Assembly: GCF_016598535.1 (NCBI RefSeq)
Contig: NZ_CP066779.1
Span: 372,001 to 436,000, forward strand
Direction of reading: 5' to 3'
Source of the DNA: Rhodococcus sp. P-2
GTDB taxonomy: Bacteria > Actinomycetota > Actinomycetes > Mycobacteriales > Mycobacteriaceae
DNA: 64,000 bases
In this document: piece after piece, positions 1-64,000 of the stretch
Layout: every line of letters starts with the position of its first letter
Numbering within the stretch: the first letter of the stretch is position 1
The notes under the pieces: model-generated
Told to the model about the DNA's origin: nothing
Databases searched by the model: none
The model's input: the letters and a program-made list of their open reading frames with translations, nothing else
Position numbers and translations under genes: made by a program

Positions 1-234
1 CCACACGCGGTAGGCGTAACCGGCGTCGGCGCGCGAGGATCATTCCCGGCACATATCGTCTCGAGCGTCTGGCGCGGTTCCACGACGCGTCTGACACTGG
101 CTGTCCATGGTCTCGACGACGTCCGCGTCGACGCAGATGTTCCAGGGCACGACGAGCGACCGGTCGACACAGAAGTGGGCGTCGTCCTGCCCACGGACGG
201 CAGCGTTCTGGTTCCCGCGGATCGCCACCCATGA
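1..234 (+). CDS. ABC transporter ATP-binding protein, C-terminal end only
   Basis: The forward frame is open from the window edge to a TGA at 232-234 and gives 77 residues that look like the TOBE-type domain at the end of importer ATPases (the stretch around SSVWRGSTTRLTLAV, then alternating hydrophobic strands). The Walker motifs lie upstream of the window. Its TGA overlaps the ATG of the first permease (ATGA), so the two genes are translationally coupled. With the two permeases this makes an importer energised at the inner face of the membrane. The substrate cannot be told from this fragment. The gene is cut by the window edge, not truncated in nature as far as can be seen. Confidence 0.75.
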   Translation, partial: PHAVGVTGVGARGSFPAHIVSSVWRGSTTRLTLAVHGLDDVRVDADVPGHDERPVDTEVGVVLPTDGSVLVPADRHP

Positions 235-1133
235 CGACCACCTTGGAACGCCCCGAAACCGCTGTGCCCCAGCACAAAGACCCGATCCCGTGGCGCCGGA
301 TCGGGTGGGCGCTACCGCCACTGCTTCTTGTCCTCGTGTTTGCTGTCTATCCCACCGCGCGTGTCCTCACGGAATCGCTGAGCACCGAGAGCGGCACCGG
401 GTTGTCCACGTGGTCCTCCGTGCTCGGTTCGGAACTGTTCCGAACCGCACTCTGGCGGACCATCCAGATCGCCGTGGCGTCGACGCTGGGCTGCCTGGTG
501 CTGGGCACCTTCCTCGCCTTGGTGCTTGCCTTCGTTCCGTTTGCCGGATACAAGGTGGTTGGCCGATTGATCGACACAGTGCTCGCCCTGCCGTCGTTCC
601 TGATCACGCTGGCGTTCACGTTTCTGTACGGCACTGCCGGCGCCGTCAACGCGTTGATCATGCGCATCACCGGCGACGCGAGCGGTCCGCTCAATTTCCT
701 CAACACGCCGTTCGGAGTCATCGCGGCCGAGATCACCTTCTTCACGCCGTTTGTCGTCCGACCGCTACTGGCCGCGTTCACCCAGATTCCGCGTGAACAG
801 CTCGACGTTGCAGCCAGTCTCGGCGCGTCTCCTGTCCGAGTTCTGCGACAGGTGGTGATGCCGGAAGCGTGGCCGGCCCTGCTGGCCGGTGGTTCACTCG
901 TCCTTCTGATGACGCTCAACGAATTCGGCATCGTGCTCTTCACCGGAGCAAAAGACGTCGTAACCCTTCCGGTCCTCATCTACACCCGTGGCATCGTCAC
1001 CTTCGACTTGCCGGGAGCGGCAGTGATCGCGACGGTTCAAGTCGCACTCTCGCTCGGCTTGTACTGCCTCTACCGATTCACGTTCAACAGATTGATGGGA
1101 GGCAGCCGTGCTGCTGTGGACCCGAAGCTCTAG
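231..1133 (+). CDS. ABC transporter permease, first subunit
   Basis: This is a 300-residue inner-membrane component of a binding-protein-dependent importer. About six hydrophobic segments are visible, the first at residues 25-42. The cytoplasmic EAA loop that docks the ATPase is at about 189-220 (VAASLGASPVRVLRQVVMP). Size and motif fit the Fe3+/thiamine/2-aminoethylphosphonate permease group. The PhnU-like assignment is my inference, because no substrate-binding protein is in the window. The gene starts at an ATG that overlaps the ATPase stop, and its end overlaps the next permease by 26 bases, so ATPase and two permeases form one operon. Confidence 0.85.
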   Translation: MTTTLERPETAVPQHKDPIPWRRIGWALPPLLLVLVFAVYPTARVLTESLSTESGTGLSTWSSVLGSELFRTALWRTIQIAVASTLGCLVLGTFLALVLAFVPFAGYKVVGRLIDTVLALPSFLITLAFTFLYGTAGAVNALIMRITGDASGPLNFLNTPFGVIAAEITFFTPFVVRPLLAAFTQIPREQLDVAASLGASPVRVLRQVVMPEAWPALLAGGSLVLLMTLNEFGIVLFTGAKDVVTLPVLIYTRGIVTFDLPGAAVIATVQVALSLGLYCLYRFTFNRLMGGSRAAVDPKL

Positions 1134-1893
1134 GGCTCTAGTACTCGGATTCTTCGCCCTCGTCGTCGCGGTTGTCTTCGTCGCGCCGATCGCCACCGTC
1201 GTCGCGGCTGCCTTGGCCGGATCGTGGACCGGGCCACTTCCGTCGAATCTCGGTGGAAAGAACTTCTCCACGGCGCTGTCCGACGAGAACTTCGCCAGCC
1301 TGACCGTCAGCTTGCAGACTGCGTTCATCTCGGGCGCGCTAGCTCTGATCGTCGGAACCTGGGCCGCGCTGGCTGCTCGTGAGGCGCCGATGTGGCTGCG
1401 GCGCATCACCGACGCCGTGTTCCACCTGCCGATTGCAGTTCCCTCGGTCGCGATCGGATTGGGGCTGCTGATCACCTTCAACGAGCGCCCGCTGCTGCTC
1501 GGCGGTACCAAGTGGATCGTGATTCTCGCTCACACGGTTTTGGTGCTTGCCTTCGCCTTCAGTTCCGTATCGGCCGCGCTCGAACGGCTCGATCCCGCCT
1601 ACCGTCAAGCTGCCGAATCACTCGGCGCCGGGCCCGTGCGGGTCCTGACGCGGGTGACGCTACCGCTGCTGCTCCCAGCGTTGGGTGCGGCCGCCGGGCT
1701 TTCCATCGCACTGTCGATGGGCGAGCTGGGCGCTACCGTGATGGTCTATCCGGCGACCTGGAAGACCTTGCCAGTCAGCATCTTCGGACTCACCGACCGC
1801 GGCCAGGTATTTCTCGCCGCAGCAAATACGACACTGCTGCTTGCAGTCACCCTGGTCGCCCTCATGGTGGTCGGCAGAATCCGGCGGCGCTGA
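1108..1893 (+). CDS. ABC transporter permease, second subunit
   Basis: This is a 261-residue permease with a GTG start preceded by GGGAGG, lying inside the end of the first permease gene. Membrane segments are visible at about 10-35, 65-90, 103-123, 135-155, 185-205 and 235-257. The EAA loop is at about 163-195 (QAAESLGAGPVRVLTRVTLP). It should pair with the first permease as a heterodimeric channel driven by the upstream ATPase. The operon ends directly after this gene in a long perfect hairpin. The substrate is unknown; phosphonate, iron or thiamine are all compatible with the family. Confidence 0.85.
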   Translation: MLLWTRSSRALVLGFFALVVAVVFVAPIATVVAAALAGSWTGPLPSNLGGKNFSTALSDENFASLTVSLQTAFISGALALIVGTWAALAAREAPMWLRRITDAVFHLPIAVPSVAIGLGLLITFNERPLLLGGTKWIVILAHTVLVLAFAFSSVSAALERLDPAYRQAAESLGAGPVRVLTRVTLPLLLPALGAAAGLSIALSMGELGATVMVYPATWKTLPVSIFGLTDRGQVFLAAANTTLLLAVTLVALMVVGRIRRR

Positions 1894-1896
1894 CCT

Positions 1897-1944
1897 TGCT
1901 GTGCGCCTTTATTAACCGCCCGCGGTTAATAAAGGCGCACAGCA
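1897..1944. terminator. Long perfect hairpin between convergent genes
   Basis: An essentially perfect inverted repeat with about 22-23 paired bases and a loop of only 2-4 bases lies between the permease stop (1893) and the acyl-CoA synthetase stop (1951-1953). Its outer arms read TGCTGTGCGCCTTTATTAA and its complement. The A/T-rich inner part gives T-runs on both strands, so it can serve both converging transcripts. Its outer arms resemble those of the hairpin at 55311-55350. Confidence 0.8.
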
Positions 1945-1950
1945 GGGGGT

Positions 1951-3573
1951 TTATCCCTTCCGCAAGATGTACCGCTGAACCTTGCCGCTCGGGGTCTTGG
2001 GCAGGTTCGGAACAAAATGCACGGTGCGCGGGTACGCGTGCGCGGCAAACTTCTTCTTCACCAGGGTTTGCAGTTCCTTCTCGAGTTCGTCGTCGCCGTC
2101 GACGCCTTCGCGGAGAACGACGAACGCCTCGAGGACCTCGCCGCGCAACTCGTCGGGCATACCCACGACGGCGGCCTCGATGACGTGTTCGTGCATGACC
2201 AGCACGCTCTCGACGTCGAAGGGGCCGATGCGGTAGCCCGCCATGATGATGACGTCGTCGTCGCGCGAGGAGAAGAAGAAGAATCCGTCCTCGTCCGTCA
2301 TCCCGGCGTCACCGGTGATGTACCAGCGACCGTCTTCGCTGAATCGCTGCTTCGTCTTCTCCGGCGCATCGACATACCCGGTAAACCACATCAACGGGCT
2401 GTTGTGCGTATCGATCGCAACGCGTCCCTGAGTGCGAGCCGGCGCGATGTCATCCGAATTGTCTTCCAGCACAGCGGCAGACCAACCCGGCAACGGACGA
2501 CCCATCGATCCCGGGCGTACGTCTTCGCGGAGACCGTCGGCCCAGGCGTTGACGATGAACATGCCGTGCTCGGTCTGGCCGTAATGATCACGGACCTCGA
2601 CGCCCAACGAGTTCTTGGACCACGCAACAACATCCGGGGTCAGGGGCTCACCGGCCGAGGACGCACGGCGCAGCGAGATGCCTTCCGGAACGGGTGCCTT
2701 GTCGGCGCGCAGACTGCGGTACACGGTCGGAGCGGCGGCAAAATTGGTGACACCGAACTTCTCGATGATCTGCCACGTCAGAGGCGCGGAGAAGCCGGCG
2801 TGCAGCAGAATGCTTCGCGTGCCGGCGGCAAGCGGGCCGAGCAAGGCGTAGTACAGCCCGTACGCCCAGCCCGGGTCTGCGGCGTTCCAGAACACGTCGT
2901 CGTCGCGGACGTCGAGGCCGAACTCCTGGTAGGCGTGGAACGACGCGAGCGCGCGCACCGGAACGGGAACGCCCTTGGGTGTTCCCGTGGTGCCACTGGT
3001 GAACAACTGCACCATCGGTGCGTTGCCGCCGACTGCCTGAGCAGCGCCCTTCGGGTCTTCGGCATCCTGAGCTGCGACAAGTGCGTCGAAGTCCAACTCG
3101 TCACCGGCCGCACCGCCCGCGACGACGACCTGCCACGCTGCGTCGGCGGGAATGTCCTCACCCGGCGCGAGCTTGTCGAGCTGATTGGCGTCGGAAATGA
3201 CCACCTTCGCGCCGCTGGCCGTCAAGCGGAAGGCGATGGCCGGCGAAGCGAACGCCGTGAACAACGGCACGTGGACCGCGCCGCGGCGCCAGATTCCGAG
3301 GAGCGCGACCACGAGGTCCGCAGACTTGCCCATCAACGTCGCGACGTTGTCACCCGGCTCGACTCCGAGGTCGGCCAGAGCTGCCGCGAAACGCGCGGAC
3401 TGCTCACGTAGATGACCGTAAGTGAGGTCCACCGAGTTAAGGTCTGCCTCGACGACGGTGAATGCAACGCCATCCGCGGGATGCCGATCGCAGAGCAATT
3501 CTGCGGCGCTGGCATGCGGGGTGTCGTACTGGTCCAGCAGCTCGCGCACCCGTGCGGTGGGATCGGTGCTCAT
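1951..3573 (-). CDS. AMP-dependent acyl-CoA synthetase/ligase (acetyl-CoA synthetase-like)
   Basis: This 540-residue adenylate-forming enzyme would activate a carboxylic acid with ATP and load it on CoA. The AMP-binding P-loop is TSGTTGTPKG at residues 192-201, a YGQTEHG motif follows in the middle, and the catalytic lysine is K531 in PSGKVQR near the C-terminus. Overall it looks like the short/medium-chain ACS group. I chose the ATG at 3573 over the in-frame TTG one codon upstream because AAGGAG sits 7-8 bases before the ATG. It is divergent from a GAF-LuxR regulator, which is its likely controller. The acyl substrate is not evident from the sequence. Confidence 0.9.
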   Translation of the reverse strand: MSTDPTARVRELLDQYDTPHASAAELLCDRHPADGVAFTVVEADLNSVDLTYGHLREQSARFAAALADLGVEPGDNVATLMGKSADLVVALLGIWRRGAVHVPLFTAFASPAIAFRLTASGAKVVISDANQLDKLAPGEDIPADAAWQVVVAGGAAGDELDFDALVAAQDAEDPKGAAQAVGGNAPMVQLFTSGTTGTPKGVPVPVRALASFHAYQEFGLDVRDDDVFWNAADPGWAYGLYYALLGPLAAGTRSILLHAGFSAPLTWQIIEKFGVTNFAAAPTVYRSLRADKAPVPEGISLRRASSAGEPLTPDVVAWSKNSLGVEVRDHYGQTEHGMFIVNAWADGLREDVRPGSMGRPLPGWSAAVLEDNSDDIAPARTQGRVAIDTHNSPLMWFTGYVDAPEKTKQRFSEDGRWYITGDAGMTDEDGFFFFSSRDDDVIIMAGYRIGPFDVESVLVMHEHVIEAAVVGMPDELRGEVLEAFVVLREGVDGDDELEKELQTLVKKKFAAHAYPRTVHFVPNLPKTPSGKVQRYILRKG

Positions 3574-3703
3574 CAACTTGCTCCTTATCGATCGTCGTAT
3601 GGTTGGCCCGACCGGTTACGTTGGCGGCTCGTCATACGTACTGTTCACCCCCTATGATCTAGCTCACAAGAGAACTTCACTACCCCCAGAAAGGGGTACC
3701 TGC
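3574..3703. promoter_or_regulatory. Divergent promoter region of acyl-CoA synthetase and LuxR regulator
   Basis: This 130-base spacer must hold both promoters. It has inverted arms CGTATG (3596-3601) and CATACG (3633-3638) around a GC-rich core, which could be an operator for the neighbouring regulator. The arms are short, so this is a weak suggestion. Confidence 0.3.
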
Positions 3704-4561
3704 GTGAACCGACATGCTTCGTCACTTCTGCGTCCCCGCGACGGGGACGCTATGCGAGGTGAACTCCGAACAATTGCAGCTCAGGGCGTTGTTCCCGTGC
3801 TGTTCGGAGGCGAGGTCCAGGACGGAACCCTGCACCTGAGCGAATTCGTCGGCACCCGCACCAACAACCTCAAGGGCTTGGCCATCCCGCCGCGCTCGGG
3901 CATGGGCGGACGCGTCGTCGCCCAGGGTTCACCGATCACCGTCAACGATTACGGCAATTCGCAGTCCATCACTCATCACTTCGACCGGCCTGTTCTCAGC
4001 GAGGGCCTGCATTCGATCATCGCCGTTCCGGTCATGGTGTCCGGCAAATCGCGCGCTGTCCTCTACGCCGCGATCCGTGATTCCGCTCCGTTGGGTGACC
4101 GCACAGCAGACGTCATGGTCAACGCATCCCGGCGCCTCGGGATGGAGTTCGCCATCCGCGACGAAGTCGACCGTCGCCTACAACTACTGCAGGCCGCCGC
4201 CGCGACCACCGCCGACGGTATGTCTTCGGAAGAGATCCGCGGAGTCCACGCCGAACTACGCAGTGTCGCCCAGACCGTCACAGACACCGACTTACAGACC
4301 AAACTCCGCGGACTCTCCCAGCGTTTGGCCAACCTGCTGCGGCCGACCGTCGACGCCGAATCCGACGTCACGCTCACCCCACGTGAAGTGGATGTTCTCT
4401 CGCAAGTCGCACTCGGCTGCACCAACATCGAAGCCGGCCAAAGGCTTTCCCTCCGCCCGGAGACCGTGAAGAGCTACCTGCGTAGCGCGATGGGCAAGCT
4501 GGACGCGAGCTCACGCCACGAAGCTGTGGTGACCGCCCGCAGGTTGGGACTGCTCCCCTGA
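3704..4561 (+). CDS. GAF-domain LuxR-type transcriptional regulator
   Basis: This 285-residue regulator has an N-terminal GAF-like sensor region (about 25-150) and a C-terminal LuxR/NarL helix-turn-helix (about 222-282, containing LTPREVDVLSQVALGCTN and the recognition part RPETVKSYLRSAMGKL). There is no receiver domain, so it is probably a ligand sensor, not a two-component regulator. The frame is open further upstream. I chose the GTG at 3704 because AAAGGGG precedes it at good distance and the upstream extension would overlap the divergent gene. The divergent arrangement suggests it controls the acyl-CoA synthetase gene, perhaps sensing an acid or its CoA ester (inference). Confidence 0.8.
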   Translation: MNRHASSLLRPRDGDAMRGELRTIAAQGVVPVLFGGEVQDGTLHLSEFVGTRTNNLKGLAIPPRSGMGGRVVAQGSPITVNDYGNSQSITHHFDRPVLSEGLHSIIAVPVMVSGKSRAVLYAAIRDSAPLGDRTADVMVNASRRLGMEFAIRDEVDRRLQLLQAAAATTADGMSSEEIRGVHAELRSVAQTVTDTDLQTKLRGLSQRLANLLRPTVDAESDVTLTPREVDVLSQVALGCTNIEAGQRLSLRPETVKSYLRSAMGKLDASSRHEAVVTARRLGLLP

Positions 4562-4565
4562 CGAG

Positions 4566-6380
4566 TCAGTAGCCTTCCGGCAAGGCGGTGAGCATGTCGC
4601 GGGTGACTGCGACAGCGTTGTCCGAACTTCCGCCCCGCACAACCAGAGTCGCGAAGGCCAGGTTGCCTCGATAGCCGACGAACCACGCATGCGATCCCCC
4701 TTCGACCTCGGCTTCACCGGTCTTGCCGTACACCTCACCCTGATCTTCGACGCGTTCGGCAGTACCGCTGGTGACCACGAGCCGCATCATTCCGCGCAGA
4801 CCGTCGACCATGGCCGGCGTGATCGCTGGACGCTCGCCGTCGATGGTGGTTTCGCGCCCCGAAATCAGTTGCGGCACCGGAGTCGAACCGTTCGCGACCG
4901 TCGCAGCTGCCATCGCCATTCCGAACGGACTGACCACGACCTTGCCTTGACCGAACCCGTCTTCCGTCCGCTGGACCAGATCCGACGCCGGCGGCACCGA
5001 ACCCGAATCGATCGGCAATCCCACCACGTTGTAGTCCTGGCCGATACCGAACTGCGCTGCGGCAGTGGTCAACGTGTCCGGTTGCATCTCGCTGGCCAGC
5101 TTGGCGAAGGACGTATTGCACGAACGTGCGAAGGCCGTTGCCATCGGCACTGTGCCGAGTGAGAACTCGTTGTAGTTGGGAACGCTGCGCTCACCGATCT
5201 CGATCCGGCCCGGGCACGGCACCATCGTGTCGGGGGTCGCCTGACCGGTCGAAATCGCCGCACCCGCCGTGATGATCTTGAACGTCGAACCCGGTGGGTA
5301 CTGACCCATCGTCGCGACCGGACCGTCACGGTCCGCCGCCTTGTTCTGTGCAACGGCCAGAATGGCCCCACTCGACGGTTCGATGACCACCATCATCGCC
5401 TGGTCCTTGTTCACGTTCACCGCGCGCTGCGCAGCGATCTGGATGTTACGGTCCAGACTGATACTGAACGACGGAACAGGTTGCGGCGCAGTCTCGGTCA
5501 GCACGTCGGTGTCGACGCCGTTCTGGTTGACCGTGACGACACTCCAGCCGGCTTTACCGTCAACCTCGTCGATGATCGTCTTCTTGATCTGCCCGAGTAG
5601 GTCAGGCGCGAACTCCGGGTCCGTCGAGACGAGATCCGATTCGTCCGAGACAGATACTCCCGAGATGGCTCCCAGTTGCGCCGAAACCTGGTCGTAGTCG
5701 TCACTGCGCAGCCGGGTCACCAGATAGTCGCCCTTGACGGCCGTCGAGGATTCGGCGATCGACTGACCCGTCAGCGACGAATCGAACCGCCCGAGAACAC
5801 TTGCGAGACTGTTTGCGGAACCGATGATGTCGTTGCTCTTGGAGCGATCGAACTTCACTCGGTAGACGATTCCCGGCACCAGGACATCGGTCCCCGAATG
5901 TTCGTTGACCCGCGCTCGCGGCGCTGCGGTTGCCCGCAACGACATCGTCTGCTTGTCACCGAGGCGCGGATGAACGTCCGTCGAACTCCACCGGACGGAC
6001 CAGTCGCCGTCCTTGCGTCCCATCTGCAGCTCGCCGTCGTACGTCCAGACGCGGTCTTTCGGAAGGTGCCACTCGTAGGTGTAGCCGACCGTCGCGGTAT
6101 CACCGTTCATCTTCACCGACGTGGTCTCGGCAGTCATCGACTCCGCCTGGAGCGCATCCCAGGTGTCGCTCAATACAGGACCCGCGGAATCAGGCCGGTC
6201 CGTCAGTTTCGCTGCCTCGTCGATGTCCCTGTCACCGAACGCACTCAGGAACTGCTGCGCGACGGGCTCGGGACCGGCGGGTTTCGGAGTACACGAACTG
6301 ATCCCCACCGCCATGAAAATCACGGTGCAGGAGGCCAACAGTTGGGCCGAGCGACTACGAGAGAAATGCCGAGTGTTCAT
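4566..6380 (-). CDS. Penicillin-binding lipoprotein (class B-like transpeptidase)
   Basis: This 604-residue exported transpeptidase for peptidoglycan cross-linking starts with a lipoprotein signal ending in GISSC (lipid-modified Cys 30). A MecA-N/NTF2-like domain follows (about 35-150), then a dimerisation region and the catalytic domain. All three penicillin-binding motifs are present: STFK at 365-368, SCN at 420-422 and KTG at 553-555. From memory it matches M. tuberculosis Rv2864c in place and architecture. I used the ATG at 6380 because the signal peptide begins there; the frame extends 20 codons upstream without signal-like sequence. It may lie downstream of the GNAT, ispG, rip1 and dxr genes in a long minus-strand block. 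Confidence 0.92.
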   Translation of the reverse strand: MNTRHFSRSRSAQLLASCTVIFMAVGISSCTPKPAGPEPVAQQFLSAFGDRDIDEAAKLTDRPDSAGPVLSDTWDALQAESMTAETTSVKMNGDTATVGYTYEWHLPKDRVWTYDGELQMGRKDGDWSVRWSSTDVHPRLGDKQTMSLRATAAPRARVNEHSGTDVLVPGIVYRVKFDRSKSNDIIGSANSLASVLGRFDSSLTGQSIAESSTAVKGDYLVTRLRSDDYDQVSAQLGAISGVSVSDESDLVSTDPEFAPDLLGQIKKTIIDEVDGKAGWSVVTVNQNGVDTDVLTETAPQPVPSFSISLDRNIQIAAQRAVNVNKDQAMMVVIEPSSGAILAVAQNKAADRDGPVATMGQYPPGSTFKIITAGAAISTGQATPDTMVPCPGRIEIGERSVPNYNEFSLGTVPMATAFARSCNTSFAKLASEMQPDTLTTAAAQFGIGQDYNVVGLPIDSGSVPPASDLVQRTEDGFGQGKVVVSPFGMAMAAATVANGSTPVPQLISGRETTIDGERPAITPAMVDGLRGMMRLVVTSGTAERVEDQGEVYGKTGEAEVEGGSHAWFVGYRGNLAFATLVVRGGSSDNAVAVTRDMLTALPEGY

Positions 6381-6449
6381 CGAGCCCCATAGTAGGGCGA
6401 CAAATGCTCCACCCAGCGTAGGCGCGACCATTGCCTGCAACTTGGACGC

Positions 6450-7286
6450 TCAGTCGAGCAGCACCGTCGAAAAGGTCGCGACCTGCCGGAACCCCACGCG
6501 CGAATAGGTCGACCGCGCAATCGTATTGAAGCTGTTGACGTACAGGCTCGCAATGCGACCGGTCGCCATGATCGACTCCGCTACAGCCGCTGTACCGGTC
6601 ACGCCGAAGCCTTGTCCCCGAAACTCGGGATTGACCCACACACCCTGAATCTGGCCACAGCGCGCAGACATCGAACCGACCTCGGCCTTGAACACGACCT
6701 GACCGTCATCGATATGCGCCCACGCTCGCCCGGCGGCGATCAGGCTTGCGACACGATGTCGGTACCCGCGCCCACCGTCGTTGGCACGTGGATCGACGCC
6801 GACCTCTTCGATGAACATTGCGATCGCGGCAGGAAGATAGATCTCGAGTTCGTCCGAACGAACCTGCCGGACCAGCGGATCGGACGGACACGCCAACGGC
6901 TCGGATACCGCGAGCAAAGGTTGTTCGGGGCGGACCTCCCGCGCAGTTCCCCAATCGAGCTCGAGCATCTCCCATAGGGGCAACGCCAACTCGGCGCGTC
7001 CGACTACCGAGGAGCACATACGCGGAATCCGGCAGGCACGGTCAGCGAATGCCCGAATGTCATCCGGCTCGCCCCGAAGCGGGACCAAATTCGCCCCGGC
7101 AAAGCACAGGGAAGACAACGGCCCGCCTCGACTCCACAGCTCGCCGTGAATCATTCGCGGATCGACGCCGCATTCTTCGACACGCGCGGCAATCATGCAA
7201 GCCGCCACCGGATCGGCGTCGAGTACCGCCCGGACGTCCTCGAGATCTCGACTTCCGACCTGCTTGGCTCCGAGGAGTTTGAGCAT
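6450..7286 (-). CDS. GNAT-family N-acetyltransferase with N-terminal DUF4081-like domain
   Basis: This protein has 278 residues. The C-terminal half is a GNAT fold with the acetyl-CoA binding loop RGQGFGVTG near residues 222-231 and the late strand SLYVNSFNTIARSTYSRVGF. The N-terminal half matches the accessory domain seen in mycobacterial Rv2867c, which lies at the same place next to ispG (from memory). The substrate to be acetylated is unknown. The ATG at 7286 has GAGGGGG about 8 bases upstream. It lies 111 bases after ispG and 69 bases before the PBP gene, so co-transcription is likely. Confidence 0.85.
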   Translation of the reverse strand: MLKLLGAKQVGSRDLEDVRAVLDADPVAACMIAARVEECGVDPRMIHGELWSRGGPLSSLCFAGANLVPLRGEPDDIRAFADRACRIPRMCSSVVGRAELALPLWEMLELDWGTAREVRPEQPLLAVSEPLACPSDPLVRQVRSDELEIYLPAAIAMFIEEVGVDPRANDGGRGYRHRVASLIAAGRAWAHIDDGQVVFKAEVGSMSARCGQIQGVWVNPEFRGQGFGVTGTAAVAESIMATGRIASLYVNSFNTIARSTYSRVGFRQVATFSTVLLD

Positions 7287-7397
7287 CCGTCAACCCCCTC
7301 GACTCGACTGCGCGTCCACGAATATCACTACCCGATCATGATGCACTCAGATTGCCACGAACCTGACACCGACGGGGAAGATTCATCCGGCAATCAC

Positions 7398-8555
7398 TCA
7401 ACTCACGGTGACGACCGGTGCACCCTCCGAAGCGTCACCCTCCATGCTTTCGGCAATTTTCATCGCCTCTTCGATCAGCGTCTCGACGATCTGAGCCTCG
7501 GGCACCGTCTTGATGACCTTGCCCTTGACGAAGATCTGGCCCTTGCCGTTGCCGGACGCCACTCCGAGGTCCGCCTCACGCGCTTCACCCGGCCCGTTCA
7601 CGACGCAGCCCATGACTGCCACGCGAAGCGGAATCTCCATACCTTCGAGGCCGGCAGAGACCTCGTCGGCCAGGGTGTAGACGTCGACCTGTGCACGGCC
7701 ACACGAGGGGCACGACACGATCTCGAGCTTGCGCGGACGCAGGTTCAGCGACTGCAGAATCTGGTTACCGACCTTGATTTCCTCGGCCGGCGGGGCCGAG
7801 AGCGATACGCGGATGGTGTCGCCGATACCCTCCGCGAGCAGCGCACCGAAGGCGACCGCGGACTTGATCGTGCCCTGAAACGCAGGGCCCGCCTCGGTGA
7901 CGCCGAGGTGCAACGGGTAATCGCACTTGGCAGCGAGTTGGCGGTAAGCCTCGACCATGATCACCGGATCGTTGTGCTTGACGGAGATCTTGATGTCACC
8001 GAAGCCATGCTCTTCGAACAGCCCGGCTTCCCACAGCGCGGACTCGACCAACGCTTCGGGCGTCGCCTTGCCGTATTTCTCCATCAACCGAGGATCGAGC
8101 GATCCCGCATTGACGCCGATGCGGATCGGAATGCCCGCGTCACCGGCAGCCTTGGCTACCTCTTTGACGCGGCCGTCGAATTCCTTGATGTTGCCCGGAT
8201 TGACACGCACCGCAGCGCATCCCGCCTCGATTGCCGCGAAAATGTATCGCGGCTGGAAGTGGATATCCGCGATAACCGGGATCTGGCTCTTCTTGGCAAT
8301 GATCGACAACGCGTCCGCGTCTTCCTGACGCGGGCAGGCGACACGGACGATGTCGCAACCGGACGCGGTCAGTTCGGCGATCTGCTGGAGCGTTGCGTTG
8401 ACGTCATGCGTCTTCGTGGTGCACATGGACTGCACCGAGATGGGGAAATCGCTGCCCACACCTACCGTGCCGACCTGCAGCTGCCGTGTCTTGCGTCGAG
8501 GAGCAAGAATCGCTGCGGGTGCCGAGGGCATTCCCAGTCCGATAGGGATGGTCAC
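7398..8555 (-). CDS. ispG: 4-hydroxy-3-methylbut-2-enyl diphosphate synthase
   Basis: IspG (GcpE) converts 2-C-methyl-D-erythritol 2,4-cyclodiphosphate to HMBPP, the penultimate step of the MEP isoprenoid pathway, using a [4Fe-4S] cluster. With this start the protein has 385 residues. The cluster ligands are visible as C282 and C285 (SCPSCG), C317 (GCVVNGPGE) and E324. I chose the GTG at 8555 because GAAGG lies 7 bases before it and the mycobacterial protein starts at this place. An ATG six codons upstream (8573) is possible. dxr, another MEP-pathway gene, lies two genes upstream on the same strand, separated by rip1. Confidence 0.97.
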
Positions 8556-8642
8556 GTCTGTGCCTTCTTTCATAGCTTCACTGCAAGTTTAGCCGGGCGA
8601 TCGCCGCACTACCGCGCGGCAACCGTCGCCCTTCTCACACGG

Positions 8643-9854
8643 TCAGAAGATCTTGATCGGATTGACGATGTCAGCCGTGAGTGTCAGCAACATGAACGCG
8701 CCACCGATCACGATGAATACGTAAGTAATCGGAAGGAGTCTCGTGTAGTCGACCGGGCCGCCCGGAATCAGGCCGCGGCGTGCGCGGAACCAATCGCGGA
8801 TCTTCTCGTAGAAGACGACCGCGATGTGCCCGCCGTCGAGCGGCAACAGCGGCAGGATGTTGAAAACACCGAGGAAGAAGTTGATCGATGCGAGCAATCC
8901 GACGAACATCGGCCACTCGGCTCGATCAGCGGCCTCGCCGCCGATCACGCTGGCACCGACCACGCTGATCGGTGTGTCCTGAGCCCGCTCGCCGCCGGTG
9001 ACCGACTCCCACAGAGCCCCCACCTTCGACGGAATGTCAGCCAGCGCCTTCACCGAGTCGACCATGATCTGTCCGGTGTAGTCGAAGGCCGCCGGCACAG
9101 CCGTGAACGCGTTGTACTCGACCAACGCCGAGCCCGGACCACCGATTCCGACAGCGGATACTTCCTGCTTCACGGGAACGCCACTGGCCGAGTTCACATA
9201 TCGCTGGACTCGTTCGGGGACGACCGTGATCGACAACGCCTCTCCGTCGCGATCAACCGACAACACGATCGGGCCATCCACACCTCGAATAGCAGCTGCC
9301 ACCTCGGGGAAGGTGCTCGTCGACTTTCCATCGACTGCGGTGATCCGATCCCCCGATTTCAGGCCCGCATCTCCTGCGGGGCCTCCACCCGAGCACTCTG
9401 TCAGCTCGAAGTTGCCGTCCTGGCCCAGCTGATCGGGGGCTACACACGTGACCTCTTGGACCACTGGCTGAGCGGGCTCAGTTCGACCCCAACCGAGGAG
9501 CAATGCGTAAATCAGGAGGAACCCGAGAATGAAGTTCATCGCGATACCGCCGGACATGACGACGACGCGCTTCCACGCCGCCTTCTTGTACATCGCGTGC
9601 GGCTCTTCTTCGGGCGTCATCTCGTCGAGGGCCGTCATGCCGGCGATGTCGCAGAATCCACCGAGCGGCAGCGCCTTGAGTCCGTACTCGGTCTCACCTC
9701 GACGAAACGAGAAGATCTTCGGTCCGAAGCCGATGTAGTAGCGGCGAACCTTCATTCCCAAAGCCTTGGCCGTCCACATGTGGCCGGCTTCGTGCAGGGC
9801 GATGGACACGCCGATGCCGAGGGCAAACAGCACTACGCCCAGTGCAAAAACCAT
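8643..9854 (-). CDS. rip1: Site-2 zinc metalloprotease (Rip1/RseP type, M50)
   Basis: This 403-residue intramembrane protease carries the HEAGH zinc motif at residues 21-25 in the first membrane segment. A PDZ domain follows at about 150-240, and the LPLDGGH motif has Asp about 340 as third ligand. In mycobacteria this protease (Rv2869c) cuts anti-sigma factors and regulates cell-envelope composition. Its position between dxr and ispG is the same. The ATG at 9854 is only 7 bases after the dxr stop, so it is in one operon with dxr; GGAGGG lies 11 bases upstream. Confidence 0.95.
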   Translation of the reverse strand: MVFALGVVLFALGIGVSIALHEAGHMWTAKALGMKVRRYYIGFGPKIFSFRRGETEYGLKALPLGGFCDIAGMTALDEMTPEEEPHAMYKKAAWKRVVVMSGGIAMNFILGFLLIYALLLGWGRTEPAQPVVQEVTCVAPDQLGQDGNFELTECSGGGPAGDAGLKSGDRITAVDGKSTSTFPEVAAAIRGVDGPIVLSVDRDGEALSITVVPERVQRYVNSASGVPVKQEVSAVGIGGPGSALVEYNAFTAVPAAFDYTGQIMVDSVKALADIPSKVGALWESVTGGERAQDTPISVVGASVIGGEAADRAEWPMFVGLLASINFFLGVFNILPLLPLDGGHIAVVFYEKIRDWFRARRGLIPGGPVDYTRLLPITYVFIVIGGAFMLLTLTADIVNPIKIF

Positions 9855-9861
9855 GAAAGCT

Positions 9862-11019
9862 CTAGCCCTCCTGCTTCACGAGCTGACGCGCTCGTGTGCG
9901 TGCCCAGCCGTCTGCGGCCAGAACGTCGTCCACGGTAACCGGTTCCGCGGACCATTGACCTGCATCGTCGAGAACAGCGGCCACCGTGCGGACGATTGCC
10001 GGGAAGGAAATGACACCGTCGAGGAATGCCTGGGCCGCCACTTCGTTGGCCGCGTTGTAGATCGCGGTGAAGCAACCTCCGGATTTGCCCGCGCTTCGCG
10101 CCAGATCGACGGCGGGGAACACAGACGAATCGAGCGGCTCGAATTCCCAGGTGGAGGCGGTGGTGAAGTCGCATGCCGACGCCGCGCCTTCGATACGGTC
10201 CGGCCAGCCGAGAGCGAGCGCGATCGGCAGCTTCATGTCCGGTGGGCTTGCCTGTGCCAGCGTCGATCCGTCGAAGAAGGTCACCATGGAATGCACGATC
10301 GACTGAGGATGCACGGTGACGTCGATCCGGTCGTAGTCGATCCCGAACAGCAAGTTCGTCTCGATCAACTCGAGGCCCTTGTTGACCAGGGTTGCCGAGT
10401 TGAGAGTGTTCATGGGTCCCATCGACCAGGTGGGGTGCGCTTTTGCCTGTGCCGGGTTCACACTTTCGAGATCCTCGGCACTCCAGCCGCGGAATGGCCC
10501 ACCCGAAGCGGTGAGGACCAAGCGAGCCACCTCGTCGGCCGATCCGCCACGCAGGCACTGAGCCAGCGCGGAATGCTCGGAGTCGACCGGCACGATCTGA
10601 CCCGGCGCGGCAGCCTTGGTCACCAGCGCTCCGCCCGCCACAAGGGATTCCTTGTTCGCCAGCGCCAGACGCGCCCCCGAGTTCAAAGCAGCCAGAGTCG
10701 GCTCGAGTCCCAACGAACCGACGAGCGCATTGAGGACAACGTCGGCACCACTGTCCCGAACCAGTTCCGTCACGGCGCTCGGTCCCGAACGGGCGGTGAC
10801 CGATTCCAGCGCCGATGCCGCCGCAGGATCGGCAACGGCGACGTCGGTGACGCCTGTTGCGCGAATCTGTTCGGCCAACAACTCGACATTGTTGCCACCC
10901 GCCGCGAGTCCCACTACTTCGAAACGATCGGGGTTGGCGGCGATGACCTCCAGCGCTTGGGTACCGATCGAACCGGTGCTGCCGAGGAGGAGGACGCGGG
11001 TACGTGTGGTTTCCTGCAC
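9862..11019 (-). CDS. dxr: 1-deoxy-D-xylulose-5-phosphate reductoisomerase
   Basis: Dxr makes MEP from DXP with NADPH, the committed step of the MEP isoprenoid pathway. It has 385 residues. The nucleotide-binding loop GSTGSIG is at 13-19, the metal-binding region contains PVDSEHSA, and the substrate-binding NKGLELIE lies further on. I chose the GTG at 11019 with AGGAA about 10 bases upstream. The open frame runs on far upstream but overlaps the divergent DUF2631 gene and has no plausible start closer to the family N-terminus. It forms an operon with rip1, and ispG lies downstream. Confidence 0.96.
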
Positions 11020-11139
11020 CCGCCCATTGTTCCTGATAACACCTGAGAACAACCTTATCGACGCCCAACTACGTACGACAGGCAGTCGTATGTCACCATA
11101 TTGGGCAGTAGTGCAACCGAATGAGCAGGAGGATCGACC

Positions 11140-11409
11140 GTGGCCGATACCCAGTTGGACGTCAAGTCCAGCGCCCCCGTCGTGGTCTCGCACGTCGATG
11201 AGGCCGAGGTTCCCTCTGCCGCATGGGGGTGGAGTGGTGAAGGACTCAAGTTTTTCCGTTTCCTCGGATGGTTCTTCGCAATATTCCTGCTTCTGATGAT
11301 GATCGGAAACCATCACGGCAAGGTCGAGGATCTGTGGCTCATCGGCACCGCCGGATTGATGATCTTCATTCTGGTCCGCGACATCGTCATTCGTCGCCGC
11401 CCGCGCTAG
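11140..11409 (+). CDS. DUF2631 small membrane protein
   Basis: This 89-residue protein matches the mycobacterial DUF2631 family, which lies near dxr there too. Residues 1-30 are polar, and two hydrophobic segments follow (about 37-56 and 65-82) with a basic C-terminal end RRRPR, so it is a two-span membrane protein. Function is unknown. The GTG start has AGGAGG 7 bases upstream. It is divergent from dxr and ends in a strong terminator. Confidence 0.8.
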
Positions 11410-11420
11410 AGACCTGACAT

Positions 11421-11465
11421 AGAGAAGGCCTCCACGAACGAAAGTTCGTGGAGGCCTTCTCTTTA
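11421..11465. terminator. Bidirectional intrinsic terminator
   Basis: A perfect 19-base stem (AGAGAAGGCCTCCACGAAC) with a GAAA tetraloop is followed by CTTT. It lies between the convergent DUF2631 gene and rlmN. Confidence 0.9.
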
Positions 11466-11487
11466 CGTGTTTCAGGCCTGGAGCGTT

Positions 11488-12597
11488 TCAGTTCTCCGCG
11501 GCCAACTGACCACAGGCTGCGGCGATTTCCTGACCGCGCGTGTCACGCACCGTGCACGAGACGCCCTGAGCGATGACCCGACGCACGAACTCACGCTCGA
11601 CGTCCTTGGGGCTCGCGTCCCACTCGCTGCCCGGCGTCGGGTTGAGCGGAATCAAGTTGACGTGCACCAAACCGCCGAGCGCCTTCTTCAGCTTCTTGCC
11701 CAGCATGTCCGCGCGCCACGGCTGATCGTTGACGTTCTTGATCATCGCGTACTCGATGGAGACACGGCGACCGGTCTTGTCTGCGTAGTACCGGGCAGCC
11801 TGAAGTACCTCCGACACTGACCAGCGATTGTTGACCGGGACAAGGGTGTCGCGCAGTTCGTCGTCCGGCGTGTGCAGCGACACCGCCAGCGTGACGCTCA
11901 GGCCTTCGTCAGCGAGCTTGCGGATCGCCGGGGCAAGCCCGACGGTCGAGACGGTCACGGACCGCTGAGACAGGCCCAGTCCGTCCGGTGCAGGTGACGT
12001 GATGCGTCGTACCGCTGCCACTACGCGCTTGTAGTTCGCCAAGGGCTCACCCATGCCCATGAACACGACGTTCGACAAGCGGCCGGGGCCGCCGGCAACT
12101 TCACCGTCGCGCATGGCGGCCGCTGCCTCGCGTACCTGATCCACGATCTCGGCAGTCGAGAGATTGCGGTCGAGGCCGCCCTGACCCGTCGCACAGAACG
12201 GGCAGGCCATTCCACAGCCTGCCTGACTCGAGATGCAGAGTGTCGCCCGATCGGGATAGCGCATCAGGACGCTTTCGAGCAGCGTTCCGTCATGCGCCTT
12301 CCACAGGGTTTTGCGAGTGTCGCCCGAATCGCACGCGAGATGCTTGATCGGCGTCAACAGAGTCGGGAAGAGCGACTCCCCCACCTTCTCGCGCACCGAT
12401 GCGGGGAGATCGGTCATCTTCTCCGGATCGGCTTCGAGCCGCGCGTAGTACTGACGCGCCAGCTGATCGGCCCGGAAAGCCGGTAGGCCGAGCTCTTTCA
12501 CCGCTTCTTTGCGCTCGGCGGAATCGAGATCGGCGAGGTGCCGTGGAGGCATTCCGCGCTTGGGTGCAGTGAAAACGAGGGGAAGAGAGGCAGCCAT
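11488..12597 (-). CDS. rlmN: 23S rRNA (adenine2503-C2)/tRNA methyltransferase RlmN
   Basis: This 369-residue radical-SAM methyltransferase acts on A2503 of 23S rRNA and A37 of some tRNAs. The iron-sulfur motif is C128-x3-C132-x2-C135 (CGMACPFC). The GMGEP motif lies after it, and the conserved resolving cysteine is C348 ([11 protein letters not shown]). The ATG at 12597 gives an N-terminus like the mycobacterial enzyme; the open frame extends 33 codons upstream without a better start. The ribosome site is weak. It is divergent from the LapA-like gene. Confidence 0.95.
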
Positions 12598-12699
12598 AGT
12601 TACACCATTGTCCCATTGTTTTGGGGTGCTACCCCACTGCCACCCGATTGTGGCCGGATTACCCGTGCAACTTCGCGCAGGTTGCGTGATGATCATGTC

Positions 12700-13110
12700 A
12701 TGTCAACCACACCAGAGGATCCGTCGAACTCTCCCGTGTACGGCCCCGCCGACGGTTTCGGTCCCGACCCGGAACTTCCGAAAGTGGGCGAGGACAAGGC
12801 CGTCGAAAAACACGATCCCGAGCCGACGCCGGCGCCGGAACCTACGCCGACCGGAACGGCTGTCACCGACCGAACCAGAGCTGCGACAACCTGGGTTGGC
12901 CTGGTCATAGGCGCAATCGTGCTGATCTTGCTGCTGGTGTTCATCCTGCAGAATCTCGAGAGTGTCTCCGTCAAGATCCTGGCCTGGCAGATCGACTTTC
13001 CGCTCGGAATCACGATCCTGCTTTCCGCTATCGCGGGCGCGCTGATCATGGCATTGGCCGGCGGCGTTCGCATCATTCAGATCCGGCGCGCAGCGAAGCG
13101 GCAAATGTGA
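12700..13110 (+). CDS. LapA-domain (DUF1049) membrane protein
   Basis: This 136-residue protein has a proline- and acid-rich cytosolic start (residues 1-60) followed by two membrane segments (about 64-83 and 100-121). The signature [16 protein letters not shown] matches the LapA/DUF1049 family, which in enterobacteria (LapA with LapB) works in envelope lipid control. A role in an actinobacterium without LPS is unknown. The ATG at 12700 was chosen by the frame of the conserved part; the ribosome site is poor. It stands alone between rlmN and a CitE-like gene. Confidence 0.75.
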
Positions 13111-13193
13111 CTGAAATCTAGTTACGCAATTGGGTCGATCGATGGGCCACCAGGCATCATTGATGTCGTGGAAATCACCGGAAAGGCCCTGAT

Positions 13194-14048
13194 GTGACTA
13201 CTCACATGGAGAGACCTGTGACCTCGCGAATTGCCCCGCAGCAGGCAAGATCCTGGCTCCTCGTCCCCGCGTCCAAACCGGACACCTTCGACGCCGCCCT
13301 CGCGAGTGCGGCCGACGCCGTCATTCTCGACCTCGAGGATGCCGTCACCGCACCCAACAAACCGGCCGCCCGCCGCGATGTCGCCGCATTTCTGAGCGAG
13401 CACAATCACGCCTGGGTTCGGATCAACGACGCCACGACACCGTTCTGGGAAGAGGATCTCGCCGCACTCGCGGGCCTCCCCGGACTCGAGGGTGTCATGC
13501 TCGCAAAGACCGAAAGCGGACAGCAGGCCGACGCCACTGCCGAGCGACTACCCGAGGGCACCAAGATTCTTGCCCTCGTCGAATCCGCGGTGGGACTCGA
13601 AGCTGCCCCCGAGATCGCACGCACCGACGGAATCTTCCGTCTGGCATTCGGCAGTGGCGACTTCCGGCGCGACACCGGAATGGACGACTCGCCCACCTCG
13701 ATGTCGTACCCGCGTTCGCGGCTCACCATCGCCAGCCGCGCGGCACGCATCGCTCCGCCGATCGACGGCCCCACACTCGGCCCCGATCTGGATCTGCTCG
13801 CCCGAGACTGTGCGATCACGTTGTCACTCGGGATGGCAGGCAAGCTCTGCATGACCACCGCACAGACCGCCCCCGTCAACGCGGGCCTGAGCCCGTCCGT
13901 TGCCGACGCCATCTGGGCTCAGAACGTCATCGACGATCTCGGCGAAGACGGCTCACGCGTACGCGACGGTAGTGACCTACCCAAGCTCGCCAAGGCGAAG
14001 AAGATCCACAAGCTCGCCACCCTGTTCCACATCCCCACCGATCGCTGA
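13194..14048 (+). CDS. HpcH/HpaI aldolase-family CoA ester lyase (CitE-like)
   Basis: This 284-residue TIM-barrel lyase belongs to the citrate lyase beta/malyl-CoA lyase group, which cleaves or condenses beta-hydroxyacyl-CoA esters. Visible family residues are R76 (WVRIND), the magnesium ligands E130 (LVESAVGL) and D156 (FGSGDF), and the YPRSRL segment. No citrate lyase alpha or gamma subunits are nearby, so it is an orphan CitE-like enzyme and not part of a citrate lyase complex. The GTG start at 13194 has GGAAAGG shortly upstream; an ATG four codons later is also possible. Confidence 0.8.
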   Translation: MTTHMERPVTSRIAPQQARSWLLVPASKPDTFDAALASAADAVILDLEDAVTAPNKPAARRDVAAFLSEHNHAWVRINDATTPFWEEDLAALAGLPGLEGVMLAKTESGQQADATAERLPEGTKILALVESAVGLEAAPEIARTDGIFRLAFGSGDFRRDTGMDDSPTSMSYPRSRLTIASRAARIAPPIDGPTLGPDLDLLARDCAITLSLGMAGKLCMTTAQTAPVNAGLSPSVADAIWAQNVIDDLGEDGSRVRDGSDLPKLAKAKKIHKLATLFHIPTDR

Positions 14049-14075
14049 TTTTTTTCGAACTGAATCGGTGCAGAA

Positions 14076-14116
14076 AACGTCAGGCGCTCAAGTCGGAGCG
14101 CCTGACGTTCGTCTTT
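14076..14116. terminator. Intrinsic terminator
   Basis: The stem AACGTCAGGCGCTC pairs with its complement around a six-base loop and is followed by CGTCTTTTC. It lies between the CitE-like gene and the convergent methyltransferase gene. Confidence 0.85.
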
Positions 14117-14128
14117 TCAAGCCTTGCT

Positions 14129-14857
14129 TCACGCAAGTTCGAGTGAGCGTGGTTTGTATCGGACGTGGATCCGGTACCCCACCGAAAAGGCCAGACCCGT
14201 CACTTGTGCGAATGCACGCTCGGCGGTCTTCTCGGTGAATTCGATACCGAGTACTCGCCGTAAATCGTCTCGATTCTCGAACTCCCAACGGGCCTCGACA
14301 CGGGTGAGCGAGAATCCCTGAGCGTCGAAGAAGGCTTCGACTGCCGCGGGATCGTATTTAGGCAGATCCGCCCTCATCCACTCTCCGTACGGACCGGCGC
14401 TCACATCGAGGTCCACGATGAGCAGGGCTCCCCCAGGCCTCAGGATGCGCATGGCCTCACGAATTCCCGGACCGCAGCCTTTGCCGAAGAAATACGCCGT
14501 TCGGGCGTGGACGAGGTCGACTGAAGCATCGACCAGACCTGTGGACTCTGCCGAGCCATGGACTATGTCGATCGACGCCGAATCGCGGCTTCGTTCCCGC
14601 GCGGCCTTCACCAGCGGTGCATGCGGCTCCACTCCGACGACACGACGCGCGGTACGAGCGAACTCCGGTAGATGAAACCCTGCCCCACAGCCGACGTCGA
14701 CGACGTCACGTCCGGACCAGTCGATCTGGGCTCGCATCGCGGCCCAGATGGACCCGTCGACGTCCTGCGCGCGGTTCTCGACCTCGTAGACGTCCGGCCA
14801 ATGCCAGATGTTCGGACTGGGGATCGGCTTGGACCGGCCCGAGAAGAAATCACGCAC
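14129..14857 (-). CDS. SAM-dependent class I methyltransferase
   Basis: This 242-residue methyltransferase has motif I VVDVGCGAG at residues 52-60, the acidic strand-2 end VVGVEP, and the motif IV/V region ILRPGGALLIVDLD. The acceptor substrate is not evident. The GTG start at 14857 lies 6 bases after the cdsA stop, so it should be translated from the cdsA transcript. Its conserved partner could be lipid or envelope related by position only (inference). Confidence 0.8.
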   Translation of the reverse strand: MRDFFSGRSKPIPSPNIWHWPDVYEVENRAQDVDGSIWAAMRAQIDWSGRDVVDVGCGAGFHLPEFARTARRVVGVEPHAPLVKAARERSRDSASIDIVHGSAESTGLVDASVDLVHARTAYFFGKGCGPGIREAMRILRPGGALLIVDLDVSAGPYGEWMRADLPKYDPAAVEAFFDAQGFSLTRVEARWEFENRDDLRRVLGIEFTEKTAERAFAQVTGLAFSVGYRIHVRYKPRSLELA

Positions 14858-14863
14858 GAGAAA

Positions 14864-15760
14864 TCAGACGAGTGCGTACAGAATCAGCCAGGTGACAAAT
14901 GCCGACGGCAGGAGCGAATCCAGGCGATCCATGATTCCGCCGTGTCCGGGAAGCAGGGTTCCCATGTCCTTGATGCCGAGTTCACGCTTGATCTGCGATT
15001 CGATCAGGTCGCCGACCGTCGCGACTACCACCAGGACGACACCGAGCAGGACGCCGATCATCGAGTTCGCGTCGAGGATCAACGTCACCGACAACAAGCT
15101 GCCGATGACACAGAAAATGAGGGACCCGACGAATCCTTCCCATGACTTCTTCGGGCTGACCGCCGGAACCATCGGATGCTTTCCGAACAGGACGCCGGCC
15201 GCGTAACCACCGATGTCGGAGCACACGACACCGATCATCAGGACGAAGACGCGACCCGGGCCGTCGTCTTCGAGCACCATCAATGCACCGAAGGACGCCA
15301 ACAGCGGAATCCATGCCAGAACGAACACCGTGATGGAGGTGTCTCTCAGGAAGTTCTTCGGGGTTGCCTTGAGCCCGTGGTCGAACAACCGCCACACCAT
15401 GCACACCAGGACGGTGGCGGTGAATCCGCTGAGCACCCCGACAGGTCCCCACGGCCAGCCGAGCCAGATCGTGGCTTGTCCGCCGACGAGCAGCGGAATT
15501 CGCGGCACCTCGATGTCGGCTTCTCGGAGTCGCGTGGTGACCTCCCACGTCGCGATGAACATCGCAACCGCGACGACGGCGATCCACCCCGGGGGCAGGA
15601 AAATCAAAGTGCCGATGACCAGGGCGCCGAGACCGGCTCCGACGCCGATGGCGGCAGGTAGGTTCCTGCCCGCCTTCGACTTCGGCGGTTGCGCGCCCTC
15701 AGCGCCGCCCGTAGGCCCGTCCGTGACGGGACCACCGGCGGTTCCCTCTTGTGCGTGCAC
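14864..15760 (-). CDS. cdsA: Phosphatidate cytidylyltransferase
   Basis: CdsA makes CDP-diacylglycerol from phosphatidate and CTP in the membrane, feeding phosphatidylinositol, PE and cardiolipin synthesis. It has 298 residues with a proline-rich cytosolic start and about seven membrane segments. The family signature sits near the C-terminus: GDLIESQIKRELGIKD followed by LPGHGGIMDRLDSL. I chose the GTG at 15760 because AGGGAG lies 6 bases upstream; 13 upstream codons in frame are rejected. It follows frr by 48 bases on the same strand. Confidence 0.95.
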   Translation of the reverse strand: MHAQEGTAGGPVTDGPTGGAEGAQPPKSKAGRNLPAAIGVGAGLGALVIGTLIFLPPGWIAVVAVAMFIATWEVTTRLREADIEVPRIPLLVGGQATIWLGWPWGPVGVLSGFTATVLVCMVWRLFDHGLKATPKNFLRDTSITVFVLAWIPLLASFGALMVLEDDGPGRVFVLMIGVVCSDIGGYAAGVLFGKHPMVPAVSPKKSWEGFVGSLIFCVIGSLLSVTLILDANSMIGVLLGVVLVVVATVGDLIESQIKRELGIKDMGTLLPGHGGIMDRLDSLLPSAFVTWLILYALV

Positions 15761-15808
15761 CCAAACTCCCTGATCTACTCCCGACGACAAACACTGCAAA
15801 CGAGGAGG

Positions 15809-16366
15809 CTATACCTCCATCAACTCTGCTTCCTTGTGCTTGACGAGTTCCTCGACCGTGTGCACGTACTTCGCCGTGGTCTTGTCGAGTTCTTTCTCTG
15901 CGCGACCGACCTCGTCCTCGCCGGCTTCACCGTCCTTCTGGATCCGGCCGAGCTCGTCCATCGCCTTACGGCGGATGTTACGCAGCGTGACCTTCGAATC
16001 CTCGCCCTTGGACTTGGCCTGCTTCACCAGTTCACGACGACGCTCTTCAGTGAGCTGCGGAACCGAGATGCGGATGATGCTGCCGTCGTTGGACGGGTTC
16101 ACACCGAGATCCGAGTTGCGGATCGCCGTCTCGATCGCGTTGAGCTGCGAAGCCTCGTACGGCTTGACGATGACCATGCGGGCCTCGGGAACATTGATGC
16201 TCGCGAGCTGCGTGATCGGCGTGATCGAACCGTAGTAGTCGATCACGATGCGCGAGAACATACCGGGGTTCGCGCGTCCGGTGCGAACCGAGCCGAGATC
16301 GTCCTTGGCTACCGTGACAGCCTTTTCCATCTTCTCTTCTGCCTCGAAGAGCGCTTCATCGATCAC
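15809..16366 (-). CDS. frr: Ribosome recycling factor
   Basis: RRF splits post-termination ribosomes with EF-G. It has 185 residues, the usual family length. Conserved segments include [11 protein letters not shown] near residue 27 and the C-terminal three-helix region ([17 protein letters not shown]). The GTG start has GGAGG close upstream. It lies 43 bases after pyrH in the conserved pyrH-frr-cdsA order. Confidence 0.97.
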
Positions 16367-16409
16367 GGCTGTTCCTCCATGTTGTTCTGCATCATTTTTT
16401 GGGTGTCAC

Positions 16410-17138
16410 TCACGACTTGATCAGGGTGCCGATCTTCTCACCGGACACCGCGCGAGCGATGTTTCCTTCGGTGAGGAGGTTGAACACCATCATCGGCATC
16501 GAGTTGTCCATGCACAGGCTGAATGCCGTCGCGTCCGCGACCTTGAGCTCACGCTCGATGACCTCGCGGTGCGTGATCTGTTCGTACATCGTCGCGTCCG
16601 GGTCGATACGCGGGTCGGCCGAGTAGACGCCGTCGACTGCCTTGGCCATCAGCACCACCTCGGCACCGATCTCCAGTGCGCGCTGCGCAGCAGTGGTGTC
16701 AGTCGAGAAGTAGGGCATACCCATCCCGGCACCGAAGATGACTACGCGACCCTTCTCGAGGTGCCTACGTGCGCGAAGGGGAAGGTACGGCTCGGCGACC
16801 TGTCCCATGGTGATGGCCGTCTGCACTCGGGAATCGACGCCGGCCTTCTCCAGGAAATCCTGCAGAGCGAGGCAGTTCATGACGGTGCCGAGCATGCCCA
16901 TGTAGTCGGAGCGGGCGCGATCGAGGCCACGCTGCTGCAGTTCCGCTCCGCGGAAGAAGTTTCCGCCGCCGATGACCACTGCAACCTGCACGCCTGATCG
17001 AACGACCTCTGCGATCTGCTCAGCCACCTTGGTGACCACGTCGGGATCGAGACCGACTTTGCCGCCTCCGAACATTTCGCCGCCGAGTTTGAGCAGGACC
17101 CGCTTGAATCCTGGACGTTCGTTGGCTGGTTCGGACAT
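16410..17138 (-). CDS. pyrH: UMP kinase
   Basis: PyrH phosphorylates UMP to UDP. It has 242 residues and belongs to the amino-acid kinase fold: [10 protein letters not shown] at the start, the glycine-rich IGGGNFFRG, and [14 protein letters not shown]. The ATG at 17138 has GAGGAG about 5 bases upstream. The frame is open 37 codons further upstream but without ribosome site or homologous sequence. It is followed by frr. Confidence 0.97.
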
Positions 17139-17280
17139 TGTTCTCCTCAGTTCGATACAAGACCTTGTAGGTCCTTCATTCTTCTTCTGCCGCGAATCGG
17201 ACACCGCGACATAGGAAAGCCCCCGGGACTCGTCCCGAGGCACTCTCATCCTGCCTCATCGGAGGCCCCAGGTACACGTA

Positions 17281-17318
17281 GACCCCGCCGGCAGAGCAAA
17301 TGCTCTTCAGGCGGGGTC
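17281..17318 (-). terminator. Terminator downstream of tsf
   Basis: The outer stem GACCCCGCC/GGCGGGGTC encloses an inner stem AGAGCA/TGCTCT. It lies 20 bases after the tsf stop, before pyrH. A second, shorter GC stem (CGGGAC/GTCCCG) follows near 17224-17238. No long T-run is seen, so it may act with Rho or as a processing site. Confidence 0.65.
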
Positions 17319-17337
17319 CATGTGTGCGGGCTCCGAA

Positions 17338-18165
17338 TTAAGCGGAGGCGCCGACCTCGAAACGCACGAAGCGCTTGATGGTCACGCCTGCCTCGTCGAG
17401 GATCGCCTTGACGGTCTTCTTGGAGTCCGTGACCGAAGACTGCTCGGTCAGAACGACGTCCTTGAAGTAACCGTTGACGCGGCCTTCGATGATCTTCGGC
17501 AGCGCCTGCTCGGGCTTGCCTTCTGCGCGGGCGGTCTCTTCGGCGATGTGACGCTCGGAAGCGACGATCTCCTCGGGAACCTCGTCACGCGTGACGTACT
17601 TCGCCTTGAGCGCTGCGACCTGCATTGCAGCGCCGCGAGCAGCCTCAGCAGCAGCATCGCCTTCACCGGTGTACTCGACGAGAACGCCGACAGCGGGCGG
17701 CAAGTCGGAGCTGCGCTTGTGCAGGTACACGGCGACGGGGCCGTCGAAGGAAGCGACGCGGCTCAGTTCGAGCTTCTCACCGATCTTCGCGGACTGCTCC
17801 GCAATGACGGTGTCGATGGTCTTGCCGTCGAGCTCGAGTGCCTTGAGAGCGTCGAGGTCAGCAGGCTTACCAGCAGCAGCGACGGTCACGATCTCGTCGG
17901 CCAGCTTGATGAACTCGTCGTTCTTGGCGACGAAGTCGGTCTCGCAGTTGATCTCGATCATGACGCCGTCCTTGGCGACGACGAGACCCTCAGCGGTGGT
18001 GCGCTCTGCGCGCTTTCCGACATCCTTCGCGCCCTTGATGCGCAGCTGCTCGACGGCCTTGTCGAAATCGCCGTCCGCATCTGCGAGTGCGTTCTTACAT
18101 GCCATCATTCCGGAGCCGGTGAGCTCACGGAGCCGCTTGACGTCAGCGGCGGTGTAGTTCGCCAT
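17338..18165 (-). CDS. tsf: Elongation factor Ts
   Basis: EF-Ts exchanges GDP for GTP on EF-Tu. It has 275 residues. The N-terminal UBA-like domain contains [16 protein letters not shown], and the core contains [12 protein letters not shown]. The ATG at 18165 has GGAGG about 9 bases upstream. It follows rpsB in the classical rpsB-tsf order, but the spacer holds a hairpin and tandem repeats, which suggests that tsf expression is set partly separately. Confidence 0.97.
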
Positions 18166-18205
18166 GATTAGCGAGCCTCCTCATGTGTCTGTTTCGGACC
18201 TAGGA

Positions 18206-18276
18206 CTAACGGTGAAGCACGGCCTAACGGTGAAGCACGGCCTGACGGTGGTGCTCGGGCCTAACGGTGAAACGGC
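18206..18276. repeat. Tandem 18-base repeats in the rpsB-tsf spacer
   Basis: Two identical copies of CTAACGGTGAAGCACGGC (18206-18223 and 18224-18241) are followed by a diverged copy (18242-18260) and a partial copy (18261-18276). They lie in the leader of tsf, between the rpsB terminator hairpin and the tsf start. They are too few and lack spacers, so this is not a CRISPR array. Confidence 0.8.
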
Positions 18277-18305
18277 CCTGACCAAATGAACTCTTGGTCA
18301 GGGCC
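18274..18305 (-). terminator. Terminator or attenuator after rpsB
   Basis: A perfect 12-base stem GGCCCTGACCAA/TTGGTCAGGGCC with an eight-base loop lies 13 bases after the rpsB stop. On the minus strand it is followed by GTTTCACC, a weak T-run. It separates rpsB from tsf and may reduce read-through. Confidence 0.75.
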
Positions 18306-18317
18306 GGTTTCAACGAA

Positions 18318-19175
18318 TCAGGCCTCGGTGGCCGGTGCCTCTGCGGCGGGGGCTGCTTCAGCCTCTGCAGCCGGAGCTGCCTCAGCCTCTGCGGCGGGAG
18401 CTGCCTGCGAGAGCAGTTCCTGCTCCCACTCGGCGAGGGGCTCGCCTGCGCCGGCTTCGGGCTTCGCGTCCTTGTCGGCGCTCAGTCCTGCACGTGCCTG
18501 CACGCCCTCGGCAACCGCGGAAGCGACAACCTTGGTCAGCAGTGCTGCGGAACGGATGGCGTCGTCGTTGCCCGGGATCGGGTAGTCGACGAGGTCGGGA
18601 TCGCAGTTGGTGTCCAGGATCGCGATGACCGGGATGTTCAGCTTGCGAGCCTCGGCAACTGCCAGGTGCTCCTTGTTGGTGTCGACGATCCACACCGCGG
18701 AAGGAACCTTGGCCATGTCGCGGATACCACCGAGGGTGCGATCCAGCTTGGTCATCTCACGCGTGAGCATGAGGATTTCCTTCTTGGTGCGACCTTCGAA
18801 TCCACCGGTCTGCTCCATTGCCTCGAGCTCCTTGAGGCGAAGCAGACGCTTGTGAACGGTGGTGAAGTTGGTGAGCATGCCGCCGAGCCAACGCTGGTTG
18901 ACGTAGGGCATTCCGACGCGAGTCGCTTCGGAAGCGATGGACTCCTGCGCCTGCTTCTTGGTGCCGACGAAGAGAACGGTGCCGCCGTGGGCAACGGTCT
19001 CCTTGACGAACTCGTACGCCTTGTCGATGTACGTCAGCGTCTGCTGGAGGTCGATGATGTAGATGCCGTTACGGTCGGTCAAGATGAATCGCTTCATCTT
19101 CGGGTTCCAGCGACGGGTCTGATGTCCGAAGTGGGTTCCACTATCGAGCATCTGCTTCATGGTTACGACAGCCAT
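18318..19175 (-). CDS. rpsB: 30S ribosomal protein S2
   Basis: This is S2, 285 residues, starting [19 protein letters not shown], with the conserved WNPKMKRFI and FVGTKKQAQ. The C-terminus carries an acidic alanine-glutamate tail of three AAPAAEAE-like repeats (about 260-285), common in actinobacteria and probably disordered. The ATG at 19175 is set by homology; the open frame continues about 71 codons upstream without relevant sequence. It is divergent from the M23 peptidase gene. Confidence 0.97.
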
Positions 19176-19488
19176 GGCTGTGTACCTCAAACTTTCAATC
19201 CGGTTGATGCAGGCGATCGGGTGATCCCTGCCCTGGCACCCGCACGGCCGTCGGACCTGTTTCGTGAGAATCAGGACCAGCCGAGGCCGGAAAACGTGCG
19301 CGGGCGCGCGAAGTCGGACTGTGCGAGCACAGACCGCTCGACAAGTGTACGTCCTCGTCCCCCGATGCCATAACCACCCCGGAAGCAACAGACCGAACCG
19401 GCGGTTGTGGATCGGCGGTTCTCTTGTGGATTACCCGTCTGATCTGCGTTGAAGCACGCGCGACTCCACGGAAGATCAAGGAATGACG
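19176..19488. other. Intergenic region between rpsB and the M23 gene
   Basis: About 310 bases without a convincing gene. It must hold the rpsB promoter and leader and the promoter of the divergent M23 gene. No strong hairpin or protein-binding palindrome was seen. Confidence 0.5.
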
Positions 19489-19983
19489 ATGTTGAGCGGA
19501 GCCCGACGCGGCGTGGTCGTTGCTGCGATCTCCTGCTGTGCCGCCGTCGGCACGGCGTCGGCAGACACGCGTTTCGACTGGCCGCTCGCTCCCCGGCCGC
19601 ACGTGGAACGCGTATTCGACAAACCGGCCGAGAACTGGCTGCCGGGTCATCGCGGCGTCGATCTCGGCGGCAGCGCCGGCCAACCCGTCCTCGCTGCCGG
19701 CGAGGGCATCGTGGCGTTCGCCGGAGTCGTCGCGGGCAAGCCGACGGTCTCGATAGATCATTCCGGCGGCCTACGCACGACCTACGAACCCGTGGTGGCC
19801 GACGTTCGCGCCGGTGAACGCGTCGCGGCCGGGGCCGCGATCGGCACCCTGGAATCCGGCCACGAAGGGTGCGTCGTCGCTGCATGTTTGCATTGGGGCG
19901 TGCGACGAGGGCGCGAGTATCTCGATCCCCTCGGTCTTGTTCGGACGCAACCGCTCAGGCTCAAGCCACTGAGAGATGGTTGA
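19489..19983 (+). CDS. Secreted M23 (LytM-like) peptidase family protein
   Basis: This 164-residue exported protein has a signal peptide ending near TASA (residue 25) and a short LytM domain. Visible residues are H54 and D58 (GHRGVDLG), H91 (IDHSGGLRTTYE) and H135 (CLHWGV). The first histidine of the usual H-x-H pair is cysteine here (C133); I recall this also from the mycobacterial homologue beside rpsB, so activity should not be assumed. The second ATG (19489) has AAGGA 6 bases upstream and is preferred to the ATG at 19483. It probably acts on peptidoglycan or regulates another hydrolase. Confidence 0.82.
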   Translation: MLSGARRGVVVAAISCCAAVGTASADTRFDWPLAPRPHVERVFDKPAENWLPGHRGVDLGGSAGQPVLAAGEGIVAFAGVVAGKPTVSIDHSGGLRTTYEPVVADVRAGERVAAGAAIGTLESGHEGCVVAACLHWGVRRGREYLDPLGLVRTQPLRLKPLRDG

Positions 19984-19995
19984 TCAGTCGCAGAA

Positions 19996-21105
19996 TCAGT
20001 GCCATTCGGAAACGGCGTGCCGACCCACAGCGTCCGCGAAGTCGTCGGCCACCATCGCTGCCAATTCCATGAATGCTCGCCTGGTGGCCGGTCGCATCAA
20101 CTCGAGGTCCATCACCGACCCCTCCGCGAGATGCTCGTCGAATGGAATGACCTCGACGGCGCGGCATCGACGCATGAAATAGTCCACCAACGCGTCCATG
20201 TCGATCACGCTCGACCCTGGACGGGCGGCACTGATGACGACGACGGTCCGTTCGACCAGGTGACCGTAACCATGCAACTGAAGCCAATCGAGCGTCGCCG
20301 CAGCACTTCGGGCCCCGTCGATTGCCGGCGAACTGACGAGCACCAACGAATTGGCAAGATCGAGAACGCCGTTCATCGCCGAGTGCATGATCCCGGTACC
20401 GCAATCGGTGAGAATGATGTTGTAGTAGACCTGCAAGATGTCGATGACCTGGCGATAGTCCGCCTCGCTGAATGCTTCCGAAATCGCCGGATCCTGCTCA
20501 CTCGCCAGGACCTCGAGACGACTCGGCGACTGTGATGTGTGCACTCGCACGTCCGAATAACTCTTGATGTCCGGCCGCGCGGCAATCAGGTCGCGCACTG
20601 TCGAATTGGTCTGCAGCGGAACACGTTGCGCCAAAGTTCCGAAATCGGGATTGGCATCGACCGCCACGACACAGTCGCCGCGAAGCGACGCAAACGTTGC
20701 ACCGAGCCCCACCGTGACCGTTGTCTTGCCCACGCCCCCTTTGAGCGAGAGCAAAGCAATTCGGTAGTCGTTGCGTATCGGCTGTTCGATGCGGGCGGCC
20801 AGGGCGCGATTGCGCTGTTCGTTGGTCGATTCCCCCAGATTGACCACACCACCGGTCGCACGATGCAATCCTCGCCGCCAGCCACCCCGGGGTGTCCGTT
20901 TGGGGCGTTTCAGTAAAGCCTCGGCAACCAGATCCTGGTTTGTCACCTGCTGCTGACTGGACGGCGGCGGTGGCGCCGTCCAGGCCTCTTGCGGTCGCAC
21001 CGCAGGCTCAGGCGTCGGCACCGGCGGTGGAGCCGGTTGCGGCGCTTCGGACAGCCAGGCCGGTTGGCCACTGTTCGGCGGGTGCTTCACATCTTGGCGG
21101 TTCAC
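19996..21105 (-). CDS. MinD/ParA-like ATPase with proline-rich N-terminus (EspI-like)
   Basis: This protein has 369 residues. The first about 50 are rich in proline and glutamine, a basic linker follows (60-110), and then comes a MinD-type ATPase with the deviant Walker A KGGVGKTT at 122-129 and the VVAVDANPDFGTLAQR strand. The architecture resembles the EspI/Rv0530-like proteins linked with ESX type VII secretion or cell-division positioning. No ESX genes, ParB or MinE are in the window, so it is an orphan here and its partner is unknown. The GTG start at 21105 is preceded by a GGGGG stretch. Confidence 0.8.
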   Translation of the reverse strand: MNRQDVKHPPNSGQPAWLSEAPQPAPPPVPTPEPAVRPQEAWTAPPPPSSQQQVTNQDLVAEALLKRPKRTPRGGWRRGLHRATGGVVNLGESTNEQRNRALAARIEQPIRNDYRIALLSLKGGVGKTTVTVGLGATFASLRGDCVVAVDANPDFGTLAQRVPLQTNSTVRDLIAARPDIKSYSDVRVHTSQSPSRLEVLASEQDPAISEAFSEADYRQVIDILQVYYNIILTDCGTGIMHSAMNGVLDLANSLVLVSSPAIDGARSAAATLDWLQLHGYGHLVERTVVVISAARPGSSVIDMDALVDYFMRRCRAVEVIPFDEHLAEGSVMDLELMRPATRRAFMELAAMVADDFADAVGRHAVSEWH

Positions 21106-21228
21106 GAATCCCCCGGATATCGCATGTAATCGAGTGTCTTGACACGACGATCGAACTTTGCCGATTGTTCACTCTTCCGACCTGCGACGCTACCAAATAC
21201 CGGCCGAGAACTCGCGTCGCTTCACGAT

Positions 21229-22155
21229 CTAGGCGCGTGGATGGGCCTGATCATGGACGGATCGAAGCCGTTCGACCGACACATGCGTGTACAGCTGAGT
21301 GGTCGCCAGACTCGCATGCCCGAGGAGTTCTTGGACCACACGAAGATCAGCACCGCCCTCCAGCAAATGTGTCGCAGCCGAATGCCGAAGCCCGTGCGGA
21401 CCCATGTCGGGAGCTCCTGGAATTGCAGCCATCGTTTCGTGGACCACCGAACGCGCCTGACGCTGATCGAGCCTGCCGCCTCGAACTCCGAGGAGCAATG
21501 CTCGCCCGGACCGATCCGAACTCAGTGCGGGTCGCCCGTGCTCCAGCCACCCGTTCAGTGCCGATTCTGCGGGCAGTCCGTAGGGCACCGATCGCTCCTT
21601 GTTGCCCTTGCCGAGAACACGAAGCAATCGTCGATCGGCGTCGACCGACTCTAAGTCCAGTCCACACAACTCACCGACACGAATTCCGGTGGAGTACAAC
21701 AATTCCACGATGAGCCTATCCCGCAGGGCGAGCGGCTCTTGTTGCTGCGCACCGCTTTCCGCCGCATCCATGGCATCGAGGGCTTGACTCTGACGCAGCA
21801 CCGTCGGCAGTGTACGACGAGCAGGTGGAGCCGCCAGACGTGTACCCGGATCGACGGGAATGCGTCCGGTCTGCGCGAGCCACGCTGTGAAACCGCGCGC
21901 CGACGACGCCCGACGAGCGACCGTCGTGCGGGCCGTTCCGACGGCATTCTGGGCGGCCAACCACGAGCGCATGACCCCAAGGTCGAGGCCGTCGAGATCT
22001 ACCTTCTCCGAACCCGCGGCGAAATGGGTCAGCAATGCCCGTGCGTCGCCGACGTAGGCGCGGATCGTGTGTTCCGACCGACCCCGACTCAGTCGGAGGT
22101 ACTCGGCATAGGCATCGAGGTGAACACTCAAGCTCGCCGGCAATGCGTCAGTCAT
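21229..22155 (-). CDS. xerC: Tyrosine recombinase XerC
   Basis: This 308-residue site-specific recombinase resolves chromosome dimers at dif with XerD. All catalytic residues are visible: R159 (TGIRVGEL), K183 (GKGNKE), H254 and R257 (HGLRH), H280 (GHASL) and nucleophile Y289 (QLYTH). The location next to dprA and viuB is as in mycobacteria. The ATG at 22155 is preferred; a GTG two codons upstream is possible. No phage or integron genes are nearby, so this is the housekeeping recombinase. Confidence 0.94.
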
Positions 22156-22215
22156 GAACACACGCTCGCCCGCCGCGATTGAAACTGCAAGCTGCCTCGC
22201 CGATAGGGTTGATCG

Positions 22216-23412
22216 GTGAATCGAGCAATTCCTCTGAAGATGTTGTGTGTACTGGCACTGATTTCCGCAATCGCTCCACTGTCCATCGACATGTACCTGC
22301 CCGGCCTACCCTTGATGGCGGATGCACTCGACACTACTGCGGCCAGCGTTCAGCTGACACTGACCACCTTCATGGCGGGCCTCGGAATCGGGCAGCTGAT
22401 CATCGGGCCGATCTCCGACGGACTGGGCAGGCGACGAATACTGCTGGCCGCGACGATCATCACGGCACTGAGCGGCGCGGCATGCGCAGTGGCACCGAAC
22501 ATCGAGTTTCTCATCGGTGCGCGACTCGTCCAGGGATTGAGTGGAGGCGCTGCCATAGTCCTTGCCCGCGCTTGTATTGCTGATCGAGCACGTGGCGACG
22601 ACGCGGCGAAGCTTTTCAGCATCATGATGATCATCGGCGGTATCGCTCCCGTGGTCGCCCCACTGATCGGCGGTGCACTTCTCGGCCCCGTCGGATGGCG
22701 CGGAATCTTCTGGGTGCTGGCCGTCGCAGGTGCTGTGATGGTGGCTGGCGTCGTGTTGCTTGTTCCCGAGACACTTCCACCCGAGCGACGCCACGGCGGT
22801 GGATTGAAGGCACTGATCTCGAATCTGCGATAATTCGTCCGAAATCGGCACTACCTCGGTTATGCACTCGCATTCGTCTTCGGATTCGGCGCCCTGTTCG
22901 CGTATATCTCCGCATCACCGTTCGTCGTTCAGAACGTCCTGGGGCTCACTCCGTCACAGTTCTCGATAGTGTTCGCAGTGAACGCCACCGGAATGGTCAC
23001 GGCAGCGATGATCACCACTCGCCTTCTCGGCAGAGTCGGCGCTCGCACATTACTGCGATTCGGGGTGTGCCTACTCCTCGCCGGCGGTGCCGTATTGTTC
23101 TGCACCAGTGTGGTTTTCAGCTCCACGAATCCCTGGTTGATCTTGGGCCCGCTGTTCGTCGCCATTTCGAGCATCGGGTTCATCATGGGCAATGCGACCG
23201 CTCTCGCCCAAGGAGAGGTCACCAACGCTGCCGGAACCGGCTCAGCACTGATGGGAGCGGGCCAGTTCGGCTTGGCCGCGCTGGTTTCGCCGTTGGTGGG
23301 AATTGCGGGAGAAGACACGGCAGTTCCGATGGCAATCGCAATTCCCACCTTCGGAGTTCTCGCGGCCGTTGCGCTCGTGTTGCTGACCCGCGGCAAGGCC
23401 GCAGCAGCTTAG
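22216..23412 (+). pseudogene. Bcr/CflA-type MFS drug-efflux transporter broken by an in-frame stop
   Basis: The first part (GTG at 22216) encodes six membrane segments of a Bcr/CflA-like major facilitator, with [11 protein letters not shown] at the start and GPISDGLGRRR in the first loop. A TAA at 22831-22833 stops it after SNLR. The same frame then continues without interruption (FVRNRHYLGYALAFVFG and six more membrane segments) to a TAG at 23410-23412. Together the halves give a full-length family member of about 398 residues. One base change, such as GAA to TAA, explains the break. The downstream half has no clear ribosome site of its own. The tail overlaps the convergent viuB-like gene by 4 bases. 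Confidence 0.85.
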
Positions 23413-24179
23413 CTTTCGGCCGCGGCGAATTCGGACTTCCACACTCGGAAGCCTTCTTCGGTGCGACCACGACGCCAGTATCCGGAGATAGAAGCGGCCG
23501 ACGCCGGGACATTTCGTTCCTTGCGAATGTATGGCCGAAGGTTATGCATGACGGCTTGCGCCTCCCCGTGAATGAATACGTGAGGTTCGCCTGGCAGCCA
23601 CTCGAGCGCCTTGACCGCGGCAACAACTGGCGCGTTGTCACCTGCCGACTCTTCACCCACCGCGTCGGACGACGCTCCGCGATGTAGCCAGGTCACGGCA
23701 ATGCCCTCTGGAGCATCGAGTGCAATCTCGTCTTCCGGTCCACCGACTTCGACGACGGCGTAGCCGACCGCATCCGGCGCCAATCTTGCTATCGACGCAG
23801 AAATGGCAGGTATTGCGGTCTCGTCACCGACGAACAGATACCAATCAGCGGACGGTGACGGTGAAAACGCGCCGCCCGGTCCACGCAGGGTAATCTCAGT
23901 GCCCGGCTGAACTGAAGCCGCCCAAGGACCTGCAACTCCGACGTCACCATGGACGACGAAATCGATCGCTATCTCTTTGGTAGCAAGATCGTAGGAACGG
24001 ATCGTGTAGGTACGCAGGACGGGCTGATCAGGAGTGCCGAATTCGATCTTTACATAGGAATCGCTGTATTCGCTGGGAGTGAACGACTCGAAGCCTGGTC
24101 CCCCGAGAAACACTCGTACCATGTGGGGGGTCAATTGTTCGGTCCGCAGAACCGTCAATGCAGTTGTCGGCTTGGCCAC
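23409..24179 (-). CDS. viuB: Siderophore-interacting protein (ViuB/SIP flavoprotein)
   Basis: This 256-residue protein belongs to the family that reduces ferric siderophores to release iron in the cytosol. The FAD-binding motif RTYTIRSY is near residue 56, and a C-terminal NAD(P)H-like domain has the end SGYWRRGRTEEG. From memory the mycobacterial homologue is Rv2895c, also next to xerC. The GTG at 24179 has AAGGA about 8 bases upstream. An iron-box-like palindrome lies directly upstream, in agreement with iron-dependent repression. It overlaps the broken MFS gene by 4 bases at the 3' end. Confidence 0.9.
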   Translation of the reverse strand: MAKPTTALTVLRTEQLTPHMVRVFLGGPGFESFTPSEYSDSYVKIEFGTPDQPVLRTYTIRSYDLATKEIAIDFVVHGDVGVAGPWAASVQPGTEITLRGPGGAFSPSPSADWYLFVGDETAIPAISASIARLAPDAVGYAVVEVGGPEDEIALDAPEGIAVTWLHRGASSDAVGEESAGDNAPVVAAVKALEWLPGEPHVFIHGEAQAVMHNLRPYIRKERNVPASAASISGYWRRGRTEEGFRVWKSEFAAAES

Positions 24180-24196
24180 AGAAAGATCCTTCCGAA

Positions 24197-24214
24197 AGTT
24201 AGTGTTACCTAACT
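24197..24214. promoter_or_regulatory. Possible IdeR/DtxR iron box upstream of viuB
   Basis: The palindrome AGTTAG-TGTTAC-CTAACT lies 18 bases before the viuB-like start. It matches about 11 of 19 positions of the actinobacterial iron-box consensus TTAGGTTAGGCTAACCTAA by my own alignment, so it is a degenerate site at best. The neighbouring gene's role supports it. Confidence 0.45.
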
Positions 24215-24414
24215 AATGTACACGACAATTGCAGCACGAGGGCGAAATACCTCGCCGACGACTCCACGCAGCGCTCTGTCAGCCCTTGTACGCAACGAAA
24301 GAAACCGACCAATCTGCTGGGTAAATACGGTGCCGTATACGCGGATTCTCTGATCAGCTTCACATAGACGACCTGTCGGACAAAGCTGTCCGAGAACTCG
24401 GCAAAGCAACAGTA

Positions 24415-24465
24415 AAATACACCTCTGGCTCCCGGCGAAGTTCGCCGGGAGCCAGAGGTGTATTT
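24415..24465 (-). terminator. Intrinsic terminator of the lsr2 gene
   Basis: A near-perfect palindrome of about 25 paired bases (arms AAATACACCTCTGGCTCCCG and complement, single-base centre) starts 9 bases after the lsr2 stop. The A/T ends give the T-run on the minus strand (GTATTTTACTG). Confidence 0.9.
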
Positions 24466-24473
24466 AATTCAAT

Positions 24474-24833
24474 CTAGTGTGCAGCGTCGAAAGCGTCGAT
24501 GATTTCCGCTTTGATACGTCCACGCGGAGCAACTTCGTAACCGTTCTTACCCGCCCAGTCACGGATGGCCTGGAGCGTCTCCTTGGAGCGGCCTGAACCC
24601 GACGTGGCCTGCGGAGATGCAGCCTGAGCCTTCTTACCGCGCTTCCCGCTCACCTTCGCAGCCGCCTCGACGAACGGCTTCACCGCAGCGTCGAACTTCT
24701 CCGCATTGGTGGCGCGCAGATCGATCACGTAATCCGTTCCCTGGTAAGAGAACTCAATTCGATCACCGAATCCATCGTCAATCGGCTTACCGTCAAGGTC
24801 GTCGATGAGTTGCCGAATCAGCTTCTCAGCCAT
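24474..24833 (-). CDS. lsr2: Lsr2-family nucleoid-associated protein
   Basis: This 119-residue H-NS-like xenogeneic silencer has an N-terminal dimerisation domain (residues 1-60, IRQLIDDLDGKPIDDG) and a C-terminal AT-minor-groove binding domain with the RGR motif at 104-106 (APRGRIKAEIIDAF). The linker is rich in lysine, alanine and serine. Whether it is the main chromosomal copy or a paralogue cannot be decided here: the usual clpC/lysS neighbours are absent. The ATG at 24833 has GAGGAG 5 bases upstream. A long A/T-richer leader lies upstream, a natural place for autoregulation. Confidence 0.93.
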   Translation of the reverse strand: MAEKLIRQLIDDLDGKPIDDGFGDRIEFSYQGTDYVIDLRATNAEKFDAAVKPFVEAAAKVSGKRGKKAQAASPQATSGSGRSKETLQAIRDWAGKNGYEVAPRGRIKAEIIDAFDAAH

Positions 24834-25292
24834 TGCACTCCTCTTTCAATGATCGATTCAATTCTCCTTCACAATACACAGATAGAGCGTTGATGAACAA
24901 AAGAAGTTCGTAAGTCTCCGTGATTTCCGAACAGACTCAATGGTCCGAATTAGCAGCAGGTTAGCGGCATTGCCTCGAACGAACATGGTCCCGAAATTTT
25001 GTACATTCACACTTCGGGTACCGGGTGTCGATCAATACCCGCCGTCATCGTGATCCAGACTAATCGGACTTCTATGCACATAGACCTGAGGCTTCCCTGA
25101 GACTTGTCGAACCTGCAGGTCGGGTCGGCAAAGCGGGGTCGAGAATTACATTGCACAGAGTCGAGCAAATTCACGAAATATAGCCCTGACGTGCAATTAC
25201 CGATGCACTGACGGTATTGAAGATTCGCTGCCTTCGGAAACGATTAGTGAGCATCGCCACGCATGGTCGGACAGCGCAGAGAGGTTCACGAA
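24834..25292. other. A/T-richer intergenic region between lsr2 and dprA
   Basis: About 460 bases with no convincing gene; short open frames here lack ribosome sites and coding character. The composition is visibly richer in A/T than the surroundings (several AATT and AAAATTT tracts in 24834-25250). It holds the lsr2 promoter and leader and is a plausible binding target of Lsr2 itself. Confidence 0.5.
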
Positions 25293-26420
25293 CTACCGCG
25301 TCCGAAACCAACCACTCGAATCAGAACTTGCAAATCCCTCGAGTTCGAGCAGAGGAAGAGTTGCACGAACCTGAGCTATGAGCAAGCCCGATTCCTCGGA
25401 CAACTCACGGGTACTACGAGACCCTGTTCCCGGCAGAGCTTCGTATACCAACCGAGAATTGCCGCGCAATGAGTCGATGTCACGCGTCGCCGCAGCATCC
25501 TCCGCGGAATCCCCGACACCAAATGGACCTGACGCTTCGACTACATCCACGGCATTGGAAACGAGTTGCGCTTCACGTTCGCGAATCATCCGGTGACATC
25601 CGGTCGACGATGCCGATGTCACCGGTCCCGGCACCGCCATTACCGGGCGGCCCAATTTCCGAGCCCAATTGGCGGTATTGCGAGCCCCACTGCGCCAACC
25701 CGCCTCGACAACCACGACTCCGTCCGACAACGCAGCTACCAGTCGATTCCGTGCCAGAAATCGGAACTTTGCGGGTGTCGTGCCGGGTGGATATTCACTT
25801 ATCACCGCACCCGAATTCGCTATCTGTTTGAGTAGTCGCGCATGCCCGGACGGATACGCTCGATCCACCCCACAGGCCAAGACGGCCAGAGTGGTTCCGC
25901 CTACGCCCAACGCAGCGCGGTGCGCGGCCCCGTCGATACCGAAGGCCGCCCCGGAAATCACGGTCCATCCGTCGACGGCGAGGTCACCGGCAATCTCTGC
26001 CGTCACGTGTTCGCCGTACGCAGTAGATGCCCGCGTACCGACAATCCCAACCGATCTCTCGGTCAGATCAACCAGATCCCCGGACCCCAACACCCACAAC
26101 ACAAATGGCGCCGTCTCACCCCCGGAGGCATCGAGTCCGTCGAAGGAAAGCATTCGCCACGCCGGCCAATCGGCGCAGTTCGGTGTTACGAGTCTGCCAC
26201 CCATCGCCTCCATCAGGTCGAGGTCTCGTTGGGCTGTGTCGATGTGAGCGCGGGCTCGCGTCTTCTCCTCGATTGCGGGTGGCAGATCGCCGTTGCGGAC
26301 CGCCCTCGCAGTTTCTTCGACCCCGAGCTCGTCGATCAACATGGACATATACGCGCTTGGGCCCTGCACGACGCGGGACAGATATGCCCAAGCGAGTAGT
26401 CGCGGATCGTGTGCAGTCAT
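25293..26420 (-). CDS. dprA: DNA-processing protein DprA/Smf
   Basis: This 375-residue protein protects incoming single-stranded DNA and loads RecA in transforming bacteria. The Rossmann core is clear: GIVGTRASTAYG, then SGAAFGIDGAAHRAAL and the FLARNRLVAALSD segment. A C-terminal winged-helix-like part follows (about 310-375). The ATG at 26420 overlaps the comM stop (ATGA), so it is coupled to comM. In actinobacteria without known competence the role is open. The comM-dprA pair with UPF0102 is conserved in mycobacteria. Confidence 0.93.
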   Translation of the reverse strand: MTAHDPRLLAWAYLSRVVQGPSAYMSMLIDELGVEETARAVRNGDLPPAIEEKTRARAHIDTAQRDLDLMEAMGGRLVTPNCADWPAWRMLSFDGLDASGGETAPFVLWVLGSGDLVDLTERSVGIVGTRASTAYGEHVTAEIAGDLAVDGWTVISGAAFGIDGAAHRAALGVGGTTLAVLACGVDRAYPSGHARLLKQIANSGAVISEYPPGTTPAKFRFLARNRLVAALSDGVVVVEAGWRSGARNTANWARKLGRPVMAVPGPVTSASSTGCHRMIREREAQLVSNAVDVVEASGPFGVGDSAEDAAATRDIDSLRGNSRLVYEALPGTGSRSTRELSEESGLLIAQVRATLPLLELEGFASSDSSGWFRTR

Positions 26421-27925
26421 TGGAATCCCCTGTCTCGGAAGTCGAGTGCGGTGACAACTTGGTCGGGTCCGGGCATCGCCTCACCTGCCAGATCGGCGAC
26501 ACTCCAGGCAACCCGCAACGCTCGGTCAGCCCCACGAGCGGTTATCACCCCTTTACGCAGCGCCCGTTCCACCGGCGCCAACGCCGCACGCGAGAGTCTG
26601 AACTTCTGCCTCAACGCAGGCCCTGGCACTTCCGCGTTGGTCCGCCACCCGTACTCGCTCCACCGCTGGGCTGCAGTGTCTCGAGCTGCCGCCACGCGCG
26701 CACGAACATCGCCGGTGCTTTCCCCCACTTCGTCGATCAGCGCTCCGGTTGCAACGGCTTGCATCCGGACCCTGATGTCGACTCGGTCCAAGAGCGGGCC
26801 GGACAATTTCCCCAGGTATCGGCGACGCGCCGCGGGTGCACAGACACAATCCGCGTCTCTCGGCGGCGCGCACGGGCAGGGATTGGCGGCCAGGATCAGC
26901 TGGAACCGCGCCGGGTACCGCGCAACTCCGTCCCGCCGGGCGATTCGCACCTCCCCGTCTTCGAGCGGCGTGCGTAGCGCTTCGAGCACTTTCACCCCGA
27001 TCTCGGCACATTCGTCGAGGAACAGCACGCCGCGATGGGCCCGGCTGACCGCACCAGGACGAGCCATCCCACTACCACCACCCACCAGTGAGCTGACCGA
27101 CGAACTGTGATGCGGCGCAATGAAAGGCGGCATGTCGATCAACGGCCGATCCTCCGGCAACACCCCCGCCACCGAATGAATCGCCGTCACCTCCAACGAC
27201 TCCCCCTCCGTCAACGGCGGAAGAATCCCCGGAAGCCTCTGCGCCAACATCGTTTTCCCGATCCCCGGCGGACCCGTCAACATCAAATGATGCGCACCCG
27301 CCGCCGCAACCTCGATCGCCCACCGCGCATCCGTCTGCCCGACAACCTCACTCAAATCCCGCACCACCACCGAATCCGCACGCTCGAAAACATCAGGAAC
27401 AGCCAACGCCAACTCCCCACGCAACCACCCGATCACCGCAGACAAATCGTCGGCACCCAGCACCTCGATCCCCTTCACCAGGCCCGCCTCAGCCAACGCC
27501 CGAGTTGGAACCACCACAGTCCCCCACCCCGCCCGCTTCGCCGCAAGCACCGCAGGCAACACACCACGCACCGTCCGCAAACGACCGTCGAGTGCCAACT
27601 CCCCCAAAAAGACAGTCTCCCGCAACAACTTCCGCGGCAACTTCTTCGCCGCATCGAGAACCGACAACGACAAAGCCAAATCGTAAACACTGCCCACCTT
27701 CGGCAACGTCGCCGGCGACAACGCCAAAATCACCTTGCTGTCCGGCCACTCCTCACCGGAATTGGTCACCGCCGCCCGAATCCGATCACGCGACTCGTGC
27801 AACGCCGTATCAGGCAGCCCCACCAAATGCACCGCTGGCAACCCGCGCCCGATATCCGCCTCGATCTCCACAATCTGGCCGTCCACGCCACTGACCGCAA
27901 CAGAATGCGCCCGCCCCAACGCCAT
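26417..27925 (-). CDS. comM: YifB/ComM-family Mg-chelatase-like AAA ATPase
   Basis: This 502-residue protein has an N-terminal Lon-like domain (1-180) and an AAA+ module with Walker A TGPPGIGKT at 217-225 and Walker B LFLDE at 301-305. A Cys cluster (C350, C352, C360, C362) follows, which could bind zinc. ComM in Gram-negative competence acts as a branch-migration helicase; here that role is inferred from family only. The ATG at 27925 shares one base with the UPF0102 stop. Codon use changes abruptly near residue 285 (base about 27070): upstream Leu is mostly TTG and third bases favour G and T, and downstream use is normal for the window. Confidence 0.92.
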   Translation of the reverse strand: MALGRAHSVAVSGVDGQIVEIEADIGRGLPAVHLVGLPDTALHESRDRIRAAVTNSGEEWPDSKVILALSPATLPKVGSVYDLALSLSVLDAAKKLPRKLLRETVFLGELALDGRLRTVRGVLPAVLAAKRAGWGTVVVPTRALAEAGLVKGIEVLGADDLSAVIGWLRGELALAVPDVFERADSVVVRDLSEVVGQTDARWAIEVAAAGAHHLMLTGPPGIGKTMLAQRLPGILPPLTEGESLEVTAIHSVAGVLPEDRPLIDMPPFIAPHHSSSVSSLVGGGSGMARPGAVSRAHRGVLFLDECAEIGVKVLEALRTPLEDGEVRIARRDGVARYPARFQLILAANPCPCAPPRDADCVCAPAARRRYLGKLSGPLLDRVDIRVRMQAVATGALIDEVGESTGDVRARVAAARDTAAQRWSEYGWRTNAEVPGPALRQKFRLSRAALAPVERALRKGVITARGADRALRVAWSVADLAGEAMPGPDQVVTALDFRDRGFQ

Positions 27926-28390
27926 CAGAACGCATCCACAAAATGCTCGACCGAAAACTCGCCGCCGCGGCCGATCAGCACCGCCACCACATCGAAACGC
28001 ACCCTCGACCACGACCGACCCGAATCCGTGAGCCACTGCATCGCCAACACCCGAATCCGACGCTGCTTCGCGAACGTCACCGACTCCGCCGGACTCCCGT
28101 ACCCGACACCAGAGCGAGTCTTCACCTCCACGAACACAATCCGATCACCGGATGTCGCAATCACATCCAACTCGCCGTACCGACAACGCCAATTACGCTC
28201 GACAATCTCCAAACCCGCATCGATCAGGAACTCGACAGCCACATCCTCGCCCCGAGCACCCAACGCCATATTCCTCGCCATCACAGCCCCCACCACTCAC
28301 ACCCCGCGCCCGCCCATACGAAACGCGTCCCACCCACCACCCTCAACCCACCACCACAAAACCAAGCCACCCACAACCGACCTGTGGACA
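27070..28390. other. Patch of strongly skewed composition
   Basis: From about 27070 to 28390 the plus strand is rich in C and A (so the coding minus strand is rich in G and T). It covers the first 285 codons of comM, all of UPF0102 and about 100 bases of leader (runs such as CCACCACCCTCAACCCACC near 28336). Outside the patch both strands are balanced. Boundaries are by eye. Confidence 0.7.
27925..28281 (-). CDS. UPF0102 (YraN) nuclease-fold protein
   Basis: This 118-residue protein has a Holliday-junction-resolvase-like core: E37 and D39 in RYGELDVIA, then E52 and K54 in VFVEVKTR, the usual nuclease-fold residues. Function is unknown; the link with comM and dprA suggests DNA processing. I chose the ATG at 28281 with GGGGG 5 bases upstream over the GTG at 28296. 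It shares the G/T-skewed codon use of the 5' part of comM. Confidence 0.85.
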   Translation of the reverse strand: MARNMALGARGEDVAVEFLIDAGLEIVERNWRCRYGELDVIATSGDRIVFVEVKTRSGVGYGSPAESVTFAKQRRIRVLAMQWLTDSGRSWSRVRFDVVAVLIGRGGEFSVEHFVDAF

Positions 28391-28543
28391 ACTCAGAACC
28401 TGTGCAATTCGGCAGCGTGATACATCAACGACGGCGCACAATCCGACAATTTTCTGAAATTCCCCACAAATTGGACGAAAGTCCAGTAGAACTAGTTACA
28501 GTTTTGCTCAAACCGTCACGCACCCCGCTGAATGGAGTTCTAC

Positions 28544-29278
28544 ATGGCCCGCCGCTCACTTCGCCACGCAGTAGCAACCACCACATCCCTCGTTCTCATC
28601 GCCGCCGGCGTCACTGTTGGACTTGGCGCCTCGGTGGCGCAAGCAGCACCGGCCTGCGCGCTCAACCAGTCGGTCACCGACAGTTGGGCCGGTTCCCTCG
28701 GGACGCCGTACACCGTCAGCAAGGAGGTTGTCGGCGACGGCAAGGTCGCAGCGGGTCAGACGGTCACCTACATCACCAAGGTTTCCGGTTCCGGAGCCCT
28801 CGTCAATCAGATCCGCGATTTCCACCCGGCAGGATTCCAGCTCGTCAAGGCTCGCCTGAACGTCAAATGGCTTATCGGCGACCAGAAGTGGGACGACGTC
28901 ACCAAGACCGTCGTCGTCGGCAATAACTCCGTGGTGGCAAAGGGCGGCGGATGGACCACTGCGGGCGGCGGCGTCATCGCTTTGGAAACCACCTACAAAG
29001 TTCCCGATAACGCAGTTGTAGGCACGCAGCTCGACAGCGGCGCCGGCACCAACATTGTGCTGGCGGCGGGCGACTGGAACATCAATCCGATGGGCGTCTG
29101 CGTCACCATCCGGCAGCCGAACCCCGTCGAGGCGGGCGCCGGAAGCCTCGAGGACATGGGCTTCGGCTCACTCAACTCCGGATCAGGCCAGGTATTCGGC
29201 TCCCTCACCGACCCGCAGGGGTCGATGACCAATGTCATCAGCGGTGTCCTGGGCAATGTGCTCGGCAACATGAGCTGA
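28544..29278 (+). CDS. Secreted protein of unknown function
   Basis: This 244-residue protein has a clear signal peptide cut near AQA (residue 34). The mature part is made of alternating strands (for example GQTVTYITKVSGSG) and looks like an immunoglobulin-like or DUF11-like beta domain, followed by a glycine/serine-rich end (about 195-244). It has only two cysteines, C38 and C186, so one disulfide is likely. I do not recognise the family. The ATG at 28544 has GGAG 6 bases upstream. It is transcribed alone, between the UPF0102 gene and the AraC gene, and ends in a strong terminator. Confidence 0.75.
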   Translation: MARRSLRHAVATTTSLVLIAAGVTVGLGASVAQAAPACALNQSVTDSWAGSLGTPYTVSKEVVGDGKVAAGQTVTYITKVSGSGALVNQIRDFHPAGFQLVKARLNVKWLIGDQKWDDVTKTVVVGNNSVVAKGGGWTTAGGGVIALETTYKVPDNAVVGTQLDSGAGTNIVLAAGDWNINPMGVCVTIRQPNPVEAGAGSLEDMGFGSLNSGSGQVFGSLTDPQGSMTNVISGVLGNVLGNMS

Positions 29279-29299
29279 CTCAGTTCAGATTGGTAAATC

Positions 29300-29338
29300 G
29301 GCCGAGCTACCAGCAGATGCTGGTAGCTCGGCCCATTT
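29300..29338 (+). terminator. Intrinsic terminator of the secreted-protein gene
   Basis: A perfect 16-base stem GGCCGAGCTACCAGCA with a two-base centre is followed by CATTTCT. Confidence 0.9.
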
Positions 29339-29393
29339 CTACCTTGCCGAACAAAGCTTTGCCGTCAACCGAGTTCAAGAAATCATCAGCAAA

Positions 29394-30200
29394 TCACCGT
29401 ATCAGCCTTCCGCCGTACCGGGCCGGCGTCGTACCGAAGGTTTCCCGAAATGCGGCGATGAACCCACTGCTGGTGCGGTAACCAACCTGCGGGGCAACGT
29501 CATTGACACCCTCACCCCGCGCGAGCATCTCGAGTGATGCATACATGCGTGCTCGAGTTCTCCACTGCCCGAACGTAATCCCCGTATCGGCAACAAAGGC
29601 TCGCATCAAGGTCTTGGAACTGACCCCGAGTTCGCCCGCCCACTCCCCCAGCGTCCGTGAGTCCGCCGGATCAGCGAGGATCCGGGCTGAAACCGAACTC
29701 GCCGCAGCGTTGCGAGGAACCGCGAGGACGTCGTGCCGTTCGGGTGCTGAAGCAAGAATGTCGTAGAGCAACTCCTGACTCATCAACCGCCGAGCATCGT
29801 CGATGGTCCGGTCGGCGAGGTGCCGCAACAATTGAGCGGACAGTGCGTCGACTTCGAGAACACGTGGCTGAGTCCACCGCGGCCCGGCAGGGCGTAGATC
29901 CGGACGCGCATAGGCCGCGATCATGCATCCCTCCGTCAGAAGAGTCATGTCATGGAGGACGGTGCCCGGCAGCCAGACCAAGTGTTCGCTGTGCAGGTGC
30001 CACACATTGCCCCCGGCAGCGATCTGCATCGTGCCTTCACTCATCCAGGCGATCTGATGCTCCGGGTGTCGATGAGCTCCGTACGCGGTCACGCCGTCGA
30101 CGATGTTGGCGTAAACCTGAAAATCTTTGAATGTCCGTCCGCGACTATCGGGGAGCGCTAGCAAGGAGTTTGGGCGAGTCGAGTACTCGAGAGTGGACAT
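29394..30200 (-). CDS. AraC-family transcriptional regulator
   Basis: This 268-residue regulator has an N-terminal cupin-like sensor region (HRHPEHQIAWM near residue 45) and a C-terminal AraC double helix-turn-helix (about 165-265, WAGELGVSSKTLMRAF and VGYRTSSGFIAAFRETFG). The ATG at 30200 was chosen over the open upstream extension because the sensor domain begins there and an AGGAAG precedes it. It is divergent from an iron-siderophore binding lipoprotein and shares its iron box, so it is likely an iron-related activator or repressor, comparable with RipA of Corynebacterium (inference). Confidence 0.85.
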   Translation of the reverse strand: MSTLEYSTRPNSLLALPDSRGRTFKDFQVYANIVDGVTAYGAHRHPEHQIAWMSEGTMQIAAGGNVWHLHSEHLVWLPGTVLHDMTLLTEGCMIAAYARPDLRPAGPRWTQPRVLEVDALSAQLLRHLADRTIDDARRLMSQELLYDILASAPERHDVLAVPRNAAASSVSARILADPADSRTLGEWAGELGVSSKTLMRAFVADTGITFGQWRTRARMYASLEMLARGEGVNDVAPQVGYRTSSGFIAAFRETFGTTPARYGGRLIR

Positions 30201-30257
30201 TTTCCGTCTTCCTGGGCGTATCCGAGTCCATCCGGAAGGATGGACCGACAATTCTGC

Positions 30258-30276
30258 AAAGGTTAGCCTCACTTTA
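30258..30276. promoter_or_regulatory. IdeR/DtxR iron box between AraC gene and siderophore lipoprotein
   Basis: The sequence AGGTTAGCCTCACTT (30260-30274) matches 13 of 15 central positions of the iron-box consensus by my alignment. It lies 58 bases from the AraC start and 75 bases from the lipoprotein start, so it can repress both under iron sufficiency. Confidence 0.7.
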
Positions 30277-30350
30277 TTGCTGACGCGACCAGTTCAGCAC
30301 TTTCCTGCGGAACTCAGATCACTCGCCCACCACTTCGAAGGAGCATGTAC

Positions 30351-31352
30351 GTGCCCTCACGTAGCACCCGAATCCTCGCCGCCCTACTCACGACGGCCGC
30401 GATCATCGGGTTCTCGACCGCCTGCGGAACCTCGCAAGGCGTCGACACCACATCAGCGACCCAGAGCAACGACGCATTCCCCGTGACGATCGAGCACGCC
30501 CTGGGTTCGACGACAATCGACGCCGAACCACAGCGCGTCGTCACACTCGGCTACACCGATCACGAACCACTGCTTGCCTTGGGAGTCGAACCCGTCGGCA
30601 TGGCCGAATGGTGGGGGTCCGGCATGGATGAAAGCTGGCCGTGGACGAAGGACTACTGGAAGGGGAAAACTCCGACGTACATCAACAGCGGCGGAGACTT
30701 CAACTTCGAGCAAATCGCCTCCCTCGCACCAGATCTGATCCTCGCGCTGTACGCCGACATCGACACGGAAACCTACAAGAAGCTGACCTCGATTGCGCCG
30801 ACCGTCGCGCAGAGCAAGGACTACGACGCATACACAACGCCGTGGACCGACATGACGGTCACCGCCGGGCGCGCCCTCGGCAAAGAACCACAAGCTCGAC
30901 AATTGATCACGGATACCGAAAACGCGTTTGCCACCGCTCGCGCTGCGCACCCGGAATTCGCCGGGCAAACCGCGACGATCGTCAACCTCGACACTCCCGA
31001 GGGATACGTGTTCTCGTCGCACGACCCACGCGGAATCTTCCTCTCGTCACTCGGATTCACCCTCCCGCCGACGGTCGACACATTTGTCGGCGACCAGTTC
31101 GGCGACTGGCTCCCGAACGAGCGCTACGACATCCTCGAGCCCGTCGACCGCTTGATCGTGATGGCCGATCCGGAGGGCGAGAAGGCTCTCGCCGGCAACA
31201 CTCTTTACCAGCGGTTACCCGCTGTGAAAAACGGAAATGCGATAGTCGTGCGATACACCGCAGATCCACCCGTCGGCGCTGCAATGTCCGGCAACACCGT
31301 CCTCAGCATCCCCTATGCCATCGACCAGCTGACAGCTACCTTGTCGAAGTAG
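30351..31352 (+). CDS. Iron-siderophore ABC transporter substrate-binding lipoprotein
   Basis: This 333-residue protein belongs to the FecB/periplasmic-binding type II group. Its lipoprotein signal ends FSTAC (Cys 25). The binding-protein core shows PQRVVTLGYTDHEPLLALGV and IASLAPDLILALYAD. It should capture a ferric siderophore outside the membrane. No permease or ATPase follows in the window, so it must work with a transporter encoded elsewhere. I chose the GTG at 30351 because AAGGAG lies 7 bases upstream; the ATG at 30345 is too close to that site. It is controlled by the adjacent iron box (inference). Confidence 0.9.
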   Translation: MPSRSTRILAALLTTAAIIGFSTACGTSQGVDTTSATQSNDAFPVTIEHALGSTTIDAEPQRVVTLGYTDHEPLLALGVEPVGMAEWWGSGMDESWPWTKDYWKGKTPTYINSGGDFNFEQIASLAPDLILALYADIDTETYKKLTSIAPTVAQSKDYDAYTTPWTDMTVTAGRALGKEPQARQLITDTENAFATARAAHPEFAGQTATIVNLDTPEGYVFSSHDPRGIFLSSLGFTLPPTVDTFVGDQFGDWLPNERYDILEPVDRLIVMADPEGEKALAGNTLYQRLPAVKNGNAIVVRYTADPPVGAAMSGNTVLSIPYAIDQLTATLSK

Positions 31353-31389
31353 ACAGCAGGACCAGGTATCGAAAATATGTTCGAAGAGT

Positions 31390-31399
31390 GTTAGCCTCA
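31390..31399 (+). promoter_or_regulatory. Half iron-box-like sequence before a small gene
   Basis: GTTAGCCTCA occurs here identically to the core of the box at 30262-30271, 36 bases before the start of the 72-residue gene. The second half is not conserved, so binding by IdeR is only a possibility. Confidence 0.3.
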
Positions 31400-31434
31400 A
31401 TCCCAGGAAGCACCCACGAACATCGAGGACCGCC

Positions 31435-31653
31435 ATGGACGAGGTACCGGACACCGCGTTAGATCTGGCTCGACTGGTCGACGAGTTGACGGTTCTCGAC
31501 CAGCGACGCGTCGACATCGGCGAGAGCTTGGTTCACCTCGAGTACCTCTACTCCCGAATGGGCGCTCGGCAACAGGCAGATGCTGCCCGAAAAGCCTTTC
31601 AGGAGAAGTATGTCGGGCGAATCTACGAACTCGCAGACGGCCTGCGCACCTGA
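31435..31653 (+). CDS. Small hypothetical protein, 72 residues
   Basis: This is an acidic, helix-rich protein with heptad-like spacing (LARLVDELTVLDQRRVDIGE), probably a short coiled coil. Codon use has C or G in most third positions, as in real genes here, and GAGGA lies 5 bases before the ATG. No family is recognised. It sits between the siderophore lipoprotein and rtcB on the same strand, with an iron-box-like core 36 bases upstream. Confidence 0.6.
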   Translation: MDEVPDTALDLARLVDELTVLDQRRVDIGESLVHLEYLYSRMGARQQADAARKAFQEKYVGRIYELADGLRT

Positions 31654-31752
31654 AAAGGGGTTGCACACAACCACGGACGAAGCGCATGGTCAATCCTGCA
31701 CGACACACGTCGGACCGATCGGTTTGGCTGTGAACTATGTGGGAGAAATCTG

Positions 31753-32934
31753 ATGGAGAAGATCACCAAGAGGCTGTGGAACTGGGCATCGATACTCGAC
31801 GAGAACACTCGTGAGCAAGCGCTGCGCACGTCCCAGATGCCTTTTGTCCGTCCACATCTGGCATTGATGCCGGATGCGCACCTCGGTGCGGGTGCGACGG
31901 TGGGTTCGGTCATTCCGACGGAAGGCGCAATCATGCCCGCCGCCGTAGGAGTCGATATCGGCTGCGGAATGATCGCGGTCAAAACCCAGTTCAGCGCATG
32001 CGACCTTCAAGGCCGCGACCTGAGCATTCTTCGCCACAGCATCGAACGCTCCGTCCCGCTCTCGGCAGGTGTCTACAACACGACGCTGAGCGACACGGCG
32101 CACATCCGCATCGCAGAACTCGAGGCGATGGCGGGCGATCGTCTGGCCTTCTACGACAAGTTCAAGAACAACTGGAGGTTTCAGCTCGGAACGCTGGGTT
32201 CTGGCAACCACTTCATCGAGGTGACGCTCGACGAGAGCGACGGCGTCTGGCTGTTCCTGCACTCGGGAAGCCGCGGTATCGGAAACAAGCTCGCACAGCA
32301 TCACATCAAGATCGCCAAGGACTTGTGCGAGCGGTGGTACATCGACCTTCCCGATCCGGATCTTGCCTACCTGGTCGAGAGGACACCCGAATTCGACTCG
32401 TACATCACCGATCTCAACTGGGCTCAGCATTTCGCCCTGCTCAACCGAGAAGAGATGATGGACCGCGTCGTGAAGGACTTCGCGCATTTCATGGGTGACG
32501 GCAAACCCGCGATCATCGACGAGCTCGAGCGGATCAACTGCCACCACAACTTCACCCAGAAGGAGTTCCACATGGGTCGCGGAGTGTGGTTGAGCCGTAA
32601 GGGTGCGATCAAGGCAGACGAGGGCACGCCCGGGCTCATCCCCGGTTCGATGGGAACCGCGAGTTACGTCGTCGTCGGCAAGGGAAACGTGCCCTCGTTC
32701 AAGTCCAGCCCCCACGGCGCGGGTCGGGTGTACGGACGTAACCAGGCACGCAAGACCTTCACCATCGAAGATCTCGACAAGGCGATGGTCGGCATCGAAT
32801 ACAAGCGCTCCGCGGCGTTCCTCGACGAGATCCCGGGTGCGTACAAGGACATCGACGTCGTGATGGACGACGCGAAGGACTTGGTCGAGATTCGACACAC
32901 CCTGCGTCAGATCGTGAACGTCAAGGGCAACTGA
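31753..32934 (+). CDS. rtcB: RtcB-family RNA ligase
   Basis: This 393-residue enzyme joins RNA 2',3'-cyclic phosphate ends to 5'-OH with GTP and Mn2+. Metal and catalytic residues are visible: D68 and C71 (GVDIGCGM), H153 (LGSGNHFIE), H170 (LHSGSRGIG) and the guanylated histidine H321 (SPHGAGR). The family usually reads S-C-H in that last motif; here it is S-P-H, which keeps the histidine. No archease gene or RtcA is in the window. GGGAG lies 8 bases before the ATG. A strong terminator follows. The physiological substrate (tRNA or damaged rRNA) is unknown. Confidence 0.92.
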   Translation: MEKITKRLWNWASILDENTREQALRTSQMPFVRPHLALMPDAHLGAGATVGSVIPTEGAIMPAAVGVDIGCGMIAVKTQFSACDLQGRDLSILRHSIERSVPLSAGVYNTTLSDTAHIRIAELEAMAGDRLAFYDKFKNNWRFQLGTLGSGNHFIEVTLDESDGVWLFLHSGSRGIGNKLAQHHIKIAKDLCERWYIDLPDPDLAYLVERTPEFDSYITDLNWAQHFALLNREEMMDRVVKDFAHFMGDGKPAIIDELERINCHHNFTQKEFHMGRGVWLSRKGAIKADEGTPGLIPGSMGTASYVVVGKGNVPSFKSSPHGAGRVYGRNQARKTFTIEDLDKAMVGIEYKRSAAFLDEIPGAYKDIDVVMDDAKDLVEIRHTLRQIVNVKGN

Positions 32935-32956
32935 TCCGGCACAAAGCAGCGAAATA

Positions 32957-32990
32957 CGAAGTGCCCCGCCGATATCGGCGGGGCACTTCG
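32957..32990. terminator. Bidirectional terminator
   Basis: A perfect palindrome CGAAGTGCCCCGCCGAT and complement lies between convergent rtcB and the DUF2469 gene. Confidence 0.88.
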
Positions 32991-33018
32991 TCGTCGAGAT
33001 CTGTGCAGCACGCACAGG

Positions 33019-33324
33019 TCAGTCAGGAAGGCGCAGATCCGGCTTGTCCAACTCTTCGATGTTGACGTCCTTGAACGTCACGACGCGCACGTACTTCACG
33101 AATCGCGCCGGGCGGTACATGTCCCACACCCAGGCGTCGGACATCCGCAGCTCGAAGTAGATTTCCCCGTCGGAATTGTGGGGCAGCAACTCGACCGTGT
33201 TGGCCAGGTAGAAACGTCGTTCGGTCTCCACGACGTAGGAGAACTGTCCGACGATGTCCCGGTATTCACGGTAGAGCGACAGCTCCATCTCGGTTTCGTA
33301 CTTCTCGAGATCCTCGGCACTCAT
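33019..33324 (-). CDS. DUF2469 protein
   Basis: This 101-residue protein matches the small acidic DUF2469 family found next to rnhB in mycobacteria (Rv2901c from memory). It begins MSAEDLEKYETEMELSLYRE and contains VVETERRFYLANTVEL. Function is unknown. The ATG at 33324 sets the family length; the frame is open upstream into rnhB without homologous sequence. It lies 37 bases after rnhB, in the rplS-lepB-rnhB block. Confidence 0.88.
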   Translation of the reverse strand: MSAEDLEKYETEMELSLYREYRDIVGQFSYVVETERRFYLANTVELLPHNSDGEIYFELRMSDAWVWDMYRPARFVKYVRVVTFKDVNIEELDKPDLRLPD

Positions 33325-33361
33325 CGGTTTAGCCAGTCCTCCCAGTTCGTCTGAACTTCCA

Positions 33362-34042
33362 TCATCCCGTACGGCCTGCACGTTGTTCCAACCGGACTCC
33401 CGCAGCCACCACGTTGGCATAGGTCATGCGGTGTTCGGGGCACGGCCCCAGGTCTTCGAGAGCGTCCATGTGCAGGGGCGTGCTGTATCCCTTGTGAATC
33501 GCGAAGCTGTATCCGGGATGAGTGTTGTCCATCTCGGTCATCACACGATCTCGGGTCACCTTCGCGAGAACGCTCGCCGCGGCGATACATGCAGCGGCGC
33601 CGTCACCGCCGATGACCGGCAGCGAGGGAGCCGTCAAACCCGGAACCCGGAACCCGTCGGTGAGGACGTAGCCCGGTTCGAGGTCGAGGCCCGCAACTGC
33701 TCGTCGCATCCCCTCGATGTTGGCGACGTGGATACCGATCTGATCGACTTCCGCAGCGGGTACCGAAATAACACTCCACGCCAACGCCAAACGCTTGATG
33801 GCCGGGAAGAGCTCCTCGCGCGCGCGTTCGGTCAACTTCTTCGAATCGTCGAGCCGCGCCAGTGCCGCTTGCGGTTTCGGCGCCAGGACACACGCGGCAA
33901 TGACGAGTGGACCAGCGCACGCTCCGCGCCCGGCTTCGTCGACGCCGGCGACCGGACCGAGTCCGGTTCGCGCCAACGCAGACTCCATCGTCCGCAGACC
34001 TGCCGATCTGCGAATGACAACGCGAGGGGGCCAACTACTCAC
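33362..34042 (-). CDS. rnhB: Ribonuclease HII
   Basis: RNase HII removes ribonucleotides from DNA. It has 226 residues; the catalytic motif [12 protein letters not shown] has D35 and E36, followed by [12 protein letters not shown] and the [17 protein letters not shown] segment. The GTG start at 34042 is in the usual position, but a later start is possible because the first 15 residues are not conserved in my reading. It follows lepB by 50 bases. Confidence 0.95.
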
Positions 34043-34092
34043 TGTCTCTGCCTACTCGGAACTACGCGAATCCATGTGTGCGGTCCGACAAC

Positions 34093-34896
34093 TCAGTTGC
34101 CCTGAATATCAGGCGCATCGATGCCGCCCATTCGCGACGGGGGAAGGACGATGAATCGAGCTTGACCGATGATGTTGTCGATCGGGACTGTTCCCTGGAA
34201 CTCGTCATCCACGTGGTAGCGCGAGTCGGCGGAATTGCTGCGGTTGTCGCCCATGACCCACACGTGGCCCTCGGGAACGGTGATCGGTCCGAAGCATCGG
34301 CCCGACTTCACTTCGGTGTCACACGTTTGTGTTCCCGGAGTGAACGGGAAATCCATCTTGATGTACGGCTCGTTCAGCGGTTTGCCGTCGACCAGGACTC
34401 GGCCCTGGTCATCACAGCATTCGACGGTCTGGCCACCTGTTGCGATCACTCGCTTGACCAAGTCGTTCTCGTCCGGCGGAACGAGGCCGACCCACGAACC
34501 GACTTCTTGAATGCCGCGGACTACAACGTTGTCGGACCGATTGGACACATATTTCGTGTTCCACGAATCGGGTCCCTTGAAGACGACGACGTCACCGGGT
34601 TCCGGATCGCCGAAGCGGTATCCGATCTTCTCCACCACGATGCGGTCACCGGTACATCCTGCACAGCCGTGCAGTGTCGGTTCCATCGATTCGGATGGGA
34701 TGAGAAAAACTCTGAAGACAAATGCCTGAAGGACGATGCTGAGTACCAGCGCTACGCCGATCAGAACAGGGAGTTCTCGCAGGAACGATCGCTGTTTCTT
34801 CTGCGGCCGATGTGAGGTCGGTTCCGCGGAACCGCTTGATCCCTCGTGATTCTCGGGTCCGGACGACAATGCCTGCTCCTTCGAAGAATCTGCCAC
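34093..34896 (-). CDS. lepB: Signal peptidase I
   Basis: This 267-residue enzyme cuts signal peptides at the outer face of the membrane. It has a hydrophilic start (1-40), one membrane anchor (about 43-65), the nucleophile S70 (IPSESMEPTL), the general base K148 (DLVKRVIATGG) and the box E motif GDNRSNSADSRY. I chose the GTG at 34896; the open frame upstream runs into a hairpin and the end of rplS. No ribosome site is seen before it, so a leaderless or short-leader message is likely. Confidence 0.93.
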   Translation of the reverse strand: MADSSKEQALSSGPENHEGSSGSAEPTSHRPQKKQRSFLRELPVLIGVALVLSIVLQAFVFRVFLIPSESMEPTLHGCAGCTGDRIVVEKIGYRFGDPEPGDVVVFKGPDSWNTKYVSNRSDNVVVRGIQEVGSWVGLVPPDENDLVKRVIATGGQTVECCDDQGRVLVDGKPLNEPYIKMDFPFTPGTQTCDTEVKSGRCFGPITVPEGHVWVMGDNRSNSADSRYHVDDEFQGTVPIDNIIGQARFIVLPPSRMGGIDAPDIQGN

Positions 34897-34908
34897 AGAA
34901 ACCAGATT

Positions 34909-34940
34909 AGCCCGACACCGCGCGTACGCGGTGCCGGGCT
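34909..34940 (-). terminator. Hairpin between rplS and lepB
   Basis: AGCCCG and CACCGCG arms pair with their complements (one mismatch) around a CGTA loop. On the minus strand it is followed by AATCTGGTTTCTG and then the lepB GTG 12 bases on. It can act as a terminator or attenuator for rplS transcripts. Confidence 0.6.
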
Positions 34941-34951
34941 CATCGGAAAGA

Positions 34952-35293
34952 TCAGCGCTTTTCCTTGATCTTCGCCTTCTTGCCACGAAGCTCACGGAGG
35001 TAGTACAGCTTGGCGCGACGGACGTCACCGCGGGTCAGAACCTCGATGGAGGCCAGCGTGGGGCTGTGAACCGGGAAGGTGCGCTCGACGCCGACGCCGA
35101 AGGAGACCTTACGGACGGTGAAGGTCTCGCGAACGCCGCCGCCCTGGCGACGAATAACGACGCCCTTGAAGACCTGCACGCGCTCCTTTGAGCCTTCGAT
35201 AACCTTGACGTTCACGTTGAGCGTGTCGCCGGGACGGAACTCGGGGATGTCGTCGCGGAGCGACTTTTTGTCCAGGAAGTCCAGGGTGTTCAT
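34952..35293 (-). CDS. rplS: 50S ribosomal protein L19
   Basis: This is L19, 113 residues, with [32 protein letters not shown] and the C-terminal [20 protein letters not shown]. The ATG has AAGGA 6 bases upstream. It lies upstream of lepB and is separated from it by a hairpin. The order rplS-lepB-rnhB is conserved in mycobacteria. Confidence 0.97.
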
Positions 35294-35382
35294 ATGTCAT
35301 CCTTGTATTTCGCAGGAGCAGAGGAACCGAGCGGCACGCGTTTCGGTCTCCCGAAACGGCGCTCGTCTGGTTCGTGCCCAGA

Positions 35383-36270
35383 TCAAGTGCTGCTGCCTGG
35401 TCCAGGCAACCCGTCCATTGTGCCAGACGCGGACACCAGCGGGGAAATCGGCGGCGGCGGAGCCGCGTGGATGGTGTGGTCCAGTTCCTGCTCGGCCGCG
35501 GTCATCGCATGCTCGACGCTCGGTGATCCGGCAATCAGATCCTGGACGTAGATCTTGGCCCGGATGACGGGCCGACGCCACTTCCGCTCACGCTCGAGCG
35601 CGCGGTTCATCCGTTTCGGCTTGCGCGTGTACCGCCAGCGAGCCCACGGTGCACCCGGCCGGCTCAAGCGAACCGCTCCGATTACCAGCAGCGGAAAGAC
35701 GAACAGACCGACGAGCCCCGTCCAGATCTTCCCCTTGAGAATCACGATTGCCGCCAAGGCGAAGTTGATCAACGCGACGAAAACGAAGACCAATTTGATC
35801 CACGGATCTCGTTCTTCACGGAATCCGGCGACGTCGAGCAGTTCGAGGGGGCGGAAACCCAGCAGCACCAGACCGGTCACGGCGATCGCGACGAAGACCG
35901 CATCCACCGAGGTCCGACCTTGTTCGGACCAGTACACATCCTTCAGGTAGAAGATCAGTGCGAACTCGTCGAGCACCAACGCCGCACCCATACCGAAGAT
36001 CGCCGCCAGGACGGCACCGGTGGTCTGCGAACCATCGACGTAGACCGCGATCAACGCACCACCGGAGATCATCATGGCGATCACACCGAACACGACGTGA
36101 TGCACATGCTGACCTCCGGGCGCGATGTTGCCCGGCCACCATTTCACTTGCGCGCGAATCATCCGAACGCTGAGGCGGATGAAAAGGAACGCGGACAGGA
36201 ACCCGAGCAGGAAGAACAGCAACGGCAATCGGCCATGGGCGATGATCTCGCGCTCGAGCCACTCTCGCAT
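35383..36270 (-). CDS. Multi-spanning integral membrane protein of unknown function
   Basis: This 295-residue protein has about six or seven membrane segments (for example 14-35, 57-75, 83-105, 123-142, 160-180, 184-202) and a charged C-terminal cytosolic tail of about 90 residues. A His-rich motif GGQHVHHVVFG (about 52-62) and the acidic LDEFALIFYLKDVYW (about 100-114) are in or near the membrane and could bind metal. I do not recognise the family. The ATG at 36270 has GGGAGG 6 bases upstream. It stands between tex and rplS, a spot where mycobacteria seem to lack it. Confidence 0.78.
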   Translation of the reverse strand: MREWLEREIIAHGRLPLLFFLLGFLSAFLFIRLSVRMIRAQVKWWPGNIAPGGQHVHHVVFGVIAMMISGGALIAVYVDGSQTTGAVLAAIFGMGAALVLDEFALIFYLKDVYWSEQGRTSVDAVFVAIAVTGLVLLGFRPLELLDVAGFREERDPWIKLVFVFVALINFALAAIVILKGKIWTGLVGLFVFPLLVIGAVRLSRPGAPWARWRYTRKPKRMNRALERERKWRRPVIRAKIYVQDLIAGSPSVEHAMTAAEQELDHTIHAAPPPPISPLVSASGTMDGLPGPGSST

Positions 36271-36374
36271 CGCTGTCCTCCCTTCACCGAATTCATGATC
36301 CGACCCTGATCGGATTCATACCGCCAACCGACTCGATTGTGACGATACGGACTTCGAAAACCCGGCGGACGGAT

Positions 36375-38714
36375 TTACTTGCCGAAGCCCGCCTTGCGCA
36401 GAGCGTCGGCCATCGACCCGGCAGCAGGCGCGCGGTTGTCCGGTCGCTGCTCGCGTCCACCCTGGCGTCCGCCATTTCCTCGTTGCTGACCCTGCCCCTG
36501 ACGCTGACCCTGCGGCTGGCCCTGACGCTGAGGTTGCCCACCACGCGGGCCTTCGGACTTGCGGGGCGCACCCACCTCGTCGTCGAGACGAAGCGTCAGC
36601 CCGATGCGTTGGCGTGCCTCGTCCACTTCGAGAACCTTCACCTTGACGACGTCACCGGATTTGACGACCTCGCGTGGGTCCTTGACGAAGTTGTGTGACA
36701 TCGCGGAGACGTGAACCAGACCGTCCTGATGAACTCCGATGTCGACGAAGGCGCCGAAGGCTGCGACGTTGGTGACCACGCCTTCGAGAGTCATACCTGG
36801 CTTGAGATGCGCCACCTTCTCGATGCCTGCGGCAAAGGTCGCGGTCTTGAATTCGGGTCGTGGATCTCGTCCCGGCTTCTCCAACTCGGAGATGATGTCG
36901 GTGACGGTTGGCAGACCGAATCGCTCGTCGACGTAGTCGGACGCCTTGACCGATCGAAGTGCCTGCGAGTTTCCGATCACGGTGCGCACGTCCCCGCCCG
37001 CACTCGCAACGATCTTGCGAACCACCGGATATGCCTCCGGGTGGACGCTCGACGCGTCGAGCGGGTCGTCACCGTCGGTGATCCGCAGGAAGCCTGCGCA
37101 CTGCTCGAAAGCCTTGGGTCCCAGGCGGGAGACGTCCTTGAGTCCCTTGCGGGATTTGAACGGACCGTTCTGGTCCCGATGCGCAACGATGCTCTCCGCG
37201 AGAGAACCCGCGATTCCGGACACCCGAGCGAGCAGCGGCACGGACGCCGTGTTGACGTCGACGCCGACCGAGTTGACGGCATCCTCGACGACGGCGTCGA
37301 GGGAACGTGAGAGCAGCGATTCGGTGATGTCGTGCTGGTACTGACCGACACCGATGGACTTGGGGTCGATCTTGACCAACTCCGCCAACGGATCCTGCAG
37401 GCGACGCGCAATGGACACCGCACCGCGAATCGAGACGTCGAGGTCGGGAAGTTCCTGCGACGCGTAGGCCGAAGCCGAGTACACCGATGCGCCTGCCTCG
37501 GAGACGACGATCTTGGTCAGGTTGGGCGCGCCGGTCTTCTTGATCAGTTCGGTAGCGAGCGTGTCGGTCTCACGTGAGGCCGTGCCGTTGCCGATGGCGA
37601 TCAGTTCGACGCCGTGCTTGGCTACCAGCCCGGCAAGCGTCGCAAGAGCCGCGTCCCACTTGTTCTGCGGCTGGTGCGGGTAAATCGTCTCGTAGGCAAC
37701 AACTTTGCCGGTTCCGTCGACGACGGCAACCTTCGTTCCGGTGCGGAATCCGGGGTCGAGTCCCATGGTGGGTCGGGCGCCGGCGGGAGCTGCGAGGAGT
37801 AGATCCTTGAGGTTGGTGGCGAAAACGTCGACGGCGTCCTTTTCGGCCGACTGCCGCAGACGCATCCGAGTGTCGATACCGAGCGTGACGGCGAACTTCG
37901 TCTTCCAGGCCCACTTGACAGTGTCGAGAAGCCACCCGTCGGCGGCCCGCCCACGGTCGGCGATCTCGAACCGCGACGCGATGCGGCCTTCGTAGACCGT
38001 GCGCTCCCCCGCCGCGAGTTCTTCGGTGTCGGCCGCCATGTTGAGCGACAGCACTTCTTCCTTCTCGCCGCGCAGGACGGCGAGGATGCGGTGCGAGGGC
38101 AATTTGGAGAACGGTTCCGAGAACTCGAAGTAGTCAGCAAACTTCGAGCCATCGGTTTCCTTGCCCTTGCGGACCGAGGAGACGACCTGGCCGCGATTCC
38201 ACATCAGCTCGCGCAATTCACCGACCAGATCGGCGTCCTCGGCGAAGCGCTCCACGAGGATCGACCGGGCGCCGTCGAGTTGTTCGTCCGAATACTGCGC
38301 GGGATCGGTGGTGGGATCTCCGATGAGAGCATCCGCGACGGGCTCGTGGCCGGCTTCGCGGGCGATCTGCGCCTTGGTGCGCCGCTTCGGCTTGAAGGGG
38401 AGGTAGATGTCCTCCAGCCGCGCTTTCGTCTCGGCCAGCATGATCTGACCGCGCAGTTGGTCGTCGAGTTTGCCCTGAGAGTCGATCTCCGTGAGCACGG
38501 CGTCACGACGGTCGTCGAGCTCGCGGAGATACCGCAGCCGCTCGTCCAGGAGTCGCAGCTGGGCGTCGTCGAGCGTGCCGGTGACTTCCTTGCGGTACCG
38601 GGCGATGAAGGGCACCGTGGCTCCGCCGTCGAGAAGGTCGACTGCTGCTGCAACCTGGCCTTCGCGGACGTCGAGTTCCTCGGCAATGCGCTGGTTCACG
38701 GTCTTGAGAATCAC
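36375..38714 (-). CDS. tex: Tex-family S1 RNA-binding transcription accessory protein
   Basis: This 779-residue protein has the Tex N-terminal helical domain (LLDGGATVPFIARYRKEVTG near residue 35), a YqgF/RuvC-like core (TMGLDPGFRTGTKVAVVD), helix-hairpin-helix segments and an S1 domain near 640-710. A Gln/Arg/Gly-rich tail follows (about 715-760), ending in the conserved GSMADALRKAGFGK. I chose the GTG at 38714 (AGGG about 9 bases upstream); a GTG five codons later is possible. It is divergent from the lppW-like gene. The role is in RNA polymerase or RNA metabolism, known only in outline. Confidence 0.93.
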   Translation of the reverse strand: MILKTVNQRIAEELDVREGQVAAAVDLLDGGATVPFIARYRKEVTGTLDDAQLRLLDERLRYLRELDDRRDAVLTEIDSQGKLDDQLRGQIMLAETKARLEDIYLPFKPKRRTKAQIAREAGHEPVADALIGDPTTDPAQYSDEQLDGARSILVERFAEDADLVGELRELMWNRGQVVSSVRKGKETDGSKFADYFEFSEPFSKLPSHRILAVLRGEKEEVLSLNMAADTEELAAGERTVYEGRIASRFEIADRGRAADGWLLDTVKWAWKTKFAVTLGIDTRMRLRQSAEKDAVDVFATNLKDLLLAAPAGARPTMGLDPGFRTGTKVAVVDGTGKVVAYETIYPHQPQNKWDAALATLAGLVAKHGVELIAIGNGTASRETDTLATELIKKTGAPNLTKIVVSEAGASVYSASAYASQELPDLDVSIRGAVSIARRLQDPLAELVKIDPKSIGVGQYQHDITESLLSRSLDAVVEDAVNSVGVDVNTASVPLLARVSGIAGSLAESIVAHRDQNGPFKSRKGLKDVSRLGPKAFEQCAGFLRITDGDDPLDASSVHPEAYPVVRKIVASAGGDVRTVIGNSQALRSVKASDYVDERFGLPTVTDIISELEKPGRDPRPEFKTATFAAGIEKVAHLKPGMTLEGVVTNVAAFGAFVDIGVHQDGLVHVSAMSHNFVKDPREVVKSGDVVKVKVLEVDEARQRIGLTLRLDDEVGAPRKSEGPRGGQPQRQGQPQGQRQGQGQQRGNGGRQGGREQRPDNRAPAAGSMADALRKAGFGK

Positions 38715-38789
38715 GAGATCCGACCCTACCGCTATCCTGAGACAAGAAGATCGGCAACAGTGCCGTGTCAGGGCTACCGGGGGAAACAG

Positions 38790-39776
38790 ATGAGTACGCG
38801 GTACGTCCGGATTGCCGCAATGGTGGCCGCAGTTACTTTTGCGGCTTCGTGCAGCGGCGGACAGAACCCGGATGATCCGATGCAGACCCCCGCCTTTCCC
38901 GACACCAACGTTCCGGTTGCAGAGACCCTCGACGGCCGCCTGGCGCAAGCTCAGGTAGCGGCGCTCGGGCGTGGTGCGGACGTCTCCATCGCGATCCTCG
39001 ACCGCTCCTCGGACAAATACCTCGATGTCGCCGGTGACCAGCAGATCGAAACCGCCTCGGTGGCAAAACTTTTCATCGCCGAGGATCTACTCCATCAGGA
39101 CGCTCGCGGCGAGCGGCCCATCACGGACGACGATCGCACCCTCATGGCGGCGATGCTCGAATCCTCCGACGACACCGCAGCCAACCTCCTCTGGGACGAG
39201 GTCGGCGGCCAAGAGGTGATCAGCCGCGTCGCCGAGCGTTACGCACTGACCGCGACGACGCCGCCGTGGGACGGTATGTGGTGGAACACCGAAACCACGA
39301 CACGTGACCTGGTCACCTTCTACAGCGGGATCCTCGACGACTCCGACCAACTCGGACCTGAACGGGTCGAGCAGTTCGTCGAGTACCTGCGGCAATCCAC
39401 TCCCGAAGGAACCGACGGCTACGACCAGAGGTTCGGCCTACCCGAGGCCCTGTTCGGCGAGCCGGTCATCGGAGTCAAACAAGGCTGGATGTGCTGTGTC
39501 GAGGACAAGTGGATCCATCTGTCCACCGGCATCGTCGGCGACGACAACCGATACATCATCGCGATCGGTTCACGAGAAGACGTCCAGTACACCGACGAGG
39601 ACAGCTTCTATCCCGACACCTCGTTCACCGATGCCGTCGACGACGAGAGCGCACTGCACGCTCGCGACACGGTCACCGGCGTCACACAGATCCTCTTCCC
39701 GAGCGGAAGCATCGACGACTGGGCGGCGGCATCCACGACCGCGGACTCGGTGATGCCCGAAGCGTCCGGGCCCTGA
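38790..39776 (+). CDS. lppW: LppW-like lipoprotein with beta-lactamase fold
   Basis: This 328-residue lipoprotein has a signal ending FAASC (Cys 21) and a serine-hydrolase/beta-lactamase domain: S90-V-A-K93 as the SxxK motif, SDD at 126-128 in place of SxN, and K230-Q-G as a KTG-like motif. It matches mycobacterial LppW (Rv2905) in position after rplS (from memory). Catalytic activity is not certain because two motifs deviate. The ATG at 38790 follows a GGGGGAAAC site. It is divergent from tex. Confidence 0.85.
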   Translation: MSTRYVRIAAMVAAVTFAASCSGGQNPDDPMQTPAFPDTNVPVAETLDGRLAQAQVAALGRGADVSIAILDRSSDKYLDVAGDQQIETASVAKLFIAEDLLHQDARGERPITDDDRTLMAAMLESSDDTAANLLWDEVGGQEVISRVAERYALTATTPPWDGMWWNTETTTRDLVTFYSGILDDSDQLGPERVEQFVEYLRQSTPEGTDGYDQRFGLPEALFGEPVIGVKQGWMCCVEDKWIHLSTGIVGDDNRYIIAIGSREDVQYTDEDSFYPDTSFTDAVDDESALHARDTVTGVTQILFPSGSIDDWAAASTTADSVMPEASGP

Positions 39777-39802
39777 TTCGATCCACGCGGTCGTGTTCGT
39801 CC

Positions 39803-40945
39803 TCAAGCCTGCTTGTATTCGAGGACCGAACCGATCACCCGTTCCTGTTGTTCGGACGTGAGCATGGGCCACAGCGGCAGGCGAAGGATCGACGCGGAGA
39901 ATTCGGCGCTACGCACACACGGCTCCGGTGTTCGTCCGTAGCGCACACCGGCCGCACTCGTATCGAGCGGGACGTAGTGAAACGGCGCCACGATTCCATC
40001 AGCGGCAAGATGCCGGATCAACCCGTCGCGACACTCTTCGGTCGGCATCTTGAGATAGAACAGGTGCGCGGTGTGCTCGCGATCATCGGGGACCGACATG
40101 GGAACGACCCCGTTCTCGGACGCCCACTCGCCTAGACTCACGCTGTAGGTATCCCAGACGCGATGCCTGGCCGCTTGAATCGCGTCGAACTCCGAGAGTT
40201 GTGCGTCGAGGACAGCGGCATTGAGTTCACTGGGCAGATAACTCGACCCGATGTCCTGCCACGAATACTTGTCGACCTGGCCGCGTAGGAAACGCACACG
40301 GTCGGTCCCCTTCTCACGGATGATTTCGGCGCGGGTCATCAGCTGATCGTCGGAGAGCAACAGCGCGCCGCCCTCGCCGCAATGAACGTTCTTGGTGTCG
40401 TGAAAACTCTGCGTACCGATAGTTCCGATGGTGCCGAGCGCCCGCCCACGCCACTTTCCGCCGAGGCCATGGGCGTTGTCTTCGATCAACGCAACGCCGT
40501 GGAGTTTTGCGAGGTCGAGGAGAGGTTCCATGTCGGCGGCGACTCCGCCGTAATGCATGACCAGTACAGCTTTGGTGCGCTCCGTGATCGCCGCTGCGAC
40601 GCAGTCGGGATCGATATTGCCGGTACTCGGATCGATGTCGACGAACACAACAGCGGCACCGCGCAACGCGACGGCAGTCGCCGCCGAACTGAACGCGAAG
40701 CTCGGAACGATCACCTCGTCGCCAGGTCCCAATTCGAGGAGCAGCGCACCCAATTCGAGTGCATGAGTGCACGAAGTCGTCAGCAGAGCATGCGTGGATC
40801 CGGTGATCGCCTTGAGCGCAGCGGTCGCGGACTTGGTGAAGCGTCCGTCACCGTGAATGTGATCGGACTCCAGAACCGTTGCCAGATTCGACAATTCGTT
40901 CGATGCCCGATAGGGGCGGGAGAAGATGATGCGATCAGTGCTCAC
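39803..40945 (-). CDS. DegT/DnrJ/EryC1-family sugar aminotransferase (WecE/RffA-like)
   Basis: This 380-residue PLP enzyme would put an amino group on a nucleotide keto-sugar. The PLP lysine is K185 (SFHDTKNVHCGEGGAL) and D156 (IEDNAHG) contacts the cofactor. The whole resembles RffA/WecE, which makes dTDP-4-amino-4,6-dideoxygalactose, so a dTDP-4-keto-6-deoxy sugar is the likely substrate (inference). The GTG start lies inside the end of the glycosyltransferase gene (11-base overlap), so the two are coupled. It is part of a four-gene sugar cluster not seen at this place in mycobacteria. Confidence 0.88.
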   Translation of the reverse strand: MSTDRIIFSRPYRASNELSNLATVLESDHIHGDGRFTKSATAALKAITGSTHALLTTSCTHALELGALLLELGPGDEVIVPSFAFSSAATAVALRGAAVVFVDIDPSTGNIDPDCVAAAITERTKAVLVMHYGGVAADMEPLLDLAKLHGVALIEDNAHGLGGKWRGRALGTIGTIGTQSFHDTKNVHCGEGGALLLSDDQLMTRAEIIREKGTDRVRFLRGQVDKYSWQDIGSSYLPSELNAAVLDAQLSEFDAIQAARHRVWDTYSVSLGEWASENGVVPMSVPDDREHTAHLFYLKMPTEECRDGLIRHLAADGIVAPFHYVPLDTSAAGVRYGRTPEPCVRSAEFSASILRLPLWPMLTSEQQERVIGSVLEYKQA

Positions 40946-41921
40946 GACTATGCCGATCGATCGAGGTTCCGGGCCGCGGTGAATCGACAGTCAGATACAG
41001 CGGCTTTCCGACAAGGACGTGCAGTGCAACACCGAGGTATTCGGCGATGAGACCGAGCGAAAACAGGATCGCACCCGAACAGACCAGCAGCGCCATGATG
41101 ATCGACGCCCATCCTTCCGGGTCGTTGTTGTCACCGGTCATGGCTTGGATGAAGATCACCGCGGCCATGATCACACCGGCCGACGCCAGAGTGACTCCGA
41201 GCAGACTCACCAACCGCAGACCGCGGGTTCCGCTACACAACACCATCTTCCAGAACAACGAGAACAAACGCCGATAGTTGTACCCGGATTCCTCGCGGCC
41301 TTCGGCTCGAAGAGTCACCGGCGCCGTGGCCGTGTTGCCGACCACCCACGTCAGCGCGACGTCCAGGTACACGCCATTGGCGGCGACGCCGGCCAACTGT
41401 CGGCCGATGTCACCTCGGATCAGGCGGTAACTTTCGAATCTCGTCGAATCAGGGAACGCGAATACCGTCGCCAAGACGATCTTTGCGCCGCGCGATGTCA
41501 GGTTCCGCAAGAATCCATGCGGGCGAGTGTTCGTGGGTTTGGAATACACGAGATCGGATCGCTCCGTCAGCGCCGTGTCGAGGAAAGCCCCGATATGCAC
41601 CGGGTCGTGCTGGCCGTCCTCGTCCATCGTCACGATCCACTGTCCACGGGCAGCGGCCATACCGGCGATAGTCGCCGCGTCCTGGCCGTAGTTGCGACTG
41701 AGCCACACGACGCGCACCTGATCGAAACGACGCTCCAATTCGAGTAACACGACGTCGGAGCGGTCCGGTCCGTTGTCGTGGACCAGAACGATCTCGTCGA
41801 CGGTGAACTGCGCACCACCGGGCGTCGAACTCGGCGCGCACAGGCCGTCCAACTCCTCGACGAGCGCCGTGATCGTCTTTTCGCCCTGATAAACGGGCAC
41901 TACGACGGAAATCGAGTGCAC
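40935..41921 (-). CDS. GtrB/DPM-like family 2 glycosyltransferase
   Basis: This 328-residue enzyme has a GT2 catalytic domain (SVVVPVYQGEKTI at the start, metal motif MDEDGQHDP with D100 and D102) and two C-terminal membrane segments (about 233-258 and 270-297). Such proteins load a sugar on polyprenyl phosphate at the inner face of the membrane. The aminotransferase gene overlaps its end and a GtrA-like flippase is in the divergent operon, so the sugar loaded is probably the amino-sugar made next door (inference). The GTG at 41921 has GGAG about 9 bases upstream. Confidence 0.88.
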   Translation of the reverse strand: MHSISVVVPVYQGEKTITALVEELDGLCAPSSTPGGAQFTVDEIVLVHDNGPDRSDVVLLELERRFDQVRVVWLSRNYGQDAATIAGMAAARGQWIVTMDEDGQHDPVHIGAFLDTALTERSDLVYSKPTNTRPHGFLRNLTSRGAKIVLATVFAFPDSTRFESYRLIRGDIGRQLAGVAANGVYLDVALTWVVGNTATAPVTLRAEGREESGYNYRRLFSLFWKMVLCSGTRGLRLVSLLGVTLASAGVIMAAVIFIQAMTGDNNDPEGWASIIMALLVCSGAILFSLGLIAEYLGVALHVLVGKPLYLTVDSPRPGTSIDRHSREH

Positions 41922-42090
41922 TCGCTTCCACTCCCTTCAGGGGGCTCGACTGGCGCCGAGAGACAGGCACGATCGGGCCCACACCGTCGCGAACTTTAAC
42001 ACGCAGAGGTGTCCGGACTTCGGATGCCGACGGCGCGTGACGCGCTCGCGTCTCCGTGCGCCCCACCTGCCCTGTTAAGGTCTGGAACTC

Positions 42091-44292
42091 GTGGTGGAAA
42101 CTCGCACTCTCGCCCGGGCAGACGTGTACAAGTGGGGCGCCGTCACGGCGGTCGGTGTCATCGCCGGCTACCTGGCCGTGGTGCTCGCGAACGCTCGTCA
42201 CTTCTACACCGACGACACCGAGTCCCAGTACGCGCCGCTGTGGGTCATGCTCGGCCGTAGCCTGCGAGAAGGACACCTGCCGGTACTCGTCCCCGAGAAC
42301 TGGATGGCGGGTAACTACGCGATCGAGGAAGCGGGCCTTCTCAATCCGCCGCAACTTCTGATCGACCTGATCGCACCGTCCTTCGACAACCTCGCGCTGT
42401 ACGCGACGATCGTCAAGTTGATCTTCGCGATAATCCTTGCGCTGGGCGTCTATCGGATCTGCCTGGAGTACGGCTCGAAGCCCACGTGGGCTGCGGTCGC
42501 CGGAGTCTCGATTCCGTTCACCGGGTTCCTCCTGTTCTTCGACTCCGCCAGTTGGATGACAGCCTTCACCGGCACCGCATGGATGGTTCAGGCATGGGCG
42601 TCGGCAATCCGCTACGCCCGCGGCAAGAGCGGTCCGATCCCGACCTTCGTGTTCTTGTATCTCGCGATGTCGGTCCAATATGTTTTCCCCGCAGTCGAAT
42701 CCGGCTTGATGATCGGCGCGGTCGCAATCGGCGAAGTTGTCTATCAACGGCGTTGGTTGCCGTCGCTGCGGCTTCTGGCGGTATCTGCCTGTGCCGCCCT
42801 CGCCGGTCTCGCGACGTATCTACCGAGCCTGCTCACCGCCGACGTCACCTGGCGCGGCGCATCCGAAGTCAAGAACGACGCTTTCCTCGCCGTTCCCTGG
42901 TCGGAATCGCTGAACGCGAGCCTGCCGAGCACCATGCCTGCATTCTCCTCGTGGTGGGGATACATCCAGACCATGCCCATGGTCTACATCGCCTGGTTCC
43001 TCATACCCGCCCTGGCGTTCATAGACTGGGGCAAGGCACGCGGCGCGGCACGCGAATTGACCGCCGTCGGGATCTTCACGGTCGCCGTCCTCATGTGGAC
43101 GGCCGGGCCGAGCACGATCGGCCCACTTCGGTGGCCCGCGCGCGTTCTTCCGATGGTGGCCATCGGACTCCTGCTTCTGGTGTGCATCCTGCTCGGGCGT
43201 TACGCCACGACCGACAAGTTGCGCGGGCGCGCCGTTGCAGCGGGAATCCTCGTCGGCCTGCTTCTGATCAGGTCCGCCTCGGCAGCCCCCGGGCTCGCGA
43301 AATGGCACGTGATCTCAGCCCTGGTCGTTGTCGCACTGGGCGCCGCGATGGTCTGGCTGGGCCGTACGAAGGGCACCGCGCTCGCATGTCTGTTGGCAAT
43401 CGCCGCGGTCTCCCCCATCACTTACGCCCAGGTTCGAGCCGCGCAACCGACCCCGATGAGCTGGAACCTGCCCGAATCCCGCTCGGAGATGAAAGAGGCC
43501 TTCCCCGACTTCGACGGCACGACACTGCAACTGGGCGACCGTGCGCTCATCGCTCCCGGGGACAAGACCCTCGACGGAGCGTACGGTTCCCTGGCCTTCG
43601 GCAACTACCCCAAAGACCTCGAACTGACCTACACCAGCGGCTACACCCCCAACGGGCACTTCTACTTCGGTGATCTGCTCTGCATGCGCTGGGACATGAG
43701 CGTCTGCCCCGACGCCTTCCGACGTGCATTCACCGTCGAACCCACCACTGGCCGCACCATCGTCGACCTGATGAACGTGGACCGCGTCGTACTTCAGAAC
43801 GCCCTCTACCCCGATTCACGCAACAACCCGGCTCCCGACGGATGGACATGGGTCGACTACCCCGGCCACGAGAACTACATCTCGGTGCTCGAACGCGTCG
43901 ACGGCCCCGTCTCGACACGCAACGGACGCATCGCCGACGCCCAAGACGTCGAGGCTGTTTCGACCGGGGAATCGAACATGTCGAGCACCCTTCGTGTCAG
44001 TTCGGAGACCGGCGGCAGGGTTGTGTTCGCACGGCTCGGCTGGCCCGGATATCGGGCGAGCCTGGGCGGTCAGTCTGTCCCGATCGACGTCGTCGCGAAG
44101 TCCTTTGTCACCGTGGACATTCCCGCCGGGACGAAGGACGCAGAGCTTGTCCTGACGTGGCGCCCGCCGGGTTGGAAGGTCGGCGGCGCTTCGATGGTCG
44201 CCGGAATCCTCGGCCTCGGCGTGCTCGAGTGGATGTATCTGCGGACCCGGCGCAAGGACCGGATCGAGATCGTGAAAACCGAGTCTTCATGA
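42091..44292 (+). CDS. Large YfhO/GT-C-like membrane glycosyltransferase candidate
   Basis: This 733-residue protein has about 11-12 membrane segments in residues 15-445 and a soluble, beta-rich C-terminal part (about 455-700) before a last membrane segment. The first outer loop carries the DD motif HFYTDDTESQYAPLW, as in GT-C enzymes that use polyprenyl-linked donors. It resembles the YfhO group. It is coupled to gtrA by an ATGA overlap. The likely role is transfer of the lipid-linked sugar to an outer cell-wall polymer. The family call is from topology and motif only, so it is moderate. Confidence 0.7.
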   Translation: MVETRTLARADVYKWGAVTAVGVIAGYLAVVLANARHFYTDDTESQYAPLWVMLGRSLREGHLPVLVPENWMAGNYAIEEAGLLNPPQLLIDLIAPSFDNLALYATIVKLIFAIILALGVYRICLEYGSKPTWAAVAGVSIPFTGFLLFFDSASWMTAFTGTAWMVQAWASAIRYARGKSGPIPTFVFLYLAMSVQYVFPAVESGLMIGAVAIGEVVYQRRWLPSLRLLAVSACAALAGLATYLPSLLTADVTWRGASEVKNDAFLAVPWSESLNASLPSTMPAFSSWWGYIQTMPMVYIAWFLIPALAFIDWGKARGAARELTAVGIFTVAVLMWTAGPSTIGPLRWPARVLPMVAIGLLLLVCILLGRYATTDKLRGRAVAAGILVGLLLIRSASAAPGLAKWHVISALVVVALGAAMVWLGRTKGTALACLLAIAAVSPITYAQVRAAQPTPMSWNLPESRSEMKEAFPDFDGTTLQLGDRALIAPGDKTLDGAYGSLAFGNYPKDLELTYTSGYTPNGHFYFGDLLCMRWDMSVCPDAFRRAFTVEPTTGRTIVDLMNVDRVVLQNALYPDSRNNPAPDGWTWVDYPGHENYISVLERVDGPVSTRNGRIADAQDVEAVSTGESNMSSTLRVSSETGGRVVFARLGWPGYRASLGGQSVPIDVVAKSFVTVDIPAGTKDAELVLTWRPPGWKVGGASMVAGILGLGVLEWMYLRTRRKDRIEIVKTESS

Positions 44293-44735
44293 CCGAAGAC
44301 ATCGCATCACCCGAGAACCCCGGTCCACTGCTGCGGGTGGTCAAGCATCAGCCCATCGCGTTTGCCATTGTCGGAGTGGCCAATACGGCGATCGGATACG
44401 TGCTCTTCGTGATCTGGTCACTGATCCTCGACAACAAGGATCTGTATCAAGTGGCTGTGATCGGCGCGTACTCCATCAGCGTGCTCATCGCTTTCGTTCT
44501 GCATCGGACTCTGGTTTTCCGCGTCCGCGGACATGTCGCACGCGACCTGGGTGCGTTCATCGTCGTCAATTCCGGTGGCCTGGTGCTGAATCTGATACTC
44601 GGAACAATCGCGGTGTCGATTCTGCATGCCCCTCCGCTTCCCGCCCAAGCGGTTGTCATGTTGATCGTCGCCGGTGTGAGCTTCTTCGGTCATCGATACT
44701 TCTCGTTCCGCCGCAAACCTGCCGAACGGCACTGA
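44289..44735 (+). CDS. GtrA-family polyprenyl-phosphate sugar flippase
   Basis: This 148-residue protein has four membrane segments (about 23-45, 53-72, 90-110, 117-137) and the GtrA family pattern FAIVGVANTAIGYVLF and FLHR-like loop FVLHRTLVFR, with the end FFGHRYFSFRRK. GtrA proteins are thought to move polyprenyl-phosphate sugars to the outer face. The ATG overlaps the stop of the YfhO-like gene. Together with the GT2 gene on the other strand it makes the parts list of a three-component envelope glycosylation system. Confidence 0.9.
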   Translation: MTEDIASPENPGPLLRVVKHQPIAFAIVGVANTAIGYVLFVIWSLILDNKDLYQVAVIGAYSISVLIAFVLHRTLVFRVRGHVARDLGAFIVVNSGGLVLNLILGTIAVSILHAPPLPAQAVVMLIVAGVSFFGHRYFSFRRKPAERH

Positions 44736-44739
44736 CCTC

Positions 44740-45318
44740 CTACGATTCGCGGGGTAACGCTCGATCCACCGCCGCCTCGACGATCGTACGAATATCTTCC
44801 TCCCCGAACAGGTTCGGCAATGTGAGTCGATCCAGTACAAGCCAGTTCAGCGACAAATAGAGCAGGCGAACGGTCATCGCATCGCCGGGCACCCCGGATG
44901 CCAGGTGATTGGCGACATTGAGGTCGAAGTCTTCTCGGATGCGGACGGTCAAGACCGCTCGCAGGTCCGGTCGACGCGTCGCCTCCAGCCGCAACTCCAT
45001 GAGCGCGAGGAAACCCGTTCCGAACGAGGTGACCCGCTCGACCACGTCGAGCATGAGCGTCACCAGGCGCTCACGATCGGTGCCGTTGACGGGATCGATC
45101 ATCCCTGCGAGGTCGTCCGGAATCAGTCGCTCGTAGATCCGGCCACCCGCTTGGGTGAGCAGGTCGTCGCGATTGGAAAAGTAGTTCGACGCTGTCCCGT
45201 TCGGCACGGCCGCCTGGGTGTCGACGGCCCGAAAAGTCAAGCCTCGAGCACCCTCTCGGGCCAACACCTCGATTGCCGCGTCGATCAGGGCAAGCCGACG
45301 TTCCGGGTTCTTTCGCAC
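44740..45318 (-). CDS. TetR-family transcriptional regulator
   Basis: This 192-residue regulator has a standard N-terminal TetR helix-turn-helix (about 8-55, AVPNGTASNYFSNRDDLL) and a ligand-binding C-terminal part. The GTG at 45318 has AGGAG about 9 bases upstream. It is divergent from the reductase-like gene and likely represses it and itself through the repeat in the 69-base spacer. The ligand is unknown. Confidence 0.88.
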   Translation of the reverse strand: MRKNPERRLALIDAAIEVLAREGARGLTFRAVDTQAAVPNGTASNYFSNRDDLLTQAGGRIYERLIPDDLAGMIDPVNGTDRERLVTLMLDVVERVTSFGTGFLALMELRLEATRRPDLRAVLTVRIREDFDLNVANHLASGVPGDAMTVRLLYLSLNWLVLDRLTLPNLFGEEDIRTIVEAAVDRALPRES

Positions 45319-45353
45319 TTGACATCACTCCTGACACGACCCTAAGTTGAACC

Positions 45354-45376
45354 ACTACAAACATAGTACTACGAAC
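45354..45376. promoter_or_regulatory. Possible TetR operator
   Basis: Two direct copies of ACTACRAAC (45354-45362 and 45368-45376), 14 bases apart, surround a TAGTACTA palindrome between the TetR gene and the reductase gene. This is the natural place for the operator. Confidence 0.45.
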
Positions 45377-45387
45377 GGAGCGTCAAG

Positions 45388-45963
45388 ATGCGAAAGCTTG
45401 TGTACTACGTGGGAGCTTCTCTCGACGGCTACATCGCGGGACCAGACGGCGAATTCGATTTCTTTCCGGTATCCGAACAGATCACGGCCTGGATACGCGA
45501 TCGATATCCCGAGACCGTGCCAACGCATGTGCGGCCCGCTCTCGGAATCGAGGACGCGCCCAACAGAACCTTCGATACGGTCATCATGGGCCGCGGCTCT
45601 TACGAACCCGGGCTGACCGCCGGCGTGAGAAGCCCCTTCGCACACCTGCGCCAGTTCGTCGTCTCCACAACCGTCCCTGACGCCGAGGATCACGCGGTCA
45701 CAATCGTCCGCACCGACCCACTGGCAGCAATCAAATCCCTCAAAGGAGAAGAGGGACAGCATATCTGGCTGTGCGGAGGCGGAACTCTCGCCGGCGAACT
45801 ACTACCGGAGATCGACGAGTTGATCATCAAGAGGTATCCGGTTGTCGCCGGCGCAAGCATACCGATGATCAGAGGTGACTACGCGCCGACACTGTTCACA
45901 CCGACTGCAACCGAATCGCTCGACGACGGCGCAAGCATCACCTGGTTGAAGCGAAATACCTAA
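45388..45963 (+). CDS. Dihydrofolate-reductase-like (RibD C-terminal family) protein
   Basis: This 191-residue protein starts MRKLVYYVGASLDGYIAGPDG and contains TVIMGRGSYEPG and a WLCGGGTLAGELL nucleotide-binding loop, the pattern of the DHFR/RibD-C family. These are NADPH-dependent reductases of mostly unknown substrate. The ATG has GGAG about 7 bases upstream. It is divergent from a TetR gene, so it is probably induced by a small compound. Its end overlaps the trmD stop by 4 bases. Confidence 0.85.
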   Translation: MRKLVYYVGASLDGYIAGPDGEFDFFPVSEQITAWIRDRYPETVPTHVRPALGIEDAPNRTFDTVIMGRGSYEPGLTAGVRSPFAHLRQFVVSTTVPDAEDHAVTIVRTDPLAAIKSLKGEEGQHIWLCGGGTLAGELLPEIDELIIKRYPVVAGASIPMIRGDYAPTLFTPTATESLDDGASITWLKRNT

Positions 45964-46664
45964 GGAAGAAGATCCGGTCGACGCTCGGCCGTGCGCTGCA
46001 GCGACTGCTCATGGCGCCAAGCCTTGATCTTCGCGTGATCACCGGAAAGCAGAACCGGCGGAACTTCGAGGTCGCGCCACACAGCCGGGCGAGTGTAACT
46101 AGGCCCTTCGAGAAGACCGTCGGAGAACGAATCCTCTTGGTGTGACAGCTGATTGCCGAGAACGCCGGGCATCAGTCGCACAACAGCCTCGACCATCACC
46201 AGCACGGCTGCTTCACCGCCGATCAGGACGTAATCGCCGATGCTGACTTCTTCGACCCTGACCCGCTTGGCGGCGTCGTCGAAAACCCGTTGATCGATAC
46301 CTTCGTATCGGCCACAGGCGAAGACAAGGTGCTTGGCGGTGGACCAGCGGTGCGCGGTCTCCTGGGTGAACGGAACGCCGGCGGGAGTGGGCACCACCAG
46401 AATAGTCTCGGCATCATCCGGGCCGGAAGAATCGGAGCGCCCGATCACGTCGTCCAGTGCCGGACCCCAGACGGTGGGTTTCATGACCATGCCGGGTCCG
46501 CCGCCGTACGGAGAATCGTCGACGGCTTTGTGTACGTCATGGGTCCACGACCGAAGATCGTGGACGTCGACCGAGATCAAGCCACGTTCGATTGCCTTGC
46601 CCAGCAAGGCAGCACGAAGCGGTTCGAGATACTCGGGAAAAATGGTGACGACGTCGAGACGCAT
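45960..46664 (-). CDS. trmD: tRNA (guanine37-N1)-methyltransferase
   Basis: TrmD methylates G37 of tRNAs to prevent frameshifts. It has 234 residues with the SPOUT trefoil knot IGDYVLIGGEAAVLVMVEAV and GGGPGMVMKP. The ATG start is 9 bases after the rimM stop. Order rpsP-khpA-rimM-trmD is conserved and forms one operon on the minus strand. Confidence 0.97.
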   Translation of the reverse strand: MRLDVVTIFPEYLEPLRAALLGKAIERGLISVDVHDLRSWTHDVHKAVDDSPYGGGPGMVMKPTVWGPALDDVIGRSDSSGPDDAETILVVPTPAGVPFTQETAHRWSTAKHLVFACGRYEGIDQRVFDDAAKRVRVEEVSIGDYVLIGGEAAVLVMVEAVVRLMPGVLGNQLSHQEDSFSDGLLEGPSYTRPAVWRDLEVPPVLLSGDHAKIKAWRHEQSLQRTAERRPDLLP

Positions 46665-46673
46665 GACAAACGA

Positions 46674-47246
46674 TCAGTCGTTGTCTGAGTTCGAATTGTC
46701 ACTGTTCGACTTGTCGCCGAAATCCGGGTCGAGCAGTCCCTCGGGAGGCTCGATCACCACGACGCCGTCAGCAATCGACACCGAGGTGACGATGGCGGCG
46801 ACAAACGGGATCAGCAATTCACCGGACGTCTCACCGGTACGGCGAATCGAAAGCAATTCGCCTGCCGCGGAATGCAATACCTCGATGACCGAACCGACCT
46901 CGGTACCGTCGGTGAGGACGACCTTCAGCCCTTCGAGTTCGTGATCGTAGAACTCGTCCGGATCGTCCGAAGGCTCGAGTTCGGAGCTGTCGATGACGAA
47001 CAGTGTGCCGCGCAACGCATCTGCGTCGCCGCGGTCACTGACGCCTTCGAGGCGCAGCAAAAGCCGCCCGGAATGATCCCGGGCGGCTTCCACTGTGTAC
47101 GACTTCAGTGTGGACTCGCGCGGCTTGCGCCCACGCAGCACGGAACCTACGGCAAAACGATCCTCGGGCTCGTCTGTACGAACCTCGACTACCAATTCAC
47201 CTTTGATGCCATGCGACTTCGCGACACGACCGACTACGAGTTCCAC
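46674..47246 (-). CDS. rimM: 16S rRNA processing protein RimM
   Basis: RimM helps 30S maturation by binding S19. It has 190 residues, starting [19 protein letters not shown], with a PRC-barrel region and the C-terminal [20 protein letters not shown]. An acidic Asn/Ser/Asp tail ends the protein. The GTG start at 47246 is 14 bases after the khpA stop; no clear ribosome site is visible. Confidence 0.95.
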
Positions 47247-47260
47247 CTGTTTACTGCCGT

Positions 47261-47503
47261 CTACTGATCGGTGTCGACGACATCAACACGGATACCGCGG
47301 CCACCGATGCCGGAGACCAAGGTCCGCAGAGCGGTCGCCGTGCGACCACCCCGACCGATGACCTTGCCGAGATCGTCGGGGTGCACGTGCACCTCGACGG
47401 TCCGTCCCCGACGTCCGGTGATCAGCTCGACACGCACATCGTCGGGATTGGCGACGATGCCACGCACGAGATGCTCTACCGCATCAGCGACGACGGCACT
47501 CAC
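47261..47503 (-). CDS. khpA: KH-domain RNA-binding protein
   Basis: This 80-residue protein is one KH domain with the GxxG loop in [13 protein letters not shown]. It partners KhpB in many bacteria and binds RNA. Its GTG overlaps the rpsP stop by four bases (GTGA), so it is coupled to rpsP. From memory the mycobacterial homologue is Rv2908c. Confidence 0.94.
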
Positions 47504-47970
47504 TTGTCAGCAGCCTCGGCGTCTGCAGCGGGAGCCTCGGCGTCAGCCGCGGTGTCTTCTGCCTTGGCCTCGTCAGCCTTTGCAGCCTTCTTCTTCTTGG
47601 GGGTGATTGCTTCTGCAACCGGCTCGTTCTCGGCCTGCGCGAGCGCAGCCTGGAAGAGCTCGAGCTTGGTGGGCTTGGCTTCCTTGACGCGCAGGGTGCC
47701 TTCGGTGCCCGGCAGGCCCTTGAACTTCTGCCAGTCACCGGTGATCTTGAGGAGTGCCTCGACGGGCTCGGTGGGCTGTGCGCCCACGGACAGCCAGTAC
47801 TGAGCGCGCTCGGAATCGATGTCGATCAGCGAGGGCTCTTCCTTGGGGTGGTACTTGCCGATGGTCTCGATCGCACGGCCGTCACGACGGGTGCGCGAGT
47901 CGGCGATGACAACGCGGTACTGAGCGTTGCGGATCTTGCCGAGGCGGGTGAGCTTGATTTTGACAGCCAC
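47500..47970 (-). CDS. rpsP: 30S ribosomal protein S16
   Basis: S16 with the conserved start [20 protein letters not shown] and [10 protein letters not shown]. The length of 156 residues is far above the usual about 80-90, because of an extension with a lysine cluster ([11 protein letters not shown]) and an alanine/acid-rich end (about 125-156). Such tails are common in actinobacterial S16. The GTG start has GGAG about 10 bases upstream. It heads the rpsP-khpA-rimM-trmD operon. Confidence 0.96.
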
Positions 47971-48179
47971 AGCTGCAGTTCTCCTTCAGCGCGCACAACA
48001 GTGCTGCGCATGTCACGTGCAATTCAGCGACCCACACGATTTGTGAGCCCGGTTTTGCCTCTATCCTGTGACCGTCGCAGCGGTACGTAACCGGATGCGA
48101 CGAACAATGGTCCATTGTGCCAGATGGGTGGGCTCGTTCGGAAACCACCCTGTGCGCGCTTCGAGAGTGCGGGGACTCC

Positions 48180-49262
48180 CTAACCACTCACGGGGGTGCC
48201 GCGGAGGATGACACGCGTCGGCTTCGCGAGCACATCGGGGTTTCCGCGCGGATCTTCGGAGTAAACCACCAGGTCGGCGGGCGCTCCTTCCTCGATGCAC
48301 TGCGCACCCAACCAACTCCGCGCGTCCCAGCTCGCTGCGCCCAACGCCTGGTGAGCTGTCAATCCGGCAACTTCGAGTTCGGCGATCTCGTCGGCGATCC
48401 GCCCGTGCCTGATCGATCCGCCTGCGTCCGTTCCGGCATAGATCGGAATCCCGGCCTCGTGAGCGGCACCGATCGTCTGGTGTCGACGAGCGTGCAGATC
48501 GCGCATGTGCGCGGCGTAGATCGGATACCGCGTGGCGGAGTCCGCGATCTCGGGGAAAGTAGCGATGTTGATCAGCGTCGGAACCAGGGCCGTGCCGTGA
48601 GCGACCATCAACTCGATGGTCGCGTCCGTCAATCCGGTTCCGTGCTCGATGCAGTCGATGCCGGCGTTGATCAGGCCGGGCAGGGCGTCCTCGGCAAAGA
48701 CGTGAGCGGTGACCTTTGCGCCTTCGGCGTGGGCGGCAGCGATGGCCTCGACCAGGATCTCGTCGCTCCACAACGGGGCGAGGTCACCGATGGAACGGTC
48801 GATCCAGTCGCCGACGAGCTTGACCCAACCATCACCGGCGCGTGCCTGACGCACTACCTCGGCCGGCAGCTGAGATTCGTTGTCCAGGTCGACCGGCAGG
48901 CCCGGGATGTATCGCTTGGGTGCCGCGATGTGCTGGCCTGCGCGAATAATCCGCGGCAGGTCGAGGCGCTCGTCGACGAACCTGGTGTCGACCGGTGATC
49001 CGGCGTCGCGGAGCAACAGCACACCCGCGTCACGTTCGGTCTTCGCCTGCCCCAGCAAGCCGTCGACGTTTTCGCCCCCACCACCGCCGTAGCGGATGCC
49101 CACGTGACAGTGCGCATCCACGAGACCCGGTGTGATCCAACCCGATTCGACGATCGTCTCCGCACCGGACACCGGCTCGAAGGAGATCAGCCCGTCGACG
49201 ATCCACAATTCGATCGGCTCGGCATCGGGCAGACCGATACCCCGGAGATGAAGCGCAGCCAC
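48180..49262 (-). CDS. Amidohydrolase-family metal-dependent hydrolase
   Basis: This 360-residue TIM-barrel hydrolase has the metal ligands H51 and H53 (DAHCHVG), the probable carboxylated lysine K148 (WVKLVGD), H187 (TAHVF), H207 (IEHGTG) and D279 (AGTDAGG). The family includes imidazolonepropionase-like enzymes and prolidases; the substrate is not clear. It lies 3 bases after the ffh stop and is co-transcribed with ffh, as in mycobacteria (Rv2915c from memory). The GTG start at 49262 is set by the short spacer. Confidence 0.88.
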   Translation of the reverse strand: MAALHLRGIGLPDAEPIELWIVDGLISFEPVSGAETIVESGWITPGLVDAHCHVGIRYGGGGGENVDGLLGQAKTERDAGVLLLRDAGSPVDTRFVDERLDLPRIIRAGQHIAAPKRYIPGLPVDLDNESQLPAEVVRQARAGDGWVKLVGDWIDRSIGDLAPLWSDEILVEAIAAAHAEGAKVTAHVFAEDALPGLINAGIDCIEHGTGLTDATIELMVAHGTALVPTLINIATFPEIADSATRYPIYAAHMRDLHARRHQTIGAAHEAGIPIYAGTDAGGSIRHGRIADEIAELEVAGLTAHQALGAASWDARSWLGAQCIEEGAPADLVVYSEDPRGNPDVLAKPTRVILRGTPVSG

Positions 49263-49265
49263 CGA

Positions 49266-50843
49266 CTACTTCTTGGGCAGCTTGAGCTGGGAGAGATCGA
49301 TGCCTTCCAGTCCGGGCGGCAACTGATCGAGACCCTTGGGCATGTTCGACAGGTCGGGCATACCGGCCGGCATTCCGCCGGGCATCCCCGGGAATCCGCC
49401 CATACCGGGGAATCCTCCGCGCATCTTGGGCTGCGTCGGGCCCTTGCCGCCCTTCTTGCCCTTCTTGCCCTTCTTGCTGCGAACCTGCTTGCGTGCGCCG
49501 GGCATGCCCATGCGGCCGGCCATGGCAGCCATCATCTTGCGGGCTTCGAAGAAGCGATCCACCAGCTGGTTGACGTCGGAAACCTTGACGCCCGAACCGT
49601 TCGCGATGCGTAGTCGGCGTGAGGCGTTGATGATCTTCGGATCGTCGCGCTCGGCGGGCGTCATACCGCGGATGATTGCCTGAATGCGATCGAGTTGCTT
49701 CTCGTCGACGTTGGCAAGCGCGTCCTTCATGCCGCCGGCACCCGGCAACATACCCAGGAGGTTGCCGATCGGGCCCATCTTGCGGACGGCCATCATCTGA
49801 TCGAGGAAGTCTTCGAGGGTGAGCTGGCCGGAACCGATCTTGGCTGCGGTCGCTTCGGCCTGATCGGCGTCGAAAACCTGCTCGGCCTGCTCGATGAGGC
49901 TCAGGACGTCGCCCATGCCGAGGATCCGGCTGGCCATGCGATCGGGGTGGAAGACGTCGAAGTCTTCGAGCTTCTCGCCGGTGGACGCGAAGAGGATCGG
50001 CTGGCCGGTGACCTCGCGCACGCTCAGTGCGGCGCCACCGCGGGCATCGCCGTCGAGCTTGGTGAGGACGACGCCGGTGATGCCGACTCCCTCACGGAAA
50101 GCGTCGGCGGTGCTGACCGCGTCCTGACCGATCATGGCGTCGAGAACGAAGATGGTCTCGTCCGGGTTGACGGCGTCACGGATACCGGCGGCCTGCGCCA
50201 TCAACTCCGAGTCGATGCCGAGACGACCGGCGGTGTCGACGATCACGACGTCGTAATGCTTGTTGCGGGCTTCCTCGACGCCGGCGCGAGCGACCTCGAC
50301 GGGGTCGGCTGCGGAAACGCCCAGTGCGTTCTCGCCACCGCCGATGGAGGTGCCGGGATGCGGCGCGAAGACCGCAGCGCCTGCACGCTCACCGACGATC
50401 TGGAGCTGAGTGACGGCGCCGGGACGCTGAAGGTCGCAGGCAACGAGCAGGGGTGTGTGCCCCTGATCCTTGAGCCACTTGGCCAACTTTCCGGCCAGCG
50501 TGGTCTTACCGGAACCCTGCAGACCGGCCAACATGATGACCGTCGGCGGAGTCTTGGCGAACTGGAGTCGACGGGTTTCGCCGCCGAGAACCTCGACCAG
50601 CTCTTCGTTGACGATCTTGACGACCTGCTGGGCCGGGTTCAGTGCACCCGAGACCTCGGCGCCCTTGGCGCGTTCCTTGATCTTGGCGATGAAGCTACGC
50701 ACTACGGGAAGCGCGACGTCGGCCTCGAGCAGGGCAAGGCGGATCTCGCGGGCCGTAGCGTCGATATCGGCGCCGGACAGACGACCCTTGCCACGCAGAT
50801 CCTTGAGAGATCCGGTCAATCTGTCGGAAAGGGATTCGAACAC
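49266..50843 (-). CDS. ffh: Signal recognition particle protein Ffh
   Basis: Ffh binds SRP RNA and signal sequences of membrane proteins. It has 525 residues with the N domain (1-95), the GTPase motif GLQGSGKTT at 107-115, VDTAGR and TKLDGDARGG, and the Met-rich M domain (about 300-440). The end is a basic stretch (GKKGKKGGKG) followed by Gly/Met/Pro repeats. The GTG at 50843 has AGGAG about 8 bases upstream. Its partner FtsY is also in this window. Confidence 0.97.
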   Translation of the reverse strand: MFESLSDRLTGSLKDLRGKGRLSGADIDATAREIRLALLEADVALPVVRSFIAKIKERAKGAEVSGALNPAQQVVKIVNEELVEVLGGETRRLQFAKTPPTVIMLAGLQGSGKTTLAGKLAKWLKDQGHTPLLVACDLQRPGAVTQLQIVGERAGAAVFAPHPGTSIGGGENALGVSAADPVEVARAGVEEARNKHYDVVIVDTAGRLGIDSELMAQAAGIRDAVNPDETIFVLDAMIGQDAVSTADAFREGVGITGVVLTKLDGDARGGAALSVREVTGQPILFASTGEKLEDFDVFHPDRMASRILGMGDVLSLIEQAEQVFDADQAEATAAKIGSGQLTLEDFLDQMMAVRKMGPIGNLLGMLPGAGGMKDALANVDEKQLDRIQAIIRGMTPAERDDPKIINASRRLRIANGSGVKVSDVNQLVDRFFEARKMMAAMAGRMGMPGARKQVRSKKGKKGKKGGKGPTQPKMRGGFPGMGGFPGMPGGMPAGMPDLSNMPKGLDQLPPGLEGIDLSQLKLPKK

Positions 50844-50906
50844 CGAGTGCGCTCCTGAAGGTCGTGCGAGTTAGCCGTGGATATTCTCGGGCACCAGCCT
50901 AGCCGC

Positions 50907-50940
50907 TACGCCCGCACCGATCCCAGCCGATGCGGGCGTA
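50907..50940 (-). terminator. Terminator downstream of glnD
   Basis: The stem TACGCCCGCA/TGCGGGCGTA with a 14-base loop lies 19 bases after the glnD stop and before ffh. No T-run, but it is well placed. Confidence 0.7.
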
Positions 50941-50958
50941 ACTGCCGAAACCGGTCCG

Positions 50959-53830
<2,872 letters not shown>

Positions 53831-53850
53831 TCACTTTATTCACGTGCTGA

Positions 53851-55155
53851 TCACGCGAGGTCGTATGCGGTCTCTGCGTGTTCGGTCTCATCGATGCCGC
53901 GTGCCTCGTCCTCGGCCGAGATTCGCCAGCCCAGGGGCTTGAGTGCGAAGCCGATGATCGTCGTCAGGACGCCGGTGAAGACGAGTGCTGCGAGTGCGAT
54001 CACGATCTGAACCACCAGTTGCTTGTAGTCGCCGCCGTAGAAGAGGCCGGTTGCGGTGCCGAAGAATCCGATACCGATCGTGCCCCACAGGCCGGAGACG
54101 AGGTGAACGCCGACGACGTCGAGCGAGTCGTCGAAGCCGAAGCGGAACTTCAGGCCGACTGCGAGAGCGGACAGGATGCCGGCAACGGCGCCGAGGAAGA
54201 TGGAACCGACAGGGTTGAGCGCACCGGCAGCAGGAGTGATGGCGACCAGACCGGCGACCGCACCGGAAGCTGCGCCGAGGCTGGTGGCGTGACCGTCACG
54301 AATACGCTCGGTGGCGAGCCAGGCCAGGACTGCGGCACACGTCGCGGTGGTCGTGTTGACCCAGGCGAGACCGGCGTTTCCGTCGGCGGCGAATGCCGAG
54401 CCGGCGTTGAAGCCGAACCAACCGAACCAGAGCAGTGCGGCGCCGAGCATCACGAAGGGCAGGTTGTGCGGACGGAAGGCGGTCTTGCCGAAGCCGAGAC
54501 GCTTGCCGACGATGAGAGCGAGGACCAGACCGGCCATACCCGCGTTGATGTGAACGACTGTGCCACCGGCGAAGTCGATCGGAGCGACGTTGGCGACGGT
54601 GACTCCGTCGTCGTTGACCGTGGTGCCGAAGAGCTTTGCCGCGATGCCGTCCTCGGAGCCCGAAAGGAGTCCGCCGCCCCACACCATGTGTGCGAGGGGG
54701 AAGTAGACGACGGTGACCCAGATACCCGAGAACAGGAGCCAGGTGCCGAACTTGACTCGCTCGGCCAGGGCGCCACTGATGAGGGCGGTGGTGATGATCG
54801 CGAACGTCACCTGGAACGCGATGTCGATGACGTTGGGGTAGCCCCAGGCGCCGGCGATGAAGTTGCCGTCAGCATCGGTGATGCTGTTCTTGAGACCGAA
54901 GAACTCGAACGGGTTGGCAAAAATGCCCCCGATGTTCTCGGTGCCGTAGGACATCGACCATCCCCACAGAACGTAGATGACGCCGATGACGGCCATTGCC
55001 CCGAAGGACATCATCATCATGTTCAGCACGGACTTGGACCGAGACATCCCGCCGTAGAAGAAAGCGAGGCCGGGTGTCATCAGCAAGACCAGAGATGCAG
55101 CCATCAGCATCCATGCGGCGTTACCGGAGTTCGCCAACAAATCGTCGGTACTCAC
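53851..55155 (-). CDS. amt: Ammonium transporter
   Basis: Amt moves ammonium across the membrane. It has 434 residues and eleven membrane segments; the twin pore histidines are H156 (PLAHMVWGG) and H351 (GVHLVSGLWG), with TPGLAFFYGG at the start. The GTG at 55155 has GGAGG 6-7 bases upstream. It heads amt-glnB-glnD, and a GlnR-type box about 86-102 bases upstream suggests nitrogen control. PII binding should block it when nitrogen is plenty. Confidence 0.97.
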   Translation of the reverse strand: MSTDDLLANSGNAAWMLMAASLVLLMTPGLAFFYGGMSRSKSVLNMMMMSFGAMAVIGVIYVLWGWSMSYGTENIGGIFANPFEFFGLKNSITDADGNFIAGAWGYPNVIDIAFQVTFAIITTALISGALAERVKFGTWLLFSGIWVTVVYFPLAHMVWGGGLLSGSEDGIAAKLFGTTVNDDGVTVANVAPIDFAGGTVVHINAGMAGLVLALIVGKRLGFGKTAFRPHNLPFVMLGAALLWFGWFGFNAGSAFAADGNAGLAWVNTTTATCAAVLAWLATERIRDGHATSLGAASGAVAGLVAITPAAGALNPVGSIFLGAVAGILSALAVGLKFRFGFDDSLDVVGVHLVSGLWGTIGIGFFGTATGLFYGGDYKQLVVQIVIALAALVFTGVLTTIIGFALKPLGWRISAEDEARGIDETEHAETAYDLA

Positions 55156-55240
55156 TTACTACCTCCTAGTCGCACGTGCCGGACAGCACGTCGTTAAGGA
55201 GAAGAGTGCTGGGCTGGTGTTTCGTCCATGGCGCTGTCGC

Positions 55241-55257
55241 GTTTCGCAGACGTGAAC
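55241..55257 (-). promoter_or_regulatory. GlnR-type binding site upstream of amt
   Basis: On the minus strand GTTCAC-GTCTGC-GAAAC fits the actinobacterial GlnR pattern gTnAC-n6-GaAAC. It is about 86 bases before the amt start. The second pair of half-sites is not clear. Confidence 0.65.
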
Positions 55258-55310
55258 CAATTGCCCAACTTTGTTGCAAACAGGTTTCGCCAGGGGGTTC
55301 TACGCCCCCA

Positions 55311-55350
55311 GTGCGCCTTTTCGGTGGTTCGCGCTACCGAAAAGGCGCAC
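55311..55350 (-). terminator. Terminator after ftsY
   Basis: The 15-base stem GTGCGCCTTTTCGGT and its complement encloses a ten-base loop. It starts 7 bases after the ftsY stop. On the minus strand it ends in CTTTTC-like arm sequence and separates ftsY from amt. The arms repeat the GTGCGCCTTT of the hairpin at 1897-1944. Confidence 0.85.
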
Positions 55351-55357
55351 CGCGGCG

Positions 55358-56788
55358 TCAGCCCAGCAGGGCGTCGACGAACGCACCCGGCTCGAAGGGC
55401 GCCAGGTCGTCGGCACCTTCACCGAGACCGACCAACTTCACCGGCACACCCAGTTCATGCTGAACCTGGAAGACGATTCCGCCCTTGGCAGTTCCGTCCA
55501 GCTTGGTCAGTACGACGCCGGTGATGTCCACGACCTCCGCGAACACTCGAGCCTGCGCCAGTCCGTTCTGGCCGACCGTCGCATCGAGAACCAGCAGAAC
55601 GTCGTCGACCGACGCCTTCTTCTCGATGACCCGCTTGACCTTGCCGAGCTCGTCCATCAGACCGGTCTTGGTGTGAAGGCGGCCGGCGGTGTCGATCAGG
55701 ACCACGTCGACGCCGTCCGCGATGCCCCGTGAGACCGCGTCGAAGGCAATCGCAGCGGGATCTCCACCCTCCTTGCCGCGAACAACTTCAGCGCCGACAC
55801 GCTCGGCCCACGTCTGGAGCTGATCAGCAGCGGCGGCGCGGAACGTGTCCGCGGCACCGAGCACGACGCGACGACCGTCGGCGACGAGCACGCGAGCCAG
55901 CTTGCCGGTTGTGGTGGTCTTTCCCGTCCCGTTGACGCCGACGACGAGCAGAACAGCCGGGTGATCGTCGTGCGGCAAGGCGCGAATGGAGCGGTCCAGT
56001 TCGGGACGCAGTTCGGCGATCAACACCTCGCGCAGCAGGGCGCGGGCGGCAGCCTCGGTCCGGACGCTGCGGGCCGCCATCTGCTCACGAAGCTTCGTGA
56101 CGACCTTCTCCGTTGTCGCGGAGCCGAGGTCCGCGATGAGGAGGGTGTCCTCGACTTCTTCCCACGAATCCTCGTCCAGATCGCCGCCACCGAGCAGACC
56201 CAGCAAGCTCTTGCCGACTGCCGACTGCGAGCGAGAGAGGCGCCCGCGCAGTCGGTCCAGCCGACCCTCGGTCGGGTCGATCTCGTCCAGTACGCGCGGT
56301 GCTGGCTCGACGGTTTCGGGAACGACGACAGGTTCGGGAACGACAACAGGCTCGGGAACGACAACAGGTTCTTCGACAACCGGTTCTGCTACCGGTGCCT
56401 CTTCTACTACCGGCTCCTCGATGACGGCCGGCTTCTCCGCAACGGGTTCTTCGACGACCGGTTCCGCGACAGCTGGTTCCTCGATAACCGGTTCTTCGAC
56501 GATCGGTTCTTCGACAACCGGCTTTTCGACGACGGGCGGCTTCTCCGCCAACGGAGGTGTCGGAACCACCGGAGGTGGCGCTGTTGCCGTCGACCCCTGA
56601 CTGAAGTTGAACCCGCCGCCGGCCTTGTAGCCGCCTGACTTGTCCTTCTCGGGGGCGCCGAGCTCCGGCTTCGTCTCGGGCGCCTTCAGCGAAACCTGCC
56701 CCTTGCGGTAGCGCAGGAATCCGGCAACGAGAACGACGAGTAGTACGGCCGCTACAGCCGCGATGATGATCCATGCCTGGGTAGTCAC
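55358..56788 (-). CDS. ftsY: Signal recognition particle receptor FtsY
   Basis: FtsY is the membrane receptor of SRP. It has 476 residues: an N-terminal membrane anchor (about 6-24), a long linker of Pro/Val/Glu repeats (about 83-165), then the NG domain with GTPase motif GVNGTGKTTTT at 284-294, IDTAGR and TKLDGTAKGG. The anchored form is the rule in actinobacteria. The gene lies after smc with 42 bases between and before amt, as in mycobacteria. Confidence 0.96.
   Translation of the reverse strand: MTTQAWIIIAAVAAVLLVVLVAGFLRYRKGQVSLKAPETKPELGAPEKDKSGGYKAGGGFNFSQGSTATAPPPVVPTPPLAEKPPVVEKPVVEEPIVEEPVIEEPAVAEPVVEEPVAEKPAVIEEPVVEEAPVAEPVVEEPVVVPEPVVVPEPVVVPETVEPAPRVLDEIDPTEGRLDRLRGRLSRSQSAVGKSLLGLLGGGDLDEDSWEEVEDTLLIADLGSATTEKVVTKLREQMAARSVRTEAAARALLREVLIAELRPELDRSIRALPHDDHPAVLLVVGVNGTGKTTTTGKLARVLVADGRRVVLGAADTFRAAAADQLQTWAERVGAEVVRGKEGGDPAAIAFDAVSRGIADGVDVVLIDTAGRLHTKTGLMDELGKVKRVIEKKASVDDVLLVLDATVGQNGLAQARVFAEVVDITGVVLTKLDGTAKGGIVFQVQHELGVPVKLVGLGEGADDLAPFEPGAFVDALLG
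56294..56542 (-). repeat. Coding repeats in the ftsY linker
   Basis: This part of ftsY codes for irregular repeats of VVEEP, PVVEE and VVVPEP, and so has a visible DNA periodicity (GGTTCTTCGACAAC-like units). It is coding sequence and open to length change by slippage. Confidence 0.8.
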
Positions 56789-56830
56789 CGGCCCATTGTT
56801 TCAGGCTCCGACCCGGAAAGTGAGCAGGGC

Positions 56831-59800
56831 TTACGTAGAGGCCATGTCTTGACCGCGAAGTCGCTGCGAAATCACGGTGGTGATGCCGTCGCCGCGCATG
56901 CTGACGCCGTACAGCGCGTCGGCGATTTCCATCGTCGGTTTCTGGTGGGTGATCACGATCAACTGCGACTTCTCCCGCAATTGTTCGAAGAGTCCGATCA
57001 GCCGCCGCAGGTTGGTGTCGTCCAACGCCGCCTCGACCTCGTCCATGACGTAGAACGGGGACGGGCGTGCCCGGAAGATCGCGACCAGCATGGCCACCGC
57101 GGTCAACGACTTCTCGCCGCCCGACAGCAACGACAACCGCTTGACCTTCTTCCCGGGCGGACGGGCTTCGACCTCGATGCCTGTGGTGAGCATGTCCGAC
57201 GGATCGGTGAGAACCAGTCGTCCTTCTCCCCCGGGAAACAGTTTCTCGAACACGCCCACGAACTCCCGCTCGACGTCTGCATAGGCCTCGGTGAACACCT
57301 GCAGGATTCGTGCGTCCACGTCTGCGACCACGGCGAGAAGGTCCTTGCGTGCGGTCTTGACGTCTTCGAGCTGAGTGGAGAGGAAGGTGTACCGCTCCTC
57401 GAGCGCTGCGAATTCCTCGAGCGCCAGCGGATTGACCTTGCCGAGGGTGGCGAGGTCCTTCTCCGCCCGCTTGGCGCGCCGTTCCTGAGTCGCACGGTCG
57501 TACGGAAGCGGAGCGGGGGCGGTGACCTGCTCCCCGCGCTCCTTGGCCTGCTCGTACTCCTCGATTTCGAGGGCGGTCGGCGGCAGTTCGACGTCGGGTC
57601 CGTACTCGGCTATCAGATCGTCGAGGCCGATACCGTACTGATCGAGGATCGACTCCTCGAGTTGTTCGATGCGCAGCGCTGCCTGAGCCTTCGCAACCTC
57701 GTCGCGATGGACGGCGTCGGTGAGTGAAGCGAGCTGTCCGGTCAGTGCCCGGACGATCTCTCGGACCTGATCCAGCTTCGCCGTGCACTCGGAGCGTGCC
57801 CGAGCCAACTCGTCGCGGTGAGCAAGAGCTGCGGCAACGACGGTCTCGAGTTCGGCCGCCACACGCTGTCCCGATTCGGCGACAGCAGCTGCAACTTCCG
57901 CAGCGTGCGCTCTGGCGCGCAGAGCCCGTTCGGCACGAATCCGCGCCTCTCGTTCGGCAGCAGCGGCGCGGCGAAGCGAATCAGCCTTTCCGCGTACGGA
58001 TTCCGCGCGCTCTTCGGCGGTGCGCACGGCAAGGCGGGCATCCATTTCGACGATGCGTACTTCCGCCAACGCGGCTGCCGCCATTTCACGATCGGCAGCG
58101 GTCGATTCCGCGCCGTGCCCCGGTGCACTGCCGTCGGTTTCGGCGACACGGAGTCGTTCCTCCAGGTCTGCCAGCTTCGTCAGAGACTCACCGCGGCTCT
58201 CCTCGGCACGCACTCGCTGGGCGGTCAATCGCTCGGATTCCGCGTGGGCCACGCGCGCGGCTTGCCCCAATCTGCCCAACTGCTCGTAGATGGCGGACAT
58301 GGCAGCGTCCGATTCGTTGAGCGCGGCCAAGGTCTGCTCCGCGGTCTCGCGTCGAGCAGCCTGTTCGGCCAGCGCGCCGGACAGCGCAGCGTCGAGTTCT
58401 TCGGATCGGCTTTCCGTGGCCGTCAACTCCGCCGTCGACGCGTCGATCGCCGCCTGGACCTCCAGCGTGCTCGGCTGCCGATCCGACCCGCCGATCATCC
58501 ACCCCGGGCCATGCAGATCGCCGGAACGCGTCACTGCACGCATTCCCTTGTGGTCAGCGACAACTCGAATCGCGTCATCGAGAGTTTCGACGAGGACGAC
58601 GCCATCGAGGATTGCGGTCAATCCGGCACGCAACTCGTCAGGGCAGTCGATGACGTCGACGGCATGACGGCTGCCCGGTGCGATCTCGCTCTCGCGTTCG
58701 ATCGCCGGTTCACCGCTCACGATCAGTGACGCACGCCCACCGTCCTGATCGGCCAGTGCCGCAACAGCCGAGCGAGCCGAATCCAACGACTGCGCCACGA
58801 CGGCGTCCGCTGCCGGCCCCATCGCGGCAGCGATTGCAATTTCGTAGCCGGGTTCGACGTGAATCAATCCGACCAGCGAGGTGATGCCGTCGCCGCGCCG
58901 GTGTTCGAGCAGCCAGCCGCCACCGTCCTTGCGCTGCAAGCCCATCGACAGCGCTTCGATTCGCGCACGGAGCGAAGCGATGCGTTGCCCGCTCGTCTTT
59001 TCTTCCTCGCGAAGTTCTTCGACGCGTGCATCGATCATTTCGAGAGCTTCGACTGCCCGTTCATGATTGGTGTCGAGGCCGACTTCACCGGCGTCGAGGT
59101 CCCCGATGCTTTCCTGCACCGTGTCGAACTCGGCTTGTGCGGCATCCCCACGCAGACGGGCCTCGTCGATCGCCTCGGTCAGTCGAGAAACTTCCGCGTC
59201 GACGGATTCGACGCGGGTACGCAGAGTGTCGACCTGGCCGGAGAGTCGAGCAAGTCCTTCACGGCGGTCGGCGACGGCACGAACTTCCGCCATGTGCGCC
59301 CGTTCCGCTTCTGCTGCAGCATCTTCGGTGGCCTCCAGCTGGTCCCGAGCAGCTTCCGCCGCCGCTCGCGCGATTTCTACGCCTTCGAGGAGTTCGGCCT
59401 CCTCGGCCGCAAGACGTTCGGCTCGCGCTTCCATCTCTTCCGGGTCCTGGCCGCGGTTGCCGACGGGTTCGGAGTCGAGATGGCGTGCACGCTCGCGGGC
59501 GATGCGCACGGTGGCGTTGACTCGTTCGGCAAGCGCAGAGAGCTGGAACCAACTCTGCGCGGCGGCTTCCGATCCCGGAGTCAGTCGAGCGAGAGCTTGC
59601 TCCTGACGCCCGAGTTCGAGGTTGGCCTCGTCGAGCGCGGCCGCCACCTGGTTGTGCTGTTCACGGGCCGCTTTCTCGTCCTGCGCCTGGTCGTTCAGTT
59701 GAGTTCGACGGGTCACCAGGTCGTCAGCGGCCAGCCGCATCTTTGCATCACGCAGGTCAGCCTGGACCGTCTGTGCTCGCCGAGCAACCTCGGCTTGGCG

Positions 59801-60418
59801 CCCCAGCGGTTTGAGTTGCCGACGCAGTTCCGCGGTGAGGTCACTGAGTCGAGCGAGATTGGCCTGCATGGAATCGAGCTTGCGCACCGCTTTTTCCTTG
59901 CGGCGGCGATGTTTGAGGACTCCCGCGGCTTCTTCGATGAAGGCGCGTCGATCCTCGGGGCGGGATTCGAGGATCGCGGCGAGCCGTCCCTGCCCGACGA
60001 TGACATGCATTTCGCGGCCGATACCCGAGTCGCTGAGCAGTTCCTGGACGTCCATCAGGCGGCAGGACGAACCATTGATCTCGTACTCCCCCGCGCCGTC
60101 GCGAAACATGCGGCGCGTGATCGACACCTCGGAGTACTCGATCGGGAGCGCGCCGTCGGCGTTGTCGATGGTCAGGGTCACTTCGGCGCGGCCCAGCGGC
60201 GCGCGGCCGGAGGTGCCGGCAAAGATGACGTCTTCCATCTTGCCGCCGCGCAGGGCTTTCGCGCCCTGCTCGCCCATCACCCAGGTCAACGCATCGACGA
60301 CGTTGGATTTACCCGAGCCGTTCGGGCCGACGACACAGGTGATCCCCGGCTCGAACCGAAGAGTCGTTGCCGACGCAAAGGATTTGAATCCCTTGAGTGT
60401 CAGACTCTTGAGGTGCAT
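56831..60418 (-). CDS. smc: Chromosome segregation protein SMC
   Basis: SMC condenses chromosomes as a dimer with ScpA and ScpB. It has 1195 residues: Walker [10 protein letters not shown] at about 31-39, a first long coiled coil, a hinge (about 500-650, with glycine-rich [12 protein letters not shown]), a second coiled coil, the signature [15 protein letters not shown] and Walker [12 protein letters not shown] near the end. The ATG at 60418 starts [14 protein letters not shown] as in the family; a TTG seven codons upstream is rejected. It follows acyP by about 26 bases. Confidence 0.97.
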
Positions 60419-60444
60419 GGGGGGAAACTTTACCGCCAAACAGG

Positions 60445-60729
60445 TCAGCGTTCGACGAACCCTGTCAGGTCACCCCTTGCGGGGTCCCAGCTGTCGACCA
60501 CGAGATCCACCGAGCCCGGGGTGGTTCCCGAGCGCAGCAACTCCAACAAACGCTCGAGCTGCGTGCGTTCGCCTTCTGCCACGACGAGCACTCGACCGTC
60601 GCGTTGGTTCGACGCATATCCGATCAACCCGAGTTCGAGAGCGCGAGCCCTGGTCCACCAGCGAAACCCGACGCCTTGAACGTATCCGTGAACCCACGCC
60701 GTCAGTCGCACAGGCGGTGTCTCAGTCAT
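60445..60729 (-). CDS. acyP: Acylphosphatase
   Basis: This 94-residue enzyme hydrolyses acyl phosphates. The catalytic R23 (VQGVGFRWW) and N41 ([11 protein letters not shown]) are present, and the length is normal. It lies 5 bases after the SMP-30-like gene stop and directly before smc, an order also seen in mycobacteria without the SMP-30 gene. Confidence 0.93.
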
Positions 60730-60734
60730 GACAT

Positions 60735-61658
60735 TCAGCCCGCCACACGTTCGAGACGGTGAACCTCACCCAGGAAACCGGTGGTGTAGAGCGAGTTGGG
60801 ATCCCAGCCCGGGCCGGCGCCGAACTTCACCGCGGACGTGAACGGAAGACCTGAGGCGATCTCACACGAAGATCCCGAATTCGGATCGACGCGAACAACT
60901 TTGCCGCCGGCATTGAATGCGACGTACAGCGCGCCGTCCGGTCCGACGGTCAGATCGTCAGCCATGTTTGCCGGACCGAATCCGGGGAGCGTGATCGTTC
61001 GCACCGGCCCGCCCAGATCGTCTGCGTCGAGGACGTGGACGGCAGTCACCATGTCGAAGGTCGTCGTCACGTAGATCGTCGAACCGGAGCGTGCGAGGCC
61101 GTCGACGGTGCCGAGGTCTTCACGAACGATCGAACTCGTTCCGTCACCGTTGACGACCGTGAGCCCCGGCCTGGTGAGTGTGCGAGCAGTGAGGAAGCGG
61201 TTATCGTCCAGCGGCACAAGCCCGTTCGGCATCACCAGTCCGTCGGCAATCGTTGTCACCGATCCGTCTGCCACGTCGACCTTGCGGAGGTTGCCGTCGG
61301 CGATTCCGAACAGCCCCGAGACAGTCGAGTTACCCGTGGTGAAGTACACGGAACCGTCACGCGCGACCAGTCCGCCAGGCCCTGTGACGTCACCGACCAA
61401 AGGTGTCCGTGTTCCGTCCGGCGCCACTTTCAGCAGTGCACCCGGCCCGATCAGAGCCGACTGCGACAACACCATCGATCCGTTTCCGTCGAACTCGAGA
61501 TTCTCGAGCATGCCCGCACCACTCGTCACGACGCTCGACGTCCACGAACCGCAACCTCCGGGTGAGCCGCCGGCCGGCACCGAGGCCTGCGCCGGAGCAC
61601 TCACCGCCACAACGGAACCCAGTGCGATCGCAGCGACAACGCTGCCCGCGCGGAACAT
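60735..61658 (-). CDS. Secreted SMP-30/ScyD-like beta-propeller protein
   Basis: This 307-residue exported protein has a signal peptide ending in APAQA (about residue 26) and a six-bladed beta-propeller in the SMP-30/gluconolactonase/ScyD style (repeated DG-VYFTTG and NG-like turns, for example GPGGLVARDGSVYFTTGNS and DLTVGPDGALYVAFN). Substrate and activity are unknown; some members are lactonases and others only bind. The ATG at 61658 has GGAAG about 6 bases upstream and shares a base with the osmC-like stop. It is an addition to the conserved osmC-acyP-smc order. Confidence 0.8.
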   Translation of the reverse strand: MFRAGSVVAAIALGSVVAVSAPAQASVPAGGSPGGCGSWTSSVVTSGAGMLENLEFDGNGSMVLSQSALIGPGALLKVAPDGTRTPLVGDVTGPGGLVARDGSVYFTTGNSTVSGLFGIADGNLRKVDVADGSVTTIADGLVMPNGLVPLDDNRFLTARTLTRPGLTVVNGDGTSSIVREDLGTVDGLARSGSTIYVTTTFDMVTAVHVLDADDLGGPVRTITLPGFGPANMADDLTVGPDGALYVAFNAGGKVVRVDPNSGSSCEIASGLPFTSAVKFGAGPGWDPNSLYTTGFLGEVHRLERVAG

Positions 61659-62110
61659 CAGGCTTCCGTGTCGAACGACAGTGTGACCTTGGTTCCGGCC
61701 TTGAGAGTGCGCCCGACCGTGCACACCTTGTCGACGGAACGCTCGACGAGAGTGATGAGGCGCTGCTGCGCTTCGGCATCCAACTCGCTGAGGTCGAGTT
61801 CGAGAACCTCGTCGAGCTGCGGATAGACCTCGTTGTCACGATCGGCGGCACCGGACACTCGGACTGTCGCGTCGTAGTTGTCACCGAGGCGGCGAGAGAT
61901 CGGGAAGTCGGAGCTCATACCGGTGCAGGCAGCCAGAGCGATCTTGAGAAGTTCCCCGGGTGTGAACACTCCTGGCACCGATTCGGAGCCGATGAGAACC
62001 TCTGCGCCACGCGAACTCTTGCCGGTGTAGAGGCGGGTTCCGGTGCGCTCGACCCAGAGTTCCGTGTGAGCCGGGGCGGTTGCAGCGTTGTCAGCAGTCT
62101 GTTCAGCCAT
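61658..62110 (-). CDS. osmC: OsmC-family protein
   Basis: This 150-residue protein belongs to the OsmC/Ohr family of thiol peroxidases. The two reactive cysteines are C62 (AACTGMSSD) and C130 (DKVCTVGRT). It should reduce organic hydroperoxides in the cytosol. From memory it matches Rv2923c. It lies 42 bases after mutM on the minus strand. Confidence 0.92.
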   Translation of the reverse strand: MAEQTADNAATAPAHTELWVERTGTRLYTGKSSRGAEVLIGSESVPGVFTPGELLKIALAACTGMSSDFPISRRLGDNYDATVRVSGAADRDNEVYPQLDEVLELDLSELDAEAQQRLITLVERSVDKVCTVGRTLKAGTKVTLSFDTEA

Positions 62111-62152
62111 GACGCAATCTTGCCACTCCGCCGAACCGACGGGGCGGGAGAC

Positions 62153-63022
62153 CTAGGCGATTCGCCGTGCCCTCGGGGTCGGCTGACACCGCGGGCAGCT
62201 GAACGACGATCGATTCATGAACTTCTCGCGCTTGATCGGCGCGCCGCATCGCGGGCACGGAAGATTCTCCTGCCCGTACGCCGACAGTGACCGGTCGAAG
62301 TAGCCGGACTCCCCGTTGACGTTCACGTACAGCGCGTCGAAGGACGTACCGCCCTGATCGAGCGCTTCGCCCATCACCGAGTGCGCCGCGGTCAACAGTT
62401 CTCGAAGTTTGGGCCTGGTGAGCGTTTCGGCGATTCGGTTGCCGTGAATCTTTGCTCGCCACAATGATTCGTCGGCGTAGATGTTTCCGATTCCGGAGAC
62501 CACCGTCTGGTCGAGAATCGCACGCTTGATCTCGGTGTGCTTGCCCCGCAGGACTTTCACGACGGATTCGAGATCGAACGCAGCATCCATGGGATCGCGA
62601 GCGATGTGCGCCACCGACTCGGGCAGCATCGTTCCGTCGACCTCGACGAGGGGGGAAATCGACCAGCCACCGAAGGTTCGCTGATCGACGAATCGGAGAT
62701 CGGCCCCGGAATCGAGGGCCAACCGAATGCGTAGGTGCTTTTCCCAGTCGACTGTCGGGGGCTGGACCAACATCTGTCCGCTCATCCCGAGATGAACCAC
62801 CAGTCCGACACCGGCAGGCTCGAGAACCAGCCACAGATACTTGCCGCGACGCTCTGCCGAAGCGATGGTCTGCCCGGTAAGTTGGCCGATCAAGTCATCG
62901 GAACCGAGAATGTGGCGCCTGATCGCGCGGGGATGGAGTACCTCGACGGCCTCGATCGCCGCACCTACAGCATGAGACTGTAGGCCGCGGCGAACGACTT
63001 CGACTTCGGGAAGTTCAGGCAA
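62153..63022 (-). CDS. mutM: Formamidopyrimidine-DNA glycosylase
   Basis: MutM removes 8-oxoguanine and other oxidised purines. It has 289 residues; the catalytic N-terminal [13 protein letters not shown] follows the initiator, and the C-terminal zinc finger CPRC...CPRC is complete. The start is TTG at 63022, which is fixed because the catalytic proline must be residue 2. TTG is rare and suggests low expression. It lies 8 bases after the rnc stop. Confidence 0.96.
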
Positions 63023-63030
63023 GAGTGAAC

Positions 63031-63804
63031 TCAGCCGGCGAGATCAGACGGGTCGTCAGCAGCGACTGCGGTTGCAGTGGCATTCTCCGACATCGTCTTC
63101 CATGCCGAACTTGCTGCCTTCTGCTCGGCTTCCTTCTTGGAACGACCGACACCGACGCCCAAGGGCTTGCCACTGATGAGAACGGTGGCCGTGAATTCCT
63201 TGTCGTGATCGGGTCCGGTAGCGGTGATCTCGTAGACGGGAACTCCGGCACCGTGTTCTGCGGTCAGTTCCTGCAGACTCGTCTTCCAATCCAGACCCGC
63301 GCCCAGAAGCGGTGCGCGAGTGAGTAGATCGTCGAACAGATCGAGAACAACGCGTCGCGCGGTCTCGATGCCGTGCTGCAGGTGGATGGCGCCGAGAATC
63401 GACTCCATACCGTCGGCGAGGATGGACGGCTTGTCACGGCCGCCCGTCATTTCCTCACCCTTACCCAGCAGCAGGTGCGCTCCGAGTCCACCTTCACCCA
63501 GAGTCCTGGCAACCTCGGCGAGTGCATGCATGTTGACCACGCTCGCACGAATCTTCGCCAGATCACCTTCGGATTTGTCCGGGTGGGACAGATAGAGATT
63601 TTCGGTCACCGTGACGCCGAGAACGGAATCCCCGAGAAACTCGAGGCGCTCGTTCGTGGGCAGTCCGCCGTTCTCGTACGCGTACGAGCGGTGCGTGAGG
63701 GCCAGGGTCAGAAGACCGGGCTCTATATCTACGCCGACAGCGGCGAGGAGCTTGTCGTGATTGCCCTCGCCGCCGGCGGCTGAAACTGTATTTTCGCTCG
63801 TCAT
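63031..63804 (-). CDS. rnc: Ribonuclease III
   Basis: RNase III cuts double-stranded RNA, including rRNA precursors. It has 257 residues with the nuclease signature [13 protein letters not shown] and the second motif near [10 protein letters not shown], then a double-stranded RNA-binding domain (about 175-240, [12 protein letters not shown] and [18 protein letters not shown]). The ATG has GGAG upstream. It lies 19 bases after rpmF. Confidence 0.96.
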
Positions 63805-63823
63805 AGTCTTTCTCCGGGGAGAA

Positions 63824-64000
63824 CTAGACAGCAGCGGTTACCTGGCGGCCCTTGTAAGTACCGCATGACGGGCATGCGATGTGGGGAAGGGTCTGCTCGC
63901 CACAGCCACGGTTGGGGCAGGTAACGAGGGTGGGCACAGTGGTCTTCCACTGGCTACGACGCGACCGCGTGTTGGATCGCGACATTTTGCGCTTGGGGAC
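63824..64000 (-). CDS. rpmF: 50S ribosomal protein L32, 5' end cut by the window
   Basis: The minus frame from the window edge codes for [17 protein letters not shown] and a zinc ribbon (CPNRGC and CPSC), 58 residues, to a TAG at 63824-63826. Only the first two codons of the gene are missing. This is the cysteine-containing form of L32. It heads the rpmF-rnc-mutM set. Confidence 0.96.

Follow-up and report, generated by a model that had tools for sequence, protein, structure and literature searches.

Gene content and organization of the locus

Four genes, arranged as two divergent operons, occupy a region of the window (i.e., the whole stretch of 64,000 nucleotides analysed), which comes from a member of the Rhodococcus erythropolis/qingshengii group. 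The reverse strand carries genes for a WecE-type aminotransferase of the DegT/DnrJ/EryC1/StrS family (39803-40945; PF01041) and for a membrane glycosyltransferase of family GT2 and of the ArnC/GtrB type (40935-41921; PF00535), which overlap by 11 bases (40935-40945). The forward strand carries genes for a 733-aa membrane protein, assigned with AlphaFold2 and Foldseek as a probable YfhO-type GT-C protein with a C-terminal beta-rich domain (42091-44292), and for a 148-aa GtrA-family flippase (44289-44735; PF04138), which share an ATGA overlap. The divergent intergenic region of 169 bases (41922-42090) showed no sigma-70-like promoter or terminator consensus, and no RNA families were found in the window.

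The four genes are flanked by a gene for a beta-lactamase-fold protein (PF13354), which we take to be lppW, on one side and by trmD on the other. This placement, the two divergent operons and both overlaps are as described in an earlier, sequence-only reading of this DNA. A TetR regulator gene and a RibD_C gene (window positions 44740-45963) lie between the GtrA gene and trmD; as one relative (L035) keeps the module without TetR and another (L127) shows neither TetR nor RibD_C, these two genes do not belong to the module.

Predicted functions of the four proteins

The aminotransferase scored well over the cut-off for PF01041 (294 bits) and passed that of the NCBIfam model NF008687 (WecE; 501.3 bits vs. 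a cut-off of 375); TIGR02379 was narrowly missed (423.6 bits vs. 434.85). Its top PDB chain was Escherichia coli WecE (4piw; 1.1e-95), with which it shares 46% identity over 373 columns as well as the PLP lysine (SFHDTKN aligned with SFHETKN of WecE, i.e., SFHxTKN), and ArnB, perosamine synthase and CalS13 were far behind WecE among the solved relatives. This WecE-type assignment points to dTDP-4-amino-4,6-dideoxy-D-galactose (Fuc4N) as the likely sugar, and agrees with the earlier suggestion, based on the presence of an aminotransferase, of an amino-deoxy sugar donor. Co-occurrence of the genes for dTDP-4-keto-6-deoxyglucose, which had been proposed as a check, was observed, as rmlA and rmlB are both found in the same genome, where they sit inside the galactan locus.

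The GT2 protein also scored well over the cut-off of its Pfam family, with ArnC (9hwj; 1.3e-22) and GtrB (sll0501; 3.3e-20) as best PDB chains and with hydrophobic segments at residues 234-252, 268-286 and 287-305 of its C-terminal part. It missed the equivalog cut-offs for ArnC (92 bits vs. 529), PgfS and PpgS (model NF058614; 19.5 bits vs. 370), and is thus not of the PpgS type. By sequence, it is a probable polyprenyl-phosphate sugar synthase. The GtrA protein scored 66.5 bits against PF04138 (cut-off 26.1) and has four hydrophobic segments; the window genome carries six GtrA genes in all.

The large membrane protein alone had no match in a first Pfam search, and reached an E-value of 0.001 and 18.0 bits against PF09586 (YfhO), which is under the gathering score of 28.5. 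PF09586 was, however, matched by 66 of 68 relatives of this protein at E ≤ 0.01 (best 1.2e-11) and by 18 of 20 members of a wider set of relatives (best 3.4e-11). When PF09586 was searched against whole genomes, no protein of the window genome matched at the genome-search threshold and Bacillus did, which marks the window protein as a divergent member of the YfhO family. Its AlphaFold2 model (pLDDT 81.4, pTM 0.85) was compared with the PDB by Foldseek, which returned ArnT (5f15; 9.8e-6), AftD (6w98) and DPY19, followed by ALG12 and OST; the strong matches were GT-C enzymes throughout, at moderate TM-scores (0.43 to 0.57 for ArnT) and with a fold match that leaves the substrate unfixed. A YTDD motif follows the first transmembrane segment, and its D42 is invariant in 20 diverse relatives, even in those with 30% identity; the inferred topology would place this acidic motif in an extracellular loop. 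Structure prediction had been set beforehand as a test that could refute the sequence-only reading; a GT-C fold was found and the relatives matched YfhO, and the model indicates that the protein is probably a GT-C glycosyltransferase that uses a lipid-linked donor. We also observed weak matches to its last 90 to 100 residues in open reading frames some 1000 aa long in three other genomes (G067, G076 and G080), perhaps reflecting a shared YfhO-type C-terminal domain.

Conservation and origin of the module

The survey took in 84 loci that encode a close relative of the large protein; most are from Nocardia, with others from Tomitella and Rhodococcus. The aminotransferase, GT2 and GtrA clusters were each represented in 75 of these loci; in an overview of the others, many were on short contigs or represented extra copies of the large gene. 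The genes are divergent in most Nocardia, lie on one strand in four loci (L011, L014, L015 and L100, the last from R. zopfii) and are rearranged in two (L012 and L110). Pairwise identities of the large protein were correlated with those of GT2 (r = 0.95) and of GtrA (r = 0.83), a correlated divergence that is owed partly to shared ancestry. This linkage is well past chance neighbourhood, and the expectation that the four genes would stay together in relatives was borne out. In many Nocardia loci (L041, L042, L044, L048, L060, L062, L070, L089 and others) two copies of the large GT-C gene are adjacent, in some cases with a second GtrA gene and a YkuD L,D-transpeptidase gene alongside.

The large protein of the window shares 95 to 97% identity with its counterparts in R. 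erythropolis NBRC 15567 and R. qingshengii IEGM 1359. Ten genomes from the genus or family lack the module at this site (L111, L114, L115 and L117 to L123); in these, the lppW homologue adjoins trmD without a module gene in between, and the gap measures between some tens and a few hundred bases in nine of them and about 1.4 kb in the tenth (L117). In the tree of the large protein, the R. erythropolis group and Tomitella fall within Nocardia with strong support. The window trmD, on the other hand, is no closer to Nocardia (81-87% identity for those tested) than to other rhodococci (81-88%). The empty site in other rhodococci, together with the nesting within Nocardia, suggests as the simplest reading that the module probably entered the lppW-trmD site by transfer; differential loss is a possible alternative. 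The sequence-only reading had considered a dedicated amino-sugar decoration of a Rhodococcus wall polymer; the module is not confined to Rhodococcus, as it occurs widely in Nocardia, within which the copy of the R. erythropolis group is nested.

Homologues of the large protein in galactan loci

More distant homologues of the large protein occur inside the galactan locus, which contains bpa, wzm, wzt, glfT1, a gene for a GlfT2-like enzyme and usually rmlABC. These homologues are of two types, i.e., a B type with 46 to 50% and a C type with 30 to 33% identity to the window protein. The B type, which branches in the tree as sister to the module-type protein, is paired with a GT2 gene and, where the locus is complete, with a GtrA gene, and an SDR enzyme replaces the aminotransferase. 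In most C-type loci, the aminotransferase is another DegT enzyme, accompanied by a Gfo/Idh/MocA oxidoreductase that comes closest to UDP-GlcNAc 3-dehydrogenase and by an LpxA-like acyltransferase, a combination that suggests a 2,3-diamino sugar. The presence of such homologues with different sugar-making partners in the galactan locus suggests that the transferase remains constant and the sugar supply changes.

The window genome has its own C-type homologue in its galactan locus (L030; G000:C1:3025500-3045000). Comparison with three other loci (L017, L018 and L142) revealed a serotype-like cassette exchange within the galactan-export locus among close relatives, with flanks that are 91 to 93% identical and a core that is replaced. 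Nucleotide identity to L018 is 92 to 93% in the flanks, 74% over rmlCAB and approx. 69% where part of the GlfT2-like gene aligns, and the remaining core of this pair could not be aligned. The R. qingshengii locus L142, by contrast, is 94% identical to L030 over 19 kb. Both the type of large GT-C protein and the sugar-making genes vary between the galactan cassettes. Within L030 (positions 5719-8629), the genes for the LpxA-like acyltransferase, DegT aminotransferase and oxidoreductase resemble the GnnA/GnnB/LpxA route to 2,3-diamino sugars, here in a Gram-positive galactan locus.

Proposed function and alternative explanations

The best reading of the locus, to which we assign a probability of about 0.65, is a module devoted to transmembrane glycosylation with a 4-amino sugar; we are more confident of the broader prediction from sequence that it represents a polyprenyl-phosphate amino-sugar glycosylation system of some kind. 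Support comes from the gene content, the protein families, the predicted fold, the linkage, the precursor genes and the kinship to the galactan-locus cassettes. We infer the substrate, every reaction, the direction and the acceptor of the module as follows. RmlA and RmlB, whose genes are present, would supply dTDP-4-keto-6-deoxyglucose, which the WecE-type aminotransferase, judging from its family, would convert to dTDP-Fuc4N. At the cytoplasmic face of the membrane, the ArnC/GtrB-like GT2 may then attach Fuc4N to polyprenyl phosphate, the GtrA protein may flip polyprenyl-phosphate-Fuc4N across the membrane, and the YfhO-type protein, with its predicted GT-C fold, may transfer Fuc4N to an envelope glycan outside the membrane. 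The product would be an envelope glycan with a free, positively charged amine.

By analogy, the leading candidate for the acceptor is the galactan part of arabinogalactan, an assignment that we make tentatively. Arabinogalactan is favored since relatives of the large gene are found inside the galactan locus, and the tree sister of the module-type protein is the galactan-locus B type, which is likewise paired with GT2 and GtrA. Alternatively, the same chemistry could serve a lipoglycan (lipoarabinomannan-like), an extracellular polysaccharide or a surface protein, for which the chances are also somewhat below even. The window module itself is outside the galactan locus, as it is in the genomes examined, and the C-type homologue in the galactan locus of the window genome could already serve galactan. 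Moreover, a 4-amino-6-deoxyhexose is absent from the published composition of N. nova arabinogalactan, which is given as Rha, Ara, Man, Glc, Gal and GlcNAc (PMC12794489), and N. nova NBRC 15556 (L104) has all four genes; in this material, the sugar could be masked by low stoichiometry or by the method of hydrolysis.

For the sugar itself, sequence evidence argues that it is probably Fuc4N; a different 4-amino sugar, e.g., Qui4N or a derivative that carries an acyl group or another modification, appears unlikely. The C4 stereochemistry of the product is a prediction from the family, TIGR02379 fell just under its cut-off, and an unlinked enzyme could acylate the sugar. Against these points, NF008687 was clearly passed and WecE is by far the top solved relative of the aminotransferase. 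The WecD N-acetyltransferase had no match in the window genome, which makes a free amine likely, although acylation by an unrelated acyltransferase is possible. Finally, that two unrelated operons became neighbours by accident, as their divergent transcription in the window might suggest, is highly improbable given their correlated divergence and a linkage that is kept across Nocardia, Tomitella and Rhodococcus in varied orders and genomic sites.

Comparison with known systems

The Arn system modifies lipid A with 4-amino-4-deoxy-L-arabinose, ArnT being the 4-amino-arabinose transferase, and uses a UDP-linked pentose, a formylation step, lipid A as acceptor and a different flippase. The likeness to ArnB/ArnC/ArnT is that, for a 4-amino sugar, an aminotransferase of the DegT family is combined with a GT2 polyprenyl-phosphate transferase and a GT-C enzyme; ArnT is the top fold match of the large protein and ArnC the closest solved relative of GT2. 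The window module, however, is predicted to use a dTDP-hexose rather than a UDP-pentose, and, as the substrate of ArnC is a formylated sugar, the absence of a formyltransferase from the module counts against the proposed reading. To the enterobacterial common antigen pathway the module is linked by the equivalog-level match and sequence identity of its aminotransferase to WecE. In that pathway, WecF moves the acetylated sugar from the nucleotide to a lipid-linked glycan, whereas the window system is without a WecD match and its route probably passes through a polyprenyl-phosphate sugar.

Known multi-component transmembrane glycosylation systems consist of a membrane-linked GT-A enzyme that makes a polyprenyl-phosphate sugar, a GtrA-family or Wzx flippase and a GT-C enzyme with an acidic motif (DxD or modified) in an extracellular loop, and they decorate teichoic acids or other wall polymers with GlcNAc, Gal or Glc (PMC8035078). 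The window contains a GT-A enzyme, a flippase and a GT-C enzyme with an acidic motif, all as predicted from sequence and fold, so that at the level of sequence features the earlier view of GT2, GtrA and the GT-C/YfhO-like protein as parts of a three-component system holds. The membrane GT2, the GtrA-family flippase and the YfhO-type GT-C are shared with the CsbB/GtcA/YfhO systems of Bacillus, Listeria and Staphylococcus; unlike these, the window module has a built-in sugar-making aminotransferase and its hosts are mycolic-acid bacteria.

The sequence-only reading also drew a comparison with PpgS-Rv3779-Rv3789, the system for galactosamine on mycobacterial arabinogalactan; this held for the working principle (i.e., an amino sugar carried on polyprenyl phosphate, with a transferase in the membrane) and failed for sequence kinship with Rv3779. 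The large protein had no BLASTP match to Rv3779 and an hhalign probability of 0.3%, and the two belong to different Pfam families, as the mycobacterial Rv3779 orthologue is assigned to PF20176 (DUF6541) and the relatives of the large protein to PF09586. No match to DUF6541 was found in the window genome. The syntenic orthologue of Rv3779 (L167) lies beside bpa and the galactan ABC transporter, and the sugar supply of PpgS/Rv3779 is UDP-GalNAc rather than a dTDP-linked sugar (PMC9671496). Judged by sequence, the module lies outside the Rv3779/PpgS system.

Possible significance for wall variability

The mycolic-acid cell wall has arabinogalactan as its backbone, with galactosamine in mycobacteria and glucose in Nocardia among the known side sugars. 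Within the mostly open-access literature searched, we found nothing relevant on Fuc4N, thomosamine or 4-amino-4,6-dideoxy sugars in the walls of Nocardia or Rhodococcus, and no report of the module or of its decoration. A far-reaching and rather doubtful reading is that Fuc4N represents an unreported arabinogalactan decoration in Nocardia and the R. erythropolis group, one among exchangeable, serotype-like galactan decorations made by a single YfhO-type lineage with varied sugar genes. If true, an amino-sugar decoration in Nocardia and swappable galactan cassettes in rhodococci would make wall variability genetically testable. As infection of Corynebacterium glutamicum by phage Cog needs arabinogalactan-modification genes (PMC9671496), wall variation of this kind may have a bearing on phage sensitivity, surface charge and diagnostics.

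A separate gene set was observed in the galactan locus of Nocardia brasiliensis (L132, positions 9971-13236), where the GlfT2-like gene is separated from rmlB by genes for a GT2, a GtrA protein and a DUF2142 membrane protein. As a beta-glucose side chain has been described on Nocardia galactan (PMC12794489), this set is a candidate for its addition.
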